From Nitrospirota bacterium (GTDB lineage Bacteria > Nitrospirota > Nitrospiria > Nitrospirales > Nitrospiraceae), in NCBI GenBank assembly GCA_040755395.1, contig JBFMAX010000010.1, positions 90,136 to 148,659 of the forward strand: 58,524 bases of DNA. The letters run 5' to 3'. The notes beneath the pieces were generated by a model, which saw only the letters and a program-made list of their open reading frames with translations, had not been told where the DNA came from and did not search any database. The position numbers and the translations under genes were made by a program. Positions 1-58,524 of this stretch are shown one piece after another; the stretch's first letter is position 1; the number at the start of each line of letters is the position of its first letter.

Positions 1-15
1 CTCGGTCGCGTCCGG

Positions 16-456
16 TCAGAACGTCTTGTACTCGAGCCATTTGCCGTTCAGCGTGATCTTGCAGCGGGCCTCACCCTGGCTGCCGGTCACTTTCTCCATG
101 TCGATCGTGAAGTCGATGGCGCTCATGATCCCGTCCCCGAACAGCTCATTGGCCATCTCGCGCAGGGCGTCGCCGTAGACCCCGATAACTTCCAGCAGCC
201 GGTACTTGAACGGATCGGTCGTGTTGGGGAAATCCGTCCGCACCGGAAACCGGCTCAACGACTCCGTCGTCTCCTTGTCCAACCCCAACAACTTGCCCGC
301 TTTTTCGGCTTCTTCGGGAGTCAACCGGTGATTGCCGTTCAGCGCAGCCGCGACGAACATGGGGCTTTTGCCGACGGTCTTCGCCACTTCGGCGATCGTC
401 ACCTTCTTTTCCAACCGCTTGGCTTTGATGATGTCCCGGGATCTCTTCGCTTCCAT
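16..456 (-). CDS. cynS: Cyanate hydratase (cyanase)
   Basis: Cyanase catalyses the bicarbonate-dependent breakdown of cyanate to ammonia and CO2 in the cytoplasm, as a homodecamer in the known family. The product is 146 aa, close to the usual 150-156. It has an N-terminal helical domain (about residues 5-75) and a C-terminal catalytic domain with the FGDGIMSAIDF motif. The expected triad is present with correct spacing: Arg86, Glu89 and Ser112. The ATG at 456 is preferred over one six bases upstream because AAGGAGG lies 7 nt before it. It is the last visible gene after nrtA-nrtB-nrtD, 42 nt behind nrtD, so transporter and enzyme are probably co-transcribed. Identification is confident. Confidence 0.97.
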   Translation of the reverse strand: MEAKRSRDIIKAKRLEKKVTIAEVAKTVGKSPMFVAAALNGNHRLTPEEAEKAGKLLGLDKETTESLSRFPVRTDFPNTTDPFKYRLLEVIGVYGDALREMANELFGDGIMSAIDFTIDMEKVTGSQGEARCKITLNGKWLEYKTF

Positions 457-498
457 GTGCATCCCTCCTTCTGTGAATGGTCGTCCGCCGACGTCGAA

Positions 499-1374
499 TC
501 AGCGCAACACCAGCGAATCCTTTTCGAAATTCACCACCAGCGGTTCATTGCCGGCCGCCCGGTCCGAAGTCCCTTCTTCCCCGTCGTCCGGTCCATGCGC
601 GGCGTGGCGAACCAGAAAATGGATGATGTGGTTTCTGATCTTGTAATAATGCGGGTGCTCGATGATGGTGGCCCGAGCTCGCGGACGCGGAATGGTCACA
701 TCGACGATCTCGGCGATCCGCGAGGACGGGCCGTTGGTCATCAGCATGATTCTGTCCGACAGCAGGATGGCCTCGTCCACGTCGTGCGTCACCATGAACA
801 CGGTGTTCCTGGTCGCATTCCACATTTGGATCAGCTCCTCCTGAATCACGCCCCGCGTCAACGCGTCGATCTGCGCGAAGGGCTCGTCCAGCAACAGGAC
901 TTTCGGCTCGATGGAAAACGCCCTGGCCAGCCCGACGCGCTGTTTCATCCCGCCGGACAGCGCCGCGGGCTTCTTGTTCTCGGCCCCAGTGAGCCCGACC
1001 AGCGCGACGTATTTGCGCACATGGGCGGCCACCTGCTCCCGGTTCCACTCCGGATAGGCGGACCGCACGGCCAGCGCGATGTTGTCGAACACCGTCATCC
1101 ACGGCATCAACGCGAAGCTCTGAAACACCACCATCCGGTCCAGTCCCGGACCGGATATTTCTTTTCCGTTCAGGATCACGCCGCCTTCGGTCATCGGTTC
1201 CAGACCGGCGATGATGTTCAGCAGGGTGCTCTTGCCGCACCCGGAATGGCCGATGACCGTGACGAACTCGCCTTTTTCGACCCGAATCGTGACATCCTTG
1301 AAGATGCACACCTGGCCGGTCCCCGACGGGCTGGGAAAGTATTTACTCACGTGATCGACTTCCAGAAATGCCAT
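499..1374 (-). CDS. nrtD: Nitrate/nitrite/cyanate-type ABC transporter, ATP-binding subunit
   Basis: ATPase of an NrtABD/CynABD-class importer. Walker A is GHSGCGKST (about residues 43-51), the signature is LSGGMKQR, and Walker B is VLLLDEP followed by a TRNTVFMVTHDVDEA H-loop region. The C-terminal stretch with IPRPRARATII is typical of NrtD. The 291-aa length fits NrtD rather than the longer NrtC, which carries a fused substrate-binding domain. It sits 33 nt after the permease gene and 42 nt before cynS. The sequence alone cannot separate nitrate, nitrite and cyanate transport; the adjacent cyanase makes cyanate a good candidate substrate. An AGAGGT ribosome site precedes the ATG. Confidence 0.9.
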   Translation of the reverse strand: MAFLEVDHVSKYFPSPSGTGQVCIFKDVTIRVEKGEFVTVIGHSGCGKSTLLNIIAGLEPMTEGGVILNGKEISGPGLDRMVVFQSFALMPWMTVFDNIALAVRSAYPEWNREQVAAHVRKYVALVGLTGAENKKPAALSGGMKQRVGLARAFSIEPKVLLLDEPFAQIDALTRGVIQEELIQMWNATRNTVFMVTHDVDEAILLSDRIMLMTNGPSSRIAEIVDVTIPRPRARATIIEHPHYYKIRNHIIHFLVRHAAHGPDDGEEGTSDRAAGNEPLVVNFEKDSLVLR

Positions 1375-1388
1375 GGGTTACCTCTGAT

Positions 1389-1407
1389 GCTGATAGCTGA
1401 TAGCTTC
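1389..1407. repeat. Heptamer tandem repeat between nrtB and nrtD
   Basis: Two tandem copies of GCTGATA (1389-1395 and 1396-1402) lie in the short gap between the permease and ATPase genes. This is one instance of the period-7 arrays found in many gaps of this window. Confidence 0.6.
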
Positions 1408-2289
1408 CTACTCCTGATATGTCACCGACCCCGCCAGCTTGTTGAAGCCCGAGTCCAGGATGACTCCGACGACGCCGACAACCAGAATGGCGAAGATGAC
1501 GCCGGCGATATCCAAGTTGTTCCATTCAATCCAGCTCAAATAGCCGACCCCCAACTCGCCCAACAGCATCTCGGCCGGCACCACGGCCACCAACGCGCTC
1601 CCGAACGAGATACGAAGCCCGTTCACGATCGTCGGCGCCGCGCCTGGCAAGATGACCTTGAACAGCCGTTTGAACCAGGAGAGTTGCAGAATCGCGGCCA
1701 CGTGGAGGTACTCCTTTTTGAGCGAGTTCACGCCGAAGGCGGTGGTCGCCAGGGTCGGCCACAGCGATGCCATAAACACCACCAGGACGGCCGTCCACTT
1801 CGGGTCCTTGACCGTGTAGAGGAGCAACGGCATCCAGGCCAGAGGCGAGATCGGCTTGAGAATCTGGATATATGGATTAATCGCCTGAAACAGCACGCGG
1901 TTGAGCCCCAACACCACGCCGAGAACGATCGCCGCAACCGACGCGGCGAGGAACCCGCCGGCGAACCGCGACACGGTATAGAGCACCAGGTAGCCGATCC
2001 CGTGGTCGTTCGTGCCTTTCTTCACAAACGCCTCGCCCAATTCAGTGAGGGCCTTGTTTAGAACCGCCAAAGGGCCCGGCACGCCCTTGACCTTCTCTTT
2101 TTCTGGGTTCCAGACGTAGCTCCCGTCCTCGGTCCGCACGATGTCTCCGTTGAACTCCATCAATTGAAGCTGCTCCTCGGTCATCCCTCGCGGATCAAAC
2201 GACGGCCGCAGCGTGAAGAGATGCCACGCCAGCAGAAACACAACGAGCAAAAACCCTGAAATCACCCACGGATTGCCCTTGCCCACCAT
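1408..2289 (-). CDS. nrtB: Nitrate/nitrite/cyanate-type ABC transporter, permease subunit
   Basis: Inner-membrane permease of the NrtB/SsuC/TauC family (BPD_transp_1 fold). It is 293 aa, with an N-terminal membrane helix at about residues 10-28, a roughly 80-residue hydrophilic segment, and then about five further helices. The EAA-like loop that docks on the ATPase is visible at GAAPTIVNGLRISFG. The gene lies between the binding-protein gene upstream and the ATPase gene downstream, giving an nrtA-nrtB-nrtD order. A GAGGGAT ribosome site precedes the ATG. The long hydrophilic segment after the first helix is seen in other NrtB proteins. Substrate is not decidable from this subunit. Confidence 0.88.
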   Translation of the reverse strand: MVGKGNPWVISGFLLVVFLLAWHLFTLRPSFDPRGMTEEQLQLMEFNGDIVRTEDGSYVWNPEKEKVKGVPGPLAVLNKALTELGEAFVKKGTNDHGIGYLVLYTVSRFAGGFLAASVAAIVLGVVLGLNRVLFQAINPYIQILKPISPLAWMPLLLYTVKDPKWTAVLVVFMASLWPTLATTAFGVNSLKKEYLHVAAILQLSWFKRLFKVILPGAAPTIVNGLRISFGSALVAVVPAEMLLGELGVGYLSWIEWNNLDIAGVIFAILVVGVVGVILDSGFNKLAGSVTYQE

Positions 2290-2340
2290 AGCTTGATCCC
2301 TCTTTACCTACTGCTTCCCTGGTCTACCCTCTTACCCTTG

Positions 2341-2505
2341 ATGAGGGCGGTCTGGGCTACCCTCACTGCGCGCCTCACGACCCGTTGCTCAGGCCCATTG
2401 CGACACAAAGAGCAACGGGCCCCCGGCACCGCCCGCAACTGAGAAACGAGATGGGTCTTGCGTGCGCGTTCTGCGAGCACAAGGGCAGCCCAGACCGGCC
2501 CTCAT
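2341..2505. repeat. Foldback (MITE-like) palindromic element between nrtA and nrtB
   Basis: The 222-bp gap between nrtA and nrtB holds an element bounded by inverted arms: 2341-2358 (ATGAGGGCGGTCTGGGCT) pairs with 2487-2505 with a single one-base indel. Inside is a second hairpin with arms CCCGTTGCTC (2381-2390) and GAGCAACGGG. No protein is encoded. In RNA it would form a long structure between the binding-protein gene and the permease gene. It may act as an RNA stabiliser or partial terminator, or may simply be a non-autonomous mobile repeat. Confidence 0.6.
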
Positions 2506-2511
2506 TCCCCC

Positions 2512-3840
2512 TCACGCCATGCTGTGAATCTTGAAACTCTTCAAATACGCCTCCGGCTGCTCCGGATCGAAGACCCGACCCATGATCGTGTGTTTCGTCA
2601 TGGTCGCCTGGTGCGTCGGATAGCCCAATTCTTTGGCGATCTTGTCGCACTCGGCGGCCAGATAGACCTGCTCGGCCACCGCCTTGTAGTTCACGTCGCC
2701 TTTCAGATGGCCCCACCGTTTCATCTGCGTCAGAATCCAGATCGCCATCGAATGCCAGGGATAGGGATCGAAGTCGATCCGGTCCGGAATTTTCTGAATC
2801 TTGCCCAACCCGTCGGCGTAGGTGCCGGTCAACACCTGTTCCAGCACGGTGACAGGCTGGTTCAGATAATTCGCCGGCGCGATCGCGGCCGCGATTTCCT
2901 TCCGGTGCATCGGGTTGGACGCATAGTGCGTCGCATCCACGATCGCCCGGAACAACGCGCCGAACGTGTTGGGATACTTGGTGGCGAACTCCTTGGACAC
3001 CGTGAAGGCGCAACAGGGATGACGATCCCAGATCTCCTTGGAGAGCTTGTAGATAAAGCCGACATTTTCGTACACGGCCCGCTGGTTGAACGGATCGGGC
3101 GCCAGATACCCGTTGACGTTGCCGGCCTTCAGGTTGGCCACCATCTCGGGAGGCGGCACGACACGAATCTGCACGTCCTTGTCCGGATGCACACCGCCCT
3201 CCGCGAGGAAGTAGCGCAGGAGATAGTTGTGCATCGAGTAATCGAACGGCACGCAGAACCGGAACCCCTTCATATCGGCGGCGGTCTTCACCTCCTTATG
3301 CTTGATGTGCAGGGTGATCGCCTGTCCGTTGATGTTCTCCACCGCCGGCATGTAAAACGGAACCGGCAGTGATCCCGCGCCGAGCGTGATCGCCAGAGGC
3401 ATCGGCGTGAGCATGTGGGCGGCGTCCACTTCCTTGTTGATCGCCCAATCTCGGACCATGGCCCAGCCTGCCGCGCGCTTCACGGTGGCATTCAAGCCGT
3501 ACTTCTTGTAGAACCCCAACGGCTCCGCCATGATGATCGGCGTCGCGCAGGTGATCGGGATGAAGCCGATGCTGAGGTCCTTTTTTTCCGGCTTGCCGAC
3601 CGGATCCGCCGCAAAGGCCGCGATCTTGTCCAGCGGGAGCACTTCGTTGATCAGCGCGGTGAGCGCCGCAACCCCCAGACCGGCCAGGAACTGCCGCCTC
3701 GACGGTCCGGCCGCACGCAACACGGCCTCGACCACCGACCGCCCGACGGTCTGCTCGAAGTGCTCGCCGGACGAGAGCGTCTGTTGCGGATGGGTTGCCA
3801 CAGTCTCAGGGTAGGTTCCTTTCTTCCTCTTGTTTTTCAT
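2512..3840 (-). CDS. nrtA: NrtA-type ABC transporter substrate-binding protein (Tat-exported)
   Basis: Periplasmic binding protein of the NrtA/CmpA/CynA class, which feeds the NrtB-NrtD importer. With the start at 3840 it is 442 aa, a normal length. An AAGGAGA site lies 7 nt before that ATG; the ATG 48 nt further up would overlap the regulator gene and lacks such a site. A twin-arginine motif SRRQFLAG (residues 47-54) precedes a hydrophobic stretch ending near the AFAADP sequence, so Tat export is predicted. The fold core starts at the conserved SIGFIPITCATPIIMAEPLG. The ligand (nitrate, nitrite, cyanate or bicarbonate) cannot be assigned by eye. It lies 34 nt downstream of the sigma-54 activator gene. 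Confidence 0.88.
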   Translation of the reverse strand: MKNKRKKGTYPETVATHPQQTLSSGEHFEQTVGRSVVEAVLRAAGPSRRQFLAGLGVAALTALINEVLPLDKIAAFAADPVGKPEKKDLSIGFIPITCATPIIMAEPLGFYKKYGLNATVKRAAGWAMVRDWAINKEVDAAHMLTPMPLAITLGAGSLPVPFYMPAVENINGQAITLHIKHKEVKTAADMKGFRFCVPFDYSMHNYLLRYFLAEGGVHPDKDVQIRVVPPPEMVANLKAGNVNGYLAPDPFNQRAVYENVGFIYKLSKEIWDRHPCCAFTVSKEFATKYPNTFGALFRAIVDATHYASNPMHRKEIAAAIAPANYLNQPVTVLEQVLTGTYADGLGKIQKIPDRIDFDPYPWHSMAIWILTQMKRWGHLKGDVNYKAVAEQVYLAAECDKIAKELGYPTHQATMTKHTIMGRVFDPEQPEAYLKSFKIHSMA

Positions 3841-3874
3841 GATGTTCTCCTTCGCCGCATGAGTCGGCCTTGTC

Positions 3875-5077
3875 TCATCGGTCTCCAACCGGCTCGCTGA
3901 TCCGATACTTCCTCATCTTATAGGCGACCTGCCGAGGGGTAAGCCCCAGCGCCCGGGCCGCGCGGGCTTGAACCCATCCCGCCCGCTCCAGCGCCTCCAG
4001 AAGCCTTTGCCGCTCGATCCCCTGCAAACTCTCCCCCAGCGGGAGCCGCTCTTTGCCCGCCGCCATCCCGTCGCTCCGGTCGTCGCGCGCCACATGTCGC
4101 ATATCCGCGAAATAGCCCCGCAGCGACGGCGGCACGGTGTCGATGGTCATCCGGTCCCGTTCGGCCATCACGACCAGCCGCTCGACGCAGTTCTGGAGCT
4201 CCCGGACATTGCCCGGCCAGTGATAGCTGGACATCAAGGCGAGGAGATCGTCGCCCAGCGAGACCCGCCGCCGGTTTTCACGGTTGAAGCGAACCAGAAA
4301 GTGAGTGATCAGCAGCGGCACGTCCTCGGCCCGCTCGCGCAACGGCGGCAGCGTGATCGGAACGACGTTCAGCCGGTAGTACAGGTCCTCCCGGAACGTG
4401 CCGCTCCGCACCATGGCCTCCAGATCCCGGTGCGTCGCGGCGATGAGCCGCACGTCCACCGAGATCGACCGGTTGCCGCCGACCCGCTCGAAACACCGCT
4501 CCTGCAGCACCCGTAGCAGCTTCACCTGCGTCGCCGGCGGAATGTCGCCGATCTCGTCCAGAAACAGGGTCCCGCCGTCCGCTTGCTCGAAGCGCCCCTT
4601 GCGCGTCTCGACCGCGCCCGTGAAGGCGCCCCGCTCATGTCCGAACAGCTCGCTTTCCAACAGCGTCTCGGTCAAGGCCGCGCAGTGGAGTCGAATAAAC
4701 GGGCCGTTCGCCCGCGGCCCTTCGACATGGATGGCTTTCGCCACGAGCTCCTTGCCGGTTCCGCTCTCGCCGCGCAGCAGCACGGTCGCCTGACTGTGGC
4801 TCACCCGCCGGATCGCTTGGTAGACCTCCAGCATGGCCGGGCTTTCTCCGACAAGGCTGGCGAACCCAGCCTCATGGGTCGACAACGGCTCGCCGCTCTC
4901 GCCTTCCGAGAATACCTTCGCGCGAAGACGCCGGAGACGGTCCCGCGTCAAATCGAGCGCCTGCGTGAGTTTCTGCTGGAGCGCACCGGCGCCGGCCAGG
5001 ACGGTTTCGATCGCTTCGAGCGCGGCCAACTCTTCCCGCAGCCGTTCTTCCTCGGTCAGATCCGTCACACTCACCAC
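3875..5077 (-). CDS. Sigma-54-dependent transcriptional activator (NtrC/NifA-like, no receiver domain)
   Basis: Bacterial enhancer-binding protein of 400 aa. The central AAA+ domain (about residues 75-310) has Walker A GESGTGKE at 103-110, the sigma-54-contacting GAFTGA loop at 150-155 and Walker B LFLDEI at 171-176. A Fis-type helix-turn-helix occupies the last 40 residues. No receiver domain exists. The first 60 residues form a short coiled linker whose start (VVSVTDLTEEERLREEL) resembles the tail of a PAS domain, but an in-frame stop lies about seven codons upstream, so no PAS domain is encoded. Translation appears to start at GTG. rpoN lies 33 kb away in this window. The gene heads the nrtABD-cynS block and is preceded by a putative ANTAR leader. 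Confidence 0.9.
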   Translation of the reverse strand: MVSVTDLTEEERLREELAALEAIETVLAGAGALQQKLTQALDLTRDRLRRLRAKVFSEGESGEPLSTHEAGFASLVGESPAMLEVYQAIRRVSHSQATVLLRGESGTGKELVAKAIHVEGPRANGPFIRLHCAALTETLLESELFGHERGAFTGAVETRKGRFEQADGGTLFLDEIGDIPPATQVKLLRVLQERCFERVGGNRSISVDVRLIAATHRDLEAMVRSGTFREDLYYRLNVVPITLPPLRERAEDVPLLITHFLVRFNRENRRRVSLGDDLLALMSSYHWPGNVRELQNCVERLVVMAERDRMTIDTVPPSLRGYFADMRHVARDDRSDGMAAGKERLPLGESLQGIERQRLLEALERAGWVQARAARALGLTPRQVAYKMRKYRISEPVGDR

Positions 5078-5108
5078 GTGTCCACCGATTCGATCCCTTC
5101 AGCCGAAC

Positions 5109-5188
5109 TTTTCCAACAAACAAAAAGGCGCCGAACGTTTCATCGAGACAGACATTACCCCTCTCCCTCGATGGCGCTGGCGCCTTTG
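5109..5188 (-). terminator. Intrinsic terminator overlapping ANTAR hairpin P2 (leader 1)
   Basis: On the minus strand AAAGGCGCC pairs with GGCGCCTTT, enclosing a nested 7-bp stem CATCGAG/CTCGATG, and is followed by TTTTTGTTTGTT. The enclosed region is long for a classical terminator, but the nested stem shortens it. The 5' arm is shared with hairpin P2, giving a terminator/antiterminator switch between glnA and the activator gene. Confidence 0.65.
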
Positions 5189-5220
5189 CCATTTCGCCCG
5201 ACGACGTTGTCGGGCTTAGC
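5120..5220 (-). promoter_or_regulatory. Putative ANTAR antitermination leader (leader 1, upstream of sigma-54 activator-nrt-cynS)
   Basis: On the minus strand two hairpins follow each other with a 4-nt gap. P1 (5215-5196) has a 7-bp stem GCCCGAC/GTCGGGC and loop AACGTC. P2 (5191-5178) has a 4-bp stem TGGC/GCCA and loop AAAGGC. Both loops are hexamers with A at position 1 and G at position 4, the signature bound by ANTAR-domain proteins such as EutV and NasR. The P2 loop plus its 3' arm also form the 5' arm of the downstream terminator, so P2 and the terminator exclude each other. No convincing promoter lies between glnA and P1, so the leader may act on read-through from glnA. Function is inferred from structure. 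Confidence 0.72.
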
Positions 5221-5332
5221 GTTGAGCGAATAGCAAACAGCTAGCAGCGACTCAGCAACTCACCCTCAGGTGTACGTTCTCTGCTATCCGTTTCGGCTAT
5301 CCGCTATTTGCTGCTCGCTGTTCGCCTATCGC
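5221..5332. repeat. Heptamer-like tandem array downstream of glnA
   Basis: The stretch between the glnA stop and leader 1 reads as degenerate 7-base words, for example GCTATCC, GCTATTT, GCTGCTC, GCTGTTC, GCCTATC on the plus strand. No gene or clear promoter was seen in it. Confidence 0.55.
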
Positions 5333-6742
5333 TTACACGTCGTAATACATGAAATATTCGTACGGATGGGGACGCAGGCGGAGCTGGTCGACTTCCTTGC
5401 TCCGCTTATAGTTGGTCCAGGTTTCGATGAAATCCTCGCTGAACACGCCGCCCTTGAGCAAAAACTGATGATCCCGCTCCAGATTGCTGAGTGCCTCATC
5501 GAGACTGCCCGGCATGGTCGGAATCTTCGCCGCCTCTTTCGGCTCCAGATCGTAGAGATCCTTGTCCGCCGGCTCGCCGGGATTGATCTTGTTCTCGATC
5601 CCGTCCAGTCCCGCCATCAACATGGCTGCGAACGCCAGGTACGGATTGCACGCCGGATCGGGGAACCGCACTTCGATCCGCTTGGCCTTGGGGCTCGGCG
5701 AATACATCGGAATCCGGATGCCGGCCGATCGGTTGCGGCTCGAATAGGCCAGCAGCACCGGCGCCTCGAAGCCCGGCGTCAGCCGCTTGTAGGAATTCGT
5801 CGTCGGATTCGTGAACGCGGCGAGCGCTTTCGCGTGTTTCAAAATGCCGCCGATGTAATACAGGCACGTCTGGGAGATTCCTGCGTACTCCTTGCCCGCG
5901 AACAGCGGCTTGCCGTCCTTCCAGATGCTCTGGTGCGTGTGCATGCCCGACCCGTTGTCGCCGAAGATGGGCTTCGGCATGAAGGTGACGGTCTTGTTGT
6001 GGCGACGCGCGACGTTCTTCACGATGTACTTATACATCATCATTTTGTCGGCCATACCGACCAGCGTATCGAAGCGGATGTCGATCTCCGCCTGGCCGGC
6101 CGTGGCGACTTCATGGTGATGCTTCTCCACGAGCATGCCGACCTTCTGCATCTCCAGAATCATTTCGCTGCGGATGTCCTGTTGCGTGTCGGTCGGCGCC
6201 ACGGGAAAGTAGCCTTCCTTATGCCTGGGCTTCGAGCCCAGATTGACGCCTTCTTTGCCCGCGTTCCAGATGCCTTCGTCGGAATCGATGAAATAGTACC
6301 CGCTGTGGCTGTTCTGATCGTAGCGGGCGTGGTCGAAGATGAAGAACTCGGCTTCCGGTCCCCAGTACGACGTGTCGCCGATCTTCGTGCTCTGCAGATA
6401 CTTCTCCGCCTTTTGCGCGACGAAACGCGGATCGCGGTCGTAGTTCTCACGCGTGATCGGGTCGACGACGTTGCAGATCAGGCTCAAGGTCGGCACGGCC
6501 GCAAACGGGTCCAGACAGGCGGAGGCCGGATCGGGAACCGCCAACATGTCGCTGTTCTGGATCGCCTTCCAGCCCCGGATTGACGAGCCGTCGAATCCCG
6601 ACCCGTCCTTGAACAGACCTTCGTTCAGTTCTTCGACCGGAATCGAAAAGTGCTGCCAGGTCCCCAATAGGTCGCAAAACTTCAGATCCACCACCAGCAC
6701 TTTGTTCTTTTTCGCAAACTCTAAAACCTCCCGCACGTTCAT
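5333..6742 (-). CDS. glnA: Glutamine synthetase type I
   Basis: Makes glutamine from glutamate, ammonium and ATP in a cytoplasmic dodecamer. It is 469 aa, the classical GSI-beta length. The N-terminal [13 protein letters not shown] motif, the EAEFFIFD metal-binding strand, the [16 protein letters not shown] segment and the NRSAGIRIP motif are present. Tyr397 in KDLYDLEP corresponds to the E. coli adenylylation site, so GlnE-type covalent control is possible, but glnE is not in the window. AGGAGG precedes the ATG. It is the last gene of nadE-amtB-PII-glnD-glnA, 56 nt after glnD, and so is made together with its nitrogen sensors. Confidence 0.98.
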
Positions 6743-6798
6743 TCCCGTCCCTCCTTTCAGACTCGTCTCAACAATGCCGCCGTCCTTGTCGCCCGTTC

Positions 6799-9485
6799 CT
6801 ATGTGATCTTCCTGCCCAAAAACGCGTCGATCTCCGCCTCCACTGCGGCGCGGATGGTCTCCAACTGCGCGTGGTCCACGATTTTCCGGCCCTGCAGGTC
6901 CGTCACATAGAAGACGTCGGCGACCTGATCGAGCCGGGTGGAGATGCGGGCCGCGTGCACCGACAGGTTGAGCCGGAAGATCGCGTTGGTGATGACGTAC
7001 AACAAGCCCTGGCGGTCGTCGGCGAACACGTCGATGATCGTGAACCGGTCGGACGTCTCGTTGTCGAGCCGCACTTCGGTCGACTGCCGGTTCGACGGAA
7101 ACGGCCGGCTCGCGGAGATCCTGGTGCTGCGCCGCATCAACTCATCGATCCGGACCTCGCCTTTCAAGGCTGCTGCGATCGTGCGGCTGATCGCCTGAAG
7201 CCGCTCGGCGGGCGGCGTGCCGTTGTAATCCGGATCGGCCACCTGAAACGTGTCGACCACGACGCCGTCGTGGCGGGTGAGAATCTGCGCGTCGAGAATC
7301 TGCAGCCCGCTGGCCGCCATGACTCCGGCGATCTTGGAAAAGATCCCGGGAATCAGATCGTTGAACGTCACCACCGCATATTCGCAGGTCCCGAGCGACG
7401 GATTGAATTCCGCCTCCACCAGCACTTGCCCTTCTTTCAGCCGGTTGATCGCCGCCAGATGGGCCGCAATGCGATTCGGCGGCGTGCCATAGGCATACCG
7501 CAGAGGAAATTGGCGCAGTTGCGCCTCGATCCAGTCGGGAGCCGCCGCGTCCAGTCCCGCAAGCGGCGCCTGTTGCGCCACGTCGCTCACCACCCGCTTC
7601 CACCGCTCCGGCTCGTCCGTGGTCCCCCGTTCGCCCGACACTTCCGGCATCGTACGCAGATACAGTTCGATCAACAGCGATTCTTTCCACTTCGTCAACA
7701 CGCCGGGACCCACCGCCGCGATGTCGGCCGCCGTCAGCACCAGCAGTTTCCGCAACACCTCGGGCGTCCCCACTTCGCGGGCGAACGGCAGGAGCACCTT
7801 TTCGTCATAGGGATCGCGCCGGAACGCCGTGTGGGCCATGAGCAGATGCCGGTGCACCAGGAAGACCAGCGTGCGCGTTTCCTGTTCATCGAAGCCGAGC
7901 AGCGCCGCCGCGTCCTCCGCGATCGCCCTGCCGACTTCGCTATGGTCCTCCTCCTGCCCCTTGCCCAAATCATGGAGCAGCACGGCCAAATGCAGGATGT
8001 CCTTGCGCTTGATCTGCCGGTAGACTTCCCCCAGCATCCCCTGATCCGACGTCAACGCCTCAGCCTTCGCCACGGCCAACAGGCTGTGCTCGTCCACCGT
8101 GTACTTGTGATACTGGTTGAACTGCATCAGGCCGCGCACCGTCGCGAAGGCGGGAATCAGCTTCTCCAGCAAATACGCCCGATGCATGGCCTGCAGCGTC
8201 TGCGCCGCCCCGGGACCGGACAGAATTCGTAAAAAGCTCCGGCTGACGTCCGGGGTGCGAAAGGCCTCGCCTGACAGGTGCTCGACGTGCCGGTGGATGT
8301 CCTCCAGCAAGGACGGGTCGATCACCAGCCGCCGCTCCCGCGCCAGGTCGAAGAGCTTGAGCAGCAGCGCCGGGCTGTCCAGCACGCGGGTCCGCCGCTC
8401 GGCCGGGACGCTGAGCGCGTCGCCGATCACGACAAAATCCTCCTCCAAGCGGGGCGCCGGCAGGAGCCCGGCCAGCCGCTGCCGGAACGGCACGCTGCGG
8501 CAGCGGTCCACGAACCGCATGCACCGCTCGTGCAGCCCCATCGTATGCCGGTAGTACAGTTGCATGAACTGCTCGACGGCCAGCAGGTTCGGCCTGTCGC
8601 GGAATCCGAACTTTTCGGCCAGCCACATTTGTTCGTCGAACGTCAGGATTTCCTGCGCCATCCCGGCGCGAAAGTGCATGAACGCCCGCACGCGCCAGAG
8701 AAACTCGCGGGCGTCGCACAGCGCCGCATAATCCTGCCTGGAGATGAGGCCCCGGTCGGACAACTCGCGGATCGTCGGCGCCTGATAGCGGGCCATCCCC
8801 GCCCATTGCAGCACGTGGAGGTCCCGCAACCCGCCCTTGCTCTTCTTGACGTTGGGCTCCAGCAGATACACCGTTTCGCCGAACTTCTCGTACTCGCGGC
8901 GCCGTTCGGCGAGCTTGTGATCCAGATATCTGTCCGCGCCTTTGGAGACCACTTTGCGCAGGTACTTCCCGTGGAATTCTTGGAACAGCTCGGGGCTGCC
9001 GGCCAGGAACCGCGCTTCCATCATGGAGGTCCGAATCGTCAGATCGGCGGTGGCCAGTTCGATGCAATCCTGGATCGTCCGCACACTGTGGCCGACTTGA
9101 AAGCCGATGTCCCAGAGCGGGTGGAGCACCCGGCGAACCAACTCCGGCACCAGCCGGCCGGATTCCGGCCGGAACAGGAACATGAGATCGATGTCGGAAT
9201 GGGGCGCCAACTCGCGGCGGCCGTACCCGCCCAGCGCGACCAGACAGCAGTGTTGGGAACCGGCCAGGACGAAGTCGTCTCCGCCTTTGCGTATCGCGTT
9301 CCGGTACCGGCCGGCGATGAGGCCGTCCACCAGATCGGTGATCGCCGAGACCACCTCGGCACCGGATGCGCCGTCTTCCAACCGCTGATGGATCGCGCAA
9401 CGCTGCTCGGCCAACATCGTCCCGACGATCCCGACCTCGCCGTCGCGCAAGGCGCCGATGGATGAGTCGCCGCCGGTCGCAAACA

Positions 9486-9486
<1 letters not shown>
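6799..9486 (-). CDS. glnD: PII uridylyltransferase / uridylyl-removing enzyme
   Basis: Bifunctional sensor of glutamine that uridylylates PII when glutamine is low and removes UMP when it is high. About 895 aa, full length. The nucleotidyltransferase motif [20 protein letters not shown] lies near residue 95, a central HD domain carries [16 protein letters not shown], and two ACT domains fill the last 200 residues (the final one includes DRQGLLYVI). The first start codon is GTG at 9489; the next codon, ATG at 9486, overlaps the PII stop as TGATG, so the genes are translationally coupled. The target Tyr51 is present in the neighbouring PII protein. Confidence 0.97.
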
Positions 9487-9833
<347 letters not shown>

Positions 9834-9861
9834 TCACAGGCTAGAGGCACGGGGCTAGCAC

Positions 9862-10121
9862 GCATAATTCATGAACGCTTCTGCTGCAATCGCGGATTCG
9901 CCGCTGGGCACCCATTGCTCCGGGATGCAATGGGTCCCGGCCGGCATGCGCCTGAACGGCATGCCGGCGGGCAGGCTCGCCCCGCGCGGCCTCTACGTAC
10001 TGTTGCAAGTACGCCTCGGCCCCGCGGGGCTCCACGTACCCGTCTCGCTTGGCGACCGCCGGGTACCCGTTGCTCTTCTCGATGCAACGGGTGTAACGCG
10101 ACGAACCGTCATGAATTATGC
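9862..10121. repeat. MITE-like foldback element between amtB and PII gene
   Basis: The 376-bp gap between amtB and the PII gene contains no credible coding sequence. A 13-bp perfect inverted repeat bounds the element: GCATAATTCATGA at 9862-9874 and its complement at 10109-10121. Between the ends are several smaller palindromes: CCCATTGC/GCAATGGG, CCGGCATGC/GCATGCCGG, GTAC...GTAC around 10009, and ACCCGTTGC/GCAACGGGT near 10066-10092. The layout resembles a non-autonomous mobile repeat. It sits inside the amtB-glnK-glnD transcription unit and could act as an RNA processing or attenuation site. The flanking sequence up to 10200 shows nothing else. Confidence 0.6.
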
Positions 10122-10200
10122 ACGTTTGAGGCCAGGGAGGGACAGGCTGCTGTTCTTCGATCTTTCGCCTCTTGCCGCGTACCACTTGCCTCACGCCTGG

Positions 10201-11526
10201 TTATGAATACGCCCGCTCGTTGTGCTGCGTCAGGTCCAACCCGGTGGCTTCTTCTTCCTGCGAGACGCGCAGCCCCATCGCGTTCTCAACCAACTTCAGG
10301 ATGACGTAAGAGCCGACGAAACTGAACACCGCAGCCGACACCACCGCCACGGCTTGAACGGCCAATTGGGAGGAATTGCCGAAGAACAGGCCGTCCGCCC
10401 CGGCGGGATTGATCGCCTTGGACGCGAACAACCCGACCGCCAACGTCCCCAGCACGCCTCCGATGCCGTGCGTCCCGACGACGTCGAGCGTGTCATCATA
10501 GCCGATCCGCCCCTTCCACACAATTGCGAGATAGGAGCATCCACCAGCTACGAGACCGATCAGGATCGCGGCGCCGGGACCGACGAATCCGGCGCCGGCC
10601 GTGGACGTGGCCAAACCGGCGACCGCGCCGCTGGCGACTCCCAGGACCGTCGGTTTGCCGCGATGTTGCCATTCGACGACCATCCAGGACAGAGCGGCGG
10701 CCGCCGCCGCCAGGTGCGTGGCCACCAGCGCATTGACCGCCACCGCATTGGCGCCTCTCGCGCTCCCGCCGTTGAACCCGAACCAGCCGACCCAAAGAAG
10801 GCCCGCGCCGAGCAGAACGTACGGCAGATTGTGGGGCGCCATATAATCCGTTCGCCATCCCCGGCGCCGCCCCAAGACCAGCGCGCAGGCCAGCGCGCTC
10901 AACCCGGAGCCGATGTGGACGACGGTGCCGCCGGCGAAGTCGACGGCGCCCAACTTGCTCAGCCATCCTCCGCCCCACATCCAATGGGCCAGGGGCACAT
11001 AGACGAACAGCGACCAGAGCACGGTGAACATCAACATGGCGCTGAATTTCATCCGCTCCGCAAAGGCGCCGGTAATCAACGCCGGGGTGAACGAGGCGAA
11101 CAGCAATTGGAACAGCATGAAGGCCGCATGGGGAATCGTGCGGCCGTAAGCCGGTGCGGGCGCCGTCCCGACGCCGCTCAGAGCGGCCCAATCGAGCCCG
11201 CCGATCACGCCGCCGCGGTCCGGCCCGAAGGCGAGGCTGTAGCCGCAGATCGCCCAGAGAAGGCTGACCGTGCACAGGATGGTGAAGCTTTGCACCATCG
11301 TGCCGATCACGTTCTTGCTGCGCACCAGCCCCCCGTAAAAGAAAGCGATGCCCGGCACGATCATCGCCAGCACCAGGGCGGACGCGGTCATCATCCAGGC
11401 CGTGTCGCCGCTGTCGATTCCTCCCGCCGCGGGTGCGGACGCCTCGGCCCACACGTCGGTCGTTACACCCACGAGACCAATGATGGTCCCCGCGATCAGC
11501 GTCGCGCACCGATTCGTCGTTTCCAC
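10201..11526 (-). CDS. amtB: Ammonium transporter
   Basis: Trimeric inner-membrane Amt/Rh channel for ammonium uptake, blocked by PII when nitrogen is plentiful in known systems. From the GTG at 11526 it is 441 aa. That start has AAGGAGG five bases upstream, while the upstream ATG at 11592 has none and would overlap nadE. An N-terminal signal sequence (about residues 1-28, ending VWAEA) is followed by roughly 11 helices. The pore twin-histidine sites are visible in VVHIGSG and in GTHGIGGVLGT. The linked PII gene supports the function. The long 5' gap to the PII gene is unusual. Confidence 0.96.
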   Translation of the reverse strand: METTNRCATLIAGTIIGLVGVTTDVWAEASAPAAGGIDSGDTAWMMTASALVLAMIVPGIAFFYGGLVRSKNVIGTMVQSFTILCTVSLLWAICGYSLAFGPDRGGVIGGLDWAALSGVGTAPAPAYGRTIPHAAFMLFQLLFASFTPALITGAFAERMKFSAMLMFTVLWSLFVYVPLAHWMWGGGWLSKLGAVDFAGGTVVHIGSGLSALACALVLGRRRGWRTDYMAPHNLPYVLLGAGLLWVGWFGFNGGSARGANAVAVNALVATHLAAAAAALSWMVVEWQHRGKPTVLGVASGAVAGLATSTAGAGFVGPGAAILIGLVAGGCSYLAIVWKGRIGYDDTLDVVGTHGIGGVLGTLAVGLFASKAINPAGADGLFFGNSSQLAVQAVAVVSAAVFSFVGSYVILKLVENAMGLRVSQEEEATGLDLTQHNERAYS

Positions 11527-11588
11527 TCTGGCCTCCTTCTTGGCGTCCACGTGCAACGCTCCCGTCGGCTGCCGGCGATCAGCCGGTC

Positions 11589-13367
11589 TCACACGCTCCG
11601 GTACCCGTTCGTGATCGGCATCCGCCGATCTTTGCCGAACGCCCGGTGTGTAATCTTGATCCCGATCGGCGCCTGCCGTCGCTTGTATTCGCTGCGGTCC
11701 ACCATCCCGATCACCCGCGCGACGGTCTCGCGGTCGAATCCCATGGCGACGATTTCCTCCAGCGACCGATCCTCTTCCACGTAGGCTTTCAGAATCGGGT
11801 CCAGCGTCGCATAGGGCGGCAATGTGTCCTCGTCCTTCTGGTCGGGTTTCAGCTCGGCCGTCGGCGCGCGATCGAGGATGCCCTTAGGAATCACCGCGCG
11901 CTCCCCGCGACGATTGCGAAGCCGCGCCAGCTCATAGACCATCGTCTTGGGCACGTCTTTGATCACCGCAAAGCCGCCAGCCATGTCGCCGTAGAGCGTG
12001 GCATACCCGACGCTCATTTCGCTCTTGTTGCCGGTGGTCAGAACGAGATGGCCGAACTTGTTGGAGAACGCCATCAGGATGTTGCCCCGGATACGGGCCT
12101 GGAGGTTTTCTTCCGTCGTGTCGGCCGGCCGGTTTCCGAAGGCCGGCGCCAATGCCTTGAGATAGGACCGGAACGGGCTGGTGATGGGAATCGTCCGCAG
12201 CGCGATACCCAACCGCCGGACAAGATCGGCCACGTCGTCGCGGCTCTCCCTCGACGTGTACGGGGACGGCATAAAAACGCCCAACACGTTGGCGGGTCCC
12301 AGCGCATCCACCGCAATCGCCGCCGTCAGCGCCGAGTCGATGCCCCCGCTCAGCCCGATCACCACGCGTTTGAAGCCGTTCTTGCGCACATAATCGCGTA
12401 CGCCCAGCGTCAGGGCCCGATAGACCTCTTCGATGGAGTCAAGCGGCAAGACCAGCGGCGGAATGGCCGGGACCCGCTTCCGGCCGCCGGTTGCGACCGC
12501 GAGATCGACCCGCTCGATCGCTGAAGCGAATTGGCCGGCCGGCGCCTTCCGCCGGCCGTGAGCCATCCGGGACCGGGCCACCGCCTCGATGTTGAGATCG
12601 GCCACGAGGAAATCCTCCTCGAATGCCTTGGCCCGCGCGATCACGTCGCCCGTCTGATCAAGAATCAGGCTGTTCCCGTCGAATACCAGCTCGTCCTGTC
12701 CGCCCACGGTGTTGGTGTACGTCAGGATCACGCCGTTCTCGCGCGCGCGGGTCGCCAGCATCTGCTCGCGATAGCGGCTCTTGCCCACGTGAAAGGGGGA
12801 GGCGTTGATGTTGACGATCACCTCCGCGCCGGCCCACGCCTGGATTCTGGCCGGTCCCTCCGGCAACCAGATGTCTTCGCAAATATTCACCCCCAAAACC
12901 GTGCCGTTCAGCGTCACGACGGGGAGCCTGCGGCCCGGATGAAAATACCGGCTCTCGTCGAACACGCCGTAGTTCGGCAAGAACCATTTGCTGTAAGTGG
13001 CTGCCACGCGCCGCTCCCCGATGACGGCGGCCGCGTTGTAGAGCTCGTGGCGTCCGGCCGGGACGACCGTCGGCGACACGCTCTTGTGATCCGACGCTCC
13101 ACCTTGTCCCACATAGCCGACGACCGCCGCCAGACCTCGACACTCGCGGGCCACCTGTTGCAACGCCAGACGATTGTCTTCGACGAAACGGGGCTTCAAC
13201 AGGAGGTCTTCGGGCGGATAGCCCGTCACCGCCAATTCCGGAAATGCCGCCAGATCCGCTTTGGCCTTTCTGGCCTCGCGAAGCCACCCGATGATCCTCT
13301 TGACGTTGCCGTCCAGATCGCCCACCGTGGGATTCATCTGGACCATGGCGATACGAAACGAGCGCAT
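11589..13367 (-). CDS. nadE: Glutamine-dependent NAD+ synthetase
   Basis: Final step of NAD+ synthesis, amidating deamido-NAD+ with ammonia released from glutamine. It is 592 aa in two domains. The N-terminal nitrilase-type glutaminase has Glu44, Lys127 and Cys163 (in LGVNICEDIW) as the catalytic triad. The C-terminal synthetase has the ATP-pyrophosphatase loop SGGIDS at 340-345. It is the first gene of the amtB-PII-glnD-glnA block, with leader 2 and a sigma-70-like promoter upstream. Placement beside PII is meaningful because glutamine-dependent NadE is a known PII target in Azospirillum. That this enzyme is PII-controlled here is an inference. Confidence 0.96.
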   Translation of the reverse strand: MRSFRIAMVQMNPTVGDLDGNVKRIIGWLREARKAKADLAAFPELAVTGYPPEDLLLKPRFVEDNRLALQQVARECRGLAAVVGYVGQGGASDHKSVSPTVVPAGRHELYNAAAVIGERRVAATYSKWFLPNYGVFDESRYFHPGRRLPVVTLNGTVLGVNICEDIWLPEGPARIQAWAGAEVIVNINASPFHVGKSRYREQMLATRARENGVILTYTNTVGGQDELVFDGNSLILDQTGDVIARAKAFEEDFLVADLNIEAVARSRMAHGRRKAPAGQFASAIERVDLAVATGGRKRVPAIPPLVLPLDSIEEVYRALTLGVRDYVRKNGFKRVVIGLSGGIDSALTAAIAVDALGPANVLGVFMPSPYTSRESRDDVADLVRRLGIALRTIPITSPFRSYLKALAPAFGNRPADTTEENLQARIRGNILMAFSNKFGHLVLTTGNKSEMSVGYATLYGDMAGGFAVIKDVPKTMVYELARLRNRRGERAVIPKGILDRAPTAELKPDQKDEDTLPPYATLDPILKAYVEEDRSLEEIVAMGFDRETVARVIGMVDRSEYKRRQAPIGIKITHRAFGKDRRMPITNGYRSV

Positions 13368-13386
13368 ATCTGCTCTCGGGGATATA

Positions 13387-13420
13387 GTCTTCAGTTTTCA
13401 GCTTTCAGCTATCAGCAAAA
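13387..13420. repeat. Heptamer array in nadE 5' region
   Basis: Four consecutive 7-base words TCAGTTT, TCAGCTT, TCAGCTA and TCAGCAA lie between the leader-2 terminator and the nadE start. Confidence 0.6.
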
Positions 13421-13457
13421 AGGGATGCACTCCTCTCTTTTTAAGCTGACGGCTTCC

Positions 13458-13560
13458 ATCCAAAAAAAAACGCCCTCAATCCCGCCGGGGGACCGAGGAC
13501 GTCGTTGTCCGTCGACCAGTACGTTGTCTTCGCTGATGTGGAGACTCCGTTGTCTCCAAA
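13458..13560 (-). promoter_or_regulatory. Putative ANTAR antitermination leader (leader 2, upstream of nadE-amtB-PII-glnD-glnA)
   Basis: On the minus strand P1 (13557-13540) is a perfect 6-bp hairpin GGAGAC/GTCTCC with loop AACGGA. P2 (13510-13497) is GGAC/GTCC with loop AACGAC. Both are hexaloops with A1 and G4, matching the two-hairpin motif recognised by ANTAR proteins. The linker is 29 nt. P2 overlaps the 5' arm of the following U-tract terminator, so binding that stabilises P2 would permit read-through into nadE. P1 lies only about 7 nt after the predicted transcription start. Layout and stem order match leader 3 upstream of the porin gene. Confidence 0.8.
13462..13504 (-). terminator. 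Intrinsic terminator of leader 2
   Basis: On the minus strand CGTCCTCGGTCCC pairs imperfectly with GGGATTGAGGGCG and is followed by nine T residues. It lies between the predicted promoter and nadE, so it is an attenuator, not the end of an upstream gene. Its 5' arm includes the 3' half of hairpin P2. Confidence 0.8.
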
Positions 13561-13570
13561 AAACGGCGCC

Positions 13571-13600
13571 AGGATACCACCGGGCCCGCACGGCTGTCAA
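13571..13600 (-). promoter_or_regulatory. Sigma-70-like promoter for the nadE-amtB-glnA block
   Basis: On the minus strand TTGACA (13600-13595) and TATCCT (13576-13571) are separated by 18 bp. The predicted start, near 13564, would place ANTAR hairpin P1 at the very 5' end of the RNA. The same -35 hexamer and spacer length occur before leader 3. Confidence 0.7.
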
Positions 13601-13624
13601 ACCCCCTTTGGCAGGAAAATCCGG

Positions 13625-14548
13625 TCAATATTTGCGCCACACAACGGGCGGCAGGTTCCACAGTTCCCGCCGCACGGCCGCCCACAGTCTCTGCTGCGCT
13701 GCGGCGAGATCCGGCGCGGACCGAGCAACCAGTTTGACGGCCAGTCCGGGAACAGCCGGCTGCGAGACTCCGCCGAGGATTCGCCCGGACCGCTCATCAA
13801 GGATCAGTGCCAGCTTCTCTTCCAGTCGCTTCCAGGCCTCTTCGCCGATGGCATCGCCGACCGCATAGAACGAAGCGACATAGTTCCACGGTTCGACCAG
13901 CCCCACCCCGCCGGAGCGGTCGTCTGGACAAAGCATGTACCGCTCCAAGACCGACGCGCCTGATGCCGTCCTGATTCGAATCTCGTTGTCGAGACTTGCG
14001 AACGCCCATCGCTCGCCGCCGGCGATCCGCCCCGACGCGATCGCGTCCCAAAGCACGGCCGTCGCCCCCGGCTCAAGAGTGACCTGAACGGCCTGGCGAA
14101 ACCGTGAACCGGCAAAAGGAATGGTCGGTTCCGGTATCCACTCGAGGATCGCGTCCGGTCCGACTGATATCTCGATGACTTGCGCGGACGGCGCTCCCAG
14201 CGAGCGGTAGACCTTGTTCGCGGAAGGCGTGGACATGAGCACGTGTGCGCGCGTCCCCAGGGACAGGTCGATGGCCAGATGGTCGCCGCCGACCAAGCCT
14301 CCGGAGGGATTGAGCAGCAGCGTATAGGCGCATCCCGTCTCATCGAGATAGATGGGCGGGAAGAGATGCCAGGGCGTGCGGCAGGATGACCGGGAAAGCA
14401 CCGTCCGCGGCCCCTGTCGCACATACATGAGCGTGAGCTTCCCCTTCCGGCCGACGGATGAGAGTTCGGAAAAGTTCAAGATTCGAGGTTCGAGGTTCGA
14501 TTCAAGCAGAGAGCCGCTTTTCAACTTCGAACTTCGAACATCGAACAT
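13625..14548 (-). CDS. ureD: Urease accessory protein UreD (UreH)
   Basis: Scaffold that binds apo-urease and, with UreF and UreG, delivers nickel to the active site. The ORF is 307 aa. The family core starts near residue 33 (GRKGKLTLMY), followed by NPSGGLVGGDHLAID and STPSANKVYRS, the typical conserved blocks. The first 30 residues are encoded partly by a TTCGAAC-like heptamer repeat and have no family match that I can see, so the true start may be further in. An AGAGG site does lie about 9 nt before the ATG at 14548. It ends the urease block, 18 nt after ureG. The promoter for nadE starts just beyond its stop. Confidence 0.88.
   Translation of the reverse strand: MFDVRSSKLKSGSLLESNLEPRILNFSELSSVGRKGKLTLMYVRQGPRTVLSRSSCRTPWHLFPPIYLDETGCAYTLLLNPSGGLVGGDHLAIDLSLGTRAHVLMSTPSANKVYRSLGAPSAQVIEISVGPDAILEWIPEPTIPFAGSRFRQAVQVTLEPGATAVLWDAIASGRIAGGERWAFASLDNEIRIRTASGASVLERYMLCPDDRSGGVGLVEPWNYVASFYAVGDAIGEEAWKRLEEKLALILDERSGRILGGVSQPAVPGLAVKLVARSAPDLAAAQQRLWAAVRRELWNLPPVVWRKY
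14475..14546. repeat. TTCGAAC-type heptamer array at the ureD 5' end
   Basis: Seven-base words related to TTCGAGG and TTCGAAC/ATCGAAC recur at 14482-14500 and 14526-14545, overlapping the first codons of the annotated ureD. Their presence inside the frame is the reason to doubt the N-terminus of UreD. Confidence 0.5.
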
Positions 14549-14566
14549 GTGAGACAGCCTCTCAAC

Positions 14567-15250
14567 CTAAACTTCAGCCTTAGCCTTTCTCTCCAGCCGC
14601 TGCTCGACCCAGTCCACGACGCGATCCAGTCCATCGCCGGTCAGGAGATTGGTAAAGACGAACGGCAGGTCGCCGCGCATGCGGCGGCTGTCCCGGTCCA
14701 TCACCGTGAGATCGGCCCCGACGTACGGAGCTAAGTCGATCTTGTTGATCACCAGCAGATCCGACCGCGTGATGCCCGGCCCCCCCTTGCGCGGGATCTT
14801 GTCGCCTTCCGCCACATCGATCACATAGATGACATAATCCACGAGTTCCGGGCTGAACGTGGCCGCGAGGTTGTCGCCGCCGCTCTCGACGAAGAGCAGC
14901 TCCACGTCCGGATGGCGCCGTATGAGGTCGTCGATGGCTTCCTGATTGTGCGACGCGTCCTCGCGGATAGCGGTATGCGGACAGCCGCCGGTCTCCACAC
15001 CGAGGATGCGGTCCTGCGGCAACACGCCGCGTTTGGTCAGAAACTCCGCGTCTTCTTTCGTGAAGATATCGTTCGTCACGACGGCAAGGCTATAGCGATC
15101 GCGCAACCGCTTGCAGAGCGCCTCGACCAGCGCGGTCTTGCCGGACCCCACCGGCCCGCCGATGCCGATGACCGGAATGTGCTTGGCGCGGGCCTGCGTC
15201 GGCTTTCCACCGCCGTGATGACCGTGCTGGTGATGATGCTGGCCGCCCAT
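14567..15250 (-). CDS. ureG: Urease accessory GTPase UreG, His-rich N-terminus
   Basis: SIMIBI-class GTPase that powers nickel insertion into urease. From the ATG at 15250 it is 227 aa. The P-loop GGPVGSGKT is at 31-39, the metal-binding Cys-Pro-His motif is in [13 protein letters not shown], and the NKIDLAP guanine-specificity motif follows. Residues 1-15 hold six histidines ([15 protein letters not shown]), a likely nickel-binding tail. No ureE is present in the operon, so this tail may take over nickel storage or donation; that is inference. A longer reading frame extends upstream but contains no family sequence. The ribosome site is weak. Confidence 0.95.
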
Positions 15251-15321
15251 GGAAAAGCTCTCAGCTATTAGCTCGCCCCCACCCTTTCCTCCCCCTACTA
15301 AGGGGAGGGCTAGGGAGAGGG

Positions 15322-16008
15322 TCACGATCGAAAAAGCCGCGACTCCAGCCGGCTGTGCCGCATGGCGTAAATGTCCTGCACCGGCGACCAGGACATCAGA
15401 ACGGACCGGCCCTGCACCTGCCGGCTCAGCTCCGTCAGAAGGAGAGCCCAGCTCTCCAGCAACCGCTGGCCTTCGCGCTGGCCCACCGGCAGCAGCTTCA
15501 TCGCGGCGGAGACGAACCCGACGGCCGTCTGATAGAGATAGGCCGCGATCGTGTCGGTTCGTGTCCACCCGCAGGCGGCCAGTGCCAATCCGATGCTTAC
15601 GGGCAAGTGTCCCGGAGTGCGATCCTCTTCAATCGCCGTTCGGAATTCCTCAAGAAGCCGGTGTTCTCTGAACTGGTCCGCCGCCACCCGGATCACCTGC
15701 CGTCCCATTTGCCGGCTCGCCATCCGTGACTCACGCCCAATCTTCATCGCGTCTAGTTCACGATCAACCTTTAGCGCGGCCTCCAACCTGCCGGTCGCGA
15801 CCGCCTGGTGAGCGACCGCCACGGCGACCGCTTCACGGCGGCGTATGCCTCCGCGAAACAGATCCTTGACATACCGGGACAGGTCATCGACATTGCGCAC
15901 CGCCCCACCCTGCACCGCCGCTTCCAACCCCGAAGAAAACGCATACCCCCCGGACGGAAAGAAGCTGTCGATAAAGCGGAGGCCACGCAGGAGTGAAAGA
16001 GTATCCAT
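15322..16008 (-). CDS. ureF: Urease accessory protein UreF
   Basis: All-helical partner of UreD and UreG in the urease activation complex. It is 228 aa, the normal length, and starts with the recognisable [19 protein letters not shown] block. The LALAACGW and [25 protein letters not shown] regions are also typical. It lies between ureC and ureG, with gaps of 93 and 71 nt that contain GCGTAAG- and TTTCACG-like heptamers on the ureC side. The function is well supported by both sequence and context. Confidence 0.93.
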
Positions 16009-16019
16009 GAATAACAGCG

Positions 16020-16101
16020 CGTCGCTATGCGTAAGGCGTCATGCGCGAAGCGTAAAGCCCCTCCTTCTCAGCCTCTTACGTTTCACGTTTCACGCTTCAC
16101 G
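16020..16101. repeat. Two heptamer arrays between ureF and ureC
   Basis: Two words are repeated in period 7: GCGTAAG/GCGTCAT/GCGCGAA/GCGTAAA at about 16030-16060, and ACGTTTC, ACGTTTC, ACGCTTC at about 16078-16100. Confidence 0.65.
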
Positions 16102-17826
16102 TCAGAATAAGAAATACCGTTGCGCCATCGGTAGCACCACCGCCGGTTCACACGTCAACCGGACGCCGTCGGCCGTCACGACATAGGTTTCCGGATCGAC
16201 TTCGATCTTGGGCAGGGCGTCGTTCAACTTGAGATCGCGCTTCGTGAGGCCTCGGCACTGTTTGACCGGAACGATCCGCTTCTGCAACCCGAGTTTCTTG
16301 GGCACGTCCCGGTCCAGCGCGGCCTGCGACACGAACGTGACGCTCGTGCTGCAGATCGCCCGGCCGTAGGACCCGAACATGGGCCGACTCAGGACCGGCT
16401 CCGGCGTCGGGATCGAGGCGTTCGGATCACCCATCGCCGCCATGGCGATGAACCCGCCCTTCAGGACCAATTCAGGTTTCACGCCGAAGAAGGCTGGTTT
16501 CCAGATCACCAGATCCGCGAACTTGCCCACCTCGACCGATCCCACCTCGTGCGCGATGCCGTGCGTAATGGCCGGATTGATCGTGTATTTGGCCACGTAG
16601 CGCTTGGCCCGGAAATTATCATGGCGGGGCGAATCCTTGTCTCCGTTCGGGAACAGGTGGCCGCGTTGGATCTTCATCTTGTGGGCCGTCTGCCAGGTCC
16701 GGATGACGACTTCGCCGATCCGCCCCATCGCCTGCGAATCGGACGACATCATGCTGATCGCGCCGAGATCGTGCAGCACATCTTCCGCCGCGATGGTTTC
16801 GCGCCGGATGCGGGATTCCGCGAACGCCACGTCTTCGGGCACGTTTTTGTTGAGGTGGTGGCAGACCATCAGCATATCCAGATGCTCGTCCATGGTGTTG
16901 ACGGTGAACGGCATGGTGGGATTGGTGGAGGACGGCAAGACGTTCGGCTGGCCGCAGACCTTGATGATGTCGGGCGCGTGGCCGCCGCCCGCCCCCTCCG
17001 TGTGGAAGCTATGAATCGTCCGGCCGGCGAAGGCTTTGATCGTGTCCTCGACGAAACCGGCCTCGTTCAACGTGTCCGTGTGGATGGCGACCTGCACGTC
17101 ATACCGTTCGGCCACGCTCAAACAGGTGTCGATCGCGGCGGGTGTCGTCCCCCAATCTTCGTGCAGCTTCAGCCCGATGGCGCCGGCTTCGATCTGCTCG
17201 TTCAGCCCCTCCGGCATCGAGGCGTTCCCCTTGCCGAGGAATCCGAGGTTGATCGGGATGCCGTCCGACGCCTCCAGCATGCGGTGAATGTTCCAGGGGC
17301 CCGGCGTGCAGGTGGTGGCGTTCGTGCCGGTGGCCGGCCCTGTGCCGCCGCCGATCATGGTCGTGATGCCGGCGGACAGGGCCTCCCAATATTGTTGCGG
17401 GCAAATGAAGTGGATGTGGGTCTCCACGCCGCCGGCCGTGACGATGCAGTGTTCCGCGGAGATCACTTCCGTTCCCGGCCCGATCGCCATGCCCGGCGTG
17501 ACGTTCGGCATCACATCGGGATTGCCGGCCTTGCCGATGCCGACGATCCGGCCGTCCTTGATCCCGATGTCCGCCTTGACGATCCCCCAGTAATCCAGAA
17601 TCAGCGCGTTGGTGATCACCGTGTCCAGCGCGCCGCCGGCGCTGGTCACCCTCGGCGATTGCCCCATCCCGTCGCGGACGACCTTGCCGCCGCCGAACAC
17701 CACCTCGTCGCCGTAGGAGGTGAAATCCTTTTCCACTTCGATCACTAGATCGGTGTCGGCCAGCCGGACCCGATCGCCGACGGTGGGGCCGAAGAGGTCG
17801 TGGTATTGCCGTCTGGAGATCTTCAC
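16102..17826 (-). CDS. ureC: Urease alpha subunit
   Basis: Catalytic subunit of urease, splitting urea to ammonia and carbamate with a di-nickel centre. It is 574 aa, full length. All metal and catalytic residues are present: His137 and His139 (GGVETHIHF), carbamylated Lys220 ([12 protein letters not shown]), His249, His275 ([15 protein letters not shown]) and Asp363 (SSDSQAMGR). The active-site flap has Cys322-His323 (VCHHLNK). Numbering is the Klebsiella enzyme plus three. The start overlaps the ureB stop by four bases, indicating coupling. The separate A, B and C subunits are the common bacterial arrangement. Confidence 0.99.
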
Positions 17827-18305
17827 CGCCCGCCTCCTTTCCGGAGAAAACCGCGTTCCGCCGCGCGAGCCAGCGCTCCCGCTTTGGTGCTCGGATCGCC
17901 CAGCGGCCCTTCGGTCAACCCGTTGATGCCGCGCGCGATCCTGTTCCCGGCCAGAGCCACAAGCGTGACCCGCTTCTCTTCCCCTGGCTCGAACCGTACG
18001 GCCGTGCCGGCCGGAATGCAGAGCCGAAATCCGTACGCCCGCTCACGGTCGAATGTCAGCGCCCGATTGACCTCGAAAAAATGGCAATGCGACCCGACCT
18101 GAATCGGTCGATCGCCGGTGTTCGTCACCGCGAGTTCTCTGGTCTCACGCCCCTTGAAGGCTTCAATGTCTCCGACTCCCGGCAGGACTTCGCCTGGAAC
18201 GATCGGCTTTGCAAGCTCGGCTTTGATCGCGGCGGACAGAGAGTCTCCTCCGGCCTTCATTTTCTTGGGAGCCTTGGTCGGGGACCGCGTGGTCTTCGTC
18301 GGCAT
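17823..18305 (-). CDS. ureB: Urease beta subunit with basic N-terminal extension
   Basis: Structural beta subunit of urease. The family core of about 100 residues begins at [14 protein letters not shown] and continues through [42 protein letters not shown] and [10 protein letters not shown]. From the ATG at 18305, which has GGGAGG six bases upstream, it is 160 aa, longer than the usual 101-115. The extra material is about 35 Lys/Thr/Pro-rich residues at the N-terminus ([20 protein letters not shown]) plus a C-terminal tail of about 20. The extension could help assembly or localisation; nothing here tells which. It is coupled to ureC. Confidence 0.95.
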
Positions 18306-18353
18306 GCCATCCCTCCCTGGAATAATCAAACACAGCGCCGGCGATGAAGGCGA

Positions 18354-18656
18354 TCAGCGAATCGGCTGATGGACCGTGACCAACTTCGTACCGTCGGGGA
18401 AGGTGCCTTCCACCTGGATCTCCGGAATCATCTCCGGCACGCCGGGCATGACATCCTTGCGGGTGAGCAGCGTCGCGCCATAGGTCATGAGATCGGACAC
18501 CGAACGCCCGTCGCGGATGCCTTCCAGAATCGCCGCCGTGATATAGGCCACCGCTTCGGGATGATTCAACTTCAATCCCCGGGCCTTCCGCTCCTTCGCT
18601 AACTGCGCGGCGATATAGATCAGGAGTTTTTCCTGTTCTCTTGGCGTCAAATGCAT
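18354..18656 (-). CDS. ureA: Urease gamma subunit
   Basis: Smallest structural subunit of urease. It is 100 aa from the ATG at 18656 ([14 protein letters not shown]), exactly the family length. An in-frame TTG seven codons upstream is less likely to be the start. The conserved [17 protein letters not shown] and [22 protein letters not shown] blocks are present. It begins the urease part of the operon, 465 nt after urtE, with several repeats between them. No promoter or ANTAR-type hairpin pair was found in that gap, so expression is probably from the porin promoter or from an unrecognised site. Confidence 0.97.
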
Positions 18657-18895
18657 AGCAACCCCGTCGCTCGTCAATGGTCAATCGTCAATCGCTTTAC
18701 TCGTGCGTCCCCTCCCTCAGCCGGGCAATAGAGCTAAAGACTTCGGCGGGTGACGCCAGCCTGGGAGCCCGGCCGCCCCGCAGCGGGGCCCCTACACCGG
18801 GCGGGGTGCGAGCCTGCACCCGGTGCAACCGGGGCGGAGCACCGGGTACCCGGCTGGTCGGCGGCAGGACCCGCCTCCTAAGCCTCTATATCATC
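18657..18895. repeat. GC-rich palindromic repeat region between urtE and ureA
   Basis: No gene is seen here. A heptamer array GTCAATG/GTCAATC/GTCAATC lies at 18674-18695. An imperfect inverted repeat follows: CCAGCCTGGGAGCCCGG near 18759-18775 against CCGGGTACCCGGCTGG near 18842-18857. Within it, 18782-18813 matches 23658-23689 (urtB-urtA gap) over 32 bases with one mismatch, so this is a dispersed repeat family. Confidence 0.6.
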
Positions 18896-18956
18896 ACCAA
18901 ATGCTGCCGCACCTGTTCCTGGCTCAGTTCCGATGTCTTGCCCGACGCCACCACCG
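18896..18956 (-). pseudogene. Duplicated fragment of the urtE 3' end
   Basis: This 61-bp segment repeats the last part of urtE (19129-19189) with one silent mismatch (ACG to ACA). It carries the codons for about the last 20 residues of UrtE (VVASGKTSELSQEQVRQHLV) in frame and then reads MI and a stop at TAG, instead of V and TGA. There is no start or upstream portion of the gene. It is a gene-end remnant created by duplication or by insertion of the palindromic segment in between. Confidence 0.75.
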
Positions 18957-19128
18957 CTTTTTCGTGAATCTTCTCTCTTCTCCTTCCCTTCTCGACGGGC
19001 AAGCGGACTTCAATGGGATGGCCGGGGTAGGGTCAACTGGGCGCATCGAGCGAGCACTTTCCGAAGTGGGCGCTCTGCGAGCAACTGACCCTGCCCCGGC
19101 CGTCCCATCTCCCACCATCTCTCACACG
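18957..19128. mobile_element. Palindromic insert flanked by 61-bp direct repeats of the urtE end
   Basis: The 172-bp insert contains a 21-bp inverted repeat: 19015-19035 against 19086-19106, with two mismatches that still pair as G-U in RNA. Inside it, AGCGAGCACTT and AAGTGGGCGCT form a second stem. It is flanked by the urtE 3' end and its copy. The arrangement recalls a small element that inserted at a gene end and restored the reading frame, as integrative elements do at attachment sites. No integrase or transposase is encoded, so mobility is only suggested. Confidence 0.45.
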
Positions 19129-19886
19129 ACCAAATGCTGCCGCACCTGTTCCTGGCTCAGTTCCGACGTCTTGCCCGACGCCACCACCGTCCCTTTGGCC
19201 ATAATCACATACCGATCCGCCAACCTCGCCGCGAACTGCAGGCCCTGCTCCACAAGCAGAATGGCGAACCGTCTTTGGGCTTTGAAGCCGATGATTACCT
19301 CCTCAATGAGATCCACGATCGAGGGCTGGATCCCCTCGGTCGGTTCGTCCAACAACAACATCTTGGGCTGGGACAGCAGCGCCCGCGCGATCGCGAGTTG
19401 TTGCTGCTCGCCGCCGCTCAGTACCCCTCCGGGCCGCTCCAGCAGCATGGTCAACTTGGGGAACAGGGAGAACACCTCGTCGAATGCCGCGGTCTCGGTG
19501 GTCCGATCGCCGACTGCCGATCCGGCCCACAGACCGAGTCGCAGATTCTCCCGGACGGTCAGGTGAGGAAAGATCTCCCGCCCCTGCGGCACGTAGGCCA
19601 GGCCGCCGCGGACCCGCCGATCCGGCGAGTCCTTCGTGATCTCGACCCCATCAAACCACACCCGGCCGGACCGGACCGGCAGCAGGCCCATGATGGCCTT
19701 CAGCGTCGTCGTCTTGCCGACCCCGTTCCGTCCCATCAGACAGAGCACCTGCCCCCGCTCGACCGTGAACGACACGTCTCGCAGGATATGGCTTTCGCCG
19801 TAATACACGTTCACGCTCTCGAGCTGCAGCATTGCATTCATCGCGCCGTTCGCCGCATGCATTTCACTAGACGCTTCACGTTTCAC
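19122..19886 (-). CDS. urtE: Urea ABC transporter ATP-binding protein UrtE
   Basis: Second ATPase of the urea importer (branched-chain amino acid transporter class). Walker A GRNGVGKTT, signature LSGGEQQ and Walker B MLLLDEP are intact. It is 254 aa from the first start. UrtE proteins usually begin at LQLESVNVYYGESHILR, so ATGs at 19841 or 19832 are equally plausible; the first 15 codons overlap a TTCACGC-like repeat and no ribosome site decides the matter. It follows urtD by 19 nt. Its last 20 codons are duplicated downstream at 18896-18956, which may reflect insertion of a repeat element into the 3' end. Confidence 0.94.
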   Translation of the reverse strand: MKREASSEMHAANGAMNAMLQLESVNVYYGESHILRDVSFTVERGQVLCLMGRNGVGKTTTLKAIMGLLPVRSGRVWFDGVEITKDSPDRRVRGGLAYVPQGREIFPHLTVRENLRLGLWAGSAVGDRTTETAAFDEVFSLFPKLTMLLERPGGVLSGGEQQQLAIARALLSQPKMLLLDEPTEGIQPSIVDLIEEVIIGFKAQRRFAILLVEQGLQFAARLADRYVIMAKGTVVASGKTSELSQEQVRQHLVV

Positions 19887-19910
19887 GCCTCACGCTTCAC
19901 GTTCTTCAGG
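19865..19910. repeat. ACGCTTC heptamer array between urtD and urtE
   Basis: Words ACGCTTC, ACGTTTC, ACGCCTC, ACGCTTC follow each other without gaps from about 19872 to 19899. The same word family occurs between ureF and ureC. Confidence 0.65.
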
Positions 19911-20673
19911 CATGGGCGATCTTGTGATGCCCCAGGTAAATTTCGACCACGCGTGGGTCCGACTGCACTTTCTCGACCGGCCCTTCGCAAATGACCGTGC
20001 CCTCGTGCAGCACCGTCACGATGCGCGCGATCTGCCGTACGAACTCCATGTCGTGCTCGATCACGACGATCGCGTGTTTGTCCGCCAAGGACTTGAGCAA
20101 CACCCCGGTCTGCTCGGTCTCTCGATCCGTCATGCCGGCCACCGGCTCGTCCACCAATAAAAGCGCCGGGTCCTGCAGGATCACCATCCCGATCTCCAGC
20201 CACTGCTTTTCCCCGTGCGAGAGCGCGCCGGCGCGGAGATGGGCCTTGTCCTTGAGCCCGATCGTCTCCAACGTCTCGGCGATTCGCTCCCGCTCCGCCG
20301 GCGTGGATCTGCCCAACAGCGTGGCGAAGACGCCCTTGCTGGGACGCCGCAGGGACAGGTCGAGATTTTCCCAGACCGTGAGGTTGCCGTAGATTGACGG
20401 AGCCTGGAACTTCCGGCCGATCCCCAACTGGGCGATCTCGTGTTCCGGCAAGCCGATCAGGTCGGTGTCCTTCCCGAAAATCACCCGGCCGGCGACGGGC
20501 TGGACCTTGCCGGAGATCACATCCAGCAGCGTCGTCTTGCCCGCCCCGTTCGGACCGATGACGACCCGCAGCTCGTGATAGTCCACGATGAAATTCAGGT
20601 TGTTCAGCGCCTTGAACCCGTCGTAATCGACGGTCACGCCCTCGAGATAGATGATGGAACCGCGGTCGGTCAC
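19906..20673 (-). CDS. urtD: Urea ABC transporter ATP-binding protein UrtD
   Basis: First ATPase of the urea importer. It is 255 aa, with Walker [13 protein letters not shown], signature LSHGEKQW (the LivG-like variant), Walker B ALLLVDEP and an H-loop in AIVVIEHDMEFV. The conserved RKFQAPSIYGNLTVWENL block is typical of the UrtD/LivG family. The start is GTG at 20673 with AAGGTGG shortly upstream. It lies between urtC and urtE in the standard urtABCDE order. The gap to urtC (96 nt) is mostly a CATTCCT-type heptamer array. Confidence 0.94.
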   Translation of the reverse strand: MTDRGSIIYLEGVTVDYDGFKALNNLNFIVDYHELRVVIGPNGAGKTTLLDVISGKVQPVAGRVIFGKDTDLIGLPEHEIAQLGIGRKFQAPSIYGNLTVWENLDLSLRRPSKGVFATLLGRSTPAERERIAETLETIGLKDKAHLRAGALSHGEKQWLEIGMVILQDPALLLVDEPVAGMTDRETEQTGVLLKSLADKHAIVVIEHDMEFVRQIARIVTVLHEGTVICEGPVEKVQSDPRVVEIYLGHHKIAHA

Positions 20674-20689
20674 AAACCACCTTCGGTGG

Positions 20690-20768
20690 AATTATGAACG
20701 TGGAATGGGGAATTGGACCGTCTCAACATCTGCCATTCCTCATTTCACATTCCTCATTCCACATTGTC
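20690..20768. repeat. CATTCCT heptamer array between urtC and urtD
   Basis: Words CATTCCT, CATTTCA, CATTCCT, CATTCCA, CATTGTC run in tandem at about 20732-20766, with degenerate copies upstream of them. Confidence 0.65.
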
Positions 20769-20769
20769 G

Positions 20770-21909
20770 CTACCCCTTACTCGCCGGTTCCGGCACAGCT
20801 ATCGGTTTATGCAACCCGCGCCAGCCGACCCGGAGCTTTCGGCCCAGCCCGACCAGGCCGTCCGGAAACAACAGCACCACTGCGACGAAGAGGCCGCCCA
20901 AAAAAAACGGCCAGAGGTCGGGAAAATGGTTGGTCAGAATACTGCGCGCCCAATTGACCCCGACCGCGCCGATGATCGCCCCGATCAGCGTGCCGCGCCC
21001 GCCGACCGCCACCCAGATGACCATTTCCAACGACGGCAGCACCCCGATTTGCGCCGGCGTGATGATCCCGACCTGCGGCACGTAGAGCATGCCGGCGAGT
21101 CCGGCTAAGGCCGCCGAGACGACGAAGACGAACAGCTTGTAGTTGGCCGGCGAATAGCCGGAGAAGAGCACCCGCTGCTCGCTGTCACGGATGGCGACCA
21201 GGACCTTGCCCGTTCGGGATCGGACGATCCAGCGACACAGCAGATAGGCCGCCCCCAGGCACAGCACGGTGATGACATAGAGGGCGCGCTGCGTGCCCGG
21301 TTCGCTCAGCCGGAAGCCGAGCATCTTCTTGAAGTCGGTCAGACCGTTGGTGCCGCCCAGGTTGGTCTCGTTGCGATTGAAGACGAGCCAGGCCGAGAGC
21401 GCCAAGGCCTGGGTGATGATGGCGAAGTAGACGCCCTTGATCCGGCTGCGGAACGCCAGGAACCCGAACACCAGGGCGAAGAGCGTCGGGACAAGAAGCG
21501 CGGCGGCGAAGGCAAACGTGAAGCTATAAAACGGCTTCCAAAAGAGCGGCAGCTCCTTCACCTGGTTCCAAACCATGAAGTCCGGCAGCTCGCTGCCGTA
21601 CACGCTCTCCGTGCCGATCGCCAGCATGAGATGCATGCCGATGGCATACGCCCCCAGTCCGAAGAACACGCCGTGGCCCAAGCTCAGAATACCGGTGTAG
21701 CCCCAGATCAAGTCGAGGCCCAACGCGAGAATAGCGAAGGCGAGGAATTTGCCGAAGCGGTTGAGGGTGAAGTCCGAAACACGGAGCCAGGAATCTTCCG
21801 CCGGGAGGACGTTCAGCAAGGGCAGGATCACCAGGAGCGTGAAACCGACCAGCCAAAACGCAAGCCCTTCCCGTTCATGCCTGTCACCCATCGGTCGCTC
21901 TTCATTCAT
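20770..21909 (-). CDS. urtC: Urea ABC transporter permease UrtC
   Basis: Second permease of the urea importer (LivM-like), about ten membrane helices. From the ATG at 21909 it is 379 aa. That start has GGGGAG five bases upstream; the longer frame starting at 21981 is encoded by a GAATTCT-type repeat and is rejected as coding. The LivM signature region GFLAFRSRIKGVYFAIITQAL and the RLVAIRDSEQRVLFSGY-like cytoplasmic loop (VLVAIRDSEQRVLFSGYSPA) are clear. It lies between urtB and urtD in the operon. Confidence 0.94.
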   Translation of the reverse strand: MNEERPMGDRHEREGLAFWLVGFTLLVILPLLNVLPAEDSWLRVSDFTLNRFGKFLAFAILALGLDLIWGYTGILSLGHGVFFGLGAYAIGMHLMLAIGTESVYGSELPDFMVWNQVKELPLFWKPFYSFTFAFAAALLVPTLFALVFGFLAFRSRIKGVYFAIITQALALSAWLVFNRNETNLGGTNGLTDFKKMLGFRLSEPGTQRALYVITVLCLGAAYLLCRWIVRSRTGKVLVAIRDSEQRVLFSGYSPANYKLFVFVVSAALAGLAGMLYVPQVGIITPAQIGVLPSLEMVIWVAVGGRGTLIGAIIGAVGVNWARSILTNHFPDLWPFFLGGLFVAVVLLFPDGLVGLGRKLRVGWRGLHKPIAVPEPASKG

Positions 21910-21934
21910 GCCGCTCCCCGACAGCGCTTTCACA

Positions 21935-22014
21935 TTGCGAATGCTGAATCCTGAATGTTGAATTCTGAATTGTGGTTTCAATTCATAATTCAGAACTCAG
22001 AATCCAACAATTGC
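21935..22014. repeat. GAATTCT/AATTCAG heptamer array between urtB and urtC
   Basis: Words GAATGCT, GAATCCT, GAATGTT, GAATTCT, GAATTGT run in tandem from about 21946, then AATTCAT, AATTCAG, AACTCAG, AATCCAA. This is the clearest period-7 array of the window. Confidence 0.75.
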
Positions 22015-23607
22015 CTATTCGACGTATCGCCCTTTGATCGCAAACAGCCCGGAAGGCCGCCACTGCAGGAACAGGATCACGAGCACCAGGATCAGGACTT
22101 TACCGTAGACGGCCCCGAAACTGGGCTCCAGCAATTTGTTGAGCCCGCCGATGCCGAGCGCCGCGACGATCGTGCCCATCAGCTTGCCGACCCCGCCGGT
22201 GACGACCACCATGAAGGAGTCCACGATGTAGTTCTGGCCCAAGCCCGGTTCGACGTTGCCGATCAGCGTGAGCGCGCAACCGGCCAATCCCGCCAGGCCC
22301 GACCCGAAGGCGAAGGTGTAGGCATCGACCTTTCGGGTGGGGATGCCCAGACACGCGCTCATGTTGCGGTTCTGCATCACGGCCCGTACCCGCAGGCCCA
22401 GCCCGGACCGGAACAGCAGGACATAGATGCCGGCGACGCACACGATGGACAACGCAATGATGAAGAGCCGGTTGTAGGGCAGATAGACCCCGACCATGAT
22501 CTGCACGCCGCCGCTCAGCCAACCGGGGGCGACCACCGCGGTCAGGTCCCCGAAGTACACACGGGCGGCTTGGATCATGACGAGGCTGAGCCCCCAGGTC
22601 GCCAACATGGTTTCCAGCGGACGCCCGTAGAGGAACCGGATGACGGCGGCCTCCAGGATCAGTCCGAACAGCGCCGCAACCACAAACGAAATGGGCATGG
22701 AGAGAAGGAAATAATAGTCGAAGATGTCCGGCGGAAGATAGGCCTTGAAGCATTCCTGCGTGATGAACGTGGCGTAGGCCCCAACCATCATCAATTCGCC
22801 GTGGGCCATGTTGATCACGCCCATCAGTCCGAAGACGATGGCCAGGCCTAAGGACATGATCAACAAGATAGAACTGAGGCTGATTCCTCTGAAGAGGGTT
22901 TCAAAGGCGCTGGACCAGGTCGCCCAAACTTCGATGCGCTCGATAGCCTCGGTTGCGGCCCGCGCGAGAACTTTCTGTTCATCGGTCGCGCCGGGATCGG
23001 CGGCGGCCCGCGCGAACTCCTTCAATGCAGGCAACGCGTTCTGACTCCGCAGCTCGCCCAATTTGACGACCGCGGCGGCCCGGGCATCCGCATCACCCGA
23101 GGCCAGTTTCAACAGGTGCGCCGACTCCTCCATCGTGTAGCGCACCCAGCGATTCGGCTCCCGGGCGGCGGCTTGCTCCAGCCAGGGGATCGCCGCCGGC
23201 CGGCCGAGCGTCCCCAAGTCCGTCGCCGCGGAGCGGCGCTCATCCGGCTCGTCGCTGGCCAGCTTGGCGCGGTTCTTCAGCAGATCCATCACCGGCTTGA
23301 TGGCCAGCCGGAGACTGCGATCCGCGTCGGCTCGAATCGCGTCCAGGCGAGGCAGCAGGCGTTCATCGCCCTGCTCGATGAGCGTGCGGATCGCCGCCTC
23401 CCGCACCGCCTCATCGTTGCTCGACAGATTCGCCAGCGCCCGCTCGACCGCAGGCGGCGGAGACGGCGCCGCCGCCCCCTCCGCCGCCGTCGCCCCTTCA
23501 CTTCCACACACTGCAAGCAGCCCGAGAAACATCAAAGACGGTAGCGTTCTGAACTTCGAGATGATCACGATATTTTTCACAGTCTGAATGAGCCTTCGGG
23601 GCACCAC
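22015..23607 (-). CDS. urtB: Urea ABC transporter permease UrtB with long N-terminal domain
   Basis: First permease of the urea importer (LivH-like). The 530-aa product has a signal-like hydrophobic segment at about residues 20-40. Then comes a 190-residue helical repeat region (LIEQGDERLLPRLDAIR, RRSAATDLGTLGRPAAIPWLEQAA) that resembles HEAT-type repeats and would lie in the periplasm, and then the permease domain from about residue 235. An extended UrtB is known from other bacteria. The role of the extra domain is not established; it may contact the binding protein or the porin. The start is uncertain: the annotated one is GTG without a clear ribosome site, and later GTG or ATG codons are possible. 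Confidence 0.93.
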   Translation of the reverse strand: MVPRRLIQTVKNIVIISKFRTLPSLMFLGLLAVCGSEGATAAEGAAAPSPPPAVERALANLSSNDEAVREAAIRTLIEQGDERLLPRLDAIRADADRSLRLAIKPVMDLLKNRAKLASDEPDERRSAATDLGTLGRPAAIPWLEQAAAREPNRWVRYTMEESAHLLKLASGDADARAAAVVKLGELRSQNALPALKEFARAAADPGATDEQKVLARAATEAIERIEVWATWSSAFETLFRGISLSSILLIMSLGLAIVFGLMGVINMAHGELMMVGAYATFITQECFKAYLPPDIFDYYFLLSMPISFVVAALFGLILEAAVIRFLYGRPLETMLATWGLSLVMIQAARVYFGDLTAVVAPGWLSGGVQIMVGVYLPYNRLFIIALSIVCVAGIYVLLFRSGLGLRVRAVMQNRNMSACLGIPTRKVDAYTFAFGSGLAGLAGCALTLIGNVEPGLGQNYIVDSFMVVVTGGVGKLMGTIVAALGIGGLNKLLEPSFGAVYGKVLILVLVILFLQWRPSGLFAIKGRYVE

Positions 23608-23732
23608 TATAAGAATGAAGATGCGGGTGGCACCGACCTGGGCGCCCGTCCGCGCGGAGCGGGGTCCCTACACCGGGCGGGGTGCGAGCACGGACGGGCT
23701 GGCCGGTGACGGGACCCGCATCTTCATCCCAG
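23594..23732. repeat. Dispersed palindromic element between urtA and urtB
   Basis: GAAGATGCGGGT near 23616 and ACCCGCATCTTC near 23715 form a 12-bp perfect inverted repeat around a GC-rich core. The core segment 23658-23689 matches 18782-18813 over 32 bases with one mismatch. No coding capacity was seen in the 174-bp gap. Confidence 0.65.
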
Positions 23733-23781
23733 CCTGCAAATAGAGTAACACGCTGGTGACGTTGACCCGCTTATTCTCCGA

Positions 23782-25149
23782 TCAGGCTTTCTTCTGATAC
23801 GTCCCCTGATGCTTCACCCAATCGCATCCTTTGTCCGGATTGGTGTACTCGCTCCAGGGCTCGGGCTTGACCAACCCTTTGCTCTGCCACACCGTCTTGA
23901 ACTGCCCGTCCTTCAGGATCTCCCCGATCAGGACCGGCTTGTACGTGTGGTGATTGGCCTCGTCCATCTTCTTCTTGCCGCCCGGCGCCATGAACTCCAT
24001 GCCGTACACCGCCTTGCGGACCTTGTCGACCTCGGTCGACCCGGCTTTCTCCACCGCCTGCTTCCAGACGTGGACGCCGAAATAGGCCGCTTCGATCGGA
24101 TCGTCCGTCACGCGCTTGTCGCCGTCCGGCAGGTTGTTCCTCTTGCAGTACGCCTTGAAGTCGGCCACGAATTTCTTGTTCTCCGGCGTGTCGATGCTCT
24201 GGAAGTAATTCCAGGCCGCCAGGTGTCCGACCAGCGCCGTGGTGTCCATGCCGCGCAGCTCATCTTCGGCCACGCTGAACGCCATGATCGGCGCGTCCTC
24301 CGCGCGCAATCCCTGGTTGGCGAATTCCTTGTAGAAGGGCACGTTGCTGTCGCCGTTGATCGTGCTGATCACGCAGGCCCCGCCGCCGGCCGCGAACTTT
24401 TTGATCTTGCCGACGATGGTCTGATAGTCCTGGTGATGGAACGGCGTGTATTCCTCCATGATGTTGGCCGGCGGCACTTTCTTGGCCAGCAACATCGCCC
24501 GCAGGATCTTGTTGGTCGTGCGGGGATACACATAGTCCGTCCCCAAGAGATAGAACTTCTTGAACCCGCCGCCTTCCTTGCTCATCAGGTAGTCCACCGC
24601 CGGTACCGCCTGCTGATTCACCGCCGCGCCGGTATAGAACACGTTATGCGAGCACTCCTCGCCTTCGTACTGCACGGGGTAGAACAGCAGGCCGTTGTTC
24701 TTCTCGAACACCGGGAGCACGGACTTGCGGCTGACCGAGGTCCAGCAGCCGAACACGACCGCCACCTTGTCCTGCAACAGCAACTGCTTGGCCTTCTCGG
24801 CAAACAGATCCCAGTTCGAAGCGGGATCGACGACGACCGGCTGGATCTTGCGGCCCATGACGCCGCCTTTGGCGTTGATCTCCTCCACCGCCATCAGCAC
24901 CACGTCGCGCAGGGAGACTTCGCTGATCGCCATCGTGCCGCTCAACGAGTGCAGCACGCCGATCTTGATCGGCTCCCTGTCCGCCGCATAGGACAGAGCC
25001 CAGTGGCCCAGGTTGCCCAGCAACGCGGCAATGCCCACCCCGGCCGCGGCCTTCGTGCCCTGCGCCAGGAACTCGCGGCGGGAGGGGTTCTGGTCGGCAT
25101 TCGCGTCCTGCGGCCCATTCATCGATTCATTGGTCTTCGTCTCGTCCAT
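23782..25149 (-). CDS. urtA: Urea ABC transporter substrate-binding protein UrtA (Tat-exported)
   Basis: Periplasmic urea-binding protein of the amide/urea branch of type I binding proteins. From the ATG at 25149 (GGAG seven bases upstream) it is 455 aa. A twin-arginine motif SRREFLAQG near residue 25 precedes a hydrophobic stretch ending around SYAADREP, so Tat export is predicted. The core begins [17 protein letters not shown] and contains [18 protein letters not shown], characteristic of urea/short-chain amide binding proteins. It lies first among the urt genes, directly after the porin. Urea is the likely ligand given the urease genes downstream. Confidence 0.95.
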
Positions 25150-25155
25150 GTTCAC

Positions 25156-25214
25156 GCTCCTTTTGCTATCAGCTATCAGCCGCCAGCTTTCAGTTTTCAG
25201 CTTTCGGCGATCAG
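25156..25214. repeat. GCTATCA/GCTTTCA heptamer array between porin and urtA
   Basis: Words GCTATCA, GCTATCA, GCCGCCA, GCTTTCA, GTTTTCA, GCTTTCG, GCGATCA, GCTTTCC run without interruption from about 25164 to 25219. Confidence 0.7.
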
Positions 25215-25251
25215 CTTTCCGCCGAGGGCCGACCGCTGGCGGCTCGCCATG

Positions 25252-26640
25252 TCAGAAGTTGTACCAAAAGGCCATATTGTAGGTATCGCCTTGGTAATGC
25301 TGGCTCCCCGTCCCGACGGCCCACGTCGTCCACAGGTGCTGCCATTCCAGCCCGATATAGAAATCCGACCAGATGGGATGAATGGCCGTGAGATAGGTGC
25401 GGTAGTTGCTCTTGTACTGCGTGTCCACGTTGACGGTGCTTCCCCGGACATCCTGGTCGAGGGGGTTGTCCATGCCGGCCCCGGCCAGGAACGTGTATTT
25501 GCGCGAGGCGGCCCAACTCAACTGGCCCCATCCCATCAAGGTCCGGATGGGTTTGCCGGTGGTCAGGTTCAAGTCCTGACCGAAGCGGAAGAACTCCTGC
25601 CCCAAGGCCTGTCCATAGGCCAATTCACCCGAAAATTTCAGGACCTTGGTGAGCGGGATCACCACTTCGCCGCCGACGAGGTAGGAGTTGATGTCGCGGC
25701 CGGAGGTGAAATTCCCGCCGAACGCTCCTGCGGGTACTGCGGAAGTTCCTGAAGGAGGAATCGGCGCCGACCGGTAGTACCGATAGGCCGCGCTGACCGC
25801 GACCAACACCCCATCCTTGCTATAGGCGAGCCGGGTTCCGTAATAGGGATGCTGAATCGGGTCGCTGAACGCATCGTTGGAGTTATTCGGAGGAGGGGCG
25901 TCGCCTTGGGCGACCTTGGGCGTGGCCTGCGGGCGAACCTGGCGCTGCCCGGAAATCGCGTAGAGCCCGCGCTCGAACCGCATCACGGTGATCAAGCCTT
26001 CCACGTTCTCGGTGAATTGGTACCGGAAGGTGATCTGCGGAATACGCTGCCAGAGGTTGCCCCCGTACCCCATGATCGAAAAGTCGATCAGGTCCGGATG
26101 CAACGCCATCACCGGGGTCCAGTCCTGGCCGACGGTCAAGCTCATTTGAGCATAGGTATATCGCGCATACGCCAATCGCAGCCTAGGAGTAATACTGCTG
26201 GCCACGTCCTTGTCGCCGTAAAAATCGGCCTCGACGACCCCGGTCAGCGAGTGTTGTCCATCGGTCCGGTCGGCCCGGATGCCGAAGACACTGTAGCGGG
26301 GATTCAAGGTGCTGGTATTGTTGCTGTTGCTGCCGGCGGCGGTCGCGTATCCGTTGAACTGAGCCGGATCCAGGGGGTTCGTGTTCCTGTTGCTGTAAAT
26401 GCCGTCCAGCTCGATGCGCCCGTACGGAGTAATGCTGCCCCTGCCTTCCTGCGTGAAGATCGGCGCCAGGCAGCCTGGACACATATGAACCGGCTTTTCC
26501 TCCTGCTGTCGAGTCAGGCGCCCCGCGCCCTCCGCCTCTCCCGCCGCCTGCTGCGCCCACGCCGGCGGGGCGAAGAGCATGATGGATACGACGGCCGACA
26601 GCCACAGGCTGCGGCCGGCTTTACTGATGGACGTGCTCAT
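25252..26640 (-). CDS. Outer-membrane porin, probably for urea or short amides
   Basis: Beta-barrel outer-membrane protein of 462 aa from the ATG at 26640, which has GGGAGG just upstream. A signal peptide (about residues 1-29) ends in the cleavage motif AWA-QQ. The body is rich in alternating Tyr/Gly strands and ends in YNMAFWYNF with the C-terminal Phe used by the BAM machinery. The overall character resembles DcaP/FmdC-type porins. The mature N-terminus has a CPGC pair of unknown role. As first gene before urtABCDE it is probably the outer-membrane entry for urea; substrate is inferred only from context. Leader 3 and a strong promoter precede it. Confidence 0.8.
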   Translation of the reverse strand: MSTSISKAGRSLWLSAVVSIMLFAPPAWAQQAAGEAEGAGRLTRQQEEKPVHMCPGCLAPIFTQEGRGSITPYGRIELDGIYSNRNTNPLDPAQFNGYATAAGSNSNNTSTLNPRYSVFGIRADRTDGQHSLTGVVEADFYGDKDVASSITPRLRLAYARYTYAQMSLTVGQDWTPVMALHPDLIDFSIMGYGGNLWQRIPQITFRYQFTENVEGLITVMRFERGLYAISGQRQVRPQATPKVAQGDAPPPNNSNDAFSDPIQHPYYGTRLAYSKDGVLVAVSAAYRYYRSAPIPPSGTSAVPAGAFGGNFTSGRDINSYLVGGEVVIPLTKVLKFSGELAYGQALGQEFFRFGQDLNLTTGKPIRTLMGWGQLSWAASRKYTFLAGAGMDNPLDQDVRGSTVNVDTQYKSNYRTYLTAIHPIWSDFYIGLEWQHLWTTWAVGTGSQHYQGDTYNMAFWYNF

Positions 26641-26704
26641 ATCCCTCCCTCCCGGTCTCCCAAGCGATGACTGTTGATCACACACCCGGACCGGCGGGCG
26701 GTCG

Positions 26705-26827
26705 AGCCAAAAAAAAACGCCCTTCCGGTCCGACTCAGGACCAAAAGGACGCCGTTGTCCTCGTCTTGTTCTGATTTCCGCGGGCGGTGCGAAGACTCCC
26801 TTGTCCCCACACCGAAGCTCGCACGGT
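26705..26827 (-). promoter_or_regulatory. Putative ANTAR antitermination leader (leader 3, upstream of porin-urt-ure)
   Basis: On the minus strand P1 (26813-26786) is an 11-bp stem with three G-U pairs, GGTGTGGGGAC/GTCTTCGCACC, and loop AAGGGA. P2 (26760-26747) is GGAC/GTCC with loop AACGGC. Both loops are hexamers with A1 and G4. The linker is 25 nt. P2 overlaps the start of the terminator that follows. The order (promoter, P1, P2, terminator, gene) matches leader 2, and P2 is nearly identical in both (GGACAACG-C-GTCC). This is the textbook design of ANTAR-dependent read-through as known for eut and nas leaders; the regulator itself is predicted. Confidence 0.82.
26708..26752 (-). terminator. 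Intrinsic terminator of leader 3
   Basis: On the minus strand GGTCC/GGACC forms the apical stem around a 6-nt loop, extended by imperfect pairing of GGCGTCC with GGAAGGGCG, and is followed by nine T residues. It lies between the promoter and the porin gene and shares its 5' arm with hairpin P2. Confidence 0.82.
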
Positions 26828-26833
26828 GAACTG

Positions 26834-26863
26834 CTTATAAGCTTCTCCCGTTTATTCTGTCAA
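26834..26863 (-). promoter_or_regulatory. Sigma-70-like promoter for the porin-urt-ure operon
   Basis: On the minus strand TTGACA (26863-26858) and TATAAG (26839-26834) are separated by 18 bp. The predicted start is near 26827, which puts ANTAR hairpin P1 about 14 nt into the RNA. The region is shared with the divergent lipoprotein gene. Confidence 0.75.
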
Positions 26864-26896
26864 GGGGGTTTTGTGATGTGCTAGACTAGCGCCGCC

Positions 26897-27919
26897 ATGC
26901 GACGCGGTATGTCAGCATCCGGCCGGGCGGCGATCGGACCGGTCGCGCTGTGGGTCCTTGCGGGGTTGTCGGTGAGCGGCTGCGCGACATCGCCCGACCT
27001 GGATGTCATGATCGAGGAAACTCCCCGGGGCGCGGTCTACCTGGAACGCCTCCCCGATCGGTCGGTCCAGGCCGCCCATCCCATCACCCTGGCCCCGGAG
27101 ACGCTCGCCCGGGTCCTGCGAGGCGTGATGGTTCACGATGACAGAATCGCTCTCCAATCTCTCTTGAGCGATCAACCGAGATCGACGCGGGTCTTTTCGG
27201 AGGAGGACATCGGATTTCTTGCGCCGCTCCTGGCGACGGCGCTCTCCCGGGCGGCTCCGGACCAGCGAGTCGGATTCCGCGTCGTCGCGCACGGAGATCC
27301 TTCGTATTCCACCCGGGCCGGCGCAGGGCTTGGTTCGTCGGAACCGCCGCTGGCTCTTTCGCCCCGCGAAGTGACCGCAGGAACGCTGTTCGCCCACGGC
27401 CTGTCGCTCCATCTGACCCTCACGCAGTATCGCCGACGAGCCGAGCGCGCGGACACCATCAACATGGCCAATCGCCGGTTGCCCGATCCTTCGGGGCTCA
27501 ACCAGCGGACGGTCTTTTTCGTTCCCGCGACCGCGCGGCGCGACGACTCCTATCGAACGACGCAGGCGGAGGACACCACCCTGGTCATCGATTACGACCT
27601 GCTGGCCAGGCTGCCGCGGTCGGAAATGGAACCAACTCCCGCAGCCGCCCAAACCGGCAGGCCCGCCGGGTCTACTCGTCCGCCCGCCCCCATCACCCCA
27701 CCGGCCGCGGATCAACCGCCCTCCGCTGCGGCCTCCGACCCGCACGAGGAAGAGCTCCGCGCGATCAAGGATCTGATCATCAAGAAGGATATGGAACTGG
27801 AGGAACTGAAGAAGGAACTGCAGGAGATCCGGCGTCACCTCGCCGACCGCGACGCCGAGACGGGCAGCGTGAAACGCAAGAGCAGGCCGGGCCCGAAGGG
27901 TCAGGACACGACACCGTAA
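26897..27919 (+). CDS. Putative lipoprotein of unknown function with C-terminal coiled coil
   Basis: This is the only plus-strand gene in the window. The 340-aa product has an N-terminal hydrophobic segment ending in the lipobox SVSGC with Cys29, so it is probably a lipid-anchored envelope protein. Residues 30-225 form a mixed domain I do not recognise (it includes SPREVTAGTLFAHGLSLHLTLT). A Pro/Ala-rich linker (about 235-275) and a charged coiled coil follow (LRAIKDLIIKKDMELEELKK, about 285-315), then a basic tail. It is divergent from the porin-urt operon and convergent, 15 nt apart, with the ANTAR gene. The start at 26897 is the first ATG; a second ATG is four codons in. Confidence 0.75.
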   Translation: MRRGMSASGRAAIGPVALWVLAGLSVSGCATSPDLDVMIEETPRGAVYLERLPDRSVQAAHPITLAPETLARVLRGVMVHDDRIALQSLLSDQPRSTRVFSEEDIGFLAPLLATALSRAAPDQRVGFRVVAHGDPSYSTRAGAGLGSSEPPLALSPREVTAGTLFAHGLSLHLTLTQYRRRAERADTINMANRRLPDPSGLNQRTVFFVPATARRDDSYRTTQAEDTTLVIDYDLLARLPRSEMEPTPAAAQTGRPAGSTRPPAPITPPAADQPPSAAASDPHEEELRAIKDLIIKKDMELEELKKELQEIRRHLADRDAETGSVKRKSRPGPKGQDTTP

Positions 27920-27934
27920 CGGTCATTCTTCCCT

Positions 27935-29200
27935 TTACATCTTTTGCCGTTCGGCTCTTTCCTCGATCTCTCCCGCCAGCAGGATCGCTTCCGCGATTTC
28001 CCGCATGGACTTGCGCAGATCCATGCTCTGCCGCTGAATCAGCTTGAAGGCTTCTTCCTCCGAAAGTTTCTTGGACCGCATGAGATAGCCCTTGGCCCGT
28101 TCGAGCAGCTTCCGCACCGCCAGCGCTTCCTGCATTTCGAACGACTTCTCCATCAGCGTCGTGTGCTCGATCGCGATGGCCGCCTGGTTGGCGATCGCCT
28201 GCAGGAGCTTGACCTCTTCGGCCGTGAAGTTGTGCGGCACGGAGGTATAGCTGTTGATCACGCCGACGGCTTTGTCCCGGATCATCATGGGCACCGAGAG
28301 CAGCGAGCAGAGCCCTTCTTTCTTCGCCATGTCCGGATACATGTAGTCCCGCTCTTTGGTGACGTCCGGCACGATGATGGGCCGGCGTTCCTGGACCGCC
28401 CGTCCGCTGATGCTCTGCCCGACCTTGAGATTGGGCTTCCGGCGGTACGCCTCGCTCAAGCTCTGCGTCGCCACGATCCGCAACTCCCCGGTCGGCTCGT
28501 CCAGCAGCATGATGGAGCAGATTTTCGAGTTCATCATCTGCGCCGTCATCGTGACGATGAGTTGCAGCACATCCTCGATCAGGCGGTTCGAGGCGACGGT
28601 CTCCGATACCTGCGACAGGGTTTCCAGTTGCAGCGCCTTGCGCTTCATCTGGTCGTAGAGCCGCGCGTTTTCGATGGCCCCGCCGACCTGGTTGGCGATG
28701 GTGGAGAGCAGCGCCAACTCGTCCGGCCGGTAGCGTCGCGGCCGCTTGTGCTGCACGTTGATGACGCCCACGACTTCCTTCTTGGCCATGATCGGGACCG
28801 AGACGAACGCCTGGTAGCGGTCTTCCGGCAGATTGTGGAAGAACTTGAACCGCGGATCGTCGCTCGCATTGCTGGGGATCACGACCCGCGTGCGCTCGCG
28901 CGCGACCCACCCGGTGATGCCCTCGCCGAGACCGATCGTGATCCGGCCGATCAGCTTGGGATGGGGATTTTTCGACGCCCGCAGGATCAATTCATCGTGG
29001 CTGTCGGAGAGCAGGTACAGGAGACAGGCGTCGGCCTTGGTCACTTCGACCACCACTTCGACGATGTGCTTGAGCACCGCCTCGAGATCCAGCGTGTTGG
29101 TGATGGACTCGCTGATGCGATGCAGCACGTCCACCTCGCGCGTCTTCTCGCGCAAGGCCTGTTCCAACTGAGCCACGGATTGTCGGCGCTTGGACTCCAT
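27935..29200 (-). CDS. GAF-GAF-ANTAR putative transcription antiterminator
   Basis: A 421-aa soluble protein. After a coiled N-terminus (about 1-30) come two GAF domains (about 35-180 and 205-350), linked by a helix. The C-terminus (about 360-405) is an ANTAR RNA-binding domain: LLERAKGYLMRSKKLSEEEA, then QRQSMDLRKSMREIAEAIL, matching the family's AKGxLM and Sm...dvAe features. ANTAR proteins bind paired hexaloop hairpins in RNA leaders and prevent termination. Three such leaders lie downstream in this window, before the urea, ammonium/glutamine and cyanate gene blocks, so this is the candidate regulator. The GAF ligand is unknown. No receiver or kinase domain is present, unlike EutV. It follows aroB by 54 nt. 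Confidence 0.9.
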   Translation of the reverse strand: MESKRRQSVAQLEQALREKTREVDVLHRISESITNTLDLEAVLKHIVEVVVEVTKADACLLYLLSDSHDELILRASKNPHPKLIGRITIGLGEGITGWVARERTRVVIPSNASDDPRFKFFHNLPEDRYQAFVSVPIMAKKEVVGVINVQHKRPRRYRPDELALLSTIANQVGGAIENARLYDQMKRKALQLETLSQVSETVASNRLIEDVLQLIVTMTAQMMNSKICSIMLLDEPTGELRIVATQSLSEAYRRKPNLKVGQSISGRAVQERRPIIVPDVTKERDYMYPDMAKKEGLCSLLSVPMMIRDKAVGVINSYTSVPHNFTAEEVKLLQAIANQAAIAIEHTTLMEKSFEMQEALAVRKLLERAKGYLMRSKKLSEEEAFKLIQRQSMDLRKSMREIAEAILLAGEIEERAERQKM

Positions 29201-29204
29201 CGGA

Positions 29205-29254
29205 TTGCTTTATCCCGTTACCCCGTTCCCCCTCTACCCCGTTCCCCTTACCCC
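29205..29254. repeat. GTTACCCC octamer-like array between aroB and the ANTAR gene
   Basis: Words GTTACCCC, GTTCCCCC, TCTACCCC, GTTCCCC, TTACCCC run in tandem at about 29216-29254. No promoter was recognised, so the ANTAR gene may be transcribed with aroC-aroB. Confidence 0.6.
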
Positions 29255-30364
29255 TTATCTCTTGCTTGTCGACCGCCGCCCCACGAACCACTGCCGGCAA
29301 ACGTCACGTGCCAATGGCGCGATCCTGACCCGGCCTATCCGCTCCGGCCATACGCCGTAGACCGTCCCGCCCGCCACTTTCTTGTCGTGCTGCATGGCCT
29401 TCCAGAGCGCGCTGAACGGCACCTGGGGCATGGTGTCTGACAGGCCCGCGGCGCGCACCAGTCCCCGCAGGCGACCCACGACTTCCCGACCGCAGATCCC
29501 GAGATGCCGGGCGAGATCGGCTTCCTGCACCATCCCGATGGCGACCGCTTCCCCGTGAATGAGCGACCGGTATCCTCCGAGGGCCTCCAACGCATGCCCG
29601 ATGGTATGCCCGTAATTGAGGACCCGCCGGCGATCGGATTCCCGTTCGTCCTCGGCCACGACCTGCGCCTTGATTTCGCAGGACCGCTTGATGATCTGAA
29701 CCACCGGCTCCGGCTCCATCCGCAGGAGCGCCTCCACGTGTTTTTCCAGATAGGCAAAAAAGGGTTCGTCCGCAATCATGCCGTACTTGATGACCTCGGC
29801 CAGGCCGCCCACCCATTCCCGTTTGGGGAGCGTTCTCAACGTGTCAGGATCGATGAGCACCGCTCGCGGCTGGTGGAACGCGCCGATCAGATTTTTTCCG
29901 AGGGGATGGTCGACGCCGGTTTTTCCTCCGACGCTGGAATCGACCTGGGCGACCAAGGTTGTGGGGACCTGTATGAAAGGGATTCCTCGGAGATAGATCG
30001 CGGCGGCGAAGCCGGTGAGATCCCCGATGACGCCGCCTCCCAGGGCGACCAGGGCCGATCGACGTTCGAACCCGGCGCGGATCAGTTCGTCCAAGATGTC
30101 GAACACCGACCGCAGCGTCTTGCTCCGTTCGCCCGCCGGCAGGACGATCGGCACCGCCCGGAAGCCGGCGGCCTTGACCGACTTCACAACCCGCGGCAGG
30201 TACCGCTCCGCCACGTTGCGGTCCGTGACGATCCCGACTTTGTCTGAGAGCCCGAGCCGGTCGAGGGTGGTCCCGACTTCTTGCAGCGTCCCGCGCGCGA
30301 TACGAATGTCGTAGCTTCGCTCGGCGAGCGAGACCCGAACCGTGTACTCCCCGATAGGATCCAT
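29255..30364 (-). CDS. aroB: 3-dehydroquinate synthase
   Basis: Second step of the shikimate pathway, converting DAHP to 3-dehydroquinate using NAD+ and a divalent metal. About 370 aa. The NAD-binding ALGGGVIGDLTGFAAAIYLRG motif, the catalytic KTGVDHPLGKNLIGAFHQP segment, and the metal-binding residues of LNYGHTIGHALEA and HGEAVAIGM are intact. The frame could start at a GTG four codons earlier (30376); the ATG at 30364 is used here and no ribosome site settles it. It lies after aroC, as in many genomes where aroB follows pil genes. The gap to aroC (155 nt) holds an inverted repeat. Confidence 0.96.
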   Translation of the reverse strand: MDPIGEYTVRVSLAERSYDIRIARGTLQEVGTTLDRLGLSDKVGIVTDRNVAERYLPRVVKSVKAAGFRAVPIVLPAGERSKTLRSVFDILDELIRAGFERRSALVALGGGVIGDLTGFAAAIYLRGIPFIQVPTTLVAQVDSSVGGKTGVDHPLGKNLIGAFHQPRAVLIDPDTLRTLPKREWVGGLAEVIKYGMIADEPFFAYLEKHVEALLRMEPEPVVQIIKRSCEIKAQVVAEDERESDRRRVLNYGHTIGHALEALGGYRSLIHGEAVAIGMVQEADLARHLGICGREVVGRLRGLVRAAGLSDTMPQVPFSALWKAMQHDKKVAGGTVYGVWPERIGRVRIAPLARDVCRQWFVGRRSTSKR

Positions 30365-30395
30365 GGTATCCGACACAGAAGCGTCTATTGTCCGA

Positions 30396-30451
30396 CCGAT
30401 CGCCTGCGCCAGGCCTCGCTGCCTCTTGCCGTTGGCAAGCCGGACGATCGG
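30396..30451. repeat. Inverted repeat between aroC and aroB
   Basis: CCGATCG at 30396-30402 pairs with CGATCGG at 30445-30451, and a smaller CTTGCC/GGCAAG stem lies inside. There is no U-tract, so a terminator is not indicated. It may be a REP-like hairpin. Confidence 0.5.
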
Positions 30452-30519
30452 CTGCGCTGTCTCAGCGGAAGAAGAGAGCGGTTAAAACGCGGAGGATGGT
30501 AGCACACCCCAGAGGGAAA

Positions 30520-31680
30520 CTAAAAGGCTTTTACGTAAGCCTGATACGCAGCAAAGTTGCGCTTCATCTCTTCCAAACTGTCGCCCCCGAACTTCTCGAT
30601 CAGCGCATTGGCCATCTCGAAGGCGACCACCGCCTCCCCGACCACGCCGGCGGCCGGCACGGTGCAGATATCGGAACGTTCCACCGTGGCGTCGAAGGGT
30701 TCCTTGGTCTCGATGTCCACGCTCTTCTTGGGACTGTACAGGGTCGAGATCGGCTTCATGGCCACCCGAATGACGATGGGCTGGCCATTGGTGATTCCGC
30801 CTTCCAGCCCTCCGGCGTTGTTGGTCTTGCGGACGAACTCCCGGCGCGTATGGTCGTAATAAATCTCGTCGTGGACTTCCGATCCGAAGCGGCGGGCCGC
30901 TTCGAACCCCATGCCGATCTCCACCCCTTTCATGGCCTGGATGCTCATCGCCGCCATGGCAAGGCGCGCGCTGAGCCGCCGGTCCCATTGCGCGTAGGAC
31001 CCCAGGCCGATCGGGGGGTTCGTCACGACGACCTCGAAAACCCCCCCGAGCGTATCGCCCCGGTGTTTGGCCGTTCTGATCTGTTCCACCATTTTCGCGC
31101 CGGCCTCCGGATCGGGCGAACGGACGTCCGACGCCTCGGCCCGTTCATAGGCTTCGACCGGATCGTCGCATCGTTTTGCGGCGACGCCGCCGATCTCCAC
31201 CGTGTAGCTGATCACCCGCATCCCGAAGTGAGTCAACAACGCCTTGGCCACTCCGCCGATCGCCACGCGGATCGCCGTTTCCCTGGCGCTCGCTTTTTCG
31301 AGGACGTTCCGAATGTCCCGATGGCCGTATTTGATGGCCCCGACCAAATCGGCGTGGCCCGGACGCGGTCTGGTGACCACTTTTTCCGGAGGGACCGGCC
31401 CCGGCTCGACGGCCATGACGTCCTTCCAATTTTCCCAATCCTTGTTCGCGATGAGCAGACCGATCGGATTGCCGATGGTCTGTCCTTTTCGTACCCCGCA
31501 CGCGAACTCGACCCGGTCTTCCTCCACGCGCATACGACCGCCCCGCCCGTAGCCCTTCTGGCGGCGGGCCAGGTCATGGTTGATCATGTCGGGTGTCAGC
31601 GGAAGCCCGGCGGGAACGCCTTCCAGGATGGCGACGAGATACTTGCCGTGGGATTCGCCTCCGTTCAAATAGCGCAACAT
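30520..31680 (-). CDS. aroC: Chorismate synthase
   Basis: Last step of the shikimate pathway, making chorismate from EPSP with reduced FMN. It is 386 aa. The signature GESHGKYLVAILEGVPAG at the N-terminus, the RPGHADLVGAIKYGHRDIRN motif and the SARETAIRVAIG block are all present, as are the late GGLEGGITNGQPIVIRVAMKP residues. It lies 43 nt after pilQ and 155 nt before aroB. Function is certain by family. Confidence 0.98.
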   Translation of the reverse strand: MLRYLNGGESHGKYLVAILEGVPAGLPLTPDMINHDLARRQKGYGRGGRMRVEEDRVEFACGVRKGQTIGNPIGLLIANKDWENWKDVMAVEPGPVPPEKVVTRPRPGHADLVGAIKYGHRDIRNVLEKASARETAIRVAIGGVAKALLTHFGMRVISYTVEIGGVAAKRCDDPVEAYERAEASDVRSPDPEAGAKMVEQIRTAKHRGDTLGGVFEVVVTNPPIGLGSYAQWDRRLSARLAMAAMSIQAMKGVEIGMGFEAARRFGSEVHDEIYYDHTRREFVRKTNNAGGLEGGITNGQPIVIRVAMKPISTLYSPKKSVDIETKEPFDATVERSDICTVPAAGVVGEAVVAFEMANALIEKFGGDSLEEMKRNFAAYQAYVKAF

Positions 31681-31723
31681 AATGAGCTACCCGGGGACTT
31701 GTAGCTCTTTGCGGCGGCGGGTG

Positions 31724-33790
31724 TCAAGAACTCTTCACGATGGTCGGCGTCAAGAAGATGAGCAGTTCCTGTTTGGTTACACTCTCGGTTTTATTCTTAA
31801 AGAGCCAGCCGAGGACCGGAATGCGGGACAGATACGGAACCCCCGCCACCGTATTGGTCTGGGTATCGACAAACACACCGCCGATAACCATGGTCTCCCC
31901 GTCCCGGACCAGCACTTGGGTGGTGGCCTCACGCCGATCGATGCTGGGCCCGGCCGGATTGCTCCTCGCCCCGACCGCGTTCCGGGTCGCCCGGACCTTC
32001 AGCAGAATCTGCTTTCCGATCTCTTTGGGATCGCGAGAGGTAATCTGCGGCGTCACATTCAGCTCCAGATTCGCGTCCACGAAGGTCGTTTGCGTCCCCT
32101 GCAGCGACGTCGTCTGGAAAGGGATCGATTCGCCCTGCGCGATCTTCGCATCTCGCTTGTCCAGGGTCGTGACCTTGGGCGCCGCGATGACTTTGGTCAA
32201 ACCGAGCAACTCGCCGGCCGAGAGCCTGAGATCGAGCAGAGCTCCGTCGGCTTTGCCGAACGTGAAACCTGCCCCGGGAATCGCTGAAAGTCCCGAGACA
32301 GCCGCGGGAAGATTTACAAGAAAGTTGGTTGCCGCATCGCTTAGTTCTTTTCCGCTCCCAAAGGCAGTTGACGTGCCGGTCAGAGTGGTTCCAGCACCAG
32401 TTCGAAAATTTGCCACTCCAAACGATGGTCCAGAATTCAGGCTTTGCATTCCCCATTGAATACCCAAGGATCGAGAATACGTCGTGTCCGCCTGAACGAT
32501 CCGCGCCTCGATCTGCACTTGCGGCGACTCCAAGTCCAAACCTTCGACCAATTGCTTCACGACCGCTATCTGCGATTCGGCATCCTTCACCACCAGCGCA
32601 TTGCTGGCGACATTGAAGTTCATGGTGCCCCGCGGGCTCAGGTACTGTCGCAACGAGGTCATGAGCTCCTGGGCGTTGACATTGCGAATATAAAAGACCC
32701 GCGTGACCAACGGCTCCGCTTTTGTCTTGGATTCCTTGACCCGCGCTTCGTCGTCTTGTTGCTTGGCGATGTTGGACAAGGTATCGACCCAGACGATGTT
32801 GCCTTGTTTGATCATGCCCAAGCCGTTCATGCGCAGCAACATGTCCAACGCCTGGTCCCAAGGCACGCTGACCAGTTTCATGGTGACTTTGGCCTTGACC
32901 CCTTCTCCCACCACGATGTTGAACCCGCTGACCTCGGCGATCAGACGCAGCACGTTCGTGATGTCGGCCTGTTGAAAATCGAGCGAAATTCTCCGGCCGA
33001 CAAACCGGGTTTGGCCGGTCACGATGTCGGGCTCCCTGCTTTCCTTGCTCTCTTTGTCGTCCGGTTCCGTCGCCATTTGCACGAGTCGAGGCGCGACCGC
33101 ACGCCGAACAGGGCGTTCGGACCAGAGGATCGGTTTGAACGCCGGTTTGTTGCCGGCGTCGCCCGCCGCTTTCGTCGCCCCAATCGCCTGAGCGGCTCGT
33201 TCCAGATCGCGCATCACTGTGGTTCCTGAAACAGCGGGGAACGCCGGCTCCGGCCGGCGCATCAAGTTGACGACGACCTGCCCGTTTTCGAGACGCACGT
33301 CATATCGAGCTGGCTGAGGCAGATCGAACACCAGCCGAATCTTATCCGGATGGTTGCCGATCCTGATCTGCTTCAAGAGTTCATGGTCGACGGCGAGAAT
33401 CGGGAACCGGACGGCCGATGCCGCATTGGGCAGGTCCAGGACGAGGCGATGGCCGTCAATCAACCGGTCGCGATATTTGAACGAACCTTCGCCGGAGACG
33501 AGCACGGTGACCTGATTTTCGCCACGTTTCACTTCGATTTGCCCGACGATCCCGGCATGCGCACGTGTCCGAACTGGCAAGCCCGCTTCGTGCAACGCTG
33601 GTCCCATATCGTCTGTCACATCGGCAGCTCCACGTCCCGGAACCTGTGTATCGATGCTTCCGACGCCGTCAAGAGTTCCGACCGCCTCATGGACAGTGTC
33701 TGTGCTGCCGAATGCAAGCGCGGCGCTCCAGATCGTCAGACACGCGACCCAGCTCAGTACAAGTGGTGAACGGCGACGTATGCGGCTCAT
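31724..33790 (-). CDS. pilQ: Type IV pilus secretin
   Basis: Outer-membrane secretin through which the type IV pilus passes. It is 688 aa. A signal sequence (about residues 10-28) is followed by AMIN-type peptidoglycan-binding sequence (FKYRDRLIDGHRLVLDLPNA), an STN/N0 domain (ISLDFQQADITNVLRLIAEV), an N1 domain, and the secretin core ending in the conserved MVIGGVFVDTQTN and VPYLSRIPVLGWLFKN motifs. It overlaps the pilP stop by four bases, showing translational coupling in pilMNOPQ. PilQ genes are usually of this size. Confidence 0.96.
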   Translation of the reverse strand: MSRIRRRSPLVLSWVACLTIWSAALAFGSTDTVHEAVGTLDGVGSIDTQVPGRGAADVTDDMGPALHEAGLPVRTRAHAGIVGQIEVKRGENQVTVLVSGEGSFKYRDRLIDGHRLVLDLPNAASAVRFPILAVDHELLKQIRIGNHPDKIRLVFDLPQPARYDVRLENGQVVVNLMRRPEPAFPAVSGTTVMRDLERAAQAIGATKAAGDAGNKPAFKPILWSERPVRRAVAPRLVQMATEPDDKESKESREPDIVTGQTRFVGRRISLDFQQADITNVLRLIAEVSGFNIVVGEGVKAKVTMKLVSVPWDQALDMLLRMNGLGMIKQGNIVWVDTLSNIAKQQDDEARVKESKTKAEPLVTRVFYIRNVNAQELMTSLRQYLSPRGTMNFNVASNALVVKDAESQIAVVKQLVEGLDLESPQVQIEARIVQADTTYSRSLGIQWGMQSLNSGPSFGVANFRTGAGTTLTGTSTAFGSGKELSDAATNFLVNLPAAVSGLSAIPGAGFTFGKADGALLDLRLSAGELLGLTKVIAAPKVTTLDKRDAKIAQGESIPFQTTSLQGTQTTFVDANLELNVTPQITSRDPKEIGKQILLKVRATRNAVGARSNPAGPSIDRREATTQVLVRDGETMVIGGVFVDTQTNTVAGVPYLSRIPVLGWLFKNKTESVTKQELLIFLTPTIVKSS

Positions 33791-34452
33791 TCTGGGCCCT
33801 CTTTCGCATGCAGAAGCTTGACGTATTCCCGCTCCTGCTTTTTTCCATAAATGTCCGTGAACCGTTCCTGCACGATGATGCCTCGCTCCGTAATCGCGCT
33901 GACCACGCCGTTGTTCGGACCAATGCGCGTCCCGCGTCGGACCGCATAGCCTTTCCCATCCGGAGTCTGCACCATCGCGGTGTACCCGTACGCGCCCCAG
34001 ACGATTCCAATGAGGGTTAACTCGGTCAGGCCGACCCGTTGAAGCGGGGGTAAATTCTCATCCGCCGGACCTACTCCCTGCCCCTGCTGCACGATGGGCG
34101 CAAAGGGATCGCGCCGCCCGGAGGGGTCGTACGAGAATCCGCCCGTGCCGGCCGGCAGAGCGGGCTCACCGGGCGACCCGATCGGCTCGATCGGCGGTGA
34201 TGCCGCAACACTGCTCGGAGCCTGTCTAGGCACATCCGTCATCGGGGTCACTTTCAGCGAGTCGGGCCTCATCTGGTTGATCTGTCCCATGTGCTGAGCT
34301 GCGGCGGCATCCTGCGAGAGGGCGTGATCGCACCCGAACAGCCCAACCCAAACGACGACGCCCCAGCCAAGGACAACGGCGAGCGTCAACGGACATCCGC
34401 TCCTGGCGAGATTCTTCCCATACGATCGCCTTATCAATAATCCGCTGGCCAT
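33787..34452 (-). CDS. pilP: Type IV pilus assembly lipoprotein
   Basis: Inner-membrane lipoprotein linking PilN/PilO to the secretin. From the ATG at 34452 it is 221 aa with a lipobox VGLFGC (Cys41). The PilP domain occupies the C-terminal half (GRRDPFAPIVQQG, LTLIGIVWGAYGYTAMVQTPDGKGYAVRRGTRIG). The frame is open to 34524, but those codons overlap pilO and add nothing conserved. A Pro-rich linker lies between the anchor and the domain, as expected for reaching across the periplasm. Confidence 0.92.
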   Translation of the reverse strand: MASGLLIRRSYGKNLARSGCPLTLAVVLGWGVVVWVGLFGCDHALSQDAAAAQHMGQINQMRPDSLKVTPMTDVPRQAPSSVAASPPIEPIGSPGEPALPAGTGGFSYDPSGRRDPFAPIVQQGQGVGPADENLPPLQRVGLTELTLIGIVWGAYGYTAMVQTPDGKGYAVRRGTRIGPNNGVVSAITERGIIVQERFTDIYGKKQEREYVKLLHAKEGPE

Positions 34453-34462
34453 GTCTTCGACT

Positions 34463-35074
34463 TCATTTTTTGGCGGTAGATGTTCCCTTTTTTTCCTGCG
34501 GCGCTGCGAAGGCCACAAGGTCAAACACCGTTTGGGTCACCACCCGTCCCTGTTCGATACGCGGGGAGCCCATTTTGAGATCGGAGACGTTGATGATTCG
34601 AGGCAACTTATTGATCCGATCAAAAAACAGGGCCGCCGTATGATATCCGCCGGCCACCTCCACGCTGACGGGCATCCTGACAAAAAGCTTCGACGGATCT
34701 TCCGTTTGCGCGCCCGGCTTCCAGAGCTTGATATCCAATCCCAGCTTCACCCCGAGATCGGACAGTTGCTTGAGCAGCATCACCGCCTCTTCCTCGGGAG
34801 GAAGCCGTTCCTTTTTCTTGGCCAAATCGATCTCCAACTGCTTGTTCGCGGCGATCAACTCATCAAGGTGCTTCACCTTGATGGTCAAGGATTGAATGTC
34901 GGTGTCCAACTTGGCGATTTCGGTCTGCAGACCCGAGATGATCACGGTCTTGGGCTCGACGACGTAGTAATAGAATCCCACCACAATACCCGCAAGAAAA
35001 AGCCCCAGCAGCGCGATCTTCTGCGTCAGGGGAACGCTGCGGAGAGATTCAAGGTTGAGACCGGACAGCGCCAT
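34463..35074 (-). CDS. pilO: Type IV pilus assembly protein PilO
   Basis: Bitopic inner-membrane protein that pairs with PilN in the alignment complex. It is 203 aa, with one membrane helix at about residues 22-42 (KIALLGLFLAGIVVGFYYYV), a coiled coil at about 48-105, and a ferredoxin-like C-terminal domain. Its start lies one base after the pilN stop. The order pilM-N-O-P-Q is complete. Confidence comes largely from context plus the typical architecture. Confidence 0.92.
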   Translation of the reverse strand: MALSGLNLESLRSVPLTQKIALLGLFLAGIVVGFYYYVVEPKTVIISGLQTEIAKLDTDIQSLTIKVKHLDELIAANKQLEIDLAKKKERLPPEEEAVMLLKQLSDLGVKLGLDIKLWKPGAQTEDPSKLFVRMPVSVEVAGGYHTAALFFDRINKLPRIINVSDLKMGSPRIEQGRVVTQTVFDLVAFAAPQEKKGTSTAKK

Positions 35075-35075
35075 A

Positions 35076-35627
35076 TCAGCCTTTCAGTGCGAATCCGAGC
35101 TTAAACTGATACACGTTGATCTTGCTCTCTTGCGCAGAGCGGCTCTCCAACAACCTGATGTTGGCGAAATAATCCGTTCGTCGCAGGTTGTTGACGAATT
35201 CCACGATATCGTCGTTGGAAAGGGCCCGCCCTTCCAGCTCCACGTTATTGCCCTGCACGCTCAATCGGACAAGCCATACCTTCAGCGGTTCCAGACTCTG
35301 GCTGACGTAATCCAGGACACGGACGGGACCCGAACGCGATTTCTCTAACTGCTCGATGATACGATTCTTATCCTCGAGCAGCTTCTTCTTGGCTTCAAAA
35401 TCCTCGACCTGTTTGAGCTGCTCTTTGAGCAGCGCCAACTGCTTTTCTTTCTCCTGCTTCTCGGTCTGGTGTCGTTCGATCTCGTCGTCCAACGATGAAG
35501 AATACCACCAGCACCCGGCCAGAGTGATCACGAGAGCTCCGATCGCCAGCAACGCCTCGGCTCTGACATCCCACTGCTGCTTGGGCTTCCGTCCCTTCGG
35601 CCCCTGGAGGAGGTTGATTCTGATCAT
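35076..35627 (-). CDS. pilN: Type IV pilus assembly protein PilN
   Basis: Bitopic inner-membrane protein whose short cytoplasmic N-terminus binds PilM. It is 183 aa and begins MIRINLLQGPKGRK, matching the conserved INLLP-type PilM-binding peptide. A membrane helix (about 26-46) and a coiled coil (about 50-100) follow, then a periplasmic domain. The start overlaps the pilM stop by four bases (ATGA). Confidence 0.94.
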   Translation of the reverse strand: MIRINLLQGPKGRKPKQQWDVRAEALLAIGALVITLAGCWWYSSSLDDEIERHQTEKQEKEKQLALLKEQLKQVEDFEAKKKLLEDKNRIIEQLEKSRSGPVRVLDYVSQSLEPLKVWLVRLSVQGNNVELEGRALSNDDIVEFVNNLRRTDYFANIRLLESRSAQESKINVYQFKLGFALKG

Positions 35628-36733
35628 CGATCACCCACCATCCGGAGCGCCAATCCCACACCGACCGCGGCGAGCGGGGCCAACTCCTCCAATGCTTCCG
35701 GATCCACACCGCTGACCGAGGTGTCGATTTCGTTGAAAGGGTTCGCGATCTCGACTTCAATGTGCATCCGGTCGCGCAACTGCTGGAGTAGCCCTGTAAC
35801 TTTCGCGCCTCCTCCGCACAACAAGACCCGATCAATGTCCCCTTCCGGAGACGTTGTCCTGAAGTAGTCGACCGTCCTCGCAATCTCCGACGCCACCTCC
35901 GCGTTCACGCTGTCGATGACGCTGACGATGGTTTGCCGATCGCTCCCCTCGACACGCCGGCCTTTCTTCGCTTCTTCCGCGTCCTCATACGACATGCCCA
36001 TCTCCCGCTGGATGGCTTCGGTATAACGATTGCCCCCCAGCGGAATGTCGCGGGTGAACAGAGAGGTCCCACCCTTGACGATGTTCACGTTCATGACACT
36101 GGCCCCGAGATTGACCAAAGTGGTGGTATCTTCCTGCGCCACCGGATAATTAATCGCGTGCATGTTCTCGACAGCAAACGCATCGACATCCATGACGACG
36201 GGAATCAAACCGGCCCCTTTGACTAATTCGGTCAGTTCGTTGACTTTGTCCTTTTTGGCTGCGACCAGAATGATGGACATCTGCGGTTCGGCATCGTCGC
36301 CGACTTCCGAGGGATTCAGCACATGGAAATCCAGATTGACCTCATTGATGTCGAAAGGGATGTACTGTTCGGCGGCAAGCTTCACCTGTTCTTCAAGTTC
36401 CTCCTCCGGCATCGGCGGCAAGGTAATTTTCTTGATGATCACGGCATGTCCGGAAATGGAAATCGCGACGTTCTTCAATTTGACGTTGTTTTCTTCCATC
36501 AGTTCCTTGATGGCCGAAACAACCCGCGCCTCGTCCATCACCGTTCCGTCCACGATCACCTCAGGTTCAAGAGCCCGTACGCCGAATTTCTGCAGCACAT
36601 AGCGTCCCCTGTTCTCTTTGAGTTGGACCAGCTTAATCCCGCTCGAACCGATGTCTAACCCGACAAGCTGACGCTTCGGGGAAAACATCGAAAAGACATC
36701 GGTCTCGAGCAGGCTCTTGAACGAACCGAGCAT
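35624..36733 (-). CDS. pilM: Type IV pilus assembly ATPase-like protein PilM
   Basis: Cytoplasmic actin/FtsA-like protein that couples PilN to the pilus motor. It is 369 aa. The nucleotide-binding LVGLDIGSSGIKLVQL motif starts near residue 22. The VNLGASVMNVNIVKGG and VLLCGGGAKVTGLLQQL motifs complete the actin-like fold. AAAGG precedes the ATG. It follows the small MerR-like gene by 11 nt, so the two are co-transcribed. Confidence 0.95.
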   Translation of the reverse strand: MLGSFKSLLETDVFSMFSPKRQLVGLDIGSSGIKLVQLKENRGRYVLQKFGVRALEPEVIVDGTVMDEARVVSAIKELMEENNVKLKNVAISISGHAVIIKKITLPPMPEEELEEQVKLAAEQYIPFDINEVNLDFHVLNPSEVGDDAEPQMSIILVAAKKDKVNELTELVKGAGLIPVVMDVDAFAVENMHAINYPVAQEDTTTLVNLGASVMNVNIVKGGTSLFTRDIPLGGNRYTEAIQREMGMSYEDAEEAKKGRRVEGSDRQTIVSVIDSVNAEVASEIARTVDYFRTTSPEGDIDRVLLCGGGAKVTGLLQQLRDRMHIEVEIANPFNEIDTSVSGVDPEALEELAPLAAVGVGLALRMVGDR

Positions 36734-36744
36734 GAGTCAACCTT

Positions 36745-36963
36745 TCAGAGGACCACTTTCCGAGCCCGAATGACTTTTTTGATCTCCTTGACGTTCTCTG
36801 GCGTGTAGAGCCTCCAGTTCCGCCAGTCGCGAGGTGGGCCCGAGATCAACCCTTCACGCTCCCATCGGAACAGGGTCGCTCGGGAAACGTCGAAGAGGTC
36901 ACAAATCTGATTGGTCTTGTACCACTTCTTCTTGTTCTTTGAAACGGTTTTCGATTTCTTCAC
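36745..36963 (-). CDS. Small MerR-like helix-turn-helix protein
   Basis: A 72-aa protein that is almost only a winged helix-turn-helix of MerR type: YKTNQICDLFDVSRATLFRW, then REGLISGPPRDWRNWRLYTP. The first 14 residues are Lys-rich. No effector-binding domain follows. It lies 11 nt upstream of pilM and downstream of a promoter whose spacer contains a dyad, so it may control its own operon and hence pilMNOPQ. Known relatives without an effector domain include excisionase-like and light- or phase-responsive regulators; which applies is unknown. Confidence 0.8.
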   Translation of the reverse strand: MKKSKTVSKNKKKWYKTNQICDLFDVSRATLFRWEREGLISGPPRDWRNWRLYTPENVKEIKKVIRARKVVL

Positions 36964-37008
36964 AAATCCGCCGCAGCCCCACTTAAGAAATGCAGACGAT
37001 TGAAGTTA

Positions 37009-37043
37009 CGAGGTAAGTATAGTCAATATGCTATACCTGTCAA
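37009..37043 (-). promoter_or_regulatory. Promoter with spacer dyad upstream of merR-like gene and pilMNOPQ
   Basis: On the minus strand TTGACA (37043-37038) and TATACT (37021-37016) are separated by 16 bp. The inverted repeat GTATAG-N8-CTATAC (37017-37036) covers the spacer and overlaps the -10, a typical position for a MerR-type operator. The encoded HTH protein starts 53 bp downstream. Confidence 0.7.
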
Positions 37044-37068
37044 GCAAACACTCGATGCGCACACGCGG

Positions 37069-37935
37069 CTAGGATTTGTGAAGATCACGATGCACGAGCG
37101 TGACCTCGTGCCCCATGCCGACGAGACTGTCCCGCAAACGGATGGCGAGCGCAACGGAACGATGGCGTCCGCCTGTGCAACCGAACGCAATGGTCAAATA
37201 GCTGCGACGCTCACGTTCGAATAGGGGAATAAGGAACTTGAGCATGCCCTCCACCAGCCCGAGGAATGCGATGGCGTCGGGATCGTTGAGAACATAGGTT
37301 CTGACCCGAGAGTCCTCGCCTGTAAGCGGTTTAAGGTCCGGAACAAAGAAGGGATTGCGCAGGAAGCGGACGTCAAACAACAGATCGATGTCGTAGGGAA
37401 CGCCGAACTTGAACCCGAACGTCACCAAAGAGATCGTGAGGCGATGCGGCCCGTCCTCGCGTTTGAATTGGCGCGCGAGAAGGTCTTTCAGTTCGTGCAC
37501 AGTCAGGTCGGATGTATCAATGATGCGGTCTGCTTGACGACGCAGCTCAGTCATCCGTTCCTTTTCGAAACGCACGCCCTCCAGAACCGGCAAATGCGGC
37601 AACAAGGGATGGGGGCGGCGCGACTCGGAAAACCGACGTACGAGCACCTCCTCCCTGGCTTCCAAAAACACCAACTCGATGGAATGGCCCAAGGCCTTGA
37701 TCCGATCAAGGATTCCCATTAAATCCGAGAAAAACACCCGTTCCCGAATATCAATTCCGAGCGCCACGTTTTTGATCTCACCGCCCTGCTGATTGCAGAG
37801 ATCGACGAAGGTGGGCAGAAGCGCTGCCGGGAGGTTGTCCACGCAAAAGTACCCCGTGTCTTCGAAAAATTTGAGCGCGTGGGTTTTCCCCGAACCGGAC
37901 AGACCGCTGATGATCACGAGGTTAAGTGCGGGCAT
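37069..37935 (-). CDS. rapZ: RNase adapter / nucleotide-binding protein RapZ
   Basis: P-loop protein of the RapZ/YvcJ family. In E. coli it targets a small RNA for decay in amino-sugar control; in other phyla its role is less clear. It is 288 aa. Walker A GLSGSGKTHAL is at residues 10-20, the FLEAREEVLVRRFSESRRPHPL motif is in the middle, and the C-terminal signature is FGCTGGRHRSVALA. It overlaps the hpf stop by 14 nt. The rpoN-hpf-rapZ order is the standard sigma-54 gene cluster, here without ptsN between hpf and rapZ. Confidence 0.93.
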   Translation of the reverse strand: MPALNLVIISGLSGSGKTHALKFFEDTGYFCVDNLPAALLPTFVDLCNQQGGEIKNVALGIDIRERVFFSDLMGILDRIKALGHSIELVFLEAREEVLVRRFSESRRPHPLLPHLPVLEGVRFEKERMTELRRQADRIIDTSDLTVHELKDLLARQFKREDGPHRLTISLVTFGFKFGVPYDIDLLFDVRFLRNPFFVPDLKPLTGEDSRVRTYVLNDPDAIAFLGLVEGMLKFLIPLFERERRSYLTIAFGCTGGRHRSVALAIRLRDSLVGMGHEVTLVHRDLHKS

Positions 37936-38473
37936 GCAACTCCACGGGTTCCTGCGGCTGCGGATCGATCAATTCAACCTCGCCGTTGGCGAGCCGCCTG
38001 AGCACCTGCAATTTGTTCGACGCCTCGTTGACGAAGACGACAATCGCCGATGGATGCGCGCCCAGCTTCATCACCGCGTCGTCCAAACGAAGGATGGGGG
38101 CGGCTGAGCGCACTGTCTTGACATCAACCGATTGAGCCAGTGGTGTGCGCTCCCTCGGTCTCAATGTTTTCTTCTGGGAGCCGGATTTATGGTCGACCAA
38201 CCGTTCTTTTCGCTTCCGAATCTGACTTCCGATCTTATCGACCAGTTGATCAATGGACGCGTACATTTCCTCGGTCGAGACCTTGGCCTGAATCGCCTTC
38301 CCGTTGAGCATGCAGGTCGCTTCCGCGGTATGTCGGAATTTTTCAACGCCGACAACGACCTGAATATTGCTCAACTTGACGCCGAACCGCTCCAGTCGCT
38401 TCAGCTTGGTCTCCACGTACCGCCTGAGCGCGGCAGTGATTTCAACATGTCTCCCGGTCAGTAGCACTTGCAT
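37922..38473 (-). CDS. hpf: Long-form ribosome hibernation promoting factor
   Basis: Binds the 30S subunit and dimerises ribosomes in stationary phase. It is 183 aa. The N-terminal ribosome-binding domain (about 1-100) begins MQVLLTGRHVEITAALRRYVETKL. The C-terminal dimerisation domain (about 120-172) includes LRLDDAVMKLGAHPSAIVVFVNEASNKLQV and LANGEVELIDPQ. This two-domain form is the long HPF. It follows rpoN by 176 nt, a gap in which no gene was seen. Confidence 0.93.
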   Translation of the reverse strand: MQVLLTGRHVEITAALRRYVETKLKRLERFGVKLSNIQVVVGVEKFRHTAEATCMLNGKAIQAKVSTEEMYASIDQLVDKIGSQIRKRKERLVDHKSGSQKKTLRPRERTPLAQSVDVKTVRSAAPILRLDDAVMKLGAHPSAIVVFVNEASNKLQVLRRLANGEVELIDPQPQEPVELHART

Positions 38474-38649
38474 CGTTCCCCCTCATGCTCCCCATGCTGT
38501 TGCCAGCTTACATTTGTTGACAGTCCCTCTTCATCGTCTTTCAGATCCGCTCCACGAGAGGTACGGGTGTTCGACACGACGCCCTACTTCACACACCACA
38601 GGCCTTTATCTTGCTTCAAAAACTGATCGATGATGGCTACAGACGAGTC

Positions 38650-40161
38650 TTAGAAGAAGCGCTTGCGCTGGTTGGCGGACGGAATATGCTCTTCCGCTCG
38701 GTATTTCGCCACGGTCCGGCGTGCGATGATGATGTTTTGGTTCCGCAACCGGGCCGCAATCTCCTCATCCTTCAAGGGGCGGGTCGGATCTTCCTCCGCC
38801 ACCATTTTTCGAATCATCTCACGGACGGTGACGGAAGACAACATATCGGTCGGCTGGTCGGCCCGCTGGAGGCCGGCGTTGAAAAAGAACTTCAGCTCCA
38901 ACATGCCTTGTGGGCAATACATATATTTGTTGGCTGTCACGCGACTAATCGTCGATTCGTGCATGCCGATGTCCTCGGCCACTTGCTTCAACACCAGCGG
39001 CTTCAGATACTGGACCCCGTGCTCGAAAAACCGTTGCTGAAACTTGACGATGCTGGAAACGACCTTCACGATCGTCTTGTTACGCTGCTCAATGCTGCGG
39101 ATGACCCACTGCGCGGCGCGCAATTTCTCGTCCAGATACGCCTTGGTCTCCGGAGAGTGCCCGCCGGCCATCAATTGCTTGTAATAGGGACTGATCCTCA
39201 TGCGAGGAAGTCCGTCGTCGTTGAGCAGGACCACCCACTCACCCTCGTTCTTGACCACGAAGACGTCGGGTACAATCGCATAGTTCTGGGTGTTCGCGAA
39301 GGGTCGTCCGGGCTTCGGTTCCAGGCCTTCGATAATTTTCGTCGCTCGGCACACTTCCTCAACCGAGACATTGAGCCCTTTCGCGATGCGCCCGTATTGT
39401 TTCTTCTCTAAGTCCTTCAGATGATGCTGAATGATCGCCTCGACCACCGATCCTCTCAACGCGCCGGGTCTTGCTCCGATCGACCCGATCGGGCTGCGAC
39501 CGAGATAGCCCAATTGAAGCAGAAGACATTCCGACAAGTCGCGGGCGCCGACACCGCTGGGATCGAACGTCTGGATCACCTTCAACACCGATTCCGCTTC
39601 CTCGACGGAAAAACCGGTGCCTTCTACGACTTCGGCCAGCGGGACCCGCAGATAGCCGTCGTCGTCGATATTCCCGACGATCACCCGCCCGATGGCCTTT
39701 TCGCGGTCGGACAGACCGCAGAGTGAAAGTTGCCACAGCAGATGATCTTCCAGCGAAGTCGCCTTGGCGACCGTCTGATCATAGGACGGAAACTCATCCT
39801 GAACCGAGGAGGGATATTCCGTATCGCCGGCACGGCGATCGCTGTCGAAGTAATCCTCCCATCCCGCCGCCGAGAGATCCTCGGGACTCTCGGCTTCCCC
39901 CGAGGAACCCTCGTCATCGGTACCGCTTCGGCTTGGCGATTGCGGATAGTCGGTTCCGTCCACGGCGGCTTCGTCGGACCCGGCCTGGTCGCTTTCTTCG
40001 GACTCGGCGGGCACCTCTTCCAGCAAAGGATTTTCCATCAGGTGCTGGGCTAAACTCTGCTGAAGCTCCAGTCGGGAAAGCTGCAGCAGCTTGATCGCCT
40101 GCTGCAACTGGGGGGTCATGATGAGCTTCTGGCTGAGCCGAAGATCAAGCCGCAGTTTCAT
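38650..40161 (-). CDS. rpoN: RNA polymerase sigma-54 factor
   Basis: Alternative sigma factor that needs AAA+ activators such as the one at 3875-5077. It is 503 aa. Region I is Gln/Leu-rich (LSQKLIMTPQLQQAIKLLQLSRLEL), followed by an acidic region II (about 50-135), a core-binding domain, the HTH region (HESTISRVTANKYM) and the C-terminal RpoN box ARRTVAKYR. It lies between lptB and hpf, the conserved location. Its presence shows that sigma-54 promoters should exist in this genome, though I found none convincing in the nitrogen region. Confidence 0.97.
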   Translation of the reverse strand: MKLRLDLRLSQKLIMTPQLQQAIKLLQLSRLELQQSLAQHLMENPLLEEVPAESEESDQAGSDEAAVDGTDYPQSPSRSGTDDEGSSGEAESPEDLSAAGWEDYFDSDRRAGDTEYPSSVQDEFPSYDQTVAKATSLEDHLLWQLSLCGLSDREKAIGRVIVGNIDDDGYLRVPLAEVVEGTGFSVEEAESVLKVIQTFDPSGVGARDLSECLLLQLGYLGRSPIGSIGARPGALRGSVVEAIIQHHLKDLEKKQYGRIAKGLNVSVEEVCRATKIIEGLEPKPGRPFANTQNYAIVPDVFVVKNEGEWVVLLNDDGLPRMRISPYYKQLMAGGHSPETKAYLDEKLRAAQWVIRSIEQRNKTIVKVVSSIVKFQQRFFEHGVQYLKPLVLKQVAEDIGMHESTISRVTANKYMYCPQGMLELKFFFNAGLQRADQPTDMLSSVTVREMIRKMVAEEDPTRPLKDEEIAARLRNQNIIIARRTVAKYRAEEHIPSANQRKRFF

Positions 40162-40186
40162 GTCGCTATCCTCGCGCCATCTCCCG

Positions 40187-40972
40187 TCAGAGCCGGAACC
40201 GCTCGCCCAAGTAGACCGCGCGCGCCGTCGTGCTGTTCACGATGACCTCTGGAGATCCGGCTTCCAGGATCTGCCCCTCATTGATGATGTAGGCCCGATC
40301 CGTAATCGACAACGTTTCCTGCACATTATGGTCGGTGATCAAGATCCCGATGTGTTTCTGTTTCAGGCGCGTGATGATCTGCTGGATATCCGCGACGGCG
40401 ATCGGATCGATACCCGCGAACGGTTCGTCGAGCAGCAAGAAGAGCGGTTGCGTCGCCAAAGCCCTGGTAATCTCCAGCCGGCGCCGCTCTCCTCCCGAAA
40501 GAGAGTAGGCTTTACTTGTTCGAAGATGGGTTAGTTCCAGCTCGCCCAGCAGCGCGTCCACACGCTGTTCGCGTTCAGACGCTCCAAGGTCCATCATTTC
40601 CAGAATCGCCAAGATGTTTTCTTCGACCGTGAGGCGGCGAAAGACCGATGATTCCTGTGGGAGATATCCGATCCCCTTCCGCGCCCGCTTATACATCGGA
40701 AGGTCCGTGATCGCCTCGCCGTTCAAGTGAATATCGCCGGAGTCCGGCTGACAAAGCCCCACCATCATGTCGAAAATGGTGGTCTTGCCGGCTCCGTTCG
40801 GTCCAAGCAAGCCGACCACCTCGCCGGCCCGAACCTCCAACGAGACTCCTTTCACGACGGTTCTCCCTTTAAAGCTTTTCACCAGCCCGGTCGCCGACAG
40901 AAGCTCGCCCGCCTCGCGAGGAGTCACTGCAGGCTCAGCCTTGGAGTTGGTCAACGCACAGGCATCCAGCAC
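40187..40972 (-). CDS. lptB: LPS export ABC transporter ATP-binding protein
   Basis: Cytoplasmic ATPase that drives LPS extraction by LptBFGC. It is 261 aa. Walker [13 protein letters not shown], the [20 protein letters not shown] motif, signature LSGGERRR and Walker [17 protein letters not shown] are diagnostic. The start is GTG and overlaps the lptA stop by one base. The first 28 residues are a variable extension before the usual start of the fold. lptC-lptA-lptB-rpoN is the classical order. Confidence 0.96.
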
Positions 40973-41547
40973 TATTGCTCTCCCGTTTCGCCTTCGATCG
41001 TCACGTGAGAACCGCCTTCGACGACGCTTCGATCCTCGGCCAGAAACATCGTGATCCGTTTTCCGCTGACTCGCGTTCCTTTCTGCCAGGCTACCGGGTC
41101 TCCGGTCAACACAATCTTTTCCTCGTCCTGATAATAGACCGCTTTTTGGCAGGTAGCTCTGCCCCCATCTTTTTCGATCTTGACCCGCCCGGTTGCCTCG
41201 ATCATGCTGACCGAGCGGTTCGACACGGAAGGTATGGCCTCGCGCTTCTGACCGGACGGTTCCGCTCGCGCTTCTTCGGATTTCTCTTTTCCATCCGTCT
41301 CGGCTGGTCGAAACGACACGACCATACGATCAGAATGAACCACGAGAGAACCTTTGATCAGCACCACGGCGCCTTCGAAAATGGCCTTGCTGTCCTGGTT
41401 GCGGACGGTCATTTTCTGCGCTGTGATCGTCGTGCTGGCGTTTGAAGAATACGCCGCTTTCGCCTCGCGGAGCTCAGACGAATACGCGCGTCCCGCCGGC
41501 CATAATCCAAGCACGCTAATCAGCGTGATGAATATCCACCTGGACAT
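40972..41547 (-). CDS. lptA: LPS transport periplasmic protein
   Basis: OstA-fold periplasmic bridge for LPS. From the ATG at 41547 it is 191 aa, with a signal peptide (residues 1-22, [20 protein letters not shown]). The OstA domain includes [34 protein letters not shown] and [21 protein letters not shown] start 16 codons earlier is open but overlaps lptC strongly. An inserted Lys/Glu-rich loop ([19 protein letters not shown]) lengthens the domain. It overlaps lptC by 32 nt. Confidence 0.9.
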
Positions 41548-42103
41548 CTTCGAGAACCTGAAATTCTTCAGACTGCACCTTCCCGATAAGCCCACGACCG
41601 TTCACATGCAACCCGTGGCCGGTGATCGTTACGGGCTCAGTCGTGCTGATTTCGCCCCGTTCTTCATTCCACGCCAGATGATTGGTATAGATCGTGTACC
41701 CGCTTTCAGTGCGCACGGCGATCGGATCAGTTCTATTGGAGAGCACGAAATTTTTCTTCACGGTGTCGAGGGTGCCTTCGTCCCCTTCCAAGCTGAATTC
41801 ACGCCCCTTGTCTCCGTAAAGAGTGATGTGGACTCGATCCAAAACGGCTCGGTTTTCACCCTCGAACAGGCGAGCCTTTTGGGCGCGCACCTCCCACTGT
41901 ACAGCACCGTCTTTCGTTTGCATAAAGGTGAACCGTTGGATGCTCGCGTCGGCCCGTTCAAAGTCGGTCGCCGGGGTAAGTCTAGATGAGGGAATCGATT
42001 CAGCGCGGGTAAACAAGAGGTAGACGAGAAACGAGGCGAATATGGCGCTTATGGCAAGTAAGGACCCGCGAACCCAACGCTGCCACATCTCCCGTAACTC
42101 CAC
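41516..42103 (-). CDS. lptC: LPS export system protein LptC
   Basis: Bitopic inner-membrane protein that passes LPS from LptBFG to LptA. It is 195 aa. One membrane helix lies at about residues 13-31 (GSLLAISAIFASFLVYLLF), followed by the periplasmic LptC domain (VQWEVRAQKARLFEGEN, REFSLEGDEGTLDT, VTITGHGLHVNGRGLIG). It begins the lpt-rpoN block, with its own promoter 40 bp upstream. Confidence 0.9.
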   Translation of the reverse strand: MELREMWQRWVRGSLLAISAIFASFLVYLLFTRAESIPSSRLTPATDFERADASIQRFTFMQTKDGAVQWEVRAQKARLFEGENRAVLDRVHITLYGDKGREFSLEGDEGTLDTVKKNFVLSNRTDPIAVRTESGYTIYTNHLAWNEERGEISTTEPVTITGHGLHVNGRGLIGKVQSEEFQVLEDVQVDIHHAD

Positions 42104-42142
42104 TTCTCACATGGCGCATTAACGAAAACTCACATTGGCACG

Positions 42143-42171
42143 ATAATAGCATGGCAGGCGGTGCAAGTAAA
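42143..42171 (-). promoter_or_regulatory. Extended -10 promoter for lptCAB-rpoN
   Basis: On the minus strand TTTACT (42171-42166), a 17-bp spacer and TATTAT (42148-42143) preceded by TGC form a plausible sigma-70 extended -10 promoter. It lies in the 172-bp gap between rplQ and lptC, which otherwise shows no gene. Confidence 0.6.
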
Positions 42172-42275
42172 CGCATCCACCGTAAGCTCGCCGAGAACCA
42201 TACTCACGATCCAGTAGAAGAGAAACGCAGGTGAGACGAACCGCAGGGATGCAGCTTCAAAAACCCAAACCTTGC

Positions 42276-42710
42276 TCAGGCAGAAGGACTGTCAGACATC
42301 TCCGGTGAGGATTGTGTGGATGTCCCCCTCCCTTTCTTCTGATCGGAGTCGACCGCTCTGGAGACCAACTCGATCGCGACCATCTCGGCCGCGTCGCCGA
42401 CGCGCCGACGCGTCTTAATGATGCGCGTGTAACCGCCGGGACGATCCCGAAACCGCGACGCGACATCGTCGAACAATTTCGAGACCACCTCTTTGCTTCT
42501 GAGAAAGCCGAGGGCACGCCGTCTGGCGGGCAGCGTTCCTTCCTTCCCCAGCGTGATCATCCGCTCAGCGAAGCCTCGCACCTCCTTGGCCTTGGCCTCC
42601 GTGGTTTCGATCCGTTCCTGATCAAGCAGCGCCGTCACCAGACTCCGAAATAGAGCCCACCGATGCTTGGTCTTCCGGCCGAGTTGCCTCCCCTTTTTCC
42701 TGTGTCGCAC
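42276..42710 (-). CDS. rplQ: 50S ribosomal protein L17
   Basis: Large-subunit protein near the exit tunnel. It is 144 aa. [20 protein letters not shown] is the canonical start and the [14 protein letters not shown] block follows. The C-terminal 25 residues (from SDQKKGRG) extend past the usual end. It is the last gene of the alpha operon, 15 nt after rpoA. Confidence 0.97.
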
Positions 42711-42725
42711 GGCAAGTCCTCTTGT

Positions 42726-43730
42726 TTATGAATCGGATTTGGGATTCCCGTCACCGGACGGCAGCGTATCCAACTTGGTGCCCAGACTCAAACCCATTTC
42801 CGCCAGGATTTCCTTGATCTCGTTGAGCGACTTCTTGCCGAAGTTCTTGGTCTTGAGCATCTCCACCTCGGTCTTCTGGACGAGATCGGCGATGGTCTTG
42901 ATGTTCGCATTTTTGAGACAATTGGCGGCACGGACCGACAGTTCCAATTCGTTGACGCTCCGGAACAGGTTCCTGTTGATCTCACGGGTCCGTTCATCCC
43001 TGACGGCTTCCGGCTCGGCTTCCGCCCTTTCCTCCGGATTGATAAAGATATCCAGATGGTCGCGCAGAATACTCGCGGCAGTGGAGAGCGCGTTCCCCGG
43101 CGTGATCGTGCCGTCCGTCCAAATCTCCAACGTCAACTTGTCATAGTCGGTCACCCGGCCGACCCGGGCGTTCTCCACGTGGAAATTCACCCGCTTGATG
43201 GGCGAGAAGATGGAGTCCACCGCGATGACGCCGATGGGCAGGCCTTCCTCCTTATTACGCTCCGCCGGCACGTAGCCTCGCCCGTGCTTGACGACCATTT
43301 CCATATCGAGCGTGGCATCTTTGTCCAGCGTGGCGATGTGCAGATCCGGAGTGAGGATGGTGACGTCGGCGTCGTGAACAATATCCGAGCCCTTCGCTTC
43401 CCCAGGTCCCTTCTTTTTGAGACGAATCGTTTTGGGCTTGTCGGAATGCAGCGCCAGCCGGAGACTTTTCACATTGAGAATGATGGAGGTGACGTCCTCC
43501 GTCACGCCAGGGATCGTCGAAAATTCGTGCAAGACTCCCTCGATCCTGACAGTGGTTACAGCAGCACCGGTCAACGACGACAGCAGCACCCGTCGGAGCG
43601 AATTGCCGATGGTCGTCCCGAATCCTCTCTCGAAGGCCTCCGCCGTGAATCTGCCGAACGTCGGGGAGAGAGTTTCTTTGTCGACTTCGACCCGCATCGG
43701 GATCTGAAAGTCCTTCATCGCCTTGATCAT
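42726..43730 (-). CDS. rpoA: RNA polymerase alpha subunit
   Basis: Assembly platform of RNA polymerase. It is 334 aa. The N-terminal domain has [20 protein letters not shown], and the C-terminal domain (from about 245) has the [20 protein letters not shown] helix-hairpin-helix that contacts UP elements and activators. A GGGGGG-type ribosome site precedes the ATG at 43730. It lies between rpsD and rplQ, as usual. Confidence 0.98.
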
Positions 43731-43812
43731 GATTCCCCCTTCACCTCAATACGACCAGAAAGCCGGTCGGCCAGGAGTCCGTTGCATACTCCCGCACGGA
43801 ACGTCGCATCTC

Positions 43813-44439
43813 CTACCTGGAATACAACTCCACGACCATCTGTTCATTGACGGGAAGTCCGATATTCTCCCTGGTCGGCAATGCTCGGACCGTTCCTTTG
43901 AAGGCGGTCCGGTCCAGTTCCAGCCACTCGGGGACACCGCGCCCGTCAACAGCGTCCAAGGCAGCCAGGACGGGCACGAGGTTCCGGCTCTTCTGTCGGA
44001 CCTCGACAACGTCGCCGACTTTGACCAACGCGCCCGGTATGTTTGTCCTCCGCCCGTTCAGGAGGACATGGCCGTGATTCACCAATTGCCTCGCTTCTTT
44101 TCTCGAGGAGCCAAAACCCAGGCGATACACAACGTTGTCGAGCCGACACTCAAGCAGGCGAAGCAAAGCCTCGCCGGTGATCCCTGTCTGCCGCTCGGCC
44201 CGTTCGAAGAGCCCTCGGAATTGCCGCTCCTGCAGACCATAGATCCGTCTCAACTTCTGCTTTTCCCTTAACTGGAGGCTGTAGTCGGAAATGCGCGGGC
44301 GACCCTGCCCATGCTGGCCAGGCGGATAACTCCGGCGCTCGATCGCGCATTTCTCCGTCATACAGCGAGAACCCTTGAGAAAAAGCTTTTCTCCTTCACG
44401 CCGACACAGCCGACAGACTGGACCGCGATACTTCGCCAT
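43813..44439 (-). CDS. rpsD: 30S ribosomal protein S4
   Basis: Primary 16S rRNA-binding protein and frequent autoregulator of the alpha operon. It is 208 aa. It starts [20 protein letters not shown] with a Cys-rich N-terminal zinc-type motif (C9, C12, C26, C31), then the S4 RNA-binding domain ([36 protein letters not shown]). This is the zinc-containing form of S4. Confidence 0.97.
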
Positions 44440-44454
44440 CGTTTTCCCTCGTTA

Positions 44455-44530
44455 ATCGTTATTCGTTAAACGCTCAAGTGAAGGATCCGTTTCTTCACGA
44501 TTAACGTTTAACGGGTAACGTTGCACGCTC
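44455..44530. repeat. GTTTAAC heptamer array between rpsK and rpsD
   Basis: Words GTTAATC, GTTATTC, GTTAAAC and, after a spacer, GATTAAC, GTTTAAC, GGGTAAC, GTTGCAC occupy the gap in period 7. Confidence 0.65.
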
Positions 44531-44531
44531 C

Positions 44532-44915
44532 TCACACTCGTCGACGCTTCGGCGGGCGACAACCGTTATGCGGAATCGGCGTCACGTCGCGGATCAGATT
44601 GATGCGCAGACCGGCGGCCTGGAGCGAACGGATCGCCGACTCCCGTCCGGCGCCCGGTCCGTTCACGTACACATCGACTTGTCGCATGCCGTATTCCATG
44701 GCCTTCCTGGCCGCAGCCTCTCCCGCTCGCTGCGCGGCGAACGGCGTACTCTTCCGCGAACCTTTGAATCCTTGATTGCCGGCGCTCGCCCACACCACCG
44801 TATTTCCGCTCATATCGGTGATGGTCACGATGGTGTTGTTGAACGAGGCCTGCACGTGGGCCACGCCGCTCTGGACGATTTTGCGTTCCTTCTTCCTGCC
44901 TTTCTTCACGCTCAT
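44532..44915 (-). CDS. rpsK: 30S ribosomal protein S11
   Basis: Platform protein of the small subunit. It is 127 aa. The motifs [40 protein letters not shown] and the C-terminal [13 protein letters not shown] are canonical. It lies between rpsM and rpsD. Confidence 0.98.
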
Positions 44916-44946
44916 GGGATGTCCTATTCGCGATCAGGATTGTGTC

Positions 44947-45339
44947 TCACCCACCGCTCGGCGCTCCCGCCGGCTTGCGCGCCTTTCCGATAGACGCCCG
45001 ACGCCCCTTTCGGGTTCTCGCATTGGTTCTCGTCCGCTGTCCCCGCACCGGCAACCCTTTACGATGACGCAACCCCCGGTACGTCCCCGTGTCGATTAGC
45101 CGTTTGATGTTCATCGACACTTCCTTCCGGAGGTCCCCCTCGACCTGATAGTCCCGTTCGATGATTTCCCGAAGCTTGATGATCTTGTCCTCGCTGAGAT
45201 CTTTGACCCGAATCGAGCCGTCCACTCCGGCCTTTTTCAAAATCTGCCGGGCCGAAGACCGACCGATTCCATAGATATAGGTCAGTCCGACATCGATCCG
45301 CTTCTCTCGCGGCAAATCGACTCCAGCTATCCGAGCCAT
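44947..45339 (-). CDS. rpsM: 30S ribosomal protein S13
   Basis: Head protein of the small subunit contacting the P-site tRNA. It is 130 aa. [20 protein letters not shown], the [17 protein letters not shown] helix-hairpin-helix and the C-terminal [13 protein letters not shown] are diagnostic. It lies 136 nt after rpmJ, with a REP-like hairpin between them. Confidence 0.98.
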
Positions 45340-45359
45340 CTTCTTCCTCCGTCATCCGG

Positions 45360-45392
45360 GGCACCCGTTGCATTCCCGGAGCAACGGGTGCC
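45360..45392. repeat. REP-like perfect hairpin between rpmJ and rpsM
   Basis: GGCACCCGTTGC (45360-45371) pairs perfectly over 12 bp with GCAACGGGTGCC (45381-45392). The same stem core occurs at about 10066-10092 and 2381-2420. There is no U-tract in either direction, so it is not a classical terminator. Confidence 0.75.
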
Positions 45393-45475
45393 GGTCATCC
45401 GTGATCAGTTATGATGTGGCCAAGAGACTGTCTTGCTCCCACGCATCACGGATAACGGTTCACGCACCACGTCCC

Positions 45476-45589
45476 CTAACCTTGCCGCTGTTTGTGTCGC
45501 GGGTTCTCGCACAAGACCCGGACCACGCCCCGACGGCGAACCACCTTGCATTTCGAGCAGATCGGCTTGACGGACGACTTCACTTTCAT
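45476..45589 (-). CDS. rpmJ: 50S ribosomal protein L36
   Basis: Small zinc-type ribosomal protein of 37 aa. Translation gives [20 protein letters not shown] followed by [17 protein letters not shown]. The zinc ligands are Cys11, Cys14, Cys27 and His32, so this is the zinc-binding (C+) paralogue. It lies between infA and rpsM, its normal place. Confidence 0.97.
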
Positions 45590-45656
45590 GGTGTTTCATC
45601 AGCTCCTTGTTCCAGAAGCCGAGCCCCTTCATCAAAGCAACCGCCGAGTCGGCGCT

Positions 45657-45875
45657 TCACTTGAATCGATACGTGATTCTTCCTCTCGTCAAGTCGTAGG
45701 GTGATAATTCGACGGTCACTTTGTCACCCGGTAGAATGCGAATGAAGTGCATGCGCATCTTGCCGGAAATATGGGCCAGGATTTTATGACCGTTATCGAG
45801 CTGGACCCGGAACATGGCGTTCGGCAATGTCTCCGCCACCGTTCCCTGTACTTCAATGACGCCTTCTTTGGGCAC
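45657..45875 (-). CDS. infA: Translation initiation factor IF-1
   Basis: OB-fold factor binding the ribosomal A site during initiation. It is 72 aa, the standard length. [39 protein letters not shown] and [15 protein letters not shown] are nearly consensus. It lies 24 nt after map. Confidence 0.98.
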
Positions 45876-45899
45876 GAAGACAAATCCTTCCTTTTACGC

Positions 45900-46649
45900 C
45901 TACAACTTCGTCAGGATTCGAGCTGGGCCGCTGGGCTGAACCGCGATCGTGTGCTCGAAGTGCGCGGACAGGCTCCCGTCTTTGGTCACCGCCGTCCACT
46001 GGTCTTCCAGGATCCGCACCGCGCTCCCACCCATGTTCACCATCGGTTCGATGGCCAGAACCATTCCGTATTGAAGCCGAGGGCCTTGGCCTGGCTTCCC
46101 ATAATTCGGCACCTGCGGCTCTTCATGCAGTTGGCGCCCGATGCCGTGTCCCACAAAATCGGTTACGACGGAGTACCCCGCAGCCTCGACGTGTCGCTGA
46201 ATCGCATGAGAGATATCTGACAGCCGATTGCCGACGACTGCCTGTTCAATGCCGAGGTACAGCGCCTCTTCGGTCACCTTGATGAGCCTCGCCGCCTCCG
46301 GAGAGACGGTTCCGACGGCGAGCGTCATCGCGGCGTCGCCGTAGAACCCCCCAACGATGGCCCCCAAGTCGAGCCCGACAATGTCGCCTTCTTTCAACGG
46401 GCGTTTGGACGGAATGCCGTGCACGACCTGTTCATTCACGGATGCGCAAAGCGTCTTGGGATAGTTCCGGTAACCCTTAAAAGCCGGCCGGCCGCCCCGC
46501 GCTACGATGAACTCTTCCGCAAACCGGTCGAGCTGTTCGGTCGTGACCCCGGGGCGGACCTCCTTTTTCAGTGCTTCCAGGGTTTCAGCGACCAACTTCG
46601 ACGCCTGCGCCATCACCTCGATCTCTTCAGGCGTCTTCAAGATAATCAT
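45900..46649 (-). CDS. map: Methionine aminopeptidase type I
   Basis: Removes the N-terminal Met from nascent proteins. It is 249 aa. The metal ligands are in GLDLGAIVGGFYGDAAMTLA (Asp residues), GHGIGRQLHEEPQVPNYG (His), and the Glu residues of VLAIEPMVNMG and HFEHTIAV. The start overlaps the adk stop by four bases. Confidence 0.97.
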   Translation of the reverse strand: MIILKTPEEIEVMAQASKLVAETLEALKKEVRPGVTTEQLDRFAEEFIVARGGRPAFKGYRNYPKTLCASVNEQVVHGIPSKRPLKEGDIVGLDLGAIVGGFYGDAAMTLAVGTVSPEAARLIKVTEEALYLGIEQAVVGNRLSDISHAIQRHVEAAGYSVVTDFVGHGIGRQLHEEPQVPNYGKPGQGPRLQYGMVLAIEPMVNMGGSAVRILEDQWTAVTKDGSLSAHFEHTIAVQPSGPARILTKL

Positions 46650-47302
46650 GTCACCCCGAGCCCTGCGAGCAGCGCCGTCAACCGTTCATGAACCGACTCC
46701 ACCGAACCCGATCCATCCAGATTCGACAAGAGCCGCTTCTGATCATAATACGCGATAAGCGGCGCCGTTTGCTCTTCATACACCTGCAGCCGGGCTTCGA
46801 TCGTTTCCCTCCGGTCGTCGCTTCGCTGGATCAACTGCTCGCCGCATCGATCGCACACTCCGGGCTTTTTCGAAGGGGCGAAATCCACATGGAACACGGC
46901 CTGACACTGAGGACAACTCCGACGACCGCTCAAACGCTTCACGATCTCTTCGCGCGGCACCTCAAAATTGATCACGCGGTCGATTCGAGTTCCGCTGGCG
47001 TCAAGGATCCTAGCCAACTCTTCCGCTTGAGGCACCGTCCTGGGAAAGCCGTCCAGAAGGAATCCGTTCGCACAGCCCGGTTCCGCCAGCTTCTCGCGCA
47101 CCATCCCGATCACGACCGCATCGGGAACCAGCTTGCCTTCGTCCATCGCGCTCTTTGCGGCGAGTCCCAGCGGCGTCTTGTTCTTGACCGCTTCCCGAAG
47201 CAGGTCCCCGGTCGAGATCTTCGGCCGATGGAACCGGGCCGCCACGCGATCTGCCTGCGTCCCTTTGCCCACTCCCGGAGCGCCGAGAAAGACCAGCCGC
47301 AT
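46646..47302 (-). CDS. adk: Adenylate kinase (zinc-lid form)
   Basis: Interconverts ATP, AMP and ADP. It is 218 aa. The P-loop GAPGVGKGTQAD is at residues 7-18, FLLDGFPRTVPQAE is the AMP-site motif, and the LID carries SCPQCQAVFHVDFAPSKKPG then VCDRCG, a four-Cys zinc site. It lies between secY and map. Confidence 0.98.
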   Translation of the reverse strand: MRLVFLGAPGVGKGTQADRVAARFHRPKISTGDLLREAVKNKTPLGLAAKSAMDEGKLVPDAVVIGMVREKLAEPGCANGFLLDGFPRTVPQAEELARILDASGTRIDRVINFEVPREEIVKRLSGRRSCPQCQAVFHVDFAPSKKPGVCDRCGEQLIQRSDDRRETIEARLQVYEEQTAPLIAYYDQKRLLSNLDGSGSVESVHERLTALLAGLGVT

Positions 47303-47311
47303 GGCGCGCGT

Positions 47312-48625
47312 TCACCCGCTCCGCCCTCTGAGGCGCCCTTTGGCCAGGAATCCCTCATAGTTGCGCATGAGCATGTGGGACTCGATCTGTTGCGCGGTAT
47401 CCAGTCCTACCCCGATCACAATGAGCAGCGATGTGCCGCCGAAGTAGAACGGCACGTTCAGCTTATAAATAAGGAATTCGGGAATCACGCAGACCGTCGC
47501 CAAATAGATCGATCCCGCGAACGTGATACGGGTCAGCACCTTGTAGATATAGTCCGAGGTCCGCTGTCCGGGCCGAATTCCGGGAATAAACCCACCGTAC
47601 TTCTTCATGTTGTCGGCCATATCGACCGGATTCAACACAACGGCCGTGTAGAAAAAACAAAAGAAAATGATCAAGCCGACATACAGAACCGTGTAGAGCA
47701 GCGAACCTGGAGCAAGCTGCGCCCCCAATGATTTGATCCACGGCGTTTCGAAAAACCCGGCGATCGTCGCTGGAAAGGCAATGATTGACGACGCGAAGAT
47801 CGGCGGAATCACCCCGGCCGTGTTGATTTTGAGCGGAATATGCGTGCTTTGTCCCCCGTAGACCCGTCGCCCGATCACCCGCTTGGCGTATTGCACCGGG
47901 ATCTTTCGGCGCCCGCTTTCCAAAAACACGATGGCCGCGACGACGGCCAGCATGATGACCGCCAAGGCGACCAGCAATATGAAGCTCAACTGACCGACCT
48001 TGTACAGATCGAACGTCTGCGCCACCGCGCTGGGGAGGCGCGCGACGATACCTGCGAAAATGATGAGCGAGATGCCGTTCCCGATCCCCCGCTCGGTGAT
48101 CTGCTCGCCCAGCCACATCAGGAACCCGGTCCCGGCCGTAAGAGTGATCACCGTCATCAGCCGGAACGGCCAGCCGGGATTCAACACAAACGCGCCCTGG
48201 TTCATCCCTTCCAGGCCGATCGCGATCCCGAACCCCTGAATCATGGCGATTCCGACCGTGCCGAATCTGGTGTACTGAATGATCTTCTTTCGTCCCCGTT
48301 CGCCTTCCTTGGCCAGCTTGGACAAATGGGGAATCACCACCGTCAGGAGCTGGAGGATGATCGACGCGCTGATGTAAGGCATGATACCCAACGCGAAGAT
48401 CGTCAACCGGGACAACGCCCCTCCTGAAAAAATATCCAAGAATCCCAGTAGCGAACCGCCTTTTTCGACGAGGAACTTCGCCAGCTCATCGTTGTTGATG
48501 CCCGGCGTGGGGATATGCGCGCCGACTCGGTAGACGATGAGCATCCCGAGCGTGAAGAGGATCCGGGTGCGCAGTTCGGGAATCTTGAAGATATTCTGAA
48601 AACTGGTCAGGAGTCGCTCAAACAC
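47312..48625 (-). CDS. secY: Protein translocase subunit SecY
   Basis: Central channel of the Sec translocon. It is 437 aa with ten predicted membrane helices. Diagnostic blocks are RVGAHIPTPGIN, LGIMPYISASIILQLLTVVI, RGIGNGISLIIFAGI and YIYKVLTRITFAGSIYL. The start is GTG and overlaps the rplO stop by eight bases. Confidence 0.98.
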   Translation of the reverse strand: MFERLLTSFQNIFKIPELRTRILFTLGMLIVYRVGAHIPTPGINNDELAKFLVEKGGSLLGFLDIFSGGALSRLTIFALGIMPYISASIILQLLTVVIPHLSKLAKEGERGRKKIIQYTRFGTVGIAMIQGFGIAIGLEGMNQGAFVLNPGWPFRLMTVITLTAGTGFLMWLGEQITERGIGNGISLIIFAGIVARLPSAVAQTFDLYKVGQLSFILLVALAVIMLAVVAAIVFLESGRRKIPVQYAKRVIGRRVYGGQSTHIPLKINTAGVIPPIFASSIIAFPATIAGFFETPWIKSLGAQLAPGSLLYTVLYVGLIIFFCFFYTAVVLNPVDMADNMKKYGGFIPGIRPGQRTSDYIYKVLTRITFAGSIYLATVCVIPEFLIYKLNVPFYFGGTSLLIVIGVGLDTAQQIESHMLMRNYEGFLAKGRLRGRSG

Positions 48626-49067
48626 TGCGGATAACCTCAGCTCTCCCCCCAGCCGCTTGAATCTTTGCCTCCGCTGATTTGCTGAACCTGTGGGCCTGCA
48701 CGACCATGGGACGACCGACTTCGCCGAGGCCGAGAATCTTGACCGGCAGATGTTTGCGTTTGATCAGCCCGGCGCGGGTCAGCACTTCCGGAGTGATGGG
48801 ATCGACCGCACCGAGACCGGCCAGCGATTTTAAGTTCACGACGGCATATTCCTGTCGGAATGGATTCGTAAACCCGTACTTGGGCAATCGGCGAACCAAC
48901 GGCATCTGCCCGCCTTCGAATCCGGGACGTTTGCCTCCGCCGGATCGCGCCAATAATCCCTTGTGTCCCTTGGTCGCGGTCTTTCCGTGACCCGAGCCCG
49001 GACCACGGCCGATCCGCTTCCGACGCTTTTTCGCTCCGCGAGGCGGAGCCAGTTCATGCAGCTTCAT
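48618..49067 (-). CDS. rplO: 50S ribosomal protein L15
   Basis: Large-subunit assembly protein, 149 aa. [34 protein letters not shown] and the GFEGGQMPLVRRLPKYGF motif are canonical. It overlaps rpmD by four bases. Confidence 0.98.
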   Translation of the reverse strand: MKLHELAPPRGAKKRRKRIGRGPGSGHGKTATKGHKGLLARSGGGKRPGFEGGQMPLVRRLPKYGFTNPFRQEYAVVNLKSLAGLGAVDPITPEVLTRAGLIKRKHLPVKILGLGEVGRPMVVQAHRFSKSAEAKIQAAGGRAEVIRSV

Positions 49068-49273
49068 TGTGGACGCACATCCAGTAAATAACCGACCTTC
49101 TGAATCATCCCTCGCACCTGCGGCGTGTTAGGATGCTGAACGGACTGACGCAATCTGCGAAGCCCAAGCCCCCGCAGCACCAAACGGTGGCGCTGAGGCG
49201 TGCCGATCGGGCTCCGTTTCAACGTGATCGTCAATCCTCGGCTGGAGGACCCGACTTGCTTCGAGGAACTCAT
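49064..49273 (-). CDS. rpmD: 50S ribosomal protein L30
   Basis: Small large-subunit protein, 69 aa. It starts with a Ser-rich stretch ([14 protein letters not shown]) before the L30 core [20 protein letters not shown] and [20 protein letters not shown]. It overlaps rpsE and rplO by four bases each. Confidence 0.95.
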
Positions 49274-49782
49274 GCCACACTCGCCTTCTGATCAAGGTCG
49301 GAAGACGGAGCACGGCGAAGGCGTAGAACCTGCTCCGGATCCCGGAGCTGCTGCAGACCGTTGAGCGTCGCGCGGACGGTGTTGAAAGGATTCCCGCGGC
49401 CGAGCGTCTTGGCGATGATATTGTGGGCGCCGACGAGTTCCACCACCGCCCGAACGGCCCCTCCCGCGATGATGCCGGTGCCTTCAGCGGCAGGCTTGAG
49501 CAACACGTGCTCTCCGCCGAACAAGCCGTGGACCTCGTGCGGAATGGTCCCATCCTTCAACGGCACCTGCACGAGATGTTTCTTGGCCTGCTCGACGGCC
49601 TTCGAAATCGCAACGGGCACTTCGGCGGCCTTGCCTTTCCCGACGCCGACCCAGCCCTGACCGTCCCCGACCACCACGAGCGCACAGAAATTGAAACGTT
49701 TGCCGCCTTTGACCACCTTGGCCACACGGTTGATGAACACCACCTTGTCTTTGAGGCTGAGATCTTCAGGATTGACCCGCAC
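49270..49782 (-). CDS. rpsE: 30S ribosomal protein S5
   Basis: Small-subunit protein involved in decoding accuracy, 170 aa. [20 protein letters not shown] is the start of the RNA-binding domain. [20 protein letters not shown] and [20 protein letters not shown] are typical. The start codon is GTG. Confidence 0.97.
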
Positions 49783-49808
49783 GAAAGCCGTTCCCTCCCT
49801 TGCAAACG

Positions 49809-50168
49809 TTAAAACTTCAACCCGCCTTCTCTCGACGCTTCCGCCAAGGCCTTGATTCGACCGTGATAGAGCCGGCCGCCCCGGTCGAAGACGACCGCGT
49901 GGACTTTCGCCGCCTTGGCCCGCTCGGCCAACAGCTTACCGACGGCCTTTGCCGCCGCGGTCGTTCCGCCCGACTTCAACGACGTTCTCAGGGCCGGATC
50001 GAGGCTCGACGCGGAGACGATCGTGTGACCTTTGAGATCGTCGATGATTTGGGCGTAGATGTGCGACCTGCTCCGAAAGACGTTCAGCCGAGGACGCTCC
50101 TGGGTGCCGAACACCCGCTTGCGCACGCGCTGCTTGCGGCGCTCGAGCTGTCGCTTCTTGTCGATCAT
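49809..50168 (-). CDS. rplR: 50S ribosomal protein L18
   Basis: 5S rRNA-binding protein, 119 aa. [40 protein letters not shown] and the terminal [16 protein letters not shown] are canonical. Confidence 0.98.
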
Positions 50169-50176
50169 GCCAGCCT

Positions 50177-50713
50177 CTACTTCCCGGTCTTGCCTTCCTT
50201 CTTGCGCAGCACTTCGCCGGCGTATCGAATGCCCTTTTGCTTGTAGACATCGGGAGGCTTGATCGCGCGAATGTTTGCCGCGATCTGACCGACCTTGCGC
50301 TTATCCGTTCCTCGAACCGTGATGAGCGTCTGCTTGTCGACCTTCACCTCGATTCCAGGAGGAATGGGAAACGTGACAGGGTTGACATAGCCGACGTTAA
50401 ACATCACCGTCTGCCCCTGAACCTGCGCCTTGTAGCCGACACCGGTGATCTCCAACGACCGCTCATAACCCTTGGTCACCCCGACAATCATGTTGTTCAA
50501 TTCAGCCCGGACCAACCCATGAAGCGCGCGGACTTTCCGATCATCGCTCGTACGGCCGACCAATACCTGCCCGTCGGCAACCGACACGCCGATGCCCGGA
50601 GTCACAGGCCACTCCAATTTCCCCAACGGCCCCTTCACCGACACCACTCCGTCGTCGACCTTGACCTCGACGCCCGAAGGAACCGGGATCGGCTTTCGTC
50701 CTATCCGTGACAT
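50177..50713 (-). CDS. rplF: 50S ribosomal protein L6
   Basis: Large-subunit protein near the factor-binding site, 178 aa. [19 protein letters not shown] starts the first of two L6 repeats. [17 protein letters not shown] and the C-terminal [15 protein letters not shown] are typical. Confidence 0.98.
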
Positions 50714-50743
50714 ATCAGACCTGGACAGCTTCCGCCTGGAGAG

Positions 50744-51139
50744 TTACCACACAGAGCACAGGACTTCTCCGCCAATGCCAGTCCGCCGGGATTGCTGATC
50801 GGTCATCAACCCTTTGGACGTCGAAATGATGGACAAGCCGATCCCGTTCCGAACCTTGGGAATCCCCTGCTTTCCGACATAGACTCGCCTGCCGGGCTTG
50901 CTGATCCGCTTCATGCCGGTGATCATCGGCTGGTCTTCCCCGAGATACCGCAACTGCACGCGCAAGGCCGGATGGCCATCCACCGTCTCCTCCTCGAAAC
51001 CACGAATGAAGCCTTCAGCCTGCAGGATCTTCAGAATTTCGCGCTTTAACCTCGACGCCGGGACGGACACCGTCTCATGACGACGTCGCGCGCCGTTCTG
51101 AATTCTGATCAAGAGATCCGCGATGGGATCGGTCACCAT
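50744..51139 (-). CDS. rpsH: 30S ribosomal protein S8
   Basis: 16S rRNA-binding protein and common autoregulator of the spc operon, 131 aa from the ATG at 51139 (MVTDPIADLLIRIQNG). The codons before it add nothing conserved, and GTGGAG precedes that ATG. The C-terminus has the conserved GLMTDQQSRRTGIGGEVLCSVW. Confidence 0.97.
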   Translation of the reverse strand: MVTDPIADLLIRIQNGARRRHETVSVPASRLKREILKILQAEGFIRGFEEETVDGHPALRVQLRYLGEDQPMITGMKRISKPGRRVYVGKQGIPKVRNGIGLSIISTSKGLMTDQQSRRTGIGGEVLCSVW

Positions 51140-51159
51140 ATCATTGCACTCCACGGACG

Positions 51160-51242
51160 CGACTGCGGAATTCCGAATGCCGGATGCTGGGTTTCCGATC
51201 CGGCGAATTCATAATTCCACATTCATAATTCCTAATTTTCAT
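51160..51242. repeat. ATTCATA heptamer array between rpsN and rpsH
   Basis: The gap reads as GAATTCC/GAATGCC-like words, then ATTCATA, ATTCCAC, ATTCATA, ATTCCTA, ATTTCAT in period 7. It interrupts the otherwise tight spc operon. Confidence 0.65.
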
Positions 51243-51258
51243 TTGACCGCCGGGCCGT

Positions 51259-51444
51259 CTACCAACTGGCCTTCCGTACGCCTGGGATTTCTCCGCGCAG
51301 GCTTCGAAAGCGGAAGCAGATCCTGCACATCTGAAAACGACGCAGAAATCCTCTCACCCGTCCGCAAAGCGGGCATCGGTTGTACGCTCTGGCGGCAAAC
51401 TTTGGTTTTGCCGCCGCCTTCAACTTCAACGCCTTTCGAGCCAC
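51259..51444 (-). CDS. rpsN: 30S ribosomal protein S14 type Z
   Basis: 61-aa zinc-binding S14. The ligands are Cys24, Cys27, Cys40 and Cys43 in [20 protein letters not shown] then IC. It ends in the canonical [11 protein letters not shown]. It lies between rplE and rpsH. Confidence 0.97.
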
Positions 51445-51509
51445 CTTCGACTCCGTGGTTATGGTTGAGCGAAAACCTCGCGGGTGGCTATTGCCCTCTC
51501 GCCGCCGGC

Positions 51510-52166
51510 CTATGCTCTGAACGGCATCCCGAGGTGACGCAGCAACGCCTTGCCCTCGTCGTTGGTTCGAGCCGTCGTCACGATCGTGATGTCCATGCCG
51601 TGGATGGACATCACGTCATCGTATTTGATCTCGGGGAAAATCAACTGTTCCTTCAGCCCCAACGTGTAGTTCCCGCGCCCGTCGAACGATTTCGGGGACA
51701 CCCCGCGAAAATCCCTGATGCGAGGCAACGCAAGACTCACAAGGCGGTCGAAAAACTCGTACATGCGCCGGCTCCGCAAGGTCACCTTCGCGCCGATGGG
51801 CATCCCCTGGCGGAGTTTGAACCCCGCGATCGCCTTTTTGGCCCGCGTGACGACAGGCTTCTGCCCGGAGATCACCGCCAACTCGCTTACGGCGCTCTCC
51901 AGCAGCTTGACATTTTGAATTGCCTCTCCCATGCCGACGTTCAAGACGATCCGCTCCAACCGCGGCACCTGCATCGGATTCTCGTAGCCGAATTCCTTCA
52001 TCAAGGCAGGCACCACCTGGTTGCGATAGACCTCCCGAAGCCGCGGCTCAAACTTCGACTCGCTCTCCGACTCGCCGGCGGGCGTGACGACCGGAGCGGC
52101 TTCCTTTTTCCCCGGAGCCTTGCGAGCCGGCGTCTTTCCGCCGCGGCCTTTTTCCACCTTTGCCAT
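51510..52166 (-). CDS. rplE: 50S ribosomal protein L5 with N-terminal extension
   Basis: 5S rRNA-binding protein. The product is 218 aa, versus about 180 in the family. The first 38 residues ([20 protein letters not shown], then an Ala/Glu/Ser-rich stretch) are an added low-complexity tail before the normal start [20 protein letters not shown]. The core motifs [27 protein letters not shown] and [20 protein letters not shown] are intact. No better internal start is visible. Confidence 0.96.
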
Positions 52167-52186
52167 TCCGTCTTTCCCTCAAAATC

Positions 52187-52516
52187 TTACTCGACCAACT
52201 CTTTCGACTTCTTGCTGAACCTGGCACGGCGCCCGTCTTCCAGCACTCTCACGCCCAGCCTCGCCGGCTTTTGGGTCACGGGACACAGATACATCACGTT
52301 GGAGATGGCCATCGGGGCTTCCTTCTCGATGATCCCCCCCTGCCTCACCTTCTGATTGGGCTTGGTGTGCCGCTTGATGATGTTCAGCTTTTCGACGACG
52401 ACTTTGCCCGCAACCGGGTCGACGGACAGGACCTTCCCGGTCTTGCCCCGTTCTCGCCCGGCGATGACCATCACGAGGTCGCCTTTGCGGATTCTGGATT
52501 TGTTCATGGCATGCAC
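52187..52516 (-). CDS. rplX: 50S ribosomal protein L24
   Basis: Assembly-initiator protein of the large subunit, 109 aa. The KOW motif is KGDLVMVIAGRERGKTGKVL, followed by KLNIIKRHTKPNQKVRQGGI. Confidence 0.97.
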   Translation of the reverse strand: MHAMNKSRIRKGDLVMVIAGRERGKTGKVLSVDPVAGKVVVEKLNIIKRHTKPNQKVRQGGIIEKEAPMAISNVMYLCPVTQKPARLGVRVLEDGRRARFSKKSKELVE

Positions 52517-52536
52517 AGTCGTTCCTACCGATCTTC

Positions 52537-52905
52537 CTACAGCACTTCAGGCGCGAGCGAAATGATCTTCATGAACTTTTTCCACCGCAGTTCCCGCGCG
52601 ACCGGGCCGAAAATGCGCGTGCCGATCGGTTCGCCCTGAGCGTTGATCAACACGCAGGCGTTGCGATCAAACTTGATGTAGGATCCGTCTTCCCGGCGGA
52701 CTTCTTTGGTGGTTCGCACAATGACGGCGCGGCTGACGTCGCCCTTCTTCACGCTGGCCTGCGGAATGGCCTCTTTCACCGTGACCACCACGACATCGCC
52801 GAGCGAACCGTACCGCCGCTTGGAACCGCCGAGCACGTGGAAGCACATGACCTGCTTGGCGCCAGAGTTGTCCGCCACGTCCATGTAGGTGTAATTCTGA
52901 ACCAT
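52537..52905 (-). CDS. rplN: 50S ribosomal protein L14
   Basis: Large-subunit interface protein, 122 aa. It has [40 protein letters not shown] and the terminal [12 protein letters not shown], all canonical. Confidence 0.98.
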
Positions 52906-53027
52906 AATGATTTGATGATTTCGTGATTTTTATGACCGACTTAATTCGCCCAATCACCAGACCAACACATCATACTCGTTTGGTGACGCTCACTTCGCCA
53001 GATCGCCAATTCACCAATTCTGACTTT
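52906..53027. repeat. Octamer-like repeat gap between rpsQ and rplN
   Basis: This 122-bp gap holds TGATTTGA/TGATTTCG/TGATTTTT-like words at its low end and TCGCCAGA, TCGCCAAT, TCACCAAT at its high end. No gene is encoded. It is long for this operon. Confidence 0.55.
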
Positions 53028-53297
53028 CTACCCTTCCGGTTGTCCCTTTTCCATGACCTGCACGACCCTGAAGTGCTTGTGCCGGCTGATGGGCCTGGTC
53101 TCGATCAGTTTGACGCGATCACCGATCTTGCACATATTGTTTTCATCGTGAGCCTTGAGCTTGCTCACGCGACGAATCACTTTTTTGTAGACGGGATGAA
53201 TCACGGAACGTTCGACCGCTACGACAACGGTCTTCTGCATTTTGCTGCTGATGACGTTTCCAAACCACTCACGGCGTTTCTTGGTGCGCTCTGCCAT
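53028..53297 (-). CDS. rpsQ: 30S ribosomal protein S17
   Basis: 16S rRNA-binding OB-fold protein, 89 aa. It has GNVISSKMQKTVVVAVERSV, YKKVIRRVSKLKAHDENNMC and RPISRHKHFRVVQVMEKG. Confidence 0.97.
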   Translation of the reverse strand: MAERTKKRREWFGNVISSKMQKTVVVAVERSVIHPVYKKVIRRVSKLKAHDENNMCKIGDRVKLIETRPISRHKHFRVVQVMEKGQPEG

Positions 53298-53303
53298 GAT
53301 CGC

Positions 53304-53525
53304 TTATCCTTTAGCCCGAGCCGATGCTCCGGTCTGCTCCGCGGCCAATTCGCGCAGCACGGTCTTGACTCGGGCGATCTCCCGCCTGGTTTTCCGAACC
53401 TGCATGGGATTCTCGATGCGCCCTGTGCCGAGTTGGAACCGCAGATTGAAGAGCTCCTGCTTGAGTTGCTTTTCCTTCTCCACCAACTCGGCAGCCGTCA
53501 ACTGCCTGAGCTCCTTCATTTCCAT
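53304..53525 (-). CDS. rpmC: 50S ribosomal protein L29
   Basis: Two-helix protein at the tunnel exit, 73 aa. [20 protein letters not shown] and [20 protein letters not shown] are canonical. Confidence 0.97.
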
Positions 53526-53547
53526 GATCGATCGTGCTCCGTTGCGG

Positions 53548-53961
53548 CTAGAACTGCCCGCGCGTCACAAACTTGGTCGCGACGGGCAGCTTGTGCGCAG
53601 CCAATCGCAGGGCTTCCTGCGCGACTTCCGGCGTCACGCCGTCCATTTCGTACAGGATGCGGCCGGGCTTCACAACAGCCACCCAAAACTCGGGATTGCC
53701 CTTGCCCTTCCCCATTCGGGTTTCAGCCGGTTTTTTCGTGATCGGCTTGTCCGGGAAAATTCTGGTCCACACTTGGCCGCCGCGCTTCACATGCCTCGTG
53801 ATGGCGATGCGCGCGGCCTCGATTTGCCGACTCGTAATCCACCCGGGCTCGAGCGCTTTGAGGCCGAACTCTCCAAGGGTGATCTGCCCTCCGCGGTAAG
53901 CCTTTCCCCGCATCCGGCCTTTCTGCATCTTTCTGAACTTAACCTTCTTCGGTGCTAGCAC
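53548..53961 (-). CDS. rplP: 50S ribosomal protein L16
   Basis: Large-subunit protein close to the A site, 137 aa. [20 protein letters not shown] and [20 protein letters not shown] are diagnostic. Confidence 0.98.
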
Positions 53962-54024
53962 ACAGTCCTCTCAACGTTGACCGATCCCCCGCCGACCCGA
54001 GGTTGAGCGGGCGACTCGCACAGA

Positions 54025-54693
54025 TCACACGAGACGTCGCTCGATTCCACTGCTTCCCTTTTGCTGAGAGGGAAGCAGTTCGCCCTTGTAGATCCAGGTC
54101 TTCACACCTATCTGCCCCATCGTGGTATGGGCTTCCGCAAACCCGTAATCGATTTCCGCCCGCAACGTGTGGAGAGGAACCCGCCCCTCTCGATACCACT
54201 CCGTCCGTGCGATTTCCGCTCCGCCCAACCGGCCAGCGACCATAATTTTGATCCCCTGAGCCCCGAGGCGAAGGGCGGACTGAACGCTCCGCTTCATCGC
54301 CCGACGGAACGCCACTCGCTTTTCCAATTGCATCGCGATGTTTTCGCTGACAAGCTGCGCGTCCAATTCAGGCTTCTTGATTTCTTTGACCGTGATGTAG
54401 ACCTGTCCTCCGTATTGTTTTTCCAAGGCGGCTTTGAGCTTATCGATCTCCGCACCTTTTCGACCGATAATGATCCCCGGTCTGGCCGTGTGAATGATGA
54501 CCCGCGTCTGATCCCCCGACCGCTCGATTTCCACCTTCGACACGCCGGCATGGTAGAGCTTTTCCTTGACCATTCGGCGGATCTTGATGTCCTGGTGGAG
54601 AAGTTTGGCGAACTCTTTTCCCGCAAACCAACGGGAACTCCAGGTGTAGTTGTACCCCAGCCGATACCCTACCGGGTGTGTTTTCTGTCCCAT
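54025..54693 (-). CDS. rpsC: 30S ribosomal protein S3
   Basis: Small-subunit head protein at the mRNA entry, 222 aa. [20 protein letters not shown], the KH-domain [20 protein letters not shown] and the C-terminal [20 protein letters not shown] are clear. Confidence 0.98.
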
Positions 54694-54746
54694 ACGGTTT
54701 GTATGTCCCTCGCGTGTCGATTGAAATGCCGTCGCGTCGTCGCCAG

Positions 54747-55100
54747 CTATTTCGCCCGGCCAGCCACAGGTGCGGCGACCACAATGGTGATGTGGCTCGT
54801 CCGTTTATGCACCGCATTGGCTCGCCCCATAGAACGGGCCCTGAACCTTTTATAGATAGGCCCCCCGTCGACATAAGCCCTGGAGACCCACATCGCCTCG
54901 CTGTCGCCCAGTTCCTTCTGCTCCGCATTCGCGACAGCCGACCGCAGGACCTTTTCCACCACCCTCGCCGCGGCGCGCGGAGTATGCTTCAGGAGCGCGA
55001 GCGCCATCGGAACTTGCTGTCCGCGGATCAAGTCGACAACCACCCGCGCCTTGCGGGGCGGAACCCGCGTAAATCTCAGAACTGCCTTCGCCTCTGCCAC
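54747..55100 (-). CDS. rplV: 50S ribosomal protein L22
   Basis: Large-subunit tunnel protein. From the GTG at 55100 it is 117 aa ([20 protein letters not shown]). That start has GAGGTGG just upstream, while the longer frame starts at [15 protein letters not shown] and [20 protein letters not shown] are typical. Confidence 0.96.
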
Positions 55101-55134
55101 ATCCACCTCGTTAAATGTCAAACGGTAATCGTCA

Positions 55135-55196
55135 CCCGCCAGAGACCAGCTTGTCCAGGTCTCGCGTTTACCGTTTCGCGCTTTACGTTTAACGTC
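55135..55196. repeat. TTTACCG heptamer array between rpsS and rplV
   Basis: Words TTTACCG, TTTCGCG, CTTTACG, TTTAACG run in tandem at about 55167-55194. Confidence 0.6.
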
Positions 55197-55484
55197 TCAT
55201 TTCAGCGGAACAGCCTTCTCGGTCTTCGCCGCTCCATGTCCCTTAAAGAACCGGGTCGGAGCAAACTCCCCCAACTTGTGGCCGACCATGTTCTCCGTCA
55301 CGAACACCGGAATGAACTTCTTGCCGTTATGCACGGCGAACGTGTGGCCGATCATGTCCGGGATCACCGTTGAACGCCGCGACCACGTCTTAATAATCTT
55401 GCGCTCCCTGGTCTGGTTCATCTGCTCTACCTTCTTGAGCAGATGGGCGTCCACGAAGGCCCCCTTGCTTACCGATCTGGGCAT
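55197..55484 (-). CDS. rpsS: 30S ribosomal protein S19
   Basis: Small-subunit head protein, 95 aa. [40 protein letters not shown] and [18 protein letters not shown] are canonical. Confidence 0.98.
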
Positions 55485-55503
55485 CGCGTTCTCCTACAAC
55501 GGA

Positions 55504-56328
55504 TTACTTGCGCCGGGCGATGATGAATTTGTCCGTCGCCTTCCTTCGACGAGTCTTATACCCCTTCGTCGGCAACCCCCAAGGGGACACCGGATGGGGA
55601 TTGCCTTGACCGGATTTTCCCTCTCCGCCCCCGTGGGGATGGTCGACGGGATTCATGACCACGCCGCGGACGTGAGGCCGGCGGCCTTTCCATCGTGATC
55701 GACCCGCCTTCCCGACCGCCACGTTTTCATGATCGAGATTGCCCACCTGCCCGACCGTCGCCATGCAAGTCGCGAGAATCCGTCTCATCTCTCCCGACTT
55801 CAACCTGACCTGGACGTAATCGCCGTCACGACCCATCACCTGGGCGAACCCGCCGGCGCTCCGGATCAACTGCCCGCCCTTGCCGGGCTTGAGCTCGATA
55901 TTGTGGATCGTCGTTCCCAGGGGCATAGCGCCCAACGGAAGCGCATTGCCAGGCCGGACTTCCGCCGAGGGTCCGGACTGGACCGTATCGTTCACACTGA
56001 GACCGACCGGCGCGAGAATGTACCGCTTCTCTCCGTCGGCGTAGTGAAGCAACGCGATCCGGGCCGAACGATTGGGGTCGTACTCGATCGCCGCGACCCT
56101 GGCCAGGACTCCCAACTTATCGCGCTTGAAGTCGATCACGCGGTAGAGGCGCTTGTGCCCCCCGCCCCGGAAACGCACGGTCATGTGCCCGTCGGCGTTT
56201 CGTCCTCCGGTGCGGAGATGAAACACGGTGAGCGCCTTTTCCGGTCGCTTCCTGGTCACCTCCTCGTCCGACAACGCCGTCATCCCTCGCCGCCCCGGCG
56301 ACGTCGGTCTATATGCTTTCAGTGCCAT
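55504..56328 (-). CDS. rplB: 50S ribosomal protein L2
   Basis: Peptidyl-transferase-centre protein, 274 aa. Core blocks are [40 protein letters not shown] and the [18 protein letters not shown] motif with its conserved His. Confidence 0.98.
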
Positions 56329-56359
56329 GTCTGCGCCTGCCTCGTCCCAAGCGGCTCGA

Positions 56360-56653
56360 TTACGCGCTTTCGTAGAGCTCCAATTTTTCGCCTTCCTTCA
56401 ACTTCACGAACGCCTTCTTCCAGTCGGGGCGCTTCCCGACGAACCGACCCAATCGCTTGGTTTTTCCGCGGACATTCAACACATTGACCCGCTCAACCTT
56501 GACCTTCAGCAACGACTCCACCGCTTGCTTGATCTGAACCCGATTGGCGTCGCGCCGGACCAGAAACCCCACGGTATTTTCCCGTTCACGCATCGCGGTG
56601 ATTTTTTCCGTCAATAACGGTTGCAGCAGGATATCATGGAGCGCCGCTTTCAT
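56360..56653 (-). CDS. rplW: 50S ribosomal protein L23
   Basis: Tunnel-exit docking protein for trigger factor and SRP, 97 aa. [20 protein letters not shown] and [20 protein letters not shown] are typical. It overlaps rplD by four bases. Confidence 0.97.
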
Positions 56654-57273
56654 GACCAGGCCTCCTTCACTCGAGCCAGTTCGCGCTCCGGAATCAGAAT
56701 GGCGTCATAGCGCAGAACGTCGTATACGTTCAGCGCTTCGGGCCGAACGAGCTTCACGTCGCGCAGATTCCGCGCCGCCCTGGCAAGATCATGGCGGCTC
56801 TCTCCGGCCACAATGAGCGTTTTCGGTGGCAACCCCAGCCCGGCCAAGACCTTGGCGAGCAGTTTCGTCTTCGGTTCCGCGATTGCAAGATCGGACACCA
56901 CCGTCACGCCGCCGCCCGCGAGTTTCGCCGACAGCGCGCTTTGGAGCGCGGCGCGGTATTTTCTCTTCGGCATCGCCATCACGTAGCTGCGAGGCCTGGG
57001 ACCGAACACCGTCCCGCCGTGCCTCCACAGCGGAGAACGGATCGACCCGGCGCGAGCCCGCCCCGTGTGCTTTTGCTTCCAGGGCTTTTTCCCGGATCCG
57101 CTCACTTCGCCTCGCCGCAGCGTCGACGCCGTACCCTGACGCTCGCACGCGAGCTGCATGACCACCGCTTCGTGCACCAAGGCGCTTTGCGCCTTGCAGC
57201 CGAAGACCTCATTGGGCAGATCGACGGTGCCGATTATCCTCTTGCTGAGATCCACCACGTTAACGGTCGGCAT
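56650..57273 (-). CDS. rplD: 50S ribosomal protein L4
   Basis: Large-subunit assembly protein and classical autoregulator of S10 operons, 207 aa. STLRRGEVSGSGKKPWKQKH and TGRARAGSIRSPLWRHGGTV are diagnostic. Confidence 0.98.
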   Translation of the reverse strand: MPTVNVVDLSKRIIGTVDLPNEVFGCKAQSALVHEAVVMQLACERQGTASTLRRGEVSGSGKKPWKQKHTGRARAGSIRSPLWRHGGTVFGPRPRSYVMAMPKRKYRAALQSALSAKLAGGGVTVVSDLAIAEPKTKLLAKVLAGLGLPPKTLIVAGESRHDLARAARNLRDVKLVRPEALNVYDVLRYDAILIPERELARVKEAWS

Positions 57274-57276
57274 AAC

Positions 57277-57897
57277 CTACCCCTTCTTGGACTTCCGCAC
57301 GATGACCAGACCGTTGTCCGCACCGGGCACCGCCCCCCGCACAAGCAGCAGATTCTCCTCGGGGCGCGCCTCAACGACTTTCAACCGTTGAACGGTGACC
57401 CGCTCGGACCCCATATGTCCTGGCAGCGTTTTGTTTTTCCAGACCCGAGAAGGGAACGCGCTGCTCCCGATCGATCCGGGAGCCCGATGGAACATCGACC
57501 CGTGCGACTCCGGTCCCCCTCCATAGTGATGCCGCTTGACGACTCCCTGGAAGCCCTTTCCCTTGGAGACTCCCTCGACATCGACCCAGTCGCCTTTCTT
57601 GAACAGGTCCGCCTTGATTGTCTGGCCGACGGTCACGTCCCCGAGTTTTTTGAATTCGCGCAGCCATCGACTCGGCGGAGCCTGATGCGTCTTCAGATGA
57701 CCGAGCTCAGCCTTGGACAGCTTCCGCTCCTTGACTTCACCGAACGCCACCTGTATGGCCTCATACCCGTCGCGCTCGCGCGTCTTGACCGCGACAACTC
57801 GACAGGGCCCCGCCTCGATGACGGTCACCGGCGTCAAGACACTGCCATCATAGATCTGAGTCATCCCCAGCTTCTTGCCGATCAATCCGTTTGTCAT
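57277..57897 (-). CDS. rplC: 50S ribosomal protein L3
   Basis: Early-assembly large-subunit protein, 206 aa from the ATG at 57897 (a GTG two codons earlier is possible). TNGLIGKKLGMTQIYDGSVL, VEGVSKGKGFQGVVKRHHYG and LPGHMGSERVTVQRLKVVEA are canonical. Confidence 0.97.
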   Translation of the reverse strand: MTNGLIGKKLGMTQIYDGSVLTPVTVIEAGPCRVVAVKTRERDGYEAIQVAFGEVKERKLSKAELGHLKTHQAPPSRWLREFKKLGDVTVGQTIKADLFKKGDWVDVEGVSKGKGFQGVVKRHHYGGGPESHGSMFHRAPGSIGSSAFPSRVWKNKTLPGHMGSERVTVQRLKVVEARPEENLLLVRGAVPGADNGLVIVRKSKKG

Positions 57898-57904
57898 GAA
57901 CACC

Positions 57905-57984
57905 CGCTCTCAGCGCTCAGCTTTCAGCCAACAGCCCAGCCGCTCCCCCGTCCGGCTGACGACTGAGAGCTGAGAACTGACTGC
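57905..57984. repeat. Heptamer-like array between rpsJ and rplC
   Basis: CTCTCAGC, GCTCAGC, TTTCAGC, CAACAGC at the low end and CTGAGAG, CTGAGAA, CTGACTG at the high end are mutually complementary words, so the gap can also fold into a hairpin. Confidence 0.55.
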
Positions 57985-58305
57985 TTACAGTTTTATTTCT
58001 ACATCCACCCCGGCGGCCAGATTCAACTTCATCAGCGAATCCATCGTCTCGGGAGTAGGTTCCATAATATCCAGCAGCCGCTTGTGCGTTCTGATTTCAA
58101 ACTGCTCACGAGACTTCTTATCGACATGCGTCGACCGTTGCACCGTAAAGCGCTCGATTCTGGTCGGTAAAGGAATCGGGCCGACAACCTTGGCCCCGCT
58201 CCTCTTGACCGTCTCGACGATCTCGGCCACAGACTGGTCGAGCACCCGATAATCAAAACCTCTGAGCCTGATTCTGATCCGCTGATCAACCTTGACCACG
58301 CTCAA
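57985..58305 (-). CDS. rpsJ: 30S ribosomal protein S10
   Basis: Small-subunit head protein, also NusE in transcription antitermination, 106 aa. [40 protein letters not shown] and [20 protein letters not shown] are canonical. It follows tuf by 94 nt. Confidence 0.98.
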
Positions 58306-58399
58306 ACTCCCAAGCCAGCGACTAGCAGCGCGCGCACCGCACCGGCGCGATCCCGCCGCTCACCCCCGCTATCAGCTACCCCTTATTCCCTTTCTCTCA

Positions 58400-58524
58400 T
58401 TACGCCAGGATTTCGGTGACGATGCCCGAGCCGACGGTCTTGCCGCCCTCCCGGATCGCAAACCGCAGCCCCTGATCCATCGCAATCGGCGAAATCAGCT
58501 CCGCCGTGATGCTCACATTGTCCC
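58400..58524 (-). CDS. tuf: Elongation factor Tu, C-terminal end (partial)
   Basis: The window edge cuts this gene. The visible 41 residues include [20 protein letters not shown] and [20 protein letters not shown], the unmistakable C-terminus of EF-Tu, ending at a TAA stop. It precedes rpsJ, the common arrangement. The 5' part lies outside. Confidence 0.97.

Follow-up and report, generated by a model that had tools for sequence, protein, structure and literature searches.

The region upstream of nadE in the window, by which we mean the whole 58,524-nucleotide stretch of Nitrospirota DNA that was analysed, is a dual-hexaloop leader of the ANTAR antitermination type, and very probably acts as a transcription attenuator that is opened by a single GAF-GAF-ANTAR protein. 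We observed the anatomy of this leader, the mutual exclusion of two of its hairpins, its conservation and covariation among relatives and its co-occurrence with the ANTAR gene.

The nadE leader and the genes behind it

The leader was read directly from the window sequence. It occupies 13600 to 13462 of the minus strand, between ureD (end 13625) and nadE (start 13367), and consists of the following parts.

13571..13600, minus strand: sigma-70-type promoter TTGACA-18-TATCCT (sequence and consensus scan)
13540..13557, minus strand: P1 hairpin, 6-7 bp stem, hexaloop AACGGA with A1 and G4 (sequence, folding)
13511..13539, minus strand: P1-P2 linker, exactly 29 nt (sequence)
13497..13510, minus strand: P2 hairpin GGAC-AACGAC-GTCC, putative antiterminator element (sequence, folding of the nascent transcript)
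13462..13501, minus strand: intrinsic terminator, 13-bp stem, 5-nt loop, nine T (folding, terminator scan, sequence)

The promoter has a -35 box TTGACA (13600-13595), a spacer of 18 and a -10 box TATCCT (13576-13571), all on the minus strand. P1 is formed by GGAGAC (13557-13552), the loop AACGGA (13551-13546) and GTCTCC (13545-13540), and its 6-bp stem is lengthened by a seventh pair, T-A. P2 comprises GGAC (13510-13507), the loop AACGAC (13506-13501) and GTCC (13500-13497). The terminator pairs CGTCCTCGGTCCC (13501-13489) with GGGATTGAGGGCG (13483-13471), three of its 13 bp being G-U, and is followed by the T9 tract (13470-13462); the nadE start codon lies 94 nt downstream of the T tract. The first-pass annotation had described the same promoter, P1, 29-nt linker, P2 and nine-T architecture, and every letter of it was found to be right, although on the minus strand.

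The 3' arm of P2 (13500-13497) is contained in the 5' arm of the terminator (13501-13489) and therefore the two hairpins are mutually exclusive. The free 101-nt leader RNA folds as P1 plus terminator at -39.9 kcal/mol (folding z = -2.8 for the leader), whereas the best fold in which P2 is enforced reaches -31.1. Since the terminator form is about 9 kcal/mol more stable, termination is the predicted default. A nascent transcript ending short of the terminator 3' arm is predicted by folding to adopt the P1 plus P2 form.

ANTAR leaders are defined by two hairpins, each with a stem of 3 bp or more and a hexaloop whose first base is A and whose fourth base is G. The nadE leader has the hexaloops of this dual-hexaloop class along with the terminator overlap, the ANTAR gene and the covariation. 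Its linker of 29 nt exceeds both the 5-12 nt of the eut leaders and the 2-25 nt that a screen of actinobacteria allowed (PMC8164766). Linker length, called 'variable' in PMC3369931, does not belong to the general definition. The same paper reports that extension of the linker to 14 nt impaired induction in eut leaders.

The genes behind the leader are listed below.

11589..13367, minus strand: nadE, glutamine-dependent NAD synthetase, first gene after the leader (Pfam CN_hydrolase and NAD_synthase)
10201..11592, minus strand: amtB, ammonium transporter, overlapping nadE (Pfam PF00909)
9486..9824, minus strand: PII signalling protein gene (Pfam PF00543)
6799..9489, minus strand: glnD, PII uridylyltransferase, overlapping the PII gene (Pfam PF08335, HD and ACT)
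5333..6742, minus strand: glnA, glutamine synthetase (Pfam PF00120, PF03951)

glnA starts 57 nt after glnD, and the gap between amtB and the PII gene is 376 nt, in which a consensus scan detected neither a sigma-70 promoter nor a terminator. The leader probably controls PII, GlnD and glutamine synthetase, as the gene order suggests. That these proteins are themselves under antitermination control had been proposed earlier, with an upstream position in the nitrogen circuit as a further implication. The conservation of the leader and its tracking with the ANTAR gene support the antitermination part of this proposal, and its extension to the three proteins is drawn from the gene order.

Most of the amtB-PII gap is spanned by a perfect 13-bp inverted repeat, TCATGAATTATGC (window 9862-9874 and 10109-10121, arms 234 nt apart), which may represent a small insertion element and might influence co-transcription. 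A match to the Rfam 5' ureB sRNA (RF02514; 100 bits) was found antisense to ureC, at window positions 17387-17674 on the plus strand, and may reflect only the conserved urease coding sequence.

Sister leaders, conservation and covariation

Two sister leaders occur in the window.

26709..26812, minus strand: leader 3, before the porin-urtABCDE-urease genes (covariance models R1 and R2)
5120..5213, minus strand: leader 1, between glnA and the sigma-54 regulator/nrtA genes (read from sequence)

A search for double hexaloops with an overlapping terminator returned two sites in the window, the nadE leader (leader 2) and leader 3, whereas 60 first-order Markov resamplings gave no site. A covariance model whose training set comprised 21 relatives but not the nadE leader of this genome scored that leader at 83.4 bits (E 1.4e-15) and also matched two sequences outside any training set, namely leader 3 and the third element of the genome. 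Leader 3 reached 59.5 bits with R1 and 60.5 bits with R2, and was in neither training set. The third strong leader lies elsewhere in the genome, at C4:193165-193254 on the minus strand (locus L099:6166-6255, minus), with 56 bits and a TTGACA promoter. Leader 1 combines CCCGAC-AACGTC-GTCGGG with TGGC-AAAGGC-GCCA overlapping a long terminator (fold z = -5.9). R1 missed it, and the long loop of its terminator is the probable reason.

The nadE upstream regions of 57 genomes were compared. Promoter, P1, P2, terminator and T tract were found in the same order across most of the family, and the module recurs ahead of nadE or of porin-amtB-PII genes. In the relatives P1 is preceded, at a comparable distance, by TTGACA or a near match together with a -10-like box, mostly with a spacer of 18. 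The first-pass annotation had made its proposal depend on conservation of the two hexaloops in close relatives, and both hairpins were indeed seen to recur there. Positions A1, A2 and G4 of the P1 loop are invariant in 28 relatives.

The P1 stem shows a compensatory G-C/A-U change among the relatives and the upper stem of the terminator also covaries. Together, P1 and the terminator contain seven pairs with changes on both sides, amounting to 30 such cells, a level that none of 500 shuffles attained; in slid controls the paired share dropped from 92% to 42-55%. The 5' arm of P2, GGAC, is almost invariant despite its position outside the 13-bp terminator, and P2 as a whole is too conserved among orthologues to covary. 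The linker drifts in both sequence and length, from 16 to 44 nt. The P2 stem GGAC/GTCC of leader 3 is the same as that of the nadE leader, as had been noted before, but the interpretation of this identity as a sign of selection on structure was rejected in favour of sequence conservation, because P2 hardly varies among orthologues and it is P1 and the terminator that carry the covariation.

The nadE leaders of a subclade (G006, G007, G010, G012, G014, G016, G018, G019, G025, G026, G030 and G035) have G1 in place of A1 in the P2 hexaloop while P1 keeps A1. An altered protein specificity is unsupported as the meaning of this substitution because the other leaders of these genomes mostly retain A1. 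In a further group of genomes (G004, G008, G027 and G036) the ANTAR gene is present and there is no leader before nadE; the leader is located downstream of nadE instead, where it precedes either a BBP2 porin or some other small reading frame; the PII gene is found a few kb beyond it in G004, G008 and G036. The module therefore goes with ammonium uptake and PII, not with nadE.

The position of the leader just behind ureD is where a strong terminator would serve the urease operon, and the element could thus be read as an unregulated terminator of that operon with hexaloops that arose by chance, nadE-amtB being expressed by read-through or from an undetected promoter. We rejected this explanation as very improbable. 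A conserved promoter separates ureD from the terminator, and both P1 and the P2 5' arm are conserved, although a plain terminator needs neither. Most relatives have the same leader and nadE directly behind the ANTAR gene instead of behind a urease operon; in this genome the urea genes stand between the ANTAR gene and the leader. Moreover, the leader stands downstream of nadE in the four genomes with a shifted module, and the element is absent where ANTAR is absent.

The ANTAR protein and its co-occurrence with the leaders

The preferred reading, an attenuator opened by an ANTAR protein, has one candidate for the protein, as the whole genome contains a single ANTAR gene and this gene is located in the same window as the nadE leader.

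27935..29200, minus strand: GAF-GAF-ANTAR protein, 421 aa, the only ANTAR protein of the genome and the proposed trans-acting factor

The ANTAR domain (PF03861) scored 68.9 bits in the protein scan against a cut-off of 27.3, and 72.1 bits in the genome, and the protein is related by sequence to the solved EutV, NasR and Rv1626. The hexaloop contacts of EutV, R142, K149, E160, Y164, M172, N173 and R175, correspond here to R, K, E, F, M, D and R. Nearly all relatives have identical contact residues or N at 173, and NasR likewise has D at this position. Two EutV contacts are altered in the protein, R168 to Q and R177 to S. For the first GAF domain the nearest solved structure is the uncharacterised protein 3e0y, followed by PtsP GAF domains (3ci6, 3trc), with NifA-like GAFs matching further down the structure list. 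PtsP-like and NifA-like GAFs respond to glutamine or 2-oxoglutarate, which provides a lead for the signal that is sensed.

A total of 61 relatives were scored for both components. Leaders were found in all 52 ANTAR-positive genomes, whereas six of the nine ANTAR-negative ones have no leader and the three that carry one are incomplete (72-89% complete); the resulting table (52/0/3/6) gives a Fisher p of 1.5e-6, a value that overstates independence because the genomes are related. A phylum-wide draw gave, for members of the family, 35 genomes with both components, 3 with ANTAR only, 1 with the leader only and at least 19 with neither (p 3e-11, with independence likewise overstated by shared ancestry). 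Within genus g5 some genomes have both the leader and ANTAR and others have neither; in two of the others (G024 and G034) nadE is still present, with PII downstream and no leader. Leaders and ANTAR appear to have been gained and lost together, also inside this genus.

Many nearly complete g5 genomes (e.g. G024, G034, G099, G106) were observed to be without an ANTAR gene or any leader. One 99%-complete genome of this genus, G207, has a strong leader of 66.7 bits and no detected ANTAR gene, which may be due to an assembly gap.

Leaders without a detected ANTAR gene, as in the three incomplete genomes and the near-complete G207, would suit control by a non-ANTAR factor such as a small-molecule riboswitch, another RNA-binding protein or leader-peptide translation. 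We regard such control as highly unlikely. No Rfam family matched the nadE leader at the gathering threshold, and in a relaxed search the best hit scored 19 bits where 80 would have been required. What is conserved is the ANTAR hexaloop motif, while the linker varies, which leaves nothing that resembles an aptamer core. The joint gain and loss of leaders and ANTAR, genus g5 included, also argues against this explanation.

Proposed mechanism and regulon

From these features we infer ANTAR binding, read-through, an inducing signal, co-transcription from nadE to glnA and a positive direction of control. Polymerase would start at TTGACA/TATCCT and transcribe P1, the linker and P2. With nothing bound, the terminator would take the 3' arm of P2 and transcription would stop at T9. 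When the GAF-GAF-ANTAR protein is active, its ANTAR dimer would bind the P1 and P2 hexaloops, and P2 held in this way would block the terminator and let polymerase proceed into nadE-amtB, with read-through probably continuing into PII-glnD-glnA. The same protein probably opens the leaders of urea, nitrate/nitrite, cyanate and second ammonium transport, and therefore those genes would react in concert. Nitrogen shortage, perceived via the GAF domains, is the likely signal. Several observations speak against this reading: the long linker, the G1 of the P2 loop in a subclade, the two altered EutV contacts, the moderate urease expression seen without urea in N. moscoviensis and the 376-nt gap between amtB and PII.

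We see very little chance that the ANTAR protein binds the hairpins but promotes termination or acts on translation. Translational modes are suggested in the available text of PMC3369931 for ANTAR RNAs that have no terminator, whereas the overlap of P2 with the terminator and the start codon 94 nt past the T tract are the geometry of EutV antitermination (PMC8934654).

A broader proposal, which we put forward tentatively and hold to be somewhat less probable than its converse, is that nitrogen regulation in Nitrospira is governed globally by one GAF-GAF-ANTAR protein rather than by an NtrBC-type DNA-binding pair. This protein would sense 2-oxoglutarate or glutamine directly, would gate every nitrogen uptake route along with PII, GlnD and glutamine synthetase and would thereby sit above PII, exerting control at transcript elongation. 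NtrC is the obvious alternative regulator; the genome encodes many NtrC-like proteins, none of which reaches the ntrC cut-off (best 492 versus 558.6 bits), a result that does not decide the matter.

Related antitermination systems differ from the present one in several respects. GnfK/GnfR, reportedly a two-component system with ANTAR antitermination of nif genes, is alike in nitrogen-gene antitermination, whereas the protein found here has GAF domains and no receiver domain. AmiR of Pseudomonas works with AmiC. As described in the available text of PMC3369931, AmiR-amiE and NasR-nasF of Klebsiella are alike in having a leader hexaloop hairpin with a terminator and one sensor-ANTAR protein, but they serve one operon each, and NasR senses nitrate via a NIT domain. 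EutV and the eutP, eutG, eutS and eutA leaders of Enterococcus faecalis share the A1/G4 hexaloop pair, the P2-terminator overlap and the contact residues; in the available parts of PMC3369931 and PMC8934654, however, EutV is a phosphorylated response regulator of ethanolamine genes, in contrast to the GAF-GAF-ANTAR architecture and ammonium-assimilation targets seen here.

Ramesh et al. 2012 placed ANTAR RNAs before the genes for PII, for ammonium/urea/nitrate/nitrite transporters and for glutamine synthetase in a range of bacteria, with 13 predicted leaders in Desulfotomaculum acetoxidans (PMC3369931, available text). These nitrogen regulons are alike in their dual-hexaloop leaders, their nitrogen targets and the occurrence of several leaders per genome, but belong to other phyla. 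The main text of that paper does not name Nitrospira, and its available part does not describe a gated nadE-amtB-PII-glnD-glnA unit with a fixed GAF-GAF-ANTAR partner and calls the combination of GAF and ANTAR domains uncharacterised as of 2012 (PMC3369931). New here are the lineage, in that the named relatives closest to the window are Nitrospira, the single GAF-GAF-ANTAR partner, the probable nadE-AmtB-PII-GlnD-GlnA operon and the longer linker. A single-protein, Nitrospira-wide nitrogen regulon, with nearly all nitrogen-uptake genes under one protein, also appears to be new, and a search of the openly licensed literature gave no paper that deals with antitermination in Nitrospira or with a global regulator of nitrogen there.

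Nitrospira are the main nitrite oxidisers, include complete ammonia oxidisers and are globally important nitrifiers. If the proposal is true, one ANTAR protein gates the acquisition of ammonium, urea, nitrate, nitrite and cyanate together with PII, GlnD and glutamine synthetase, and the GAF-ANTAR combination gains a clear target set. Such a regulon would be concrete and testable in the cultured strains N. moscoviensis and N. defluvii.

The same leaders are present in both of these strains. R1 matches in N. moscoviensis fall in the ureD/nadE, glnA/nrtA and cyanase gene/amtB gaps, with the layout of leaders 1 and 2 here. More widely, the same covariance model detects leaders of relatives ahead of nrtA, porin-urt, a second amtB, the sigma-54 regulator gene, a formate/nitrite transporter, a cyanase-like gene, porins and small lipoproteins. 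With the exception of the small lipoproteins, the identified sister targets are nearly all nitrogen-acquisition genes, porins or adjacent regulators. In chemostat RNA-seq of N. moscoviensis with nitrite as the sole nitrogen source, most of this region was strongly transcribed, with cyanase among the top 100 and the urease genes at moderate levels without urea (PMC6606698). These data, from a single condition with no contrast, fit read-through under ammonium shortage. As the urease genes were moderately expressed without urea, regulation may be graded.

The third strong leader of the genome precedes a 129-aa predicted lipoprotein (L099:5743-6132), and small lipoproteins that seem related on visual inspection lie behind leaders in G010 and G015 too; the lipoprotein may therefore belong to the nitrogen regulon. 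Tandem arrangements were also observed. Seven loci of family f2 (L046-L049, L051, L057 and L059) have two tandem attenuators ahead of nadE, with loops like GAAGAT and GACGGC before terminator 1 and GGAC-GATGAC-GTCC before terminator 2, while complete tandem leaders about 100 nt apart were found before some genes, including nrtA, in G015, G008, G017, G030 and N. defluvii (G029/G278).
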